DNA from: Chloroflexota bacterium
GTDB lineage: Bacteria; Chloroflexota; Anaerolineae; Promineifilales; Promineifilaceae
Reading direction: 5' to 3'
Length of the DNA: 45,761 nucleotides
Assembly (NCBI GenBank): GCA_012515125.1
Contig: JAAYYY010000205.1
Location: 1-45,761, forward strand
Below the pieces are notes generated by a model. The model was not told where the DNA came from, ran no database searches, and was given only the letters and a program-made list of their open reading frames with translations. A program made the position numbers and the translations under genes. This document shows, piece after piece, positions 1-45,761 of the stretch. Every line of letters begins with the position of its first letter. Positions within the stretch are counted from its first letter, which is position 1.

Positions 1-462
1 TATGGGGACGAGATCCTGCTGGGCATGGGCACGCTCACCTGCCCCGAGCAGGCTGAGGAAGCGGCCGGCGCCGGTGCTCATTACCTCGTCAGCCCGATGA
101 TTGACGAGGCGCTTGCCGGGGCGATGGTCGCCACGGGCCGCGTTGTCATGATCGGCGCGCTGACCCCGACCGAGATCGTGCGCGCCCACCGGCTGGGCTC
201 CGACGTGGTCAAGCTCTTTCCCGGCTCGCTCGGCGGGCCCGCCTATCTCAAGGCCATCCGCGGGCCGTTTCCCGATATCCCGATCATGCCTACGGGCGGC
301 GTCGAAGCCGGCAATCTGGCCGACTGGTTTGCGGCGGGCGCGTTTGCCGTCGGCGCGGGCAGTAACCTCTGTCCGAAGCCTCTCGTGCAAGCGGGCCACT
401 GGGACGAGATCACGGAGCTGGCCCGCGCCTTTGTCGCTGCGGTTTCCGCCGCCCGCTCGTAA
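1..462 (+). CDS. eda: 2-dehydro-3-deoxyphosphogluconate (KDPG) aldolase, 5'-truncated by window edge
   Basis: Frame open from base 1; motifs GAHYLVSP, VKLFPGSLGGPAYLKAIRGPFPDIPIMPTGGV typical of KDPG/KHG aldolase. Confidence 0.9.
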   Translation, partial: YGDEILLGMGTLTCPEQAEEAAGAGAHYLVSPMIDEALAGAMVATGRVVMIGALTPTEIVRAHRLGSDVVKLFPGSLGGPAYLKAIRGPFPDIPIMPTGGVEAGNLADWFAAGAFAVGAGSNLCPKPLVQAGHWDEITELARAFVAAVSAARS

Positions 463-503
463 AGCGCTCACCTTTATCGACAACAAACACAACAGGAGTA
501 GCA

Positions 504-2840
504 GTGAACGACTTGACGCCCGACGGCAATCGCAGCCTGGAATATGAGATCGTCACCAAAGAGGTGCCCACTTTTTACTTTATTGGCGTGACCACCGGCA
601 AGTCCTCGATCAACAAGGTCTTTCCCCTGTGGATGCAGGAGATGGGCCGGCCGGAGGTGGTGCTGGAAGGGATCGACCACGCCATCCACGACGACCCGGA
701 GGCGTACCGGCGCTCGGTGGCGCAGATCAAGTATGACCCGAACAGCCTGGGCGCGCTGGTGACCACGCACAAGATCGACCTTTTCAACGCCGCGCGCGAC
801 CTGTTCGACGAGGTTGACCCCTATGCCGGGCTGACCGGCGAGGTATCCTGTATCGCCAGCCGGGAGGACGGCCGTCTCGCCGGCTATGCCAAAGACCCGA
901 TCACCGCCGGGTTGAGCATGGACGCGATCGTCGGCGAGAACTACTTCGGGCGGACAGGCGGCCATGTTCTGCTGCTGGGGGCCGGCGGCTCGTCGGTGGC
1001 GACGGTGCTCCATCTGATCAACAAGAAGCAGCCCGGCGACCGGCCGGAGAGAATCGTCGTCGTCAACCGCTCGCAGGGGCGGCTGGACCACATGAAGCAG
1101 ATGGTCGATTCGCTGGAACCGGACATCGAGATCGTCTACGTCTGCAACGACGACCCGCGCGTGAATGACCGGCTGATGGCCGAGCTGCCGCCCGGAAGTA
1201 TCGTCATTAACGCCACCGGTATGGGCAAGGATACCCCCGGCTCGCCGCTGACGGACGCGGGCGTGTTCCCGCAGGACGGCATCGCCTGGGAGTTCAACTA
1301 TCGCGGCGAGCTGGACTTCATGCACCAGGCGCTGGCGCAGGCCGAAAAGCGCAACCTGCGCGTCGAAGATGGCTGGGTCTATTTCATCCACGGCTGGTCG
1401 CAGGTCATCGGTGAGGCGCTGAATGTCCCGATAACGCCGGAGCTGTTTGAGCGTCTGGAGAAGGCAGCCGCTTCAACCCGTAGCTCCCTGACAGATAGCA
1501 AGAGAGGAGGTTTTACGATGAGCAAAGCAAGACTGGCTCCGGTCTATTTCGATCCGGGCCGTGATGAGGATTTTGACAGGCAACTGGCAAGACTGCAGGA
1601 GATGCTGGCCGGCGAAGCGACCTTTCTGGAGCCGGTGGCGCTGGGCGCGGCTATCCCGGACGAAGCGGATGCCGTGATCTTCCCCCAGCTTCTGGGCGAG
1701 GCCTATCGTAAGCTGGACGCGTTTAAGGCGATGAACCGGCCGGTGCTGCTGGTGACCAGCGAGTTCGGCACGATCAACATGTGGGATTGGGAGATTGCCA
1801 ACTACCTGCGCGTCGAGGGGCTGGATCCCATCGCGCCGTATAACCTGGAGCAGACGAAGACGGCCTGCCGGGCGCTGGCGGTGCGGCGCGCGCTGAGCGA
1901 GAGCAAGTTCATCGTCTACCAGGACAACCCCGGCGAAGGCTTCCAGGCGGACATCTTCAAGCGCTTCTACTGGTGGGAAGTCGAAGCCGTGCAGCGCATC
2001 TTTGACCACTATGGCGTCACCATTGAGAAGCGCAGCTTCAAGGAGCTGGCGGCACGGGCCAAAGCCCTGCCCGATGCGCAGGCCGACGCCGTGTGGGCAC
2101 AGTGGAATCTGCCGGCTAGCGGGCTGGGGCCGGGGCAGCTCCGCAGCGCAGTGAAGATGTACATCGCCCTCAAGGCGGAGCTGGAAGCAGAAAGCCACGT
2201 CGCCGGCATGGGCATCAACTGCCTCAACGAGTCCCATTTTTCGGACACCACGCCCTGCCTGGCCTGGAACATGCTCTACGAAGAAAAGGGGCTGATCTGG
2301 GGCTGCGAGGCCGACACAATGTCGATGCTCACCAAGCACATCCTGCACAAAACGCTCGACGTGCCCATCATGATGACCAACCTGTATCCGTTCCTGATGG
2401 GCCAGGCGGCGCTCAAGCACGAGCGTATCCCCAACTTCCCGGAGGTGGACGAGCCGGAGAACCACATCCTCGTGGCCCACTGCGGCTACCTGGGCGTCGT
2501 GCCGCAAACTTTTGCAACCGAGTGGCAGGTGAAGCCGCGCGTGCTGGCGATCACCGACCCCAACGCCATTGCGCTGGACGCGCGCCTGCCCGAGGGGCCG
2601 ATGACGCTGGCCAAGCTGATGCCCACGATGGACAGGATGACAGTGGTCGAAGGCCAGCTCGAAGGGTACGTGCAGTATGACGATTCCGACTGCCTCAACG
2701 GCGGCGTGCTGCGCGTTGCCGACGGCCACCGGATGGTGAATAACATCTCGTCGCACCACTACCTGCTGACGACCGGGCACAACCGCAAGGATATCGAGCT
2801 GATCGGCAAGGTCTTCGGCTTTGCCGTGGAAGCTTTTTAG
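504..2840 (+). CDS. Long ORF: N-terminal shikimate/quinate dehydrogenase-like domain + C-terminal L-fucose/arabinose isomerase-like domain (fusion, or two genes lacking a separating stop)
   Basis: GTG start after AGGAG; N-part has Rossmann GAGGSSVATVLHLINK and VINATGMGKDTPGSPL; C-part resembles sugar isomerase C-terminal domains (CHFSD.., HCGYLG). Internal ATG at 1518 preceded by AGGAGG. Confidence 0.75.
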   Translation: MNDLTPDGNRSLEYEIVTKEVPTFYFIGVTTGKSSINKVFPLWMQEMGRPEVVLEGIDHAIHDDPEAYRRSVAQIKYDPNSLGALVTTHKIDLFNAARDLFDEVDPYAGLTGEVSCIASREDGRLAGYAKDPITAGLSMDAIVGENYFGRTGGHVLLLGAGGSSVATVLHLINKKQPGDRPERIVVVNRSQGRLDHMKQMVDSLEPDIEIVYVCNDDPRVNDRLMAELPPGSIVINATGMGKDTPGSPLTDAGVFPQDGIAWEFNYRGELDFMHQALAQAEKRNLRVEDGWVYFIHGWSQVIGEALNVPITPELFERLEKAAASTRSSLTDSKRGGFTMSKARLAPVYFDPGRDEDFDRQLARLQEMLAGEATFLEPVALGAAIPDEADAVIFPQLLGEAYRKLDAFKAMNRPVLLVTSEFGTINMWDWEIANYLRVEGLDPIAPYNLEQTKTACRALAVRRALSESKFIVYQDNPGEGFQADIFKRFYWWEVEAVQRIFDHYGVTIEKRSFKELAARAKALPDAQADAVWAQWNLPASGLGPGQLRSAVKMYIALKAELEAESHVAGMGINCLNESHFSDTTPCLAWNMLYEEKGLIWGCEADTMSMLTKHILHKTLDVPIMMTNLYPFLMGQAALKHERIPNFPEVDEPENHILVAHCGYLGVVPQTFATEWQVKPRVLAITDPNAIALDARLPEGPMTLAKLMPTMDRMTVVEGQLEGYVQYDDSDCLNGGVLRVADGHRMVNNISSHHYLLTTGHNRKDIELIGKVFGFAVEAF

Positions 2841-3051
2841 GGCTGGCCGCGGGCGGACATGGCGACAGCGCTGTCCGCAGCTTGCCGCCAGACAGCGCCG
2901 CCTGACGTTCATCACTTTTGGCTTTGGCCAGGTTGACCTATACTGGGCAGCGATCCTGGCTGCCTGCCCTCCCGTGCGCCGGCAGTGAGGAGTTTCATGC
3001 TGCCAGGCGTAAGGCTCAATGGAGCCGGTTCGCCCAGTTGAGGAGAATCAG

Positions 3052-4125
3052 ATGAGCAGACCCAAGCTGTTGAGCCTCTTCTTTGCCGTATTCCTCATCT
3101 TCATAGGCATTACTGCCAATCTGTGGGCGAGTGGCTCCGCTCCCGGCCAGCCTTTGCCGTTCCCGACACGCCCTAAGGTGGTAGACGAGGCAGAGATCGC
3201 GGCAGAGACGCTCAGGCAGACGTTCCTGCCGGCCCTCTTCGCGCCGGGCACAGGCGAAGCGCCGCCCTGGCTTGACACCGGCAGCAGGTCGGCTGTCGAG
3301 CAGTTCTATCTGGTCGACTACAGGGCCTCTGAGGGAATTGCGCCGGCGTGGACGGGCAATCATGGGAGCTGTAGTCCGGGAACGACCTCGGCGCAGTTCC
3401 AGGATGCCGTTCTGCGCCGGATCAACTACTTCCGGCGGATGAGCGGCATCCCGCCGGTCACTGGCTTCAAGGCGGAGTACAACCAGAAAGCGCAGGCAGC
3501 CGCCTTAATCATGAGCGTCAACAACCAGCTGAGCCATACGCCGCCGGCAAGCTGGGACTGTTTCAGCGACGACGGCTATGAAGGCGCGAGCAGCTCCAAC
3601 CTCTTCCTGGGGATTTACGGGGCGCAGGCGATCAGTGGCTATATAGCAGATCCCGGCGACGGCAACTACTTCGTCGGCCATCGCCGCTGGATTTTGTATC
3701 CACAAACCCAGTATATGGGCACAGGTGATGTGCCGCCCACCGGCGGCCACCCGGCGGCCAACGCCCTCTGGGTATTTGACGACGAGAATAGCTGGGGTGA
3801 GCGCCCGGAGACAAGAGATGACTATGTCGCCTGGCCGCCTCCCGGTTATGTGCCCCGTCAGGTCGTCTATCCGCGCTGGTCGTTTGCCTATCCGGGCGCC
3901 GATTTCTCAGCCGCCACGGTCTCGATGTCTCGGAACGGTCAGGCTGTGGCGGTGACCGTCCGCCCTGTCGCAACCGGTTTTGGCGAGAACACGATTGTCT
4001 GGGAGCCGAACGAGTCCATTCCGAATGAGGACACGACGTACTCGGTTACGCTTCAGAATGTCATCGCCGAGGGCAGCCCACGGAGCTTTTCCTACGAAGT
4101 GATTACCTTTACTGCGGGCGACTAG
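3052..4125 (+). CDS. Secreted CAP-domain (SCP/PR1-like) protein
   Basis: Start at 3052 after GAGGAG; signal peptide MSRPKLLSLFFAVFLIFIGITANLWA; CAP-like NYFRRMSGIPPV..LSHTPP..GHRRWILYP. Confidence 0.75.
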   Translation: MSRPKLLSLFFAVFLIFIGITANLWASGSAPGQPLPFPTRPKVVDEAEIAAETLRQTFLPALFAPGTGEAPPWLDTGSRSAVEQFYLVDYRASEGIAPAWTGNHGSCSPGTTSAQFQDAVLRRINYFRRMSGIPPVTGFKAEYNQKAQAAALIMSVNNQLSHTPPASWDCFSDDGYEGASSSNLFLGIYGAQAISGYIADPGDGNYFVGHRRWILYPQTQYMGTGDVPPTGGHPAANALWVFDDENSWGERPETRDDYVAWPPPGYVPRQVVYPRWSFAYPGADFSAATVSMSRNGQAVAVTVRPVATGFGENTIVWEPNESIPNEDTTYSVTLQNVIAEGSPRSFSYEVITFTAGD

Positions 4126-4321
4126 AAGCGTGGAAAATGCCAGGGCGGATTGAAGTGTCGTTGGTTACGGATATTCGTCCATCCAGAACCCGTCAACCGT
4201 AACGCGACCCTAGCCTTTCTCCAGGCGACAGCTTGTTCGCAGACCCTCTCGAGGGTGCTGCTTGGCTTTCTCCTGAATGCGACGATAATTGCCGGATTCC
4301 AATCATCAAGGAGAAATCAAC

Positions 4322-5302
4322 GTGAAAGTGCTTGTGACCGGCGGCGCCGGGTACATTGGTAGTGTCGTGGCCTGGGAGCTGATCCGCCAGGGCGACGAAG
4401 TGGTGGTTCTGGACAACCTGTATATGGGCCACCGGGAAGCGGTTCCGGCCGGAGCCGCCTTCGTCGAGGGCGATCTGGCCGACCGGGCGCTGGTGGAGCG
4501 GGTCATGGCCGAGCACCGGCCCGACGCCGTGATGCACTTTGCCTCCCACACGCTCGTCGGCGAGTCAATGGCCGAGCCCTCCCTGTATCTGCGCGATAAC
4601 GTGGTCAACGGGCTGAACCTGATCGAGAGCGCGGTCGGGCACGGCGTGCGGCGCTTCATCCTCAGCTCGACGGCGAACCTCTTCGACGACCCGGCGGAGA
4701 TGCCGATCAAGAGCAGCGAGCGGATCGTGCCGGGCAGCCCGTATGGCGAATCGAAGCATATTCTGGAGCGCATCCTCTACTGGATGGACCGTATCCACGG
4801 GCTGCGCTACGCGGCGCTGCGCTACTTCAACGCCTGCGGCGCTGCGCACGAAGACCTGGGCGAAGAGCACCACCCGGAGACACACCTAATCCCGCTGGTG
4901 CTGCAGGTGGCGCTGGGACAGCGGGAGAAAATCGTCATCTTTGGCGACGACTACCCGACGCCGGACGGCACCTGTATTCGCGACTATATTCACGTGCTCG
5001 ACCTGGCGCAGGCGCACATTCTGGCCCTCCGCGCGCTGGACGCCGGCAGCCGGACCTACAACCTGGGTAACGGCAAGGGCTACAGCGTGAAAGAGGTGAT
5101 CGAGACGGCGCGCGCGGTCACCGGGCACCCGATTCCGGCCGAGGTCGGCCCGCGCCGGCCCGGCGACCCGGCTGAGCTGGTGGCCGACAGCCTGGCGATC
5201 CGCGAAGAGCTGGGCTGGGAGCCGCGGTACGACTTGCGGGCCATTCTGGAAAGCGCCTGGGCGTGGCACAAGAAGCACCCGCAGGGGTACGGGGATCAGT
5301 AG
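4322..5302 (+). CDS. galE: UDP-glucose 4-epimerase / NAD-dependent sugar epimerase
   Basis: GTG start after [57 protein letters not shown]. Confidence 0.92.
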
Positions 5303-5317
5303 GTAGCAGCCAGTGGC

Positions 5318-5357
5318 CGGTGATCAGAGGTCGGGTTTCCCCGATCTCTGGTCACCG
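5318..5357. terminator. Hairpin between convergent genes, putative bidirectional terminator without U-tract
   Basis: CGGTGATCAGAGGTCGGG-tttc-CCCGATCTCTGGTCACCG, 18-bp stem with two G-U-type mismatches, overlapping the stop codon of the minus-strand ORF. Confidence 0.5.
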
Positions 5358-6440
5358 CTCCCACGTTATGAGGGGTAAGTAACGGGCATGGGTGTGCGGC
5401 GGCGGTGGCGTCGGGGGCGGGGGCAGCGGGCCGTCGAGGAACCACGGCTGGGTGGTGCTGTCGCTCTTGAAGAATTCCAGGAGCTGGGCGGCGACCTTCT
5501 GCACGCCGCTGTCTGAGGGGTGGGTGCAGTCCTGTGCGAGGTCGTCCGGCGACCAGACGAGGCCATCGGAGCGCGGGTTCAGGCCGTCAATCCACAGGTA
5601 CGGCCCCCAGGAGAGGAAGGGGGCCACGACCGGGCCGCTTTGGGGATCGTAGTTGAGGGCCGGGTCGCCATCAATCTGCTGCTCGATCAGCCACTTGACG
5701 GAAAAACCGCTCTCGAAGGCGGCGGGCTCTGGGCTGAGTCCGTGCCAGTAAGTGTAGCTGCGCGTGCGGCTGCTGAGATAGGCGAGCTTCACGTTGGGAT
5801 AGCGAATCTTGAGCGCGCGCACGATCTGGACGAGATCGCCCTGCAGCAGCTCGGCCCGCTGGGGGAAAAGGCCGTTGCCCGTGCGCACGTTCTTGATCCA
5901 GGCTACCTGTACCTGCGCCGGGCTGAGACCGGCGCTGGCAAGCCTCGCGTCCACCCGATCCCAGGCGGGCGCATTGGGGTCTGTCCAGTCCGTGGAAATC
6001 TGGCTTGGCTGCGCGCCGTTAATCAGTCGTAGCTGCGGGTGAACGTCAGGGTCGGCGTTGACGAGGCTGATGAACGCGCCAAACTCCATCGCCGCGTTGG
6101 ACATCCCAGACGAAATCATGACGATGTGCCCGGCGGGATCGGGCTGACCCTGCAAGTTGAGCGGCCTGATCTGTTGGGCAATAGCAACCCCTGCTGCTTC
6201 GTGCGCCGCCGGGCGGACGTTGCTGCCGCCGGGGTAAAGGCCGCCGCTATAGCCGGTGGGGCCTTCATCCATACGCACGTACTCGGCCGGTCCGAGGTCG
6301 TTCAGAGGCAGGCTGACGGACTGGAAGGGTCCGGTGCAGACGTTGTCCGTCTGGGCGCGGGCGACAGGCGCGAGAATCGGTAGGGCCGCCAGCAGGAGAC
6401 AGGCCAGGAAAAGCGCCAGAGAACCTTTCCGCCGCGCCAA
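5352..6440 (-). CDS. Secreted SGNH-like protein with Pro-rich C-terminal tail
   Basis: Signal peptide MARRKGSLALFLACLLLAALPILAPVARA; DCTHPSDSGVQKVA resembles an SGNH/GDSL D-x-x-H block; tail PLPPPPTPPPPHTHARYLPLITWER. Confidence 0.5.
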   Translation of the reverse strand: MARRKGSLALFLACLLLAALPILAPVARAQTDNVCTGPFQSVSLPLNDLGPAEYVRMDEGPTGYSGGLYPGGSNVRPAAHEAAGVAIAQQIRPLNLQGQPDPAGHIVMISSGMSNAAMEFGAFISLVNADPDVHPQLRLINGAQPSQISTDWTDPNAPAWDRVDARLASAGLSPAQVQVAWIKNVRTGNGLFPQRAELLQGDLVQIVRALKIRYPNVKLAYLSSRTRSYTYWHGLSPEPAAFESGFSVKWLIEQQIDGDPALNYDPQSGPVVAPFLSWGPYLWIDGLNPRSDGLVWSPDDLAQDCTHPSDSGVQKVAAQLLEFFKSDSTTQPWFLDGPLPPPPTPPPPHTHARYLPLITWER

Positions 6441-6449
6441 TCCGATGCC

Positions 6450-7190
6450 TTACCCCGTGCCCGTGCGCAGCATGCCGGCGAACTCGTGGGGCATGCCGCC
6501 GGGCATCGTCGTGGCCTCGATGGCCCGGGCAGCCTTCTCCACGTCATAGGGCACGCGCCGGAACTCGACGTCCAGCTTGTCGTCGCGGGCGCGCAGTACG
6601 ACGTAGCCGGCGCGTGGATCGCCGTCCATGGGCTTGCCCACGCTGCCGGCGTTGACGACGTGCCGTCCCGAGGGCAGGACGCGGTGGTAGGGCTTGTGGG
6701 TGTGACCCACGACGAGCACGTCCGCTTCGGCCAGGTCGAGCAGCCGCTCCAGGCTGGCGTCGGGGCGGTCTTCGTAGAGGTATTCGTTGATGCGGCGCGG
6801 GCTGCCGTGGGCCAGTACGACCCGCAGATCGCCCAGCCGGAACGAGATCTGGGGCAATAGCTCGCGCAGGTAAGCCTTGTTTTCGGCCGTCGTATGGGCT
6901 TTGCTCCAGGCGATGGAGCGGTTGCCACGGGCGCGGGCTTCGGGGGTAGGGCAAGCGCAGCCGCAGTCGGCGCTGTTGTGCCCGACGCCCTGGTCGTAGT
7001 TGCCTATGATTGTGGGAATCTGTCGCTCGCGGATGGCGGCGATGACTTCGTTCGGGAAGGTGCCGTAGCCGACGAGGTCGCCAAGACAGTAAAGGTGATT
7101 GTCCAGGCCGTGCGCCGCCATGTCGGCGAAGACGGCTTCCAGGGCGGGCAGGTTGGCGTGAATGTCGCCGAAGATAGTAATCTGATCCAC
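6450..7190 (-). CDS. Metallophosphoesterase (calcineurin-like, YfcE/MJ0936-type)
   Basis: GTG start 7190 after AAAGGA; IFGDIHANLPAL, GDLVGYG, GNYDQGVG, VVGHTHKPY; Cys-rich DCGCAC insert. Confidence 0.85.
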   Translation of the reverse strand: MDQITIFGDIHANLPALEAVFADMAAHGLDNHLYCLGDLVGYGTFPNEVIAAIRERQIPTIIGNYDQGVGHNSADCGCACPTPEARARGNRSIAWSKAHTTAENKAYLRELLPQISFRLGDLRVVLAHGSPRRINEYLYEDRPDASLERLLDLAEADVLVVGHTHKPYHRVLPSGRHVVNAGSVGKPMDGDPRAGYVVLRARDDKLDVEFRRVPYDVEKAARAIEATTMPGGMPHEFAGMLRTGTG

Positions 7191-7368
7191 AGGTTTTCCT
7201 TTCCCGTGCTGGCGGACTCGGACAGTGATTACGGGTGGAAGCTTAGTTGATCTGCAGATGGAAGGCAAGCGAGGTCCGGCTGCAGCCGGTTTGTTGCCGG
7301 ATTGGGAAGGGGTTATCATCCGGCGACTATGGCGGGTTCCACGAGAGCCGGCAATAAGGAGACGTGCA

Positions 7369-9447
7369 TTGAAAGGAAAACAGAGCGTTCTCGGTTACTG
7401 CAGGTGGCTGCTGGGCGGGCTCCTGCTGCTGGCGGTATTGTCCGGCTGCCGTGATGGCGTGGTGACGCCGACGGCGACGAGCGAACCGGCGACGGCCAGC
7501 ACGCCGACCACGGCTCCGACGGCGACGGAAACGCCGGAGCCAACGGCGACCACCGCCCCGGCGGCGACGACAACGCCTACGGCGACCCCCGAGCCAGGGA
7601 CCGAGCTGCCGCACTTTGAAGAGGCCGCCTGTAACTTTATCGTGCCGGGGGGTGTTGACGTCGAGTGCGGTTACCTGATCGTGGCCGAGGATCGCGACGA
7701 TCCCGAGAACGACCGGACGATCCGCCTGCACGTGGCTATTTTTGCCAGCGAGAGCAGCGCGCCGGCAGCCGAGCCGATTGTCTATCTGGAAGGGGGACCG
7801 GGCGGCGACGCGCTGGAGCTGGTTCCCTTCACCTTTGAACAACGCTTTGCGCCGTTCCTGGCAGACCATACCTTCATCATGTTCGACCAGCGGGGTACGG
7901 GTTACTCGGAGCCGTCCCTGGCCTGTCCGGAGAGCACGGAGCTGGCTCTGGATCTACTGGACGATATCCTGTCCGACGAAGAGGTAAACGCCCTGTACCT
8001 GGAGATGCTCGGCGAATGCCGCGAGCGGCTGCTGGCGGAGGGCGTCAATCTGGCGGTCTACGACAGCGCGGCGAGCGCCGCCGACGTGGACGACCTGCGC
8101 CGGGCGTTGGGCTACGAGCAGTTCAATCTCTACGGTATTAGCTATGGTACGCGCCTGGCGCAGACCATTATGCGCGACTACCCGGAAGGGGTGCGCAGCG
8201 TCATCCTCGACTCCAGCTATCCGATCGCCGCCGATCTGGTGGCGGAGATGCCGGCCAACGCCAGCCGGGCCTTTGAGACTTTCTTCGCCGGCTGCGAAGC
8301 CGACCCGGATTGCGCGGAAGCCTTTCCCGATCTGGAAGCGCGGTTCTATGCGCTGGTCGCGGCGCTGGACGAGGAACCGATTACGGTGCCCGTCTTCTAC
8401 GTCTTTGACCGCCAGAATTACGATGCGGCGCTGCAGGGCGACGACCTGATCGCCATCTTCTTCCAGTCGCTCTATTCGTCGGACGTTATCCAGCTACTGC
8501 CGCAGTTGATCGCCGACATGGAGAGCGGTGATTACGAGCTGCTGAGCACCCTGCTCTCCAACTTTATCCTGAACAACGAGTACTCAAGCGTGGGCATGTA
8601 TTACGCCGTGCAGTGCGCCGAAGAGGTTGCTTTCGCCGGCGAGGAACAGCTAGACGACGTTGAAAACCCGCGCCTGCGCGACTATTACGAAGGCGCTGCC
8701 GTCGAGGAGGTGCAGGCCTGCGCGCTGTGGGACGTGCCGGCAGCGCCCGCATTGGAGAATGAGCCGGCGAGCAGCGACATTCCCACGCTGGTACTGGCCG
8801 GCGAGTACGATCCGATTACGCCGCCCGAATGGGGAGAACAGGTAGCGGAAACACTGGACAACGCCACTTTCGTGCAGTTCCCCGGCCTGGGGCACGGCGT
8901 CAGCGTAGACCACCCCTGCCCGCTGCAGATTGCGCTGGATTTTCTGGAGGCCCCGGAAGCCGAGCTGGATACCGGCTGTGTCGCGCAGATGGCCGGCCCA
9001 TCCTTCATTCTGCCGGGCGAGCCGGAAGCTGTGACTCTGGTGCCCTTCACGGAGGAAATACTGGGCACAGAATATAGCGGCGTCGTGCCCGAGGGTTGGG
9101 AGGCGCAGGGTAATGGCGCCTACGCCCGGCAGCAGACTGCGCTGGACCAGACGCTTCTGCTACAGCAGGTCGTGGCGGGCGGCGATGCCGACCTGTTCCT
9201 GACACTGCTTTCGGACCAGCTTGGGCTGGAGGATACGCCGCAGACCAGCGGCGAATACGTGGATGCGGCCGGGCGAGCGTGGACGCTTTACGAGACGGAC
9301 GTGCAGGGCACGCCGGCCAACCTGGCGCTGGTCGATGCCGTCGGCCTGACTTACATCGTCATTCTCTTCAGCAGCGCAGACGAGCAGCCCTTCTATGTCG
9401 ACGAAGTGTTCCTGCCGGCGCTGGAGGCAATCGAGGCGGGCGACTGA
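7369..9447 (+). CDS. Lipoprotein alpha/beta hydrolase, TAP-like (tripeptidyl aminopeptidase-type), with extra C-terminal domain
   Basis: TTG start at 7369 after AAGGAG; lipobox LAVLSGC; Thr/Pro linker; VYLEGGPGG, FDQRGTGYSEPSL, YGISYGTRLAQ, GEYDPITPP, PGLGHGV. Confidence 0.82.
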   Translation: MKGKQSVLGYCRWLLGGLLLLAVLSGCRDGVVTPTATSEPATASTPTTAPTATETPEPTATTAPAATTTPTATPEPGTELPHFEEAACNFIVPGGVDVECGYLIVAEDRDDPENDRTIRLHVAIFASESSAPAAEPIVYLEGGPGGDALELVPFTFEQRFAPFLADHTFIMFDQRGTGYSEPSLACPESTELALDLLDDILSDEEVNALYLEMLGECRERLLAEGVNLAVYDSAASAADVDDLRRALGYEQFNLYGISYGTRLAQTIMRDYPEGVRSVILDSSYPIAADLVAEMPANASRAFETFFAGCEADPDCAEAFPDLEARFYALVAALDEEPITVPVFYVFDRQNYDAALQGDDLIAIFFQSLYSSDVIQLLPQLIADMESGDYELLSTLLSNFILNNEYSSVGMYYAVQCAEEVAFAGEEQLDDVENPRLRDYYEGAAVEEVQACALWDVPAAPALENEPASSDIPTLVLAGEYDPITPPEWGEQVAETLDNATFVQFPGLGHGVSVDHPCPLQIALDFLEAPEAELDTGCVAQMAGPSFILPGEPEAVTLVPFTEEILGTEYSGVVPEGWEAQGNGAYARQQTALDQTLLLQQVVAGGDADLFLTLLSDQLGLEDTPQTSGEYVDAAGRAWTLYETDVQGTPANLALVDAVGLTYIVILFSSADEQPFYVDEVFLPALEAIEAGD

Positions 9448-9455
9448 GAGGCAAT

Positions 9456-10094
9456 TCAGGCGTCGAAATAGGTGCGCGGGTCGCCACGCCAGGCGTTGTA
9501 GGCGACGGGGATGCGGCTGATGTGGCCGGGATCGACGGGCAAGCCGGCCAGCTCGGCTTCCGCAAACCAGCGGACCTCGAGCACTTCCTGGGGGTGTTTG
9601 GCCGGGCCGGGCGTGCCTTCGGCTTCGAGCGGGCGGCAGAGGAAGAGGAAATGGTAGAGGTGGTAGCGGGTAAGACTGCCGCAGAGTCGGGAGTCGTGCA
9701 CGGCGGCGAGTTGCACCGCCTCGCAGCGCACGCCGGCCTCTTCCCACGCTTCCCGGATGGTCGCTTCGGCCGGCGTCTCGCCCACGGCAATCGCGCCGCC
9801 GGGCATGGCCCAGAGGCCGTTGTCGGCGCGCCGGATGAGCAGGATACGGCCTGCCTCGTCGATAATCGCGGCGTCGCCCACGCTCATCGGCGTGGGCCGG
9901 ACAAAGATTGTCTCGCGTAGCGGTTCGAGAGCGGCGAGGTCGTCGCCGCCGGCCAGGGCCATCATCTCCAGGGCCATCGTCTGCAGCCGCCGGTAGTTTT
10001 CGCGGTCGTGGCTGCTTGTGCTGAAGCGCAGGCCGAGGGCCGTCATGTCGCGGATCTGGTCGGCCCAGAGGGCAATGCGGGCAGCCGGCGTCAC
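9456..10094 (-). CDS. NUDIX hydrolase
   Basis: Nudix box GGAIAVGETPAEATIREAWEEAGV; N-terminal helical domain of the Nudix_N type; start overlaps upstream stop. Confidence 0.88.
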   Translation of the reverse strand: MTPAARIALWADQIRDMTALGLRFSTSSHDRENYRRLQTMALEMMALAGGDDLAALEPLRETIFVRPTPMSVGDAAIIDEAGRILLIRRADNGLWAMPGGAIAVGETPAEATIREAWEEAGVRCEAVQLAAVHDSRLCGSLTRYHLYHFLFLCRPLEAEGTPGPAKHPQEVLEVRWFAEAELAGLPVDPGHISRIPVAYNAWRGDPRTYFDA

Positions 10095-11566
10095 AGCGCG
10101 CTCTCCAGGAAGGCGGCGAGATCGGCCCTGAGGCGGGAGAGCGACGGCTGCTGCACGTACATCATGTGCCCGGCTTCATAGTAGGTCAGGGTCACGTCGG
10201 CGCGGCGGGCGGGCGGCAGCATGAGGTGGTTGAAGGTGTATTCGGTCGCCAGGAAGGGGGTCGCCAGATCGTAGTAGCCGTTGGCGACGAAGACCTTGAG
10301 GAAGGGGTTGATATTCATCGCCTTGCGCAGCGTCTCGGCGACGTAGACGTGGGCGTTCTGGAAGGTCTCGTAGTTCCAGGGATGGACGCGGCCGGTGAGG
10401 ATCTCGTAGGGTAAATCGATCTCGAACTGCAGCTCGCGCCGCACGTAGTCGTTGAAGGTGGCCGTATAAGGCCCCTGGATGACGGCGTAGCTGGGGTCGT
10501 ATTCAAAGCGCTCGCCGCCCCTATCCCGGTCGGCGCCGGTGAAGCGGCTGTCGAGCCGGCCGGTGGTCAGCCCCTGGTCGCGGAGCAGCTCCTTGGTGAA
10601 GCGGTAGATGGGCACGCGCAGGTTGTGGCGCTGGACAAAATCGACGGAAACGCCCATGTAGGCCGCCAGCCGGCGGGCCATCTGCTCCTCCTCTTCGGCC
10701 GGCAGCGCGTGGCCCTGCAGCAGGGCGCTGGCGTAGTCGCCGAGGGCGAAGGCGCGGACCTCGCCGAGCAGGTTGGCCAGAGGCCGCCCCTGCAGCTCGG
10801 CCGGCAGCCGGCCGTGGTAGTGAGCCGTGGCGGTGTAGGTGGGCAGGAAGAGGATGTAGGGCAGGTCGTTGCCCGGCTGGAAGAGCAGCGTGCCGAAATC
10901 CAGCACGGAGGAGATAAGCATGATGCCGTTGAGGTAGAGGCCGTGGCGCTCCTGCAGATAGCCGGAGAGGCCGGCGGCGCGGGTCGTGCCGTAGCTCTCG
11001 CCGATGAGGAACTTGGGCGAGCCCCAGCGACCGGCGCGCGTGGTATAGAGGCGGATGAAGTCGCCGACGCTGTGGATATCTTTCTCGAAGCCGTGAAAGC
11101 CTTTGGCCTCCTCGCCGGGCAGCGGGCGGCTGAAGCCCGTCGTAACCGGGTCGATGAAGACGAGATCGGTTCTGTCCAGCAGGGAGGCGTCGTTTTCGAC
11201 GAGGCGGAAGGGCGGGCGCGGCAGGTTGCCCGCGTCGTCGGCCATCGCCACGCGCCGAGGGCCAAGCAGCCCCATGTGCAGCCAGACAGAGGAGGAGCCG
11301 GGGCCGCCGTTGAAGCTGAAGGTCAGCGGTCGGTCGGCCGGGTCGTCTACCCCCTGCCGGGCGTAGGCGACGTAAAAGAGGGTGGCGCGGGGCTTCTCGC
11401 CCTCGAACTTGCCGTCTTTCTCCGACTCCTCCTTGAAGACCATCGTACCGGCGGTCGCCGTGTAGCGGATCTCCTCGCCGCCGATGGTGATCGTGTGCTC
11501 GGTGGTGGCGATTTTCTCTTCGACTTCAGGCGTGAGGGTTGTCTTGCTCTCTTCCTGCTCGACCAT
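10091..11566 (-). CDS. Serine carboxypeptidase-like peptidase (S10)
   Basis: ATG 11566 after GGAGGA; FNGGPGSSSVWLHMGLLGP, LIGESYGTTRAA, NGYYDLATP, YEAGHMMY. Confidence 0.88.
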   Translation of the reverse strand: MVEQEESKTTLTPEVEEKIATTEHTITIGGEEIRYTATAGTMVFKEESEKDGKFEGEKPRATLFYVAYARQGVDDPADRPLTFSFNGGPGSSSVWLHMGLLGPRRVAMADDAGNLPRPPFRLVENDASLLDRTDLVFIDPVTTGFSRPLPGEEAKGFHGFEKDIHSVGDFIRLYTTRAGRWGSPKFLIGESYGTTRAAGLSGYLQERHGLYLNGIMLISSVLDFGTLLFQPGNDLPYILFLPTYTATAHYHGRLPAELQGRPLANLLGEVRAFALGDYASALLQGHALPAEEEEQMARRLAAYMGVSVDFVQRHNLRVPIYRFTKELLRDQGLTTGRLDSRFTGADRDRGGERFEYDPSYAVIQGPYTATFNDYVRRELQFEIDLPYEILTGRVHPWNYETFQNAHVYVAETLRKAMNINPFLKVFVANGYYDLATPFLATEYTFNHLMLPPARRADVTLTYYEAGHMMYVQQPSLSRLRADLAAFLESAL

Positions 11567-11684
11567 GGTTGTCCTCCTCCGATGATGGGGCCAATTTTCT
11601 CTGAAGGTGGGCGAAGGGGCAAGCGACGGGGAGCGGGTGACGCGGCGATGCGGGCAGCCCGCTCCCTCGGTGGCGGTGGAAAAA

Positions 11685-12488
11685 TCAGACGGCGGGCGGC
11701 GGATCAATCCACTCGTCGGGCCAGTGGACGACGTTAAAGTAAGCCCCCTGGGGATCGCGAATGACGGCAAAGCTGCTGCGCTCGTCGAGGTTCGTTTCGG
11801 GAACGTGGATCTCTGCGCCCAGAGCTTCGGCCCGGCGAACCGTATCGGCCACGTCGTCTACAAGGAAATAGACGGTCCAGTTGCTGGGGATGTTGGCCCG
11901 GCTTTCGTCCAGCGGCAGGATGCCGGCCTGGCGACGCCCATCCACGGCGAGCCCAACATAACCTTCCTGCTGGCGCACCTCGTCCCAGCCAAAGACCTGC
12001 TTGTAGAAGGCGATGGCTTTTTCGACGTTGTAGTCGCGTGTCTGCAGCTCGTTCCAGACCAGGGCGTTGGGGGCGTTGACGAGCTGCGCGCCGGTATGCC
12101 GGCCCGGCTGCCAGACGCCGAAAAATGCGCCAACCGGATCCTGGGCCATCATGAAGCGCCCTTCTTCCATCACGTCCATCGGCGGCACGATCACGGTGCC
12201 GCCGGCTTCGGTAATCCTCGCGGCAATGGCCTCGGCATCGTCATGCTTGACGTACGAGGACCAGTGTGAGGGCATGCCCTGGGCCTGCTGGTCGGGCATC
12301 AGCTCGCCCATGCCGGCGACGGTCAGGCCGTCGAGCCGGAAGTTGGCGTACCGCGGGCCATCAGGCGGCGGGTCGTCGGCCTCCCAGCCGAAAAGCTGCG
12401 AGTAGAAGGCTTTAGCGCCTTCAAAATCGCTGGTCGAGAGATCGACCCAACAGAAGATACCGTTGGGATAAGCTGTTACCTTTTGCAT
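11685..12488 (-). CDS. VOC family protein (two glyoxalase/bleomycin-resistance modules)
   Basis: Two repeats of FCWVDLSTSDFEGAKAFYSQLFGW and LQTRDYNVEKAIAFYKQVFGW. Confidence 0.88.
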   Translation of the reverse strand: MQKVTAYPNGIFCWVDLSTSDFEGAKAFYSQLFGWEADDPPPDGPRYANFRLDGLTVAGMGELMPDQQAQGMPSHWSSYVKHDDAEAIAARITEAGGTVIVPPMDVMEEGRFMMAQDPVGAFFGVWQPGRHTGAQLVNAPNALVWNELQTRDYNVEKAIAFYKQVFGWDEVRQQEGYVGLAVDGRRQAGILPLDESRANIPSNWTVYFLVDDVADTVRRAEALGAEIHVPETNLDERSSFAVIRDPQGAYFNVVHWPDEWIDPPPAV

Positions 12489-12610
12489 AGACTGATCTCC
12501 TTTTCGGGTTGCGACCTGGACGGGAAAGGTGGCGACAACGCCGCCAGGAAACAGTATAGCATGAGGTAGAACGTATGGTCTATAGTAGAAAATGAGAATG
12601 GTGAGCGAAA

Positions 12611-13309
12611 TCAGCCGGCGGGATGCATGTTGCCACGCCGGTGGTCGTGCTCGGCCGGGTAAAGCAGGCGAGGCAGAAGGGCAAAGAGGGCGTAGCTGGC
12701 GGACAGGAGGCCGGCGAGGGCCAGGGAAAAGAGCCAGGGGCGGGGATCGCCGAGCAGGCGGGCCGTGTCGCCGAGCACCGCGCCGGGCCGCAGGAGCAGG
12801 TCCCAGCTATTCCAGCGCAGGAAACGGCCGACGTAGACGCCGTAGCTGCTGAGCGCGAGGCTGCTGATGGCGAAGAGCCAGCCGGCGGCCTGGCCGTATC
12901 GCCCGGTTACGGCATTCTGCAGCATTGCCAGAGAGACAAAGCCGAGGAGCAGGCCGGTCAGGGCGTAGGTCAGCAGGAGGAGCAGGTCAAACCAGAGGGG
13001 AGCGCCAGGCGCACGGCCGAGGTGCAGTAGATCGGTGAGGATGTAGGGGGCGTTGGGCAGAAAGAGCAGCCAGAGGCTACCGACGGCGAGGCGCGGCAGC
13101 AGGCCGCGCAGGTGCAGGACCATCCAGGCGGCCGCCAGCGGCATCCAGGCCAGGAACAGGTTCCAGACGAGGAAGAGGTAGAAGGGGAAGCCGCTGTAGC
13201 GCCAGCGTACGGCGACGAAAGCCAGCGCGGCAAGCGAGCTGAAGCCCAGCAGAAACAGGACCGGCAGGGGCAGATGGGGGCGGGCAAAGCGTGGTTTCTT
13301 CAAGCGCAT
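12611..13309 (-). CDS. DUF1361 family membrane protein
   Basis: Multi-TM; LVWNLFLAWMPL, LFLPNAPYILTDLLHL, SSYGVYVGRFLRWNSWD. Confidence 0.75.
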   Translation of the reverse strand: MRLKKPRFARPHLPLPVLFLLGFSSLAALAFVAVRWRYSGFPFYLFLVWNLFLAWMPLAAAWMVLHLRGLLPRLAVGSLWLLFLPNAPYILTDLLHLGRAPGAPLWFDLLLLLTYALTGLLLGFVSLAMLQNAVTGRYGQAAGWLFAISSLALSSYGVYVGRFLRWNSWDLLLRPGAVLGDTARLLGDPRPWLFSLALAGLLSASYALFALLPRLLYPAEHDHRRGNMHPAG

Positions 13310-13339
13310 CCAATCTATTCTCCAGGTGGGCCTTCGGCG

Positions 13340-14974
13340 TCAGGGTCCGGGCGATACGCTGCCGGGTTCATAATCTGGCGCGCGGACATCTTCCAGCGGC
13401 GGGCAGAGCTCCTGCCAGCCCTCCTGCCGGAGCGCGTTCCGGGCGCGCAGGCGGCCGAGGTTGAAGGCGAACCAGGGATCGCCCTGGACGTAGCGCATCT
13501 GCCGCCAGCGTAGGGTCGTGCAAATGGACTCGCGTTCCTGACCCTCGACGAGGGTGACGGCATCGACGAGCACGGGCACGGCGTCGTCGCCCAGCCAGGT
13601 CAGGTAAGCCGCGTCGATGCCGGTAGCGACGCGAAGGTCTGCGGCGCCTGCTTCGGGCTGGAACTGCCCGCCGGCGAGATAATGGCCGAGATTGTGGCGG
13701 GCGATGAGCGCGTCGGGGTTGAGCAGGTTCAGGCTGAGCAGAAAGCCGAGGGCGGCAAAGAAGGCGCCTGTGGCGAAGCGGTGCGTCGTGTGCGGCTCGC
13801 CGCCGGGTAGCCAGAGCGTGAGCAGCGTCCAGGCCAGCAGCAGCGCCAGCCAGACGAGCGAGACGTGGACGTAGAGGCGCAGGCGGGTCAGGCCATAGGC
13901 GCTCTCGTAGAGCAGGATGCGGTAGAAGGCGGAGGCGAGCATGACGCCGACCAGGGCCAGCAGCAGGCTTCCGGCGCCGTTAAAGAGCCAGCGGGCGCGG
14001 CGGCTGGCGCGCGGCGTGAGCCAGACGAGAAGCAGCAGCAGGGCCAGGGCAACCAGCGCCACGGCCAGCAGCTCGAAGTAGCCGCGCCGGGCGTAGCTGG
14101 CGTAGGTGACCCCTTCGGCCAGCGCGAGGTGGGCCTGCCCGCCGAAGAGGTAAAAGGCCTGGATCCAGACAAAGGCGAGGAAGAGCAGATCGACGAGCAG
14201 CAGCACAACCGCCGCCTCGACGATGCCCAGACGCACGACGTCGCGCACGCGCTCGCTCACCCAGCCGCCCGGCGCGGGCAGGGCTCCGCGCAGCAGGGCA
14301 AAGGCCAGCCCTCCGGCGCTGATCCAGGCGACGGCGAGAATGAAGGCCAGCCGCCAGAGCGATTCGGCGATCTTCTCGAGCCAGGCCAGGTGGAAAAAGC
14401 GGCTGACGGCCTGGGCAAAGATGAGGTCGGCGGCAGCAAGCAGGCCGGTGAAGAAGAGCAAAATCGGCACGGCCAGGAGCAGGCCGCGCAGCACGGACCG
14501 GGCAAGGTCGCCGCGGAGCCGCAGCCGGCGAAGGTCAACGTGGGGCAGCAGAGTGACGGTATCGCCCAGGCTGTGCAGGGCCACGCGGGCGGCGACGAGC
14601 GGGTAGCCGGGCAGGGTGAGTGTGAACGGCGAGCCCGCCGTGTAATAATGGGCCAGCAGCAACAGCAGGCCCATGGCGGCGACCAGGTTGAGGAAGGTCA
14701 GGAAGGGCTGCACGCGCAGGGCGGTGGAGACGGCGACGAGCATCAGTGGTGCCACGAGCCAGAGGTTGCGGTGCAGCGGGCGGATACCCTTACTGCGGCC
14801 GGCCAGCAGGGCGGCGCCAAGGAGGGCGAGCAGGAAGAGCGTCACGTTGAGGCCGAGCGGCTGGTCGAAGAAAAGGGCGTTGGCCAGCAAGCCAAGCAGC
14901 ACAGCCGCGCCGAGCAGCCGTGTGGCGATGGTATCGCGCGGCGAGGGTATAGAGGCGGCGACGGTTTCTTTCAT
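13340..14974 (-). CDS. DUF4173 family membrane protein
   Basis: Multi-TM; N-terminal LLGLLANALFFDQPLGLNVTLFL pattern typical of DUF4173. Confidence 0.75.
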   Translation of the reverse strand: MKETVAASIPSPRDTIATRLLGAAVLLGLLANALFFDQPLGLNVTLFLLALLGAALLAGRSKGIRPLHRNLWLVAPLMLVAVSTALRVQPFLTFLNLVAAMGLLLLLAHYYTAGSPFTLTLPGYPLVAARVALHSLGDTVTLLPHVDLRRLRLRGDLARSVLRGLLLAVPILLFFTGLLAAADLIFAQAVSRFFHLAWLEKIAESLWRLAFILAVAWISAGGLAFALLRGALPAPGGWVSERVRDVVRLGIVEAAVVLLLVDLLFLAFVWIQAFYLFGGQAHLALAEGVTYASYARRGYFELLAVALVALALLLLLVWLTPRASRRARWLFNGAGSLLLALVGVMLASAFYRILLYESAYGLTRLRLYVHVSLVWLALLLAWTLLTLWLPGGEPHTTHRFATGAFFAALGFLLSLNLLNPDALIARHNLGHYLAGGQFQPEAGAADLRVATGIDAAYLTWLGDDAVPVLVDAVTLVEGQERESICTTLRWRQMRYVQGDPWFAFNLGRLRARNALRQEGWQELCPPLEDVRAPDYEPGSVSPGP

Positions 14975-15063
14975 GGGCGGGAGGGCCTCGTCAGGCTGAT
15001 GCCGGTCATCATGCCGCCGATAATGGCAAGCAGCATACGGATCAGGATCGTCTTGAAGGCCAT
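14971..15063 (-). CDS. 30-aa hydrophobic small protein, stop overlaps start of DUF4173 gene
   Basis: Manual translation MAFKTILIRMLLAIIGGMMTGISLTRPSRP*; AAAGGAG upstream of ATG; ATGA overlap at 14974..14971. Below the supplied ORF length cutoff. Confidence 0.6.
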   Translation of the reverse strand: MAFKTILIRMLLAIIGGMMTGISLTRPSRP

Positions 15064-15233
15064 TCGCTTCTCCTTTCCGGCACGGCCGGGGCTACCTGCG
15101 CGGCGACATGGTTCAGCATACGGCGAACGGGTCGGCGGAGCGACAATCTGAGCACACCGGATGGCGCACCTGAGTGCTTGACCGCGGACGGCTACCGGGA
15201 GCAGGGTATTGTGGAGTAAGATAGGGAGTCAGA

Positions 15234-15977
15234 ATGATGCGTATCCTGGTGGTCGAAGACAACGAGAAGCTGCGCCCCGCGATGGTGCGAGGGCTGGAGA
15301 GTACGGGCGAGATAAGCGTCGTCTATGCCTGCGGCAGCGGCGAGGAGGCGGTGCAGAGCTGCCTGGAAAGCGAGCCGCCGCCGGACGCCGTGCTGATGGA
15401 CGTGCAGCTCGAAGGCGCGATGAACGGCATCGAGGCTGCCGTCGCCATCCGGCGCGAGCTGCCGCGCCATCCGGTCGTCTTCTATTCCATCCAGGACGAC
15501 GACACCTACTACCGCGACTTTCGGCGATCGGGCATCCTCAGCCATTACGCTTACGTGCGCAAGTCGAACTACCTGCTGCCGGCGCTGATCGTGCCCCTGC
15601 TGCGCGACGCCGCCGCCGGACGCAGCTTCATCGACCCGGAAGTAGAGGCGCGCGTGCAGGAGGTGCGGCATAAGGACGAGCAGTCGCCGATGGCCCTGCT
15701 GGAGCCGAACGAACAGCAGGTCGCGCGGATGCTGGCCCAGGGGTTGAGCAACGAACAGATCGCGGCGCGCATGGGCTTTCGCGACAAGCGCACGATCAGC
15801 CGGATCAACGGGCAGATTTACACGGCGTGGGGGCTGAACGAGACGGCGACTGACGAGAAGGTGGCGCGCACGCGAGCGGCGATCATCGTGCGCGCCGGCC
15901 GGCTGATTCAGTGGGATGAAGCGGGCGAGCCCTGGGTGCTGGACGAGCGCGGAGAGTGGGCGCCGTGGGCGGAGTAG
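15234..15977 (+). CDS. Response regulator, NarL-like (receiver + HTH)
   Basis: MMRILVVEDNEKLRPAMVRGLE, DAVLMDVQLEGAMNGIEA, YVRKSNY; LEPNEQQVARMLAQGLSNEQIAARMG. Confidence 0.85.
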   Translation: MMRILVVEDNEKLRPAMVRGLESTGEISVVYACGSGEEAVQSCLESEPPPDAVLMDVQLEGAMNGIEAAVAIRRELPRHPVVFYSIQDDDTYYRDFRRSGILSHYAYVRKSNYLLPALIVPLLRDAAAGRSFIDPEVEARVQEVRHKDEQSPMALLEPNEQQVARMLAQGLSNEQIAARMGFRDKRTISRINGQIYTAWGLNETATDEKVARTRAAIIVRAGRLIQWDEAGEPWVLDERGEWAPWAE

Positions 15978-15981
15978 GGGC

Positions 15982-18129
15982 GTGAGCGGCCTCTTCTGGC
16001 TGGACTGGGCCACCGTCGCCGTCTCGCTGGCCAACGCGATTCTGCTCCTGTGGCTGGGGGCGACGGTGCTGCTGAACGCCGACCGCCGGGCCTGGGGGAT
16101 CTGGCTTGCAGGCGGGGGAATGCTCGTCGGGGGCGCGTTTTTTGTCAGCCACACCGCCTTTCTCTCCCTGGACTTCGGCCAGCTAACACGCGCGGCCCGC
16201 TTCTGGTGGTATGGGGCGCTGCTGCCGGCTGTGGCGATGCCGCTGTTCTGGTATCTGGCGATGATCTGGTATGCCGGGTATGGCAGCTCGCCGCAGAGCG
16301 CGTGGACGCGGCGCAGGCGGCGCTGGCTGTGGCTGCTGCTGCTGGCAGTGGCGGCGGGCATCGTGTCGGCCATCATCTATCTCAATCCGTTTCCAGAGAC
16401 CCTCTCGCTGTTGCCGCTGCGCTTCGCCATCTACGAGCTGGGCGGCGCGACGCTGCTGGGCGCAGGCTATGCCGTCTACCTGGCCCTGTGTATCGGCCTG
16501 TCGCTGGAGGCACTGCTGCGCCCCGGCCCCACCGAGCGTATCATGGGCGATCTCGCCCGGCAGCGTGCCCGTCCCTGGCTGGTGGCGGCGACGCTGCTCT
16601 TCCTGCTGGTCAGCCTGCTGGTCATCGGCGGGCTATCGTGGATGCTGCTGGTGGTGCGCACGCCCGACGGCGTTTACCTGCTGTCGCAAAACGTGCTGGC
16701 AACGCTGGCCTGGCTCGACCTGGTGACCAGCCTGCTCATCACCACCGCGGTGGTGCTGCTGGGGCAGGCGGTCGTCTCCTACGAGATCTTCACGGGCAAG
16801 ACGCTGCCGCGACGGGGCCTGCGGCGGCAGTGGCAGCGCGCCCTGCTGCTCGCCGTGGGCTACGGGCTGCTCGTCGGCCTGACGCTGACGGCCGGGCTGC
16901 GGCCTGTCTACGGCGTGCTGCTCTCGGCCGTGCTGATGACCGTCTTTTTCGCCATGCTGGTCTGGGTAAGTTACCGCGAGCGGGAACGGACGATTGCCGC
17001 GCTGCGCCCCTTCGTCAGCAGCCAGCAGCTCTACGACCAGTTGCTGGCGCCGGAAAAGGGGGAGCGCGCGCCTCTGACACACCCGCCGGAGCTGGATGCC
17101 ACGGCGCCCTTTGCCGCGCTCTGCCGCCATGTCCTGGGCGCGCGCTGCGGCTATCTGGTGGCGCTGGGGCCGCTGGCGCCGCTTGCCGGGCCGCCGCTGG
17201 CTTATCCGGCGGCCCAACCGCTGCCGCCGCTGGACGCAGTCATCCGCCAGCTTGCCTCTCCAGAGATACTGCGTGTCCCGCTGGACCCGGCCGTTTACGC
17301 GGGGGCGACGTGGGCTATCTCTCTGTGGGGCGAGCGCGGGCAGATCGGCCTGCTCCTGCTGGGGGATAAGGCCGACGGCGGGCTCTACACGCAGGAGGAG
17401 ATGGAGATTGCCCGGGCCAGCGGGGAACGGCTGATTGACCTGCAGGCCGGGGCGGAGATGGGCCGGCGGCTGCTGGCCCTGCAGCGCGAGCGGCTGGCAG
17501 CGACGCAGGTCGCCGACCGGCGCACGCGCCGCATGTTGCACGACGACGTGCTGCCCCAGCTACACGCCGCGCTGCTGGCGCTGGAGGCCGGCGGGGAAGG
17601 GCGCGAAACGGCGACGGCGCTGATCAGCGAGGCGCACCGGCAGGTATCCAACCTGTTGCGGGACGTGCCGCCGGTGATTACACCGGAGGTGGCCCGGCTG
17701 GGCGTGCTGGGGGCGCTGGAAGAGGCGCTGGCTGAGCTTGAACAGGCCTTCGACGACGTGGTCTGGGAGGTAGAGCCGGGGGCGGCGGAGCGGCTGCGCG
17801 CCTTACCGCCCCTGACGGCGGAGGTCCTCTTTTACGCCGCGCGCGAGGTGCTGCGTAACGCCGCCCGGCACGGACGTGGCGAAGGGAGTGAGGCGCTGCG
17901 GCTGCGACTGCAGGCGGTCGAAAGCGCGCGGGCTGTGGCGCTGGTCATCGAGGATGACGGTGTGGGGCTCGAGCCTGCCGGGGTAAACGGCCGGGGCCTG
18001 GCGCTGCACAGCACGATGCTGGCGGTCGTCGGCGGCACGCTGGCGGTGGAAAGCGGCGCCGGGCGCGGCACGCGCGTCAGATTGGAGGTGGGGGCAGACG
18101 AAAGAGCGGGAAGCGGCGAGGCGCCTTAA
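15982..18129 (+). CDS. Multi-TM sensor histidine kinase (NarX/LiaS-type HisKA_3)
   Basis: GTG start 5 bp after RR stop; multi-TM N-terminus; RRMLHDDVLPQLHAALLAL H-box; AAREVLRNAARHG and VIEDDGVGLEP ATPase boxes. Confidence 0.82.
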   Translation: MSGLFWLDWATVAVSLANAILLLWLGATVLLNADRRAWGIWLAGGGMLVGGAFFVSHTAFLSLDFGQLTRAARFWWYGALLPAVAMPLFWYLAMIWYAGYGSSPQSAWTRRRRRWLWLLLLAVAAGIVSAIIYLNPFPETLSLLPLRFAIYELGGATLLGAGYAVYLALCIGLSLEALLRPGPTERIMGDLARQRARPWLVAATLLFLLVSLLVIGGLSWMLLVVRTPDGVYLLSQNVLATLAWLDLVTSLLITTAVVLLGQAVVSYEIFTGKTLPRRGLRRQWQRALLLAVGYGLLVGLTLTAGLRPVYGVLLSAVLMTVFFAMLVWVSYRERERTIAALRPFVSSQQLYDQLLAPEKGERAPLTHPPELDATAPFAALCRHVLGARCGYLVALGPLAPLAGPPLAYPAAQPLPPLDAVIRQLASPEILRVPLDPAVYAGATWAISLWGERGQIGLLLLGDKADGGLYTQEEMEIARASGERLIDLQAGAEMGRRLLALQRERLAATQVADRRTRRMLHDDVLPQLHAALLALEAGGEGRETATALISEAHRQVSNLLRDVPPVITPEVARLGVLGALEEALAELEQAFDDVVWEVEPGAAERLRALPPLTAEVLFYAAREVLRNAARHGRGEGSEALRLRLQAVESARAVALVIEDDGVGLEPAGVNGRGLALHSTMLAVVGGTLAVESGAGRGTRVRLEVGADERAGSGEAP

Positions 18130-18216
18130 CGCGGGTCATGGGCGCGCTGCCGTGGAGCGGGCAGGCGCCTGCGAGACAGTGAGGGGAGAAGGGAAGGTGA
18201 GGGAAGGTCGGGCCGA

Positions 18217-18369
18217 TCAGTCTCCATAGGCGTGGGCCGCAGGCGCGTAGCCGTAGGCCGTCTCATCTTCCTGTGCGTGGCTCATGCGCGAAGAGGCGAC
18301 GCAGGCGGCGACGATCAGTAACGCGGAGGTGAACATCAGACCGAGGAGAACAATGAGAACCACAACCAT
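18217..18369 (-). CDS. 50-aa single-TM small protein
   Basis: Manual translation MVVVLIVLLGLMFTSALLIVAACVASSRMSHAQEDETAYGYAPAAHAYGD*; TATACT-type -10 upstream; weak RBS. Confidence 0.4.
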   Translation of the reverse strand: MVVVLIVLLGLMFTSALLIVAACVASSRMSHAQEDETAYGYAPAAHAYGD

Positions 18370-18539
18370 GAACCTAAACCCTTCCCTCTATGCAATGGTG
18401 TTTGCTTCACGACCTGCAATAAGTATAGTGAAAAGTAAGGGGAAGGTCGTTAGTACATAGGTCACTGACTTTTCGTGTCAGATGTAATCTCTTCTGCGCT
18501 CCAGAGAGTCTGACGCATAGGAAGGTTACGGCTGAGAAC

Positions 18540-18577
18540 AAAAAGGGCCGGCGGTGGGAAGATCGCCGGCCCTTTTT
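18540..18577. terminator. Bidirectional rho-independent terminator
   Basis: AAAAAGGGCCGGCG-gtgggaagat-CGCCGGCCCTTTTT, 14-bp perfect stem, A-run/T-run both sides; downstream of the 18657 minus-strand stop. Confidence 0.88.
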
Positions 18578-18656
18578 CGTGGCAGCCCGGAGCGACTATT
18601 CGATTGCCTGGCAGGCCGAGTCGCCTGGTGTTGCCATCGCGCAAACGCACCTGCCG

Positions 18657-19226
18657 TTACGGCAGCCTTACCGTCACCGGCATGACCGTACCGTACGGTA
18701 CGGGCGCGCTCTCCAGGAGCAAGTCAATCCACAACTCGCCCGCGGCGGTGGTGACCACCTTGCTGCCCCGGTCGAGACAATAGAATATCTCGCCGCCGGG
18801 CAGCTCGACCGTTGCTCCGAAGGGCAGCTCTGGAGGGCAGGCCGCCGCCCGCCCTACCCATTCCTCCCACGGCAGCCCGCTGGCCATCCTGGAGATGCAC
18901 TTGCCGCCGACAAACTGGGCGCAGTTGACGCCGCCCAACGGAGGCCAGTAGTGGCTGATCTTAGCCATGCGCTGCACCCCCTCCGGCATTGCCGGAGCGA
19001 CGTCAACTGTCTCCGCGACGGGAGCTACCGGCGCATCTTCCAGAGCGCCGGTCCCGCTCAGAGCAGGCGCCGGTTTGATGGCGATAAGCCCGGAGACGAT
19101 GACGGCAATGGCGAGCAGAATCAGCGCCATCCGCTGCAGGCTGGGAACGCCGGTAGGCCGGCCCGGCGCAGGCAGCGCCGGGCCGGCGATAAAGTAATTG
19201 TCAAAGGGAGAAATCCACTGCGCCAC
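18657..19226 (-). CDS. Membrane-anchored secreted protein, double-psi beta-barrel/3D-like domain
   Basis: One TM segment (MALILLAIAVIVSGLIAI); KISHYWPPLGGVNCAQFVGGKCISRMASGLPWEEWVGRAAACPPELPFGATVEL...YCLDRGSKV. Confidence 0.6.
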   Translation of the reverse strand: MAQWISPFDNYFIAGPALPAPGRPTGVPSLQRMALILLAIAVIVSGLIAIKPAPALSGTGALEDAPVAPVAETVDVAPAMPEGVQRMAKISHYWPPLGGVNCAQFVGGKCISRMASGLPWEEWVGRAAACPPELPFGATVELPGGEIFYCLDRGSKVVTTAAGELWIDLLLESAPVPYGTVMPVTVRLP

Positions 19227-19240
19227 CGGCTAATCCTCCC

Positions 19241-20050
19241 TTACTCGTCTTCGCCTGCCGCGGAAAAGACCGCCGGCACGGGCTCAGGGCGAGAAAGCCG
19301 CTGGCTCCGGCGCTCGTCTGCCGTCATGCCTGCGGCTCCCACGACCGCCGGCTCTTCCCGCCGCAAGCGGCGGAAGATAGCCGGTACGTGATCCGGCTCC
19401 CGCACCGGGCGCAGGCCTGCCGGGAGAGGCGTGGGCCGTGGCAGGGACGCGCGCCGCGGCTGGCCCTGGGCCAGCGCGGGACGCGACGTGATCTGCCGGG
19501 CCTGGCGCTTCGTCTGCGCGCGCCGCAGGTTCGCGAAGTCGAACATCCAGTTACCGGCGACGGTGAAGGCGCCGATGAACAGGATGCGCGTCAGCCAGAC
19601 GAGCACGGCGACAAAGACCGGCACGACTTCCAGCAGCTGCTGCCGGGAGAGGACCTCGTTGCCCAGATCATGGTTAAGCAGGGTGAGCGATACAGCCCAC
19701 CAGGTCATCAGGGCGTTCATCGTCGCGCCAAGCAGCCAGGCGCCCATCAAGTACCAGACGCCGACCGGCGTGGGGGCGTCTTCCTCTTCAGGCAGGAAGA
19801 AGCGCACCAGACCGGCAAAGTCAATGGCGCAGAAAGCGATCGCCAGAACCGTGGCCCAACGCAGCCCGGCAAAGGTGACGCCGCCCAGTAGATTGTCCAA
19901 CGCATAGCGCGTTGTATCGAAGTTGAAGATCTCAAACGCAACTAGCGCCATCAGAAACAGGAGGCCGATGACCATTTGCCCGGAAAGGGACAGATGCAGG
20001 CCATCGTCTGCCTGCTGTCGCTGCTCGTTTGTCAGAAACTTTACAGCCAC
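19241..20050 (-). CDS. Four-TM membrane protein of unknown function
   Basis: GTG start 20050 after GAGGAGGT; four hydrophobic helices; basic C-terminal tail. Confidence 0.75.
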   Translation of the reverse strand: MAVKFLTNEQRQQADDGLHLSLSGQMVIGLLFLMALVAFEIFNFDTTRYALDNLLGGVTFAGLRWATVLAIAFCAIDFAGLVRFFLPEEEDAPTPVGVWYLMGAWLLGATMNALMTWWAVSLTLLNHDLGNEVLSRQQLLEVVPVFVAVLVWLTRILFIGAFTVAGNWMFDFANLRRAQTKRQARQITSRPALAQGQPRRASLPRPTPLPAGLRPVREPDHVPAIFRRLRREEPAVVGAAGMTADERRSQRLSRPEPVPAVFSAAGEDE

Positions 20051-20154
20051 CGTCTATACCTCCTCTACAGGAATGGGCCGGCGCCGGGCGCCAACCCTGA
20101 AAAGCACCTCTTCAATTCCTCAGTTGCCCCGCGGGGAAGAAACGGACCTATTTA

Positions 20155-20180
20155 GAACAGATGTTCTAGAACAAGTGTTC
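20155..20180. promoter_or_regulatory. Two abutting LexA/SOS boxes of Gram-positive type
   Basis: GAACAGATGTTC (20155-20166) and GAACAAGTGTTC (20169-20180), each within AGAAC-N4-GTTCT and both fitting GAAC-RNRY-GTTC. Confidence 0.85.
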
Positions 20181-20182
20181 TT

Positions 20183-20210
20183 ATTATAAGCGATTTTGCC
20201 GCCAGGTCAA
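20183..20210 (-). promoter_or_regulatory. Sigma70 promoter for the 20050-18657 operon
   Basis: Minus strand TTGACC (20210-20205), 16 bp, TATAAT (20188-20183). Confidence 0.8.
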
Positions 20211-20469
20211 AGCCTATTTTTGCCTTCTCTTAACCCGGCCTCACGCCTGGGACGGCGGCACAGGGCCGGTGTCATGACCGTCTCAATTTTCAGGCAATAG
20301 CCGGGGAGAGTATCGGCAAAAGGCTCCGCATCCCACCGCCAGGACCCTTGTTTATTTGAGAAAAAAGGTATAGCCGAAGGAGGTGAATAGAGGATAAGGG
20401 CAAGGGGAATAGAACATTAAAAAGTCTATTCTCCCCAGAGGTAGAGGGGTAAATGTTAAAGGATTCAGC

Positions 20470-20682
20470 TCAGCTCGTGCGGCCCGCCTCCCGCTCCTGG
20501 AAAAAGTCCGCGACGATGGGGGCGACGTCAAGCGAGCGGATGGCGTCGAGGGCAACTTCCAGCGCCCCTTCGTGGCACAGGCCGCTCATGCTGGCGTCTT
20601 CGTAGCGCGTGGCAGCCAGCCGGAAGCAGGCATCGCGCACGGCGCGGGCGACGGCTTCGGCCAGATCCTGTTGTTCGTCCAT
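20470..20682 (-). CDS. 70-aa small acidic protein of unknown function
   Basis: ATG preceded by GGGTGATC; MDEQQDLAEAVARAVRDACFRLAATRYEDASMSGLCHEGALEVALDAIRSLD. Confidence 0.6.
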   Translation of the reverse strand: MDEQQDLAEAVARAVRDACFRLAATRYEDASMSGLCHEGALEVALDAIRSLDVAPIVADFFQEREAGRTS

Positions 20683-20690
20683 AAGATCAC

Positions 20691-20732
20691 CCTGGGGTAG
20701 CTACCCTTCACACAACGGGTAGCTACCCCAGG
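20691..20732. repeat. Perfect 16-bp inverted repeat containing two copies of palindrome GGGTAGCTACCC
   Basis: CCTGGGGTAGCTACCC-ttcacacaac-GGGTAGCTACCCCAGG. Confidence 0.9.
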
Positions 20733-20794
20733 AAGTATAACAGATGTGGGCAGCCGGTACAGGCCAACCGGTAACCGGTAATGGAGTGCCGTGC

Positions 20795-22183
20795 TTACTC
20801 GGCCGGACCCTCGTGGAAGATGGCCGGCTGTTCGTCGCCCTCGACAATCAGGAGCGCTGCCAGGCCACGTTCGGAGCGGCTGAGGGCATGGTCTACGAGC
20901 ACGTAGTGGCCCGGCACCTCGACCGTAAACTCGACCACCGTAGCGCCGCCCGGCGGCACCGGCACCGTCTGAACGTCGGTCACCGGCCCGCTGGTTACGG
21001 AGCCCAGGTTGTAGACGCGGTCAAAGATCTCGCCGATGACGTGGAAGGAGGATGTCTTGTTGGGCCCGCCGACGCCGAAGAAGATACGCACCGTCTCGCC
21101 GACTTCGGCCCGCATCGCATTCTCCTCCAGCGTCAGGCCGCCGGCAGCGCCGTTGAAGACGAAGTATTCCGGCGTTTCGTGGCTCATCTTCTCCGGGTCG
21201 AAGGTGAGCAGGCCGGTGCTGCCATAAGGCTCGGCCGTGTACATCTCGCCCTGCATCACGTAGAACTCGCGATCGACAGGCGGCAGGCCCCCTTCCGGTT
21301 CGACGACGATCAGGCCGTACATGCCGTTGGTAATGTGGTGCGGCACGCTCGGCGTGGCGCAGTGATAGACGTAGACGCCGGGATTACGCGCCTCGAAGGT
21401 GAAGACGCGCTCTTCGCCGGGCGGGGTCTGGGTCAGACCGCCGCCGCCGTGCGGTCCGTTCACAGCGTGCAGGTCGATGGAATGGGCGAACTCGCTACCG
21501 TCCTCGTTCTGTACGCGCAGCTCGACAGTGTCACCTTCACGCACGCGCAGCATCGGGCCGGGCACGGTGCCGTCGAAAGTGAAGTAGTTATAGGTGGCGC
21601 CGTCGGCCAGCTGCCCTTCCATCTCCACAGCCGTCAGAGTCACCTGCACCAGCTCGGGCCCGCGCTCGCCGATCGGGGCGGGTAGGTCAGCCGGCCGGTG
21701 GACAATGTCGGCCCCTCCGGTCTCGGCAACCGGCTCGCCGACCCGGATGATGCCTTCCATCCCAGCCTGCCGGTGACCCGGCACGGAGCAGAAGTAGGCA
21801 AATTCGCCGGCCTCGCCAACCGTAAAGGTAATGGTCGCCGAGCTATCTTTGGCCGATAGCTCGCCGGTCGTGACGCCGAATGCATCCACGGTCAGGTCGT
21901 GAGCCATCCCGTCGCCGTTGATCAGGGTGATCGTCACGGTGTCGCCGGGCTCTGCTGCCAGCGTGGGATTAACCACGCCGTCGATGTCGCCGCCCACGCC
22001 GACGAAGGCCAGCCCGTGTTCCATAGAGGTGCGCAGCGTAAACTCGACGTCGCCGCCGAGATCGGCAGCCTCTGGCTCTGGCTCCTCGGGCAAAGCGCAG
22101 CCGACAAGGACCAGCAGAAGCAAACCAAAAAGCACCCCAAAGCGCAGCCAACGCCGGCCGGGAATTGTTCTCAAAACAGACAT
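20795..22183 (-). CDS. nirK: Copper-containing nitrite reductase with N-terminal cupredoxin domain; lipoprotein
   Basis: Lipobox LVLVGC; N-terminal blue-copper FAYFCSVPGHRQAGMEG; NirK motifs HSIDLHAVNGPHGGG, VYHCATPSVPHHITNGMYG, SSFHVIGEIFDRVY, YVLVDHALSR. Confidence 0.9.
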   Translation of the reverse strand: MSVLRTIPGRRWLRFGVLFGLLLLVLVGCALPEEPEPEAADLGGDVEFTLRTSMEHGLAFVGVGGDIDGVVNPTLAAEPGDTVTITLINGDGMAHDLTVDAFGVTTGELSAKDSSATITFTVGEAGEFAYFCSVPGHRQAGMEGIIRVGEPVAETGGADIVHRPADLPAPIGERGPELVQVTLTAVEMEGQLADGATYNYFTFDGTVPGPMLRVREGDTVELRVQNEDGSEFAHSIDLHAVNGPHGGGGLTQTPPGEERVFTFEARNPGVYVYHCATPSVPHHITNGMYGLIVVEPEGGLPPVDREFYVMQGEMYTAEPYGSTGLLTFDPEKMSHETPEYFVFNGAAGGLTLEENAMRAEVGETVRIFFGVGGPNKTSSFHVIGEIFDRVYNLGSVTSGPVTDVQTVPVPPGGATVVEFTVEVPGHYVLVDHALSRSERGLAALLIVEGDEQPAIFHEGPAE

Positions 22184-22235
22184 CTATACGGCACTCCTTT
22201 TTCCGGGCAGCACAGACCGCTGCCCAACCGTCACG

Positions 22236-22241
22236 ATCATA
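22236..22241 (-). promoter_or_regulatory. -10 element of predicted nirK promoter
   Basis: Minus strand TATGAT; places +1 near 22229. Confidence 0.55.
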
Positions 22242-22263
22242 GATCGATCTCCGGCGCAGGGAC

Positions 22264-22277
22264 TTGATCTGGATCAA
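22264..22277. promoter_or_regulatory. FNR/DNR-type operator upstream of nirK
   Basis: TTGATCTGGATCAA, exact match to TTGAT-N4-ATCAA. Confidence 0.85.
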
Positions 22278-22330
22278 GCCCTGCGCCGGATTCAGCTATT
22301 TCTCACTTTGTGAAAAAGGGAACGCTTGCG

Positions 22331-24280
22331 CTAGGCGCGCAGCAGGCGCATGCCGTTGAGGATAACCACGAGCACCGACGCTTCGTGAACCAGCATGCCG
22401 CCGGCCATGTGGACCTCGCCCAGCAACACGCCGGCAAGGAGCAGGCCGACGGTGGCGAGGGCAATCGCCACGTTCTGGTGGATGTTACGCAGCGTCGCGT
22501 GGGATAGGCTGATGGCTTCCGGAAGCTTGAGCAGGTCGTCGGACATCAGCGCGACGTCAGCCGTTTCCAGGGCGATGTCGGTGCCCGCCGCACCCATGGC
22601 GATGCCGATGTCGGCCGCGGCCAGGGCCGGCGCGTCATTGATGCCGTCGCCGACCATAGCCACGACGTGCCCCTTGCTCTGTAGGCGGCGAATGGCCTCC
22701 AGCTTCTCTTCCGGCAGCAGTCCGGCGTGGACGTTAGTGATGCCGGTCTGATGGGCGATGGCTTCGGCCGTGCGCCGGTTGTCGCCCGTGAGCATGGCGA
22801 TCTCCTTCACGCCCGAGGCGCGCAGCCGGCGAACCATTTCCGCCGCGTCCGGCCGGACGGTATCGGCGATGCCCAGGACGCCGATAACTTCCCGGCCCAC
22901 ACTGACGAGCACGGCGGTCTTGCCTTCGTCCTGCAGGCGTTGCCGCTCCGTCTCGGCCCGTTGCGTTGCGCGAATCTCCAGCCGCTCCAGGAGCGCCGGC
23001 GTGCCGACGGCAATCGTCTGCCCGCCGTACCCGGCGATCACCCCCTGACCGGTGAAGGTCTCGAAATGGTCGGCGTCGGAGAGGCCGGGCAGGTCGCCAG
23101 CAGCCTCGACAATGGAGGCCGCCAGTGGATGCTCCGAGCCGGCCTCGGCAATCGCCGCCCAGCGCAGCACGTCCTGCTCCTGTGCGCTCCAGCGAGAGTC
23201 GCCGTTCGACGGCTCCAGAGCCCGCCCGCTGCCTCCGGCGGGAACGGCAGCCATCTCCGCCACCGGTACAGGCGCCAGCGCGACGACGTCAGTCACGCGC
23301 GGCCGGCCGGCGGTGAGCGTGCCGGTCTTGTCCAGGGCCAGGGCGGAGATCTTACCTGCGTTCTCCAGATAGTCGCCGCCCTTGATCAGGATGCCGCGCT
23401 GGGCGGCTCGCCCGATACCGGCGACGACGGAGACAGGCGTGGAAATAACCAGCGCGCCGGGGCAGCCGATGACCAGCAGCGTCAGCGCCAGCTCGACGTC
23501 CCGGGTCAGAAGGAAGGCGACGCCGCTGAGGCCGATGATGAACGGTGTATACCAGCGGGCGAAGCGCTCGATGAAGCGCTGCACCGGCGCCTTTTCTTCC
23601 TGGGCTTCTTCCACGCGGCGGATGATGCGCGCCAGTGTCGTGTCCGCGCCGATGCCCGTGGCGCGCAGGCGCAGCAGGCCGGCCTGGTTGACCGTGCCGG
23701 CGAACAGCTCGTCGCCGGTACTCTTCTCGACGGGAAGCGGCTCGCCCGTGATGGCGCTCTCGTCCACAGCCGAGCGCCCGCCGACGACGATGCCATCAAC
23801 CGGTACCTTGCTGCCCGGCTTGACGAGAACGATTTCGTCAGGCAGCACTTCGTACGGCGCGACCTCGACCTGCTGGCCGTCGCGCACGACGGTCGCCGTC
23901 GCCGGAGCCAGCTCCAGCAACCCCTGGAGCACCTGGCGGGTGCGGTCCAGCGTGCGGGCCTCCAGGTAAGCGCCGAGCAGGAAGAGGAAAGTCACGGCGG
24001 CTGCTTCCCAGACCTCGCCGATGAGCAGCGCGCCCCCGGCGGCAATCGTCACCAGCAGCTCGATGCTCACATGGCGATTGCGCAGGCTGTGCCAGGCGCG
24101 CACGGCGATGTCGCCGCCGGCCAGCAGGGCTGCAGCCGCCATGAAGGGGTCGTGCCAGCCGTCCTGCTGCAGAAGATGGCGTGCCCCCAGGGCGGCGAGG
24201 ATGAGCAGCCCACTGAGGATCATCAGCAGGCGGCGGCGCCGCGCCGGGTGGCGCCACGTCGCGGCCAGAGTGGCTACCAT
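22331..24280 (-). CDS. Heavy-metal P1B-type ATPase with CPG membrane motif
   Basis: [45 protein letters not shown] motif [14 protein letters not shown]. Confidence 0.9.
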
Positions 24281-24291
24281 CTCGGGCTTCC

Positions 24292-24507
24292 TCAGAAGGC
24301 CGAAGGCTCGGCTTCGTAGCCGGCGGCGCGCACGGCTTCGACAAGCCGGGATACGCCGGTCTGCGCCGGGTCGTGTTCGACCTCGATCCGGCCGGTGTTG
24401 AAGTGCACGGTGGCGCTTTCGACGCCGGGTACGTTTTGCAGCGCCTTCTCGATTTTGACGACGCAGGATGGGCAGGAAAGCTCGCGGCTACGCAACAGGG
24501 TCTTCAT
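24292..24507 (-). CDS. Stand-alone HMA-domain metallochaperone
   Basis: [38 protein letters not shown]; CxxC motif; SD GAAGGAG. Confidence 0.88.
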
Positions 24508-24584
24508 CTTGTTTTATCTCCTTCGTGATCCAGTATGGCGATCAATCACTGCCCATAGATTAACCGGTCGCCGGCCGGCAAAAC

Positions 24585-24598
24585 ATGATCTGGATCAG
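24585..24598. promoter_or_regulatory. FNR/CRP-like operator upstream of HMA-ATPase operon
   Basis: ATGATCTGGATCAG; shares the 12-mer TGATCTGGATCA with the nirK operator. Confidence 0.65.
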
Positions 24599-24642
24599 TT
24601 AGCCGCAAAGGAGATGATGGATTTTTGCGCTCGAGGGGGAAA

Positions 24643-25014
24643 CTACGGCTTCCGCGCGTTCCGGGCGGCTGCTTCGATCAGCGTCTCTATTCCTTCCCGA
24701 TGCACATCCGCCACGCTATGGAGCTTGACGTGGCGTAGCTGTTTGCCTGTGCCCACCAGCAGGCCGTGTGGATCTTCCAGGTCGGCGCCGTGGAAGAAAC
24801 CCAGATTCACGTGGTTCTTGAATGGCGACAGATAGAGGAAAACGTCGGCGTAACGGCCGGTGAAGGAGTAGGTCAGGCTGTTATGCCCTGCTCGGAACTC
24901 GCTTTGGGCTTCGGACAGCAGCTTTTCGACCAGCGCCCGCGCCTCCCGCGCAATGCTGGCGATCCTCTCGTCCTGGCGGGCCAACAGGTCGTCGAAAGTA
25001 GAAGCCCGGGTCAT
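24643..25014 (-). CDS. DUF1801-like domain protein
   Basis: GGAGG upstream of ATG; ALVEKLLSEAQSEFRAGHNSLTYSFTGRYADVFLYLSPFKNHVNLGFFHGADLEDPHGLL. Confidence 0.65.
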   Translation of the reverse strand: MTRASTFDDLLARQDERIASIAREARALVEKLLSEAQSEFRAGHNSLTYSFTGRYADVFLYLSPFKNHVNLGFFHGADLEDPHGLLVGTGKQLRHVKLHSVADVHREGIETLIEAAARNARKP

Positions 25015-25087
25015 GCTCATCCTCCTTTTTCGCCTGGTACAGGCATGGTCGCAGTTGTGGCCGGCCGTTCCCTCGCCCGGGATAAGA

Positions 25088-25846
25088 TCAGGCCAACCCA
25101 TCCTCGGCGAGGGCTGCCAGGGCGGGCTGGTCCGTGATGGCGACCCACTGCCGCCCGCTGGTGATCAACCCCTCTTTCTGCATCTGGCTCATAACGCGGC
25201 TGGTGCTCTCCGGCGTCGTGCCCGTCATCTGTGCCAGATCCTCCCGCGAAAGGGGCGTCTGGATGAGTAGGCCCATCTCCTGTTCTTCGCCCAGCTTCTC
25301 GGCGAGGCGCAACAAGGTGGCGGCGATGCGCTGCTCGACCGGGTAGGCGCTGAGCTGGCGCACGCGCTCCTGGGTGGCCTGCAGCCGGCTGTTGGTCAGG
25401 TCGAGCACAGCCAATGCAGCGGCCGGGTGCTGTTCGAGAATGGCGCGAAAGGCCTGTGTAGCCACGGCGAGGACACAGACCCCGGTCTGGGCGACGGCGG
25501 TTTCCGTATAGACCGCATTTTCCTGGGCGGAGAGGTTGCCGAAGAACTCGCCCGGCGTGAGCACGTCGAGCAGCACGTCCTTGCCGGCGTGGGTATGGTG
25601 CAGCAGCTTGACCTGCCCGGAGGCGACGACGTAGAGGAAAGCCGCCGACTCGCCGCTGTAGGTGATCGTCTCGCCGGCGACGAAACCTTGCTCGCGGAAA
25701 CGCTCGTTGGCCGCGGCAACGGCCTCGGGCGAAAGGGTAGCGAAGAAGGGGAGCGCGCCGAGGATCTCCAGGCGCAGGTCGATGGAGCAGGCTGCAGGGG
25801 GAACTATCTCGACTTCTACGGGGGAACGGCGGCGGCTGTCAGTCAT
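25088..25846 (-). CDS. Crp/Fnr-family transcriptional regulator
   Basis: ATG 25846 (ATGA overlap with upstream gene) after AGGAG; cNMP-binding fold; HTH LSREDLAQMTGTTPESTSRVMSQMQKEGLI with E-x-x-S-R recognition helix. Confidence 0.88.
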   Translation of the reverse strand: MTDSRRRSPVEVEIVPPAACSIDLRLEILGALPFFATLSPEAVAAANERFREQGFVAGETITYSGESAAFLYVVASGQVKLLHHTHAGKDVLLDVLTPGEFFGNLSAQENAVYTETAVAQTGVCVLAVATQAFRAILEQHPAAALAVLDLTNSRLQATQERVRQLSAYPVEQRIAATLLRLAEKLGEEQEMGLLIQTPLSREDLAQMTGTTPESTSRVMSQMQKEGLITSGRQWVAITDQPALAALAEDGLA

Positions 25847-28116
25847 CCATCTTCTCCTGTCAGGCGGCGCAGCCAGCGCAGCAGCCAGAGAGGCCGGCGC
25901 AGCTGCCGCCATAGAGCACGCGCTTCCCGGGCCGGCCGGCTGTAGCCATCCTCGCCGTCCGGGGGTGCGTACTGGTACGATACAAAAAGCGCGGTGAGGC
26001 GGGCCACCGAGCCCTGCGCGCCCTGGAGCAGCCGGTTGAGGCGCGGCCTCTCCTCCCAGACGGTAAGTTGCTCCTGTAAGACGGCTGCCATCTCGTGCGG
26101 CGTCTGGCTGGCGGGGGTCGCCACGCCCAGCGCGCGCGCCGAGCGCAGCAGACGGTCGTAGACCCAGGGAATGGTCGGCGGCGCGGCCGGGCGACGCCTG
26201 TGCCACCAGACCCAGCCGCCAGCGAGCAGGAGCATCAGCAGCACGGCCCACCAGGTGGAGACGCGCTCGGCAGGCTGCTCCGGGATAGGCGGCGTGCTGA
26301 GAGGCGGCTCGGGGGTGGGCGGCGGGCTGCCCATCGTCGCGCCGCTCGCAGATAGCTCTGTGCGGGCCGGGAAGGGCGTCGTGGGTTCAAACTCGACCCA
26401 GCCATAGCCGGCGAAGTAGATTTCGGGCCAGGCATGGGCGTTGATCTGGTAGATCGTCTGTATGCCGTTCTCGTCCGCGGGTTGGGCCAGGTAACCGGTC
26501 GCCAGGCGGGCCGGCAGGCCGAGGCTGCGGGCCATGACGGCCATCGCCGAGGCGTAATAGTCGCAGTAGCCGGTCTGCAGGTCAAAAAGGAAATAGTCGA
26601 CGGGGTCGCGGCCGGGGGGTGGGCTGCTGACCTCCAGGCTATAGGGATACTGGCGCAGGAAGCTCTCCAGGGCGCGGGCCTGGTCGTAGGGGTTGTCGTG
26701 GCTGCCGGCGACCTCCTGGGCGAGATCGCGCACGCGCTGCGGCAGTTCTTCGGGCAAATTCGTGTAGCGAGAAAGGATGAGCTCGGGAACGGCCTCGCCA
26801 CCGGCGGCGCGCAGTTCGGCCGGCGAGGCCGTAACGAGCCGGCTCGTGGCCTCGTAGCGCGCGCCCGGTCCTGCCGCGGCGGAGACGCGCACCGCGCGCG
26901 AGAAGTCCTCACGACCGCGCCAGTGGAGGCGGACAGGCTGGTCGAAGGAGAGGGGCAGGCCGACGGTGTACAGGATGGTCCGGTCGTCAACCAGCCAGCG
27001 AACAGTTTGCGTGAAAACTGTCTGCCCCGAGAGCGCGGGCTGGGGGATGGCGGCCTGCGGTTCCCATCGCTCCTCGCGCTCTTCGGAGAGCGCCCAACCG
27101 CGACCGGTGTAGATGTCGTAGCTGGCGGCGCGCCAGTGGGTGGCGGCTGGATGAGTAGGCTGGACGCGCGCGGTCATCGCCACCGTCTCGTAGAGTTCGG
27201 GCGCGCCGCCGAGGAGAAAGGCGCGCGGCAGGACGCCCGGCCCGCCGGCACGAAACGCCGGCTCGCTGCCAAGCTGCGGCTGGCGCACGCCGCCAAAGGC
27301 CCGGTCGAACGCCTGCTCGGTCTGCTGGACCGCCCCCAATTCACGAAAGGCGCGGGCGATCTCGCGCACGTTGATGGCGGGCAGGATGAAGCTGGTGACG
27401 AGGAGCATGATCGCCACGCCGGCAGCCACTGCCAGCAGTTCGAAGCGGATTTCCGGCGAATAGTCCACGCGGCGCTGCTGCCAGCCATATTCCAGGTTGG
27501 CAAAGTGCAGGGCGGCGATGAGCAGCGCGGCAAGGCCGGCAAAGGCGGCGGCGAACCAGCGATGCGTCTCGTAGCCGGCGTAGGTTCCGTTCACGCCCAG
27601 GGCCAGACCGAGCAGGGCCAGCCCTGCAAGGGGGCGACGCTGCCGGAAGACGGCCCAGGCAGCATAGACCACCACGAGCCAGACGCCCAGGCCCAGCCCG
27701 GCGGCAAAGACGATGGTCTCCTGGCTGCTGCCTCCCTCCGTCACGGCGAGCAGCCAGCTACCAGCACGGTCGAGCAGCAGCGCCCACTGCCGGCGGAAGA
27801 CGTCGTCGCCATTGCCTCTGAGCAGCGCACCGAGCGTGGGCACGAGCCGGCCGAGATAGAGGGTGGTAAGCAGAAGTCCGTAGGCCAGCAGCAGCAGCCA
27901 GGCAGGGAGTGCGTGCAGGCGCCGGTGGGCGAGCACGGCGCTCAGGAGCAGGGCCAGCGGCGCCAGAAACAGGACCACGCTCCCCTCCGGCACCCACTCG
28001 GCAGCGGCGATGGAACCGGCGAGCATGCTGGTGGCGACGAAAAGCAGGAAGAAGGGTATCCAGCCCTCGGCGGGCCGGAAGCGATTCCAGACCCAGGTCA
28101 GCGCGTTGTTCATCAT
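25843..28116 (-). CDS. Transglutaminase-like membrane protein (TgpA/DUF3488 type)
   Basis: N-terminal multi-TM; TGYCDYYASAMAVMARSLGLPARLATGYL, NAHAWPEIYFAGYGWVEFEPT; C-terminal TM + DUF4129-like region. Confidence 0.85.
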   Translation of the reverse strand: MMNNALTWVWNRFRPAEGWIPFFLLFVATSMLAGSIAAAEWVPEGSVVLFLAPLALLLSAVLAHRRLHALPAWLLLLAYGLLLTTLYLGRLVPTLGALLRGNGDDVFRRQWALLLDRAGSWLLAVTEGGSSQETIVFAAGLGLGVWLVVVYAAWAVFRQRRPLAGLALLGLALGVNGTYAGYETHRWFAAAFAGLAALLIAALHFANLEYGWQQRRVDYSPEIRFELLAVAAGVAIMLLVTSFILPAINVREIARAFRELGAVQQTEQAFDRAFGGVRQPQLGSEPAFRAGGPGVLPRAFLLGGAPELYETVAMTARVQPTHPAATHWRAASYDIYTGRGWALSEEREERWEPQAAIPQPALSGQTVFTQTVRWLVDDRTILYTVGLPLSFDQPVRLHWRGREDFSRAVRVSAAAGPGARYEATSRLVTASPAELRAAGGEAVPELILSRYTNLPEELPQRVRDLAQEVAGSHDNPYDQARALESFLRQYPYSLEVSSPPPGRDPVDYFLFDLQTGYCDYYASAMAVMARSLGLPARLATGYLAQPADENGIQTIYQINAHAWPEIYFAGYGWVEFEPTTPFPARTELSASGATMGSPPPTPEPPLSTPPIPEQPAERVSTWWAVLLMLLLAGGWVWWHRRRPAAPPTIPWVYDRLLRSARALGVATPASQTPHEMAAVLQEQLTVWEERPRLNRLLQGAQGSVARLTALFVSYQYAPPDGEDGYSRPAREARALWRQLRRPLWLLRWLRRLTGEDG

Positions 28117-28664
28117 GGCTGCCGTCCCAGTATCCGGTACGGGCGGGAGACGCCGGGGAAGTTGAACTGCGGCAGCAGGGTTTGCCAGCCGCGCGCGGCA
28201 TAGAGGCGGGCGGCGGGGGTCTCGGAGGCGCTGGTCGAGAGGAGGAGGCGCTCGCCCTGCAGCGCGGCGATCAGCGTGTCCAGCAGGTCACTGCCGATGC
28301 CGCGCCGCTGGTAGCCGAGGTGCACAGCCAGCTCTACGAGCTGGTAGCTATCCTCCAGCCAGAAGCCCAGGCCGGCCTGGCGGAGGGGCGGGGCGACGGC
28401 GCTATACCACCATTGGCCGGGCAGGGCGCGGCGCACGTAGGCAAAGCCGACGAGCTGTGGCGGCGTGCCGGCAAACGCGCCGAGGAACTGAAAGCCGGGC
28501 TCGCGCTGGTGAGTCTCGAAGGAGACGAGAAACTCCTGGACGTTGCGCTCCGTGCGGAGGTAGGGCGGCGGGGCAAAGGCAGTGCGATAGGTCGCCGCAA
28601 CGTGCTCGCGCCACGCGGGGATCTCGTCCGCAGTCAGCCAGCGCAGCGGGTAGGTCGCACTCAT
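28113..28664 (-). CDS. GNAT family N-acetyltransferase
   Basis: YSAVAPPLRQAG..VELAVHLGYQRRGIGSDLLDTLIAA..AARLYAARGWQ; start inferred at 28664. Confidence 0.75.
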   Translation of the reverse strand: MSATYPLRWLTADEIPAWREHVAATYRTAFAPPPYLRTERNVQEFLVSFETHQREPGFQFLGAFAGTPPQLVGFAYVRRALPGQWWYSAVAPPLRQAGLGFWLEDSYQLVELAVHLGYQRRGIGSDLLDTLIAALQGERLLLSTSASETPAARLYAARGWQTLLPQFNFPGVSRPYRILGRQP

Positions 28665-28758
28665 ACGCTCATTGTAGCGTCTGGGATGGCGCAGGAAAAG
28701 ATGGAGGCGCGGTGTTGATGGCGCCACCCGTCGCACCGGAAATCAGGGATCAGCAAGC

Positions 28759-28787
28759 AACTGGCCCGGCTCTGCACCGGGCCAGTT
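28759..28787. terminator. Hairpin, possible terminator of the MerR gene (no U-tract)
   Basis: AACTGGCCCGG-ctctgca-CCGGGCCAGTT, 11-bp perfect stem. Confidence 0.45.
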
Positions 28788-28820
28788 GAGGAAGCACAGG
28801 GGTCCTGGAAGGACCGTACG

Positions 28821-29672
28821 TTACGCGGCGGCGGCCGCGAAGGCGCGGACGGGCCAGCCGATTGTCATCGTCTCGTCCTCATGCCACACTTCGTAGGTTG
28901 TCATGTCGGCGTCCCAGTTCGGCTCCAGGTTCTGTTCCTGTATGTAGCGACCGAGTGCGTTCCACATCTCCAGCAGCTTGGGAAACTCGTTGTACTCGCC
29001 GAACGTCCTTACCTGGACGGCGAGGTGCATGGGAAGCTGGCGAACCTTGATCTCCCCCTCCGGCATGACGGTGCCGGCGAAGGGCAAGCAGATCTCCACC
29101 GGGCCGTCGTCCTCTTCGTTGACCGGACCGTAGTAGAGAGCAATCGGCTCGCCGGTCGGCTCGGCACCAGCGGACTTCACGTGATCCGCGAGTCTACGCA
29201 GGGCGGGCGTAATCCACTGGTGATAGGCAGGAATGGTGATCTGGCGGCGGATGGAGACAACCATCTGCGCGGGCATTTCCTTCTCGACAAAGGTGAATGA
29301 CATTTTTCTCTCCTTGACGGGTGTTATCTCTTCGAGCAGCAGGCGGGCGGCTAGCTGGGCGCCGTCCAGTTGTTTCTCCATGCCCCGTAGATGGAGCTGG
29401 AGAAGGCGTTGGACCTCAGCTACATCGGCATCCCAGGCCTGCAGCACGGCGGCGATCTGCTCCAGCGGCATGGCCATCATGCGCAGCAGCCGGATGCGCC
29501 GGGCTGTGGCTACCTGCTCGCGCGCGTAGTAGCGGTAGCCGGTCGTCCCATCGATGCGGGCGGGGGTCAGGATGCCACGGTCCTCATAGAGGCGCAGCGC
29601 CTTACGGGAGAGCTGGCACAGCCGGCCAAACTGCCCGATGCTCAGGTTGGCATTCTCTGTCCGATCGGTCAT
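28821..29672 (-). CDS. MerR-family regulator with GyrI-like effector domain (BmrR/BltR type)
   Basis: LSIGQFGRLCQLSRKALRLYEDRGILTPARIDGTTGYRYYAREQVATARRIRLLR; C-terminal GyrI-like effector domain. Confidence 0.85.
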   Translation of the reverse strand: MTDRTENANLSIGQFGRLCQLSRKALRLYEDRGILTPARIDGTTGYRYYAREQVATARRIRLLRMMAMPLEQIAAVLQAWDADVAEVQRLLQLHLRGMEKQLDGAQLAARLLLEEITPVKERKMSFTFVEKEMPAQMVVSIRRQITIPAYHQWITPALRRLADHVKSAGAEPTGEPIALYYGPVNEEDDGPVEICLPFAGTVMPEGEIKVRQLPMHLAVQVRTFGEYNEFPKLLEMWNALGRYIQEQNLEPNWDADMTTYEVWHEDETMTIGWPVRAFAAAAA

Positions 29673-29679
29673 GGGTGCC

Positions 29680-29710
29680 AGCATACACCCGGCCCCAAGG
29701 GCCGAGTCAA
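29680..29710 (-). promoter_or_regulatory. MerR-type promoter with 19-bp spacer and internal dyad
   Basis: Minus strand TTGACT-CGGCCCTTGGGGCCGGGTG-TATGCT. Confidence 0.7.
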
Positions 29711-29748
29711 GGAGGAACTGCCTGCAAACGACCGCAGGTGATCCAGCG

Positions 29749-30585
29749 TCAAGTCAGCTCGCGTCCACCGGTGAGGTTGTACGCCTGCCCGGTGATGAAG
29801 GCAGCGTCCGGGCCGGCGAGGAAGGCGACGAGACCGGCGACATCGTCCGGCGTCGCCATGCGGCCCAGGGGGATGCGCGCCACCGTGGCGGCAGTCGCCT
29901 CGTCCACGTCGCGGCGGCGGAAGGCGGCTTCGAGCTGCAGCTGCCACTGCTTCATGCTCGTGTCCACGTCGCCGGGCAGCACGGCATTGACGGTGATGCC
30001 CGCCGGAGCGACTTCCTGGGCCAGTGACAGAGTCAGGGCGACGACGGCGGCTTTGCTGGCGGCGTAGGCCGCGGTCATCGGCTTGGGGCGCACCGCGGCA
30101 ATGGAGGCGACGTTGACGATGCGCCCGGCCGGCGGCTGCTTGCCGGCTGCCGTCTGCATGAGCAGTGGCAGCGCGTATTTGCAGACGAGAAAGGTGCCGG
30201 TGGCGTTGATCTCCAGCGTGCGCCGCCACGCTTCCTCCTGCATGGCGATGACCGGGCCGGGGCCGATAGCGGCGCCGGCATTATTGACCAGCACGTCCAG
30301 CCGGCCGAAGGCCTCGCGCGTGGCGGCGATCATCGCCTGTACGCTCGCGCCGTCGGCGACGTCCACGCGCAGCGGCAGCGCCTTACCGCCGTGTTCAGCG
30401 ATTGAGGCGGCGACGGTTTCCAGCTCTTCCAGGCTGGCGTGACCGCTGTGGGCCAGCTCGCTCGGCGGCGCGCAGAGATCGGCGACGACGAGGTCATAGC
30501 CGTCGCAGGCGAGGCGCCGGGCAATGGCGGCGCCAATGCCGGTTTGCCGGCCGGCGCCGGTGACCAGGGCGACAGGGCGTTCCAT
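29749..30585 (-). CDS. SDR family oxidoreductase
   Basis: ALVTGAGRQTGIGAAIARRLA; NNAGAAIGPG; YAASKAAVVALTLSLAQEVAPAGITVNAVLPG. Confidence 0.9.
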   Translation of the reverse strand: MERPVALVTGAGRQTGIGAAIARRLACDGYDLVVADLCAPPSELAHSGHASLEELETVAASIAEHGGKALPLRVDVADGASVQAMIAATREAFGRLDVLVNNAGAAIGPGPVIAMQEEAWRRTLEINATGTFLVCKYALPLLMQTAAGKQPPAGRIVNVASIAAVRPKPMTAAYAASKAAVVALTLSLAQEVAPAGITVNAVLPGDVDTSMKQWQLQLEAAFRRRDVDEATAATVARIPLGRMATPDDVAGLVAFLAGPDAAFITGQAYNLTGGRELT

Positions 30586-30598
30586 GTGTCTGCTCCTC

Positions 30599-32308
30599 TC
30601 AGTCCGTGCCGCGATAGACGAGGTTGCCGAAATCCATGAGGCCGGGCGGCGCCAGATTCGCGCCGGGTTCGATCATCACCTGGATCAGGGCCGGCAGTCC
30701 CGAATCAACCGCTGCCTGCAGCGCCGGCTGCAGCTCGTCGAGCGACGTGACCAGCGCGCCGTGGCAGCCGAACGCTTCGGCCACTTTGTCGTAGCGCGCG
30801 CCGGGGAATAGCTCCGTCTCGACCATGCCGCCCATGCGGGCGAACATCTGCGACGAGCGTTCCATACCCCAGCCGCGGTCGAAGATGACGACGACGATCA
30901 CCGGCAGGTTGTAGCGGCGCGCCGTCTCCAGCTCCTGCAGGTTGAAGCCAATAGCGCCGTCGCCGCTGATCAGGTAGACGGGACGGTCGGGCGCCGCCAT
31001 CTTCGCGCCGAGAGCGTAGGGCAGGCCGGTGCCCAGATGGCCGAAGTGGGCGGTGTAGAGGAAGCTGCGCGGCCGGTAGATCGGGTTGTAGCAAACACCC
31101 CAGATGGTCGTGTTGCCGCCGTCGAGCACCGTGATCGCCTCGCGGGGGAAGAAGGCGCGCACGGCGCGCACAACCTGTCCCGGATTGAGCTGGTCGCCGG
31201 CAACTGCGCCGTCGAGCTGCTGCTGCCATTTTCGCTGGAAGCTCTGGAGCTGCTCGAAGGTGTGCACAGGCGTGAGGCTGGAGTCGGCCCGCGAGCGCAC
31301 AGCCTCCAGCAGCGCCGGCAGCACGGCGGCGGCATCGCCCGTGATCGCCACGTCCACCGGCCGGTTGAGGCCGATGCTCAGCGGGTCGATGTCGACATGG
31401 ATGACCTTTTGCGTGCCCGGCGCGCCCCACGACGGCGCCTTGCCCCAGGTGTCCAGCTCGCCGACGCGGCTGCCGACGACGAGCACCACGTCGGCCTCGC
31501 GGCGCACCGTCTCCAGGCCGGCGCGGTTGAGCGGGGCAAGGTAGCGGGGGTGATCCTCGGGCACGACGCCGCGCGCGCCCAGGCTCGTGGTCAGCGTCGC
31601 CGCGAGATGGTCGGCCAGGGCCAGGAAATCGTCCCCGGCGCAGGCCCAGCTCAGGCCGCCGCCGGCGTGCAGGTGCGGGCGGCGCGCCTCGCACAGGAGC
31701 GTCGCGGCGCGGCGGATCGCCTCGGGGTCGCCGCCGCCCGGCCGGCCGGGCCGGTAGTGGCGCGGCTCCCAGATCGATACGTCGTCTGCCTCGCCCGTGC
31801 CGCGCATGATGTCTTCGGGAATCTCCAGGTAGACGGGGCCCGGCCGGCCGGCGAGCGCGGCGCGGAAGGCGTGGCGCACCATCTCCGGCAGGCGATGCCA
31901 GTGGCGCACGCCGCCGGCCCACTTGGTCACCGGCCCGTAAAGGTCGAGCAGGGCGACGTTCTGGAAGCTGCCGCCGCGGTCTGGGTAAATGATGGGCGTG
32001 CGTCGCTGCCCGCTGATGGCGATGACCGGGCTGCCCTCGGCGTAGGCCGTAATCACGCCGGAGAGCATGTTCGCCGCGCCCGGGCCAATGCCGCCGATGG
32101 CGACCGCCGGCTGCCCACTGATGCGCGCGTAAGCGTCGGCCATGTGCGCCGCTGCGGCCTCGTGGCGCGTGTTAATGAAGCGGATGCCGTAGTCGTCCAG
32201 TTTAGCCAGGAAGGGGTTGAAGCTGCCGTCGAGGATACCGAACATCTGCGTGATGCCCTCGGCCTGCAGGGCGCGCAGCAACAGTTCGCCGCCGGTGATG
32301 GTGGACAT
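30599..32308 (-). CDS. Thiamine-pyrophosphate-binding enzyme (acetolactate synthase/benzoylformate decarboxylase-like)
   Basis: ATG 32308 after AAGGAGG; RHEAAAAHMADAYARISGQPAV; GDGAIGFNLQELETARRYNLPVIVVVIFDRGWG. Confidence 0.88.
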   Translation of the reverse strand: MSTITGGELLLRALQAEGITQMFGILDGSFNPFLAKLDDYGIRFINTRHEAAAAHMADAYARISGQPAVAIGGIGPGAANMLSGVITAYAEGSPVIAISGQRRTPIIYPDRGGSFQNVALLDLYGPVTKWAGGVRHWHRLPEMVRHAFRAALAGRPGPVYLEIPEDIMRGTGEADDVSIWEPRHYRPGRPGGGDPEAIRRAATLLCEARRPHLHAGGGLSWACAGDDFLALADHLAATLTTSLGARGVVPEDHPRYLAPLNRAGLETVRREADVVLVVGSRVGELDTWGKAPSWGAPGTQKVIHVDIDPLSIGLNRPVDVAITGDAAAVLPALLEAVRSRADSSLTPVHTFEQLQSFQRKWQQQLDGAVAGDQLNPGQVVRAVRAFFPREAITVLDGGNTTIWGVCYNPIYRPRSFLYTAHFGHLGTGLPYALGAKMAAPDRPVYLISGDGAIGFNLQELETARRYNLPVIVVVIFDRGWGMERSSQMFARMGGMVETELFPGARYDKVAEAFGCHGALVTSLDELQPALQAAVDSGLPALIQVMIEPGANLAPPGLMDFGNLVYRGTD

Positions 32309-32345
32309 GGGTCTGCCTCCTTTTTTGGGTGATGCCCGGACGCGA

Positions 32346-33722
32346 TCAGGCGCCCGGCAGGTCAAGGGCCGGCGCGGGGCGGGGTTCGGCTTCCGCCTTC
32401 AGCGCCGCTGCGCGCCCGGCCCGTTCGTTGACAAAGGTGAGCAGGATGAGGCCCAGGGCAAGGAAGACGGCGATGGCGAGAATGGCAATCCGCTGGCCGA
32501 GCTGTTCGGCCGTACCGGCGCTCTGGCCCTGGGCCTGATACCAGAGCGCGGCCTCGGCGGCGATGAAGCCGTAGATAGCCGGGCCGATAAACGACGAGGC
32601 GCGACCGCCCATGGCGAAAAAGCCGTAAAACTCGGCGCTCCGGCCCGGCGGGCTGAAGAGGGCGACCATTGCCCGGCTGACCGACTGCGCGCCGGCCATG
32701 CCAACGCCCGCCAACGCGCCGATGAAGAAGAAGCCGAGCGCCGTCCGGTTGAAGTAGAGCCAGATGACGACGACGAGCATGACCAGCAGGGAAAGGATGA
32801 GTGATTGTTTTCCGCCCAGGCGATCGACGAGCCAGCCGAAGAAGAAAGCGCCAAAGACGTTGGTAATCTGGACGATGATGACGAAGAGAATGAGCTGCTG
32901 CTGGTCGAGGCCGAAGAGCACGGCGCCGATGATGGCGGCGAAGTCGAGAGCCATGATAATGCCGCCGTCGAAGACGATGAAGGCGCCCATGTACTTGAGG
33001 AATTCCTTGAAGCGGCGCGTCGTGCGCACGCTGCGGCGCAGACGGCTGGCGGCAATGCTGACGTACGTCTCGCCGGGCGGCAGGGAGCGGCGCGTGGCAC
33101 GCTCCGGCAGCCAGAGGAAGAGGGGCAGCGAGGAGAGCGCGAAGAAGATGGCGGTGATGACCAGAGAAAGGCGGATGACGAAGTTGTTGTCGATGAAGAC
33201 GATGAGCGGAAGGATGATCAGCAGACACAAAATGCCGCCGACGTTGCCGATGGCCCAGCCGGCGCCGCTCACGCGGCCGATCTCTTCCGGGCGAGCGATC
33301 TCGGGCAGCAGCGCGTTATAGAAGACCTGCCCGCTGCGGTAGCCAATTTCGGCAAGGATGAAGGCTACCATGCCAATAAGCACCTGGCCGGGTCTGGCAA
33401 AGAAAAGCAGCCCCGTGAAGAGCACCGTCATCAGCGTGTAGAAGAAGAGCAGCCGCTTCTTGGCGCCGGAGAAGTCGGCGATGGCGCCGAGCACGGGCGC
33501 GGTGAGGGCGACAACGAGCATGGCGAGGCCCACACTCAGCCCCCAGAGCCGCGTGCCTTCTGGCCCGCCGACGACGCCGCCCTGGAAATAAGCCGAATAG
33601 ACAGCCAGCAGAACGACGGCGGCATAGGCCGAGTTACCGAAGTCGTAGAGATACCAGGCCCAGCGCTCCCGGCGCGTGGAGAGGGGCGGCGAAGCGGACG
33701 TCGAGAGATCGGCAGCGACCAT
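32346..33722 (-). CDS. MFS transporter, UMF1/Atg22-like
   Basis: RRERWAWYLYDFGNSAYAAVV; ~12 TM segments; ATG 33722 after GAGGAG. Confidence 0.82.
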   Translation of the reverse strand: MVAADLSTSASPPLSTRRERWAWYLYDFGNSAYAAVVLLAVYSAYFQGGVVGGPEGTRLWGLSVGLAMLVVALTAPVLGAIADFSGAKKRLLFFYTLMTVLFTGLLFFARPGQVLIGMVAFILAEIGYRSGQVFYNALLPEIARPEEIGRVSGAGWAIGNVGGILCLLIILPLIVFIDNNFVIRLSLVITAIFFALSSLPLFLWLPERATRRSLPPGETYVSIAASRLRRSVRTTRRFKEFLKYMGAFIVFDGGIIMALDFAAIIGAVLFGLDQQQLILFVIIVQITNVFGAFFFGWLVDRLGGKQSLILSLLVMLVVVIWLYFNRTALGFFFIGALAGVGMAGAQSVSRAMVALFSPPGRSAEFYGFFAMGGRASSFIGPAIYGFIAAEAALWYQAQGQSAGTAEQLGQRIAILAIAVFLALGLILLTFVNERAGRAAALKAEAEPRPAPALDLPGA

Positions 33723-33936
33723 GGTGATTTCTCCTCTTTTCTGCTGACACAGGCGCTCCGCTGCCGGCCGATCGTGGGCCCTGGAGGCAGTGGGGACGCT
33801 TCGATTGGCGACTGGACGATGATCATTATAGCGGAAACTGGTGGATTTGTAGAGCATCGAGACTTTCGTAAGCCGATATGTAAGATCTCTCCGGCATCAT
33901 TGGGGTGAGGTCTTCGCTTCCGACATCGTACCATTG

Positions 33937-33948
33937 TGGGGTAGCTAC
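33937..33948. repeat. TGGGGTAGCTAC motif upstream of glycan operon, identical to arms of the 20.7 kb inverted repeat
   Basis: Exact 12-mer, also at 20693-20704 (+) and 20719-20730 (-). Confidence 0.7.
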
Positions 33949-34001
33949 ACGGGGAGCGACACAGCGATTGCGCTCAGTGCGCTTTAGGAGTGACAGCGAT
34001 T

Positions 34002-35510
34002 ATGCGGAGGAGTCCTGGGATCATGCGGGTTCTGGTAGGAACCGGCATCCTGGCCCTGCTTTACTACTATAGCTGGTGGTTTACCGGCGGCATCGAAGCC
34101 GCGCCCTGGCTGCTGTTGCTGTTGCCTGTGGCAGTGCTCTATGGCCTGTTACAGATGCTCGGCAACTGGATCCTTTACCTGCTGGCGGAAAGGCGCCCGG
34201 CCCCGCCACAGCCTGTCGCCGATCTCACAGTTGACGTGTTCGTGACAGCCTGTGGCGAGCCGATCGCCCTCCTCGAACCGACGCTGCGCGCAGCGTGTGC
34301 GATGGAGGGCGCGCACCGTACCTGGCTGTTGGACGATGGCGCCGATCCGTCGCTCGCCGCGCTGGCGAGCCGTCTTGGCGCCGGATACCTGACGCGCGAA
34401 GACCGTACCGACGCCAAGGCGGGCAATCTGAACGCGGCGCTGGCCCGGACTGACGGCGATATCGTCGTCATTTTTGACATCGACCACGTGCCGGCGGCTG
34501 ATTTCCTGTCCCGCACCCTTGGCTACTTTAACGATCCGCAGGTCGGCTTTGTACAGGTCATGCTGACCTTTGCGAACCAGCGGCAAAGCTGGGTCGCCAG
34601 CGCCGCTGCGGAGACGGCGCTTGATTTTTATAACCCAACGTCTTTGGGTATGGACGGTATGGGCGGCGTGACGTTGATGGGCAGCAATGCCCTTATTCGC
34701 CGCACGGCGCTGGAGTCGATCAACGGCTATCAGCCTGGACTCGCCGAAGATTTGGCGACCTCCCTGCAATTGCAGGCAGCCGGCTGGCGCTCCGTCTACG
34801 TGCCCCATCCCCTGGCTCCGGGACTGGCGCCGCCGGATCTGATGGCCTGGTTTGTCCAGCAGTTCAAGTGGGCGCGCGGCGTTTTTGAGCTGTTATTGAC
34901 GGCTTTTCCCCGCGTTTTCCATAAATTGACCTGGGGCCAGCGGCTCTCCTATTCGGTGAGAACAACAAAATATTGGATCGGCCCGGTCGTCGCCTTTCAT
35001 CTCCTGGCGACCATCCTCATTCTCATTTTTGGTGGGTTCGAGCTGCGGGCTGCGTTTCACGACTATCTCCGGCATATCATGCCGCTCGTCGTCGCGGATG
35101 CTACCATCCGCTATGCCGCGCTGAAGGTCTGGCGGCCGCCGTCTACCCATTCCATCTCGTTCCTCAGAGCCGTAATCCTGGTCTATTCGACCTGGCCGAC
35201 TTACACGCTGGCCTGGTTTATGGCTCTGACGCGCATACCGTTGCGTTTTCGCGCAACGCCAAAGGCCGCGGGCAACAATTTGCCCGCAATTTGGTTGCTG
35301 CCCCAGCTTACGGCCTTAGTCATGCTGATTCTTGGACTCTGGTATACGGTCGTGCGAGGCCACCATCAACCGTCACTGCTGCTGATCTTCGCTGGTGTGC
35401 AGCTGTTGCTTCAGCTGAGAATGGTGACCGATTGGGTGACCGGGAAGAGTAGAAAGTTACGCACCATTATGCAGCGTCTCAGTCTGGCTCTCATTAGGTT
35501 GCAGAGCTGA
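34002..35510 (+). CDS. Membrane glycosyltransferase family 2, cellulose-synthase-like
   Basis: DVFVTACGEP, DDGAD, DIDHVPAADFL, EDLATSLQLQAAGW, QQFKWARG; flanking TM helices. Start 34002 or 33990. Confidence 0.85.
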   Translation: MRRSPGIMRVLVGTGILALLYYYSWWFTGGIEAAPWLLLLLPVAVLYGLLQMLGNWILYLLAERRPAPPQPVADLTVDVFVTACGEPIALLEPTLRAACAMEGAHRTWLLDDGADPSLAALASRLGAGYLTREDRTDAKAGNLNAALARTDGDIVVIFDIDHVPAADFLSRTLGYFNDPQVGFVQVMLTFANQRQSWVASAAAETALDFYNPTSLGMDGMGGVTLMGSNALIRRTALESINGYQPGLAEDLATSLQLQAAGWRSVYVPHPLAPGLAPPDLMAWFVQQFKWARGVFELLLTAFPRVFHKLTWGQRLSYSVRTTKYWIGPVVAFHLLATILILIFGGFELRAAFHDYLRHIMPLVVADATIRYAALKVWRPPSTHSISFLRAVILVYSTWPTYTLAWFMALTRIPLRFRATPKAAGNNLPAIWLLPQLTALVMLILGLWYTVVRGHHQPSLLLIFAGVQLLLQLRMVTDWVTGKSRKLRTIMQRLSLALIRLQS

Positions 35511-35554
35511 TCAGGGCTGCCGGCTCGTGATTGGTTGTGCACACTGTATTACGT

Positions 35555-37675
35555 ATGGAAGGAGTACCCACCAGAGAACCACTATCACGACAGGCCAAGC
35601 AGCATTGGCTCCAATTCGCCGGGCGGCGGGGGCTGTTAGAGCCGGTTGCAGATTCGACACTGCCCGCGCGCCAACTGTGTTATACAGTCCTGCTACACGA
35701 GGGACTGTCCACGCTGGGTCAGATTGACGAGAGCATCCAGTCCGGGTGGCAAGAGCGCCTGGGTAGCTATCAGGACCCCGTATCGGGTCAGTTCCTGTTT
35801 GCGCACGGCGCAGCCAGAACAGGAGAGCTGCCCGCTGTACCACATAAAGATGTGCTGTTGGATACCTTCCTGGCGCTGCACGCATTGGATGCGCTGGACG
35901 CAAGTGCGCCACATCCCCTTCGCTTCGTGGAGCGCTTCAATGCCAGGAGGGATCTCGGCGACTGGACTGCGGCGCAGAACACGGCGAGCAGCCAGATCTT
36001 GTTGCCCTTCTTCCTGATCTACCGAGCCGAAGTGGAGGGCAACAAGGCGGCCTTTGAGCTATTCCATCAGGCTCTGGATTGGCTGGAACAAACACAAGAG
36101 CCTGTTAGCGGCCTCTGGGGGCCGGGCGCAACGCGCTGGTCAATTACCTCGCTGGTGATCGCCGGTCAGATTCTGCCCTATTTTGAATACGTCTACCGCC
36201 CGATTAGCCGTGTCACACGGATGCTGGACAGCGTGCTGGAGCACAGGCAGGCGGACGGTTCCATCATTGGCGTCGCCGGAGACAATGCGCGAGCCGATCT
36301 TGCCCTCGTAGATCTTCTGGCGACGTTGAGCCGGAAAACTTCCTACCGGATAGATGAGGTGCAGGATGCGCTTCGGCATAGCTACGAGGCAATCAGCCGC
36401 AAGGCTTCAGGCGAGGGCGAAGAATCGGCACTCACAGACGTCTCGCCCAGCCTTGCTGCCGAATGGTGTCATGCCTACTTAACTGCCCTGGGAACGATAG
36501 AGGCCGCTTACGAAGGCCCTATGGAAGCAGGGGAGAGCTGGCAGGCCCGGCGCTGGCCCGGACCCGGTTATCATCGTCCTTTCGAGGCGCTATCCGACCG
36601 GGAAAAGATGGCCTTGCGTTCGTGGCAGCGCCCCTTGCGCCCGGTACAACGGCAGGAGAACCAGGGCACATCGAGTCCCCGTATCAGCGTGATCATCCCC
36701 TGTTACAACCTGGGCCTATACCTCTACGAGGCCATTGATACCGTTCTACAGCAGACTCTGAGGGATATCGAGATCATTGTCGTGGATGACGGCTCGGAGG
36801 ATAGCTTTACGCAATTTCTGCTATCAGCGCTTGAATATCCGCTGTTAACGATCATTCACCAGCAGAATCAAGGAGTTGCTGCGGCACGCAACTTCGGAAT
36901 CCGGCACGCACGGAGCGAGTACATAAGCTGTCTGGACCCGGACGATCGCTTACATCCCACGTTTTTTGAGAAGGCTGTGGGTATCCTGGATGAGCAGAGT
37001 GCGGTGGGCCTGGTCACGGGTCACCTGGAGTTCTTTGACGAGCGCGGCGGTATCCTCGCTTATGAAGACTGTGATTTTCCTGAGTTATTGGTTGCGAACC
37101 GCGTGGTGGAGCCTGCCGTTTTCCGGCGCGAGGGCTGGGAGAGGGCGGGTGGCTATCGCTCCTTCAGTCAGAACGGCATCGAAGACTGGGATCTGTGGAT
37201 TACCCTGGTAGAACAGGGCTACCGGGTTGCGATGATTCCTGAGGTCGTCTGGTATTATCGAATTCGCGCCAACCAGATGTCCGAAGAGATGTTCCGGCCG
37301 GCAACATGGGGCTTGCTGGCACGGGAACTTGTGCTGGCGCATCAGCCGACCTATTCCCGGTACATGCCGGAAGTTATCGCCGCACATTCGGCTCGGTGGT
37401 CAGAATTGCGGCAGTGGACACTGGAGCAAGAGCGAGCCATAGCCTGGTGGACGCGACAATCTGCTAGCTGGGAGCAAATCGCCCGAGAACGAGAGAGCTA
37501 TATTGAGGAGCTGCGGGCCTGGATTGCGGAACTGGAGAAAGATAAACGCCGGCTGGAGTCTCAGCGGGAAAGCACGGCTGCCGTAGCGCCAGAACGTGTC
37601 AGCCGCCCGACGGAGGGACGTTGGCTACGACTGCAGCAGTATCTCAGGGGCCGGAACTCAGAGCGCCATGATTGA
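35555..37675 (+). CDS. Alpha/alpha-toroid-like domain + GT2 glycosyltransferase + C-terminal coiled coil
   Basis: GT2: PRISVIIPCYNLGLYLYEAIDTVLQQTLRDIEIIVVDDGSED; N-terminal ~350 aa helical; C-terminal Glu/Arg/Lys-rich heptads. Start uncertain. Confidence 0.75.
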   Translation: MEGVPTREPLSRQAKQHWLQFAGRRGLLEPVADSTLPARQLCYTVLLHEGLSTLGQIDESIQSGWQERLGSYQDPVSGQFLFAHGAARTGELPAVPHKDVLLDTFLALHALDALDASAPHPLRFVERFNARRDLGDWTAAQNTASSQILLPFFLIYRAEVEGNKAAFELFHQALDWLEQTQEPVSGLWGPGATRWSITSLVIAGQILPYFEYVYRPISRVTRMLDSVLEHRQADGSIIGVAGDNARADLALVDLLATLSRKTSYRIDEVQDALRHSYEAISRKASGEGEESALTDVSPSLAAEWCHAYLTALGTIEAAYEGPMEAGESWQARRWPGPGYHRPFEALSDREKMALRSWQRPLRPVQRQENQGTSSPRISVIIPCYNLGLYLYEAIDTVLQQTLRDIEIIVVDDGSEDSFTQFLLSALEYPLLTIIHQQNQGVAAARNFGIRHARSEYISCLDPDDRLHPTFFEKAVGILDEQSAVGLVTGHLEFFDERGGILAYEDCDFPELLVANRVVEPAVFRREGWERAGGYRSFSQNGIEDWDLWITLVEQGYRVAMIPEVVWYYRIRANQMSEEMFRPATWGLLARELVLAHQPTYSRYMPEVIAAHSARWSELRQWTLEQERAIAWWTRQSASWEQIARERESYIEELRAWIAELEKDKRRLESQRESTAAVAPERVSRPTEGRWLRLQQYLRGRNSERHD

Positions 37676-39971
37676 TCCCAAGAATCCAGATTATAAAAAT
37701 ACGCCGGTGGCGGACCAACGGCCGACCTTCACATACGTTGCGCAGGTTTCGAGTAGCGAGCCGGCTGTCTCCGTTGTCACGCCGTTCTTCAACACCGGCC
37801 CTGTCTTTCATGAGACGGCGCGCTCCCTGCTGCGGCAATCTTTCCAGCAGTGGGAATGGCTGATCGTCAACGACGGCTCGACAGATGCAGCAGCCCTGGC
37901 GGTGCTGGAGACGTACCGGCAACAAGACCCGCGCATTTGCGTCCTCGATCTTGAGGAAAATAAGGGGCCCGGTGCGGCGCGCAATATGGCTTTTCGCGCT
38001 GCCCGTGCGCCCTATATTGTGCAGCTCGATAGCGATAACCTGCTGGAGCCCACGGCTATCGAGATCTGGTACTGGTTTCTGCAATCCTTTCCCGAATACA
38101 GCTTCGTCAAGGGCTATATTGTTGGCTTTGGCGCCGAGGAATATCTATGGAACCGAGGCTTTCACAATGGCGAAGCATTTCTTTACGCCAATCAGGTCGA
38201 TGCGACGGCCATGTTCCGCCGGGAAATGCTCGCGGACGTCGGCGGTTATGATGAGGCCATTCGTGACGGCCTGGAGGATTGGGATTTCTGGCTGCGCTGC
38301 GCCAACGCCGGTCATTGGGGAAGCACCGTTCACCAATACATGGATTGGTACCGGCGCCGTCCTTCGCATGCCGAGCGTTGGCAAGACTGGGACGGCGGCT
38401 CGCGCCAGGAGTCGTTCCGGCGCGGTCTTCGCCAGCGTTATCCGGCGCTGTGGAACGGCGCCTTTCCGAAGATTGATTCCCAGCCATGGGTGATCCAGGA
38501 GCCGTCACTGGCCGATCTGCCCGAAATCAATCGCCTCAGCAAGTCCAGGCCGCGCCTGTTGATGATTCTGCCCTGGCTGACGATGGGCGGCTCCGACCGC
38601 TTCAACCTTAATCTGGTTCAGCAGCTCCAGACCCGTGGGTGGGAAGTGACGATTGCGACGACGCTGGGCGGCGATCACTCGTGGGAGCCTGAGTTTGCCG
38701 CACACACGCCAGACATCTTTGCGCTCCACCGCTTCCTGAGACTGGCCGACTACCCGCGCTTTCTCAGCTATCTCGCCCGCTCTCGCCAGGTCGATTGTGT
38801 GTTGATCAGTCATAGCGAGCTGGGGTATCAGCTATTACCCTACCTGCGAGCGCAGCTTCCAGAAACGGCCTTCGTCGATTACTGTCATCTAGAAGAGATA
38901 CAATGGAAGAACGGCGGCTATCCACGCATGGCGATTTCTTATCAGGAGCTACTGGATTTGAACATCGTCTCCTCGGCCCATCTGCGGGAGTGGATGGCGG
39001 CGCAGGGCGCTTCGGTCGAGCGAATCCGGCTTTGCTACACCGGGATTGAATTACGCGAGGATCTGTCGCCCACTGTCCCGGCAGCTGAGATGAACGGGAA
39101 ACAGAAGCCGCCGCTGATCGTCTATGCCGGGCGCATTTGCGAGCAGAAGCAGCCAAAGGTTTTCGCCAGGACCATGGAGCGGCTGGCGGAAATGAACGCG
39201 CCGTTTCGCGCCGTCGTCGCCGGCGACGGCCCGGATAAAGCTTGGCTGGCTTCGTTTATCAGGCAGAAGAAGCTGGATAAGCAGGTGCTGCTGCTGGGTG
39301 AGCTATCCCATCAGCAGCTGCTTGAGTTGCTGACCACCGCCGACATCTTCTTTCTACCCTCGTTGTGGGAGGGCATTTCGCTGGCCATTTACGAGGCGAT
39401 GGCTGCCGGGCTGGCCGTCGTTGGCGCGGACGTCGGCGGGCAGCGCGAGCTTGTAACGGAAGAATGTGGCATTCTGATTCGCCCTGGTCGTGAGGACGAG
39501 GAAGTGGAGCGATACGCCGCAGCTCTGGCGGGCTTGCTGCAGCAGCCGGAGAAGGCCAGAAAGATGGGGAGAATGGCACGTTCCCGTATTGCTGCGGGCT
39601 TCCGCCTGGATCAAATGGGCGACCGTATGGTGGAGCTATTGCGGGAGGCGATCAGCCAGCACCAGAGTGACCCTCGTCCGCTGCCGCCGGCAGGTCTGGC
39701 GCGGGCCACTGCTTCACAGGCCATCGAATATGTGCGGATGTCGCATCTGGCCGACCAGTTATGGATGGAACGTCATGGACATCGCCCGAAGGACGGCGGC
39801 GCCCAATCAGCCATCTGGACGCAACTGGACTGGCGCAGGCGCTTGTATCTGACCCTCTATCGCTGGCACGAGCCTATTTACCACTGGTACAACCGGCGCG
39901 GATGGGATTGGCTGGCGCCAGTTCGAGAACAGGTACGCAGTTTATTGCTGTCGCGTTATGACTCGAATTGA
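37668..39971 (+). CDS. GT2-GT4 fusion glycosyltransferase
   Basis: GT2: VSVVTPFFNTGPVFHETARSLLRQSFQQWEWLIVNDGSTD; GT4: LPWLTMGGSDRFNLNLVQQLQ, YAGRICEQKQPKVFARTMERL, PSLWEGISLAIYEAMAAGLAVVG. Confidence 0.85.
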   Translation: MIDPKNPDYKNTPVADQRPTFTYVAQVSSSEPAVSVVTPFFNTGPVFHETARSLLRQSFQQWEWLIVNDGSTDAAALAVLETYRQQDPRICVLDLEENKGPGAARNMAFRAARAPYIVQLDSDNLLEPTAIEIWYWFLQSFPEYSFVKGYIVGFGAEEYLWNRGFHNGEAFLYANQVDATAMFRREMLADVGGYDEAIRDGLEDWDFWLRCANAGHWGSTVHQYMDWYRRRPSHAERWQDWDGGSRQESFRRGLRQRYPALWNGAFPKIDSQPWVIQEPSLADLPEINRLSKSRPRLLMILPWLTMGGSDRFNLNLVQQLQTRGWEVTIATTLGGDHSWEPEFAAHTPDIFALHRFLRLADYPRFLSYLARSRQVDCVLISHSELGYQLLPYLRAQLPETAFVDYCHLEEIQWKNGGYPRMAISYQELLDLNIVSSAHLREWMAAQGASVERIRLCYTGIELREDLSPTVPAAEMNGKQKPPLIVYAGRICEQKQPKVFARTMERLAEMNAPFRAVVAGDGPDKAWLASFIRQKKLDKQVLLLGELSHQQLLELLTTADIFFLPSLWEGISLAIYEAMAAGLAVVGADVGGQRELVTEECGILIRPGREDEEVERYAAALAGLLQQPEKARKMGRMARSRIAAGFRLDQMGDRMVELLREAISQHQSDPRPLPPAGLARATASQAIEYVRMSHLADQLWMERHGHRPKDGGAQSAIWTQLDWRRRLYLTLYRWHEPIYHWYNRRGWDWLAPVREQVRSLLLSRYDSN

Positions 39972-42900
39972 ACCGCACGGCCTGTCTACGGCGTTTTCTA
40001 TGACCGTATCGATCATTATCCCGGCATATAATGCCGCGAAAACGATACAGGAAACCCTCGACTCCGTTGTCGCGCAGACCCATGTTGATTGGGAAGCGAT
40101 TGTCGTAGACGATGGCTCGGACGATGAAACGCGACAGGTGGTACGCGAATTCTGCCAGAATGAACCGCGTATTTGCCTCGTACTGCAGGAGCACGCCGGA
40201 GTAAGTGCAGCTCGAAATAGAGGGGTCGCCGAAGCAACCGGCGATTGGCTGTTATTTCTGGATGCCGACGACCTCATTCTCGAGAACCATCTGGAACGCC
40301 TGCTTGCTCGGCTGGCCGACGACCCACATCTCGACGCAGTCGTCGGCGGCTGGGCGCGCCTCGCGCCGAGCGGCGAGCTGATTGAGGCGCCACAGTCTTC
40401 ATTGCCCGAGGAGCCTTTTCAAGGGCTGGCTCAGTACTGTCTGTTTCCCATTCATGCCTGTCTCGTGCGGCGCGCGCTGGTGGTAGCCGTTGGCGGCTGG
40501 GATCCGTCGTTTACCACTTGTGAAGATTGGGACCTCTGGCTGCGAGTCGCGCGCAGCGGCGCCCATTTTGGCGCGATATCTGACCTGACGGCTTTGTATC
40601 GTACGAACGTCGGCTCGGCCTCGCTCAACGGGCAACAACTGTTGCGAGACGGCCTGCGCGTGCTTGCACTGGCTTCCACGACTGATCCGCGCGTACCGAA
40701 CCCCGATCCCAGGTATCAAGCCGGTTTGTCTGGCGTCGACCTCACGCCACAACGTTATTATTTCATGATGTGGTGTGCGGGTCTGGAACTGGGCAGGGGC
40801 GAGGAAGCAAGCTCGTTATTGTCCCAGCTAAGCGAGTGTCGTTGCCAGGAGTTGGATTGTTCCAGAGTTGTAGCTAATCTGTTTTGGGCGCTTCCATTGG
40901 CCGTGGGAGCAAAGATAGATGACTGGCCGGCCTTTCTGGCTGAACGGCAGGAGGTCATTGACCGGTTCTTGCAAGCCGTAGAAAAGCAAACGCTTATCGC
41001 CGGCTTCTGCGGCGAGGTGAGCCGTCTGCTCGAACAGAGGATCCTGATGCAACTCGTTGGGGACCGTCCGGCCGTCGTCGGCAAGACAATGGCGCTCTCC
41101 GTCAATGCTGAGAGGCCCCTGCGGGATATCGAGGTTCCTGCAGAAGCGGAACGGGCGATTTGCGAGGTCTATATCGGCGATGAGCGGCTGGGCGCCGTGG
41201 AACTCCCCGTTTTCGACGGCCTGCTCAGCGCCTACGTCATGAGGGATGCGATCGCTTCGGAATTTGCCTGGCAGATCCTTGAGCGATATTTCCGTGAAAC
41301 TCTGTACCCGCGGTTAGAAGCGAGCGTCGACAACGGCCGCCTTTCAATCTGGCGCGGGCAGCTCTGTTTGCTGCAAGATCTGGCTGCCGGAGAAGATTGG
41401 ACTGAGCCACTATTTCAGCAGGCAGGGTGGACGCTGTTCTTGCAGGAGGTATGGGGTTATCCTGATTGGTCTCTGGAACGATTCTACGATCCACAAGGGC
41501 TGCAGGCGAGCGGCGGCGATTCCATTCCAGGCCGAAATGGAATGACCCTCGAAATCAGCGAGCCATTACCCACCCTTCTCAGCAACGCGCCACATGTCGA
41601 GATTGTCGTCACGGTCGGCGGCGCGCCCATCGGCCTCGTGCAGCTCGCACCGGAAAACGGCGCCATCGGACCGCAAAAATTACGCGCTGCGATCACCCGG
41701 GCAACGGGCTTCGAGCTGTGCCGCGCGGCCGTTCGCGAAGCAATCCTGGGATCTCCTCTTGCTGCGGCAGGCTCGTTGCGCGAGCGACTGACGCAGATTG
41801 CGGGCAAGAACAAACAGGCGCCAGATTCCCCGGTGGCAGAGGCCGAGAGGAGGACGGGCCTTTCAACGCTGGGGCTCGGACGTCTGTCGCCGCAGGCTAT
41901 CGATACGCCGCAGGCGCGCCGCGCCGCGCTGCCGGCCAATGCGTATGGGGAGCTGATTGCAGCAAGTGAGTTGTTTGCACAACCCGTGGCGACGAGCGGC
42001 TCCCCAGATGAGCCGCCACGACGTATTTTTTACGCGCCGGATCTTTGTTCGCCGGTGACCCATGCGGCCGGCCCGACCCCCGACCGCGCCGCACTTCTCG
42101 AATCCGGATCGTCCTTACAGGCACGGCCTTATGGACGAAGCCATTTTGAGCGCATCTTTGCCGGCCGTTCAGATCCGTGGATATATGAGCATAGCGATTA
42201 CGAACGCATCAAGTATGAGCAGACCTTACAGCTATTGCCTCCCGGTCCTATTCGGCGTGCTCTAGAAGTGGGATGTGCTGAGGGGCATTTCACCGAAAGG
42301 CTTGCGCCGCGGGTTGGGACACTGCTCGCTGCAGATATATCGGAACTAGCGCTGGAGCGGGCCGCGGCGCGCTGCTCTGGGCTGGACAACATTGAGTTTG
42401 GGCAGCTGGACATCGTCAAGGATGGGCTGCCGGGGCGGTTTGACCTAATCGTCTGTAGCGAGCTTTTGTACTACGTTGGTGGCATCGAGCAACTAGAGCA
42501 GGTTGCAGAAAAACTGGCTGCCGGCCTGGCCCGTGGCGGCTATCTTCTGATGGCGCATGCCAATCTGGTTAGCGACGATGCAGATCAAACCGGATTTGAC
42601 TGGGGTCTCCCATTTGGCGCCCGGACGATTGGCGAGACATTTGCCGCGCTCAAGGATCTGCAGCTCGTCCGAGAAGTACGTACACCGCTATACAAGGTAC
42701 AGCTTTTTCGGCGAAGCAGCGGACTGCGCAGGGTTTTGCCCCAGCGCGTTCAGCTGATCGAATATGACGAGGTAGTCGCGCTGCCCGATGGTCCGGTGGT
42801 AGACACGATTCGTTGGAACGGCGCGTTTGCGCACACGCACGACCAGCCGCAGGCTGAAACAGCATGGTTACCAATCCTGATGTACCATCGCATTTCGCCA

Positions 42901-43560
42901 CAGTCGCCCGCCGGCTATCGCCGTTATACGGTGACGCCTGAAGCGTTTGATAAGCAGATGCAGTATTTGCGCGATGCGGGTTTCTACGGAATCAATCTGC
43001 AAACGTGGCAAATGGCTATGGCCGAGCATCGCCCGTTGCCGGGAAGGGCCGTGCTCATTACGTTTGACGATGCCTACACAGACTTCAAGGAACATGCCTG
43101 GCCTCTTCTGCAACGTCATGGTTTTCCGGCGACATTGTTTGTGGTTGCCGAAGAGACGGGTGGACGAAACCGTTGGGATCGGTTCCTCGATGAACCGCTG
43201 CCGCTCCTGTCCTGGGAGGACTTGCGGCGACTGCGTACGGAAGGGTTAGAGATAGGTTCCCATAGCGCCACACATCGGCGTTTGACTGGGATATCGCCGA
43301 GCCAGGTCGTTCGGGAGGCAATACGCTCGCGAATCATCCTCAAACAGAAGCTTGGTGAATCGACGCCTGCCTTAGCCTATCCTTACGGCAGCTCCAATGG
43401 CCTTGTACATCACCTGGTCGGCGCCTGCGGCTATACCTTCGGCCTTACGTGCCAGGGGCGGCGCGCCGGCCTGTGGGATTCTCTGCTGGCGCTGCCGCGC
43501 ATCGAAATCCGCGGCGACGAGGATTTCGCCGACTTTGTTCTGAAGCTGGAGGGGGAATAG
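39958..43560 (+). CDS. Multidomain: GT2 glycosyltransferase + unknown duplicated region + NodS-like SAM methyltransferase + NodB-like polysaccharide deacetylase
   Basis: GT2 VSIIIPAYNAAKTIQETLDSVVAQTHVDWEAIVVDDGSDD; MTase ALEVGCAEGHFTERLAPRVGTLLAADIS; NodB-like ILMYHRIS, VLITFDDAYTDF, EIGSHSATHRRLTG. Confidence 0.85.
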   Translation: MTRIEPHGLSTAFSMTVSIIIPAYNAAKTIQETLDSVVAQTHVDWEAIVVDDGSDDETRQVVREFCQNEPRICLVLQEHAGVSAARNRGVAEATGDWLLFLDADDLILENHLERLLARLADDPHLDAVVGGWARLAPSGELIEAPQSSLPEEPFQGLAQYCLFPIHACLVRRALVVAVGGWDPSFTTCEDWDLWLRVARSGAHFGAISDLTALYRTNVGSASLNGQQLLRDGLRVLALASTTDPRVPNPDPRYQAGLSGVDLTPQRYYFMMWCAGLELGRGEEASSLLSQLSECRCQELDCSRVVANLFWALPLAVGAKIDDWPAFLAERQEVIDRFLQAVEKQTLIAGFCGEVSRLLEQRILMQLVGDRPAVVGKTMALSVNAERPLRDIEVPAEAERAICEVYIGDERLGAVELPVFDGLLSAYVMRDAIASEFAWQILERYFRETLYPRLEASVDNGRLSIWRGQLCLLQDLAAGEDWTEPLFQQAGWTLFLQEVWGYPDWSLERFYDPQGLQASGGDSIPGRNGMTLEISEPLPTLLSNAPHVEIVVTVGGAPIGLVQLAPENGAIGPQKLRAAITRATGFELCRAAVREAILGSPLAAAGSLRERLTQIAGKNKQAPDSPVAEAERRTGLSTLGLGRLSPQAIDTPQARRAALPANAYGELIAASELFAQPVATSGSPDEPPRRIFYAPDLCSPVTHAAGPTPDRAALLESGSSLQARPYGRSHFERIFAGRSDPWIYEHSDYERIKYEQTLQLLPPGPIRRALEVGCAEGHFTERLAPRVGTLLAADISELALERAAARCSGLDNIEFGQLDIVKDGLPGRFDLIVCSELLYYVGGIEQLEQVAEKLAAGLARGGYLLMAHANLVSDDADQTGFDWGLPFGARTIGETFAALKDLQLVREVRTPLYKVQLFRRSSGLRRVLPQRVQLIEYDEVVALPDGPVVDTIRWNGAFAHTHDQPQAETAWLPILMYHRISPQSPAGYRRYTVTPEAFDKQMQYLRDAGFYGINLQTWQMAMAEHRPLPGRAVLITFDDAYTDFKEHAWPLLQRHGFPATLFVVAEETGGRNRWDRFLDEPLPLLSWEDLRRLRTEGLEIGSHSATHRRLTGISPSQVVREAIRSRIILKQKLGESTPALAYPYGSSNGLVHHLVGACGYTFGLTCQGRRAGLWDSLLALPRIEIRGDEDFADFVLKLEGE

Positions 43561-43571
43561 TCCTGACCGCC

Positions 43572-45248
43572 GTGCAAGAGCGCGCAACAAACGCTGCGGT
43601 GACGAACGCCGATGAGGTTATGACGCCCACCGTTTTCAGGGCAAGCGTGCCGGTCACGCTGGAGCTGCCCTTGTCAATGGTGGAGGCTGTTGCCGAAGTC
43701 CTTGGCGGCTCCTATGACGCGCCTTATTCGGGCGCCGGCGCAACGATCCTCGACATCGGAGCACACGTAGGCGCCTTCACGCTGTGGGCCAACATGCGCT
43801 GGCCCGGCAGCCGGATATTCGCTTATGAGCCGCACCCGCAGACTTTTGCCAGCTTGCAGCGAAATACCCTGCAATTGCCTGACGTACGCTGTGTGCGTGC
43901 TGCCGTCTACCCGAGCCGGCAAGAAACGTTGCCGTTCTATAGTCGCTTCGCTGGGGATGGGGAAGCAGGTGTTGTGGATGTCTTGCAGCGTATCTTCAAT
44001 TCCTTGCCGGAGCAGGGAATGTTCGAGGTACCTGTGATACATCCTGCCAATCTGCCACTGGCAGACATTGTCAAGATTGACACCGAGGGCGCCGAAGCAG
44101 CTATCCTGGAGGCGATGGATCTGGAGCCGGTTTCGCTCATCATCCTGCAATATCATTTTGACGAGGAGCGCGAGCGGATCAAGGAGCTGTTGCAGCCGCG
44201 GTTCACCCTGGAGTACGAGAGTGCCTTGCCGTGGCAGCCTTTGCTCGCAGAAAGTGAATACCGATCCAGCCTGGCCGGCGACCATTATGGACAGCTTTGT
44301 TTTGTAAACCGCGCTCACGAACGTCTGCGTCCTGTTGCGGCGGAAGTGTGGATTCCTGCGACGGAGACAGCGCACGCGCCGGCAGACGTTGCCGAGGCGA
44401 GCAACGGGCAAGCACCCGGGCCGTACTCACCAGCGGCGTCGCCAGACAGGCGGCAGCCGGCAGCCCGGCCCATCGCCAATAACTCCCCTTCCCTGGTCTA
44501 TTTGTACGACCTGCTGGCGATCATGGTGATGCGGGATATGAAGCTGCGTTACAAGCGGTCGGTAATGGGGATCGCCTGGTCGTTACTCAATCCCCTGGCA
44601 CAGTTAGCCGTGTTCGGCTTTGTATTCCGTTTCGTACTGCCGCTGGATATACCGAACTATACGGCGTTTCTTTTTATCGGCATCCTCGCCTGGTCCTGGT
44701 TTCAAGGCTCTCTACAACAGGCTACTGGCGCAATCGTCGAGAATGGCGCCCTAATCGGCTATCCCGGTTTTCCGGTGGCTGTGCTGCCGGTGGTGACCGT
44801 AACCAGCCACCTCGTGCACTATTTGCTGGCGCTGCCTATTGTCGTCGTCTTCCTGCTTGCCAGCGGCATATCTTTCAATGCCGTCGCCGCATTGTTGCCG
44901 GTCGTCGTCTTGATCCAGTTTGTTCTTTCTTTGAGCCTGGCCTTCCTGGTCGCCACCCTGCAGGTCTTCTTCCGGGACACACAATACCTGCTGGGTATCG
45001 CTTTGATGCTCGGCTTTTTCCTGACGCCTATTTTTTATGATCTCAGTACGGTTCCTGCCCGTTTCCATCCCTTTTACCGTCTGAATCCCATGTACATTCT
45101 CGTCGAAGCGTATCGCGACATTCTCGTGCGGGGAATCCTACCCGACGTAGGCTCGCTTCTGCTGTTGGGCCTGCTGTCAATCCTCCTGCTGGGCGCCGGT
45201 TACCGCCTGTTCAGCCGCACCAGTTTCCGTTTTGTGGAACAGATATGA
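43572..45248 (+). CDS. FkbM-family methyltransferase fused to ABC-2 polysaccharide export permease (Wzm-like)
   Basis: FkbM: ATILDIGAHVGAFTLWANMRWPGSRIFAYEPHPQTFASLQRN, IVKIDTEGAEAAIL; permease: LLAIMVMRDMKLRYKRSVMGIAWSLLNPLAQLAVFGFVFRFV. Start 43572 (GTG) or 43620 (ATG). Confidence 0.82.
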   Translation: MQERATNAAVTNADEVMTPTVFRASVPVTLELPLSMVEAVAEVLGGSYDAPYSGAGATILDIGAHVGAFTLWANMRWPGSRIFAYEPHPQTFASLQRNTLQLPDVRCVRAAVYPSRQETLPFYSRFAGDGEAGVVDVLQRIFNSLPEQGMFEVPVIHPANLPLADIVKIDTEGAEAAILEAMDLEPVSLIILQYHFDEERERIKELLQPRFTLEYESALPWQPLLAESEYRSSLAGDHYGQLCFVNRAHERLRPVAAEVWIPATETAHAPADVAEASNGQAPGPYSPAASPDRRQPAARPIANNSPSLVYLYDLLAIMVMRDMKLRYKRSVMGIAWSLLNPLAQLAVFGFVFRFVLPLDIPNYTAFLFIGILAWSWFQGSLQQATGAIVENGALIGYPGFPVAVLPVVTVTSHLVHYLLALPIVVVFLLASGISFNAVAALLPVVVLIQFVLSLSLAFLVATLQVFFRDTQYLLGIALMLGFFLTPIFYDLSTVPARFHPFYRLNPMYILVEAYRDILVRGILPDVGSLLLLGLLSILLLGAGYRLFSRTSFRFVEQI

Positions 45249-45761
45249 AAGCGGCGATAGCAGTACACGATCTGGGAAAGCTATACAGGCGGTATGATGC
45301 GAACCGGCCGCGCACCCTGCAGGAATCAGTGATCAAGGGAATGCGCGGCTTAAGCTCGCAGGCAGCGTTCTGGGCCCTGCGCCACGTCGATTTAGAGGTC
45401 CTGCCGGGCCGTGTGATCGGCGTGATCGGCCCTAACGGGGCCGGCAAATCGACTCTGCTGCGCCTCGTCGGCGGGATAGGCAGCCCGGATGAGGGCCATC
45501 TAGAGGTGCGCGGTCGGGTCGGGTCACTGCTCGACCTTGGCATCGGTTTTCATCCAGACCTGACCGGACGTGAAAACGTGATGATCAGCAGCGTTATCTC
45601 AGGCCTGACACGGCAACAGGTGAGACGGCGGTTCGACGAAATCGTCGCCTTCGCCGAGCTGGAGGAGTTCATCGACAGTCCGCTGCGCACGTACAGCAGC
45701 GGCATGCAGATGCGCCTGGGCTTTGCCGTCGCCGTGCACACGGCGCCGGACGTATTGCTGA
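45245..45761 (+). CDS. ABC transporter ATP-binding protein, Wzt-like, truncated by window end
   Basis: Manual translation from ATG 45245 (ATGA overlap): MKAAIAVHDLGKLYRRYDANRPRTLQE..GVIGPNGAGKSTLLRLVGG..LDLGIGFHPDLTGRENV..TYSSGMQMRLGFAVAVHTAPDVLL; no stop in window, so absent from the ORF track. Confidence 0.9.
   Translation, partial: MKAAIAVHDLGKLYRRYDANRPRTLQESVIKGMRGLSSQAAFWALRHVDLEVLPGRVIGVIGPNGAGKSTLLRLVGGIGSPDEGHLEVRGRVGSLLDLGIGFHPDLTGRENVMISSVISGLTRQQVRRRFDEIVAFAELEEFIDSPLRTYSSGMQMRLGFAVAVHTAPDVLL

Follow-up and report, generated by a model that had tools for sequence, protein, structure and literature searches.

Genes and predicted promoter elements around nirK

The window, i.e., the whole stretch of DNA that was analyzed (45,761 nucleotides), is part of a MAG of 4.69 Mb in 721 contigs, with an estimated contamination of 8.8%. 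Its minus strand carries a copper nitrite reductase gene, the genes for a P1B-type metal ATPase and a stand-alone HMA metallochaperone, and the gene for a CRP/FNR-family regulator, here called CrpW. A second regulator of this genome, called CrpF, is encoded on contig C686. The following features are referred to below:

20795..22183, minus strand: nirK, copper nitrite reductase with an N-terminal cupredoxin domain, 462 aa (TIGR02376, 339.7 bits, cut-off 296.3; Pfam Copper-bind at residues 78-148)
22236..22241, minus strand: putative -10 element of nirK, TATGAT, 22 nt from the box
22250..22290, minus strand: 18-bp near-perfect hairpin around the nirK operator, CCGGCGCAGGG-CTTGAT-CCAG-ATCAAG-T-CCCTGCGCCGG
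22263..22278, minus strand: predicted nirK operator CTTGATCCAGATCAAG, CrpF/DNR type, centre at -41.5
22331..24280, minus strand: P1B-type metal ATPase, 649 aa, intramembrane motif with CPG
24292..24507, minus strand: stand-alone HMA metallochaperone, 71 aa, SCPSC motif
24557..24562, minus strand: putative -10 element of the HMA operon, TAATCT, 22 nt from the box
24579..24603, minus strand: predicted HMA operator, CrpW-linked type (consensus of relatives GTTAnnTGAn6TCAnnTAAC), with a 12-mer at 24586-24597 inside
25088..25846, minus strand: CrpW, CRP/FNR-family regulator, 252 aa, recognition helix TTPESTSRVMSQMQ, invariant C20, C124 and H84

The ATPase has CPG where ZntA and CopA have CPC (ZntA-type pumps: CPCALVISTP). 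CPG is also present in those CrpW-linked relatives whose ATPase sequence was read that far, and the literature search yielded nothing specific on CPG-motif P1B-ATPases. At 25843-25846, the stop codon of an upstream gene for a 757-aa transglutaminase-like protein overlaps the start of CrpW, so that CrpW may be translationally coupled to this gene here, unlike in relatives. Elsewhere in the window, tandem palindromes, AGAACAGATGTTCT and AGAACAAGTGTTCT (GAAC-N4-GTTC, LexA/DinR-like), are found at 20154-20181 upstream of a membrane-protein-like ORF (19241-20050, minus strand), and an inverted repeat, GGGTAGCTACCC...GGGTAGCTACCC, is found at 20695-20735 upstream of a small minus-strand ORF.

A rare 12-mer precedes nirK and the HMA operon

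The first-pass annotation had proposed that nirK and the HMA-ATPase operon share an upstream 12-mer. Indeed, TGATCTGGATCA is present at 22265-22276 and at 24586-24597, and no further copy occurs in the window. The genome scan that had been suggested showed the 12-mer to be rare and promoter-linked: four exact copies were found, compared with about 0.19 expected from base composition (P for at least four copies about 4e-5), and a fifth, near-copy precedes ric/ytfE, the product of which matches TIGR03652 with 230.5 bits. The CTGG centre, which had been regarded as non-consensus, reads CCAG in the direction of transcription, and the FNR/DNR box sets no requirement for its four central positions. 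The centre was also dismissed as a shared signature, because relatives have CTAG, CTAA, CCAC and others at this position.

The two sites differ outside the 12-mer. The nirK 14-mer (22264-22277) is a perfect TTGATCTGGATCAA, whereas the HMA 14-mer, ATGATCTGGATCAG, has two mismatches to the FNR box. The flanking bases differ systematically, AAG(G/T) at the nirK site versus ATGT at the HMA site, and separate two operator types. Perfect TTGATN4ATCAA boxes occur eight times in the genome. Four lie ahead of plausible targets, namely nirK (C72), ric/ytfE (C192), a CopD-like gene followed by a flavodoxin gene (C341), and a ferredoxin gene (C686), and all four of these non-HMA sites match exactly CTTGATnnnnATCAAG, the DNR consensus of Pseudomonas and beta-proteobacteria (Rodionov et al. 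2005, PMC1274295). The contigs of CrpF and of the three targets outside the window were assigned to this genome by binning. The other four perfect boxes (C445, C484 and two in C714) are located within coding sequences or overlap gene ends, none has a -10 element at N22 with a fitting target, and they were not counted as regulon members. Two weaker candidate sites, on C106 and C577, were dropped because the downstream start was not sensible.

The boxes are centred at -41.5 of predicted promoters

For the HMA operon, the proposed TAATCT at 24562-24557, which gives a position of -41.5, is present, and the TATGAT of nirK (22241-22236) is equally spaced. In fact, at all five sites the distance from the 14-bp box to a downstream TANNNT is exactly 22 nt; the putative -10 elements of ric, copD and the ferredoxin gene are TATGCT, TATGCT and TACTCT. 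The box centre is thereby placed at -41.5, counted from start sites that are inferred from the predicted -10 elements. At class II promoters, FNR-type activators occupy this position. Genome-wide, the exact combination box-N22-TANNNT occurs four times, each time upstream of a plausible target gene. A reversed control contained none, and base composition predicts about 0.006. Across the order, the 56 genomes examined (the own genome and 55 relatives) contain 37 occurrences, versus one in the control. In an unbiased set of 68 TTGATN4ATCAA sites from four genomes, TANNNT was found 11 times at N22, whereas the other spacings had it 1.6 times on average (p 7e-7). Judging from their sequences, the sites are predicted CRP/FNR-type class II promoters with the operator centred at -41.5.

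The nirK operator is embedded in the 18-bp stem of the hairpin, which has a folding z-score of -5.8. It might therefore be mainly the loop of a long intercistronic element that separates the ATPase and nirK transcripts and acts in termination, processing or stability. This is highly improbable, since the three other exact sites share the box and the -10 spacing without such arms, relatives' nirK-like genes carry the box at an equal -10 spacing, and a T-run is absent after the stem. The hairpin could shape read-through from the ATPase gene into nirK.

Two CRP/FNR-family proteins with an E-x-x-S-R helix

Four clear CRP/FNR proteins are encoded in the genome, and two of them have an E-x-x-S-R helix, CrpW (TTPESTSR) and CrpF (TTPETVSR). 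The two other paralogs, on C100 (GTTLYTVSR) and C28 (GATRVSINK), lack this helix and were rejected as candidate regulators. The description of the protein encoded at 25846-25088 as a CRP/FNR regulator with the helix TTPESTSRVMSQMQ and without an FNR-type cysteine cluster proved accurate: PF00027 and PF13545 matched CrpW above the cut-off. CrpF belongs to the same superfamily (PF13545, 63.6 bits, above the cut-off; CRP/FNR structures matched over the full length), and its gene ends about a dozen nucleotides before the ferredoxin box.

Neither protein has an FNR-type N-terminal cysteine cluster, as CrpF contains no cysteine and CrpW only C20 and C124, and both score below the cut-off of the FNR [4Fe-4S] subfamily model NF008365. 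The features by which the cAMP-CRP type was defined, TGTGA half-sites and an R-E-x-x-x-R helix, are also absent: the half-sites are TTGAT/TGA, E-x-x-S-R is found in both alignments, and the NF008732 scores are below the cut-off. DNR (3dkw) is among the top five solved matches of CrpF, with 73.8 bits, tied with GlxR/CRP-type and 3fx3 proteins, whereas CrpW matches DNR with 41.9 bits. Because CrpF is free of cysteine and DNR is tied among its best solved relatives, we designate it DNR-like on sequence grounds and do not claim orthology to DNR. In a tree, CrpF and CrpW form separate clades with support values of 100/100 and 100/99. C20, C124 and H84 are invariant across the CrpW alignment.

The nirK-type box co-occurs with CrpF

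CrpF orthologs were found in 11 of the 56 genomes (46-63% identity), and a gap separates them from the next proteins at about 41%. Box sites occur in 11/11 genomes with CrpF, but in only 8/45 others (Fisher, p 5e-7, which is optimistic because related genomes are not independent). In the genomes without CrpF, eight of ten box sites lie inside long ORFs. Although shared ancestry inflates the p-values, the adjacency of CrpF and box is independent support: the CrpF gene adjoins a box in 8 of the 11 genomes (G000, G010, G018, G026, G027 with two copies, G029, G033 and G042), often with nirK next. A separate search of GTDB genomes yielded 24 Chloroflexota CrpF loci, Promineifilum and Caldilineaceae MAGs among them. 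Outside the family set, 7 of 17 CrpF loci carry a perfect box, compared with about 0.2 expected, and it often lies directly downstream of CrpF and ahead of a NirK-like gene.

In relatives, the genes adjacent to boxes encode cytochrome c-NirK fusions, NrfHA, NosZ, ScdA/RIC-type proteins and a protoglobin (in a cupin-protoglobin operon), and furthermore a ferredoxin/MIP18-type Fe-S assembly/Mrp operon, CopD, flavodoxin, and DUF2249- and NnrS-like proteins. The DUF2249- and NnrS-like genes were named by eye, as were NosZ, ScdA and Mrp from their translations.

CrpW co-occurs with the HMA operon and a distinct operator

CrpW orthologs (53-59% identity) were found in seven genomes. All seven also encode the stand-alone HMA chaperone (64-68% identity), which none of the others has (7/7 versus 0/49; p 4e-9, again optimistic because of relatedness). 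It adjoins CrpW in all seven genomes and is followed by the ATPase; in the window, CrpW and the HMA promoter are separated by one small gene, a DUF1801 gene at 24643-25014, whereas CrpW and the HMA gene are directly adjacent in relatives. The HMA promoters of relatives share a conserved, distinct operator, GTTAnnTGAn6TCAnnTAAC (e.g., GTTATTTGAGCCAGATCATGTAAC), with the -10 element at N22 and the centre at -41.5. Near-exact copies (at most one mismatch) are found at the HMA promoter in 4/7 genomes, and the few scattered others are at about the level of the control. The core in relatives (TGAGCCAGATCA, TGATGGAGATCA) differs from that in the window, where the outer arms are degenerate relative to the relatives' consensus.

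Weight matrices for the CrpF class and the HMA class were trained on relatives only, leaving out the own genome. The scores (bits, CrpF class versus HMA class) were 16.3 versus 10.5 for nirK, 34.3 versus 2.3 for ric, 31.5 versus 11.9 for copD, 27.5 versus 13.6 for the ferredoxin gene, and 7.1 versus 23.1 for the HMA site. The first four sites of this genome are hence placed in the CrpF class and its HMA site in the HMA class.

The first-pass annotation had assigned a single shared operator to the nearby Crp/Fnr gene. That CrpW alone reads the 12-mer at every site, nirK and HMA included, would fit its E-x-x-S-R helix, its distance of less than 4 kb from both window sites, and the identity of the 12-mer at the two. 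However, across the 56 genomes the nirK-type box tracks CrpF, and CrpW tracks only the HMA operon with its distinct operator. CrpW is missing from 6 of the 11 genomes with a box regulon, genomes with CrpW but without CrpF have no box site (G036) or one (G034, a TTGATN4ATCAA box at a flavodoxin gene in a genome that is 68% complete and in which CrpF was undetected), the boxes adjoin CrpF genes, and the CrpW-linked HMA operators form another motif class. We therefore regard a sole role of CrpW as very unlikely.

Conversely, CrpF might govern all five sites including the HMA-ATPase operon, while CrpW modulates or does something else. In the own genome, the HMA site and the CrpF sites have the same core and the same -10 spacing, and CrpF, narG-like genes and the HMA genes occur together in a nitrate/nitrite island of G026 and G027. 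Against this, HMA operators fit the CrpF matrix poorly, in the own genome as in all relatives; the HMA operator is present in G034 and G036, where CrpF was undetected; and CrpW and HMA co-occur perfectly. Together, these points make this alternative rather unlikely.

A model of two related class II circuits

The sites, their spacing, the co-occurrence, the gene adjacency and the two motif classes are best explained by two related but separate class II circuits, a DNR-like nitrogen-oxide regulon of CrpF and a dedicated CrpW-HMA-ATPase module, which we consider the probable arrangement. CrpF would bind CTTGATnnnnATCAAG centred at -41.5 and would activate nirK, the Fe-S repair gene ric/ytfE, the CopD-like/flavodoxin operon and the ferredoxin gene, most likely in the presence of NO or related nitrogen oxides. 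CrpW would serve only the neighbouring HMA chaperone/P-type ATPase operon and would activate it via GTTAnnTGAn6TCAnnTAAC at -41.5. Of the compact nitrite-reduction/metal-homeostasis regulon that had been suggested, the grouping of nirK with nitrosative-stress genes and the class II sites at -41.5 are retained, while the HMA-ATPase is assigned to the separate CrpW module by operator class and co-occurrence.

Because both helices are E-x-x-S-R and both operators have a TGA-n6-TCA core, the identical 12-mer reflects the resemblance of two operators rather than one shared operator. As the HMA operator of the window shares its core with the CrpF sites and is degenerate in its outer arms, CrpF may bind it too, and cross-binding between the CrpF and CrpW operators in this genome is possible. 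A flavodoxin promoter of G010 (C59, L162:1388) has a hybrid box, TTGATCCAAATCATGTAC, half of CrpF type and half of HMA type. In G010, G026 and G027 a CrpF-type box lies ahead of a ferredoxin gene directly upstream of CrpW, so that a cascade from CrpF to CrpW is possible. Tentatively, and with considerable doubt, CrpW might be the founding member of a small group of CRP/FNR activators that serve only a stand-alone HMA chaperone and a CPG-type P1B-ATPase. It would act at its own operator, GTTAnnTGAn6TCAnnTAAC, would sense a metal, NO or redox signal through the thiols of Cys20 and Cys124, and would be wired below the DNR-like CrpF.

For uncultured Anaerolineae-type Chloroflexota, the model proposes a concrete and testable circuit by which the transcription of nitrite-reduction genes would be controlled. 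It makes CrpF, and not its paralog CrpW near nirK, the candidate nirK regulator, with targets that are predictable from sequence, and it illustrates that paralogous regulators with near-identical operator cores are separable by flanking bases and co-occurrence.

Comparison with known regulators

The literature searched contained no description of a nitrogen-oxide regulon of Anaerolineae-type Chloroflexota. A study of NirS fusions (PMC8756737) does not discuss CRP/FNR regulators, and the abstract of a report on CRP/FNR regulons in an anammox reactor (PMC8510549) lists no Chloroflexi regulon. The NnrR regulon has the consensus ctTTGcgnnnncgCAAag (PMC1274295); the half-sites observed here, CTTGAT, do not fit it.

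The predicted circuits share with E. coli-type FNR the TTGATN4ATCAA box, the class II position and the E-x-x-S-R helix, but both regulators differ from it in the absence of the N-terminal cysteine cluster.

In the case of FixK2 and fixGHIS/ccoGHIS, a CRP/FNR regulator controls a metal P1B-ATPase in low-oxygen metabolism. Unlike in that system, CrpW is adjacent and seemingly dedicated to its operon, the HMA chaperone is stand-alone, and the ATPase has CPG instead of CPC; no cbb3 oxidase assembly genes were seen beside the CrpW-HMA-ATPase locus.

The DNR regulon has sites upstream of nir and nos genes and extends to nnrS/hmp/dnrN-type genes (PMC1274295). The box-adjacent targets in relatives resemble those of DNR, and CTTGATnnnnATCAAG upstream of nir/nor/nos genes, by which a DNR regulon is recognized, is found here as the exact nirK site and, in relatives, at NirK fusions and NosZ. 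CrpF is like DNR in its predicted sites, its helix and the lack of an FNR cysteine cluster. It differs in being a Chloroflexota protein for which PDB searches give about equal similarity to DNR and to GlxR/CRP-type and 3fx3 proteins, in having ferredoxin, MIP18-type, CopD and flavodoxin genes among its predicted targets, and in a GGC extension downstream of the box.
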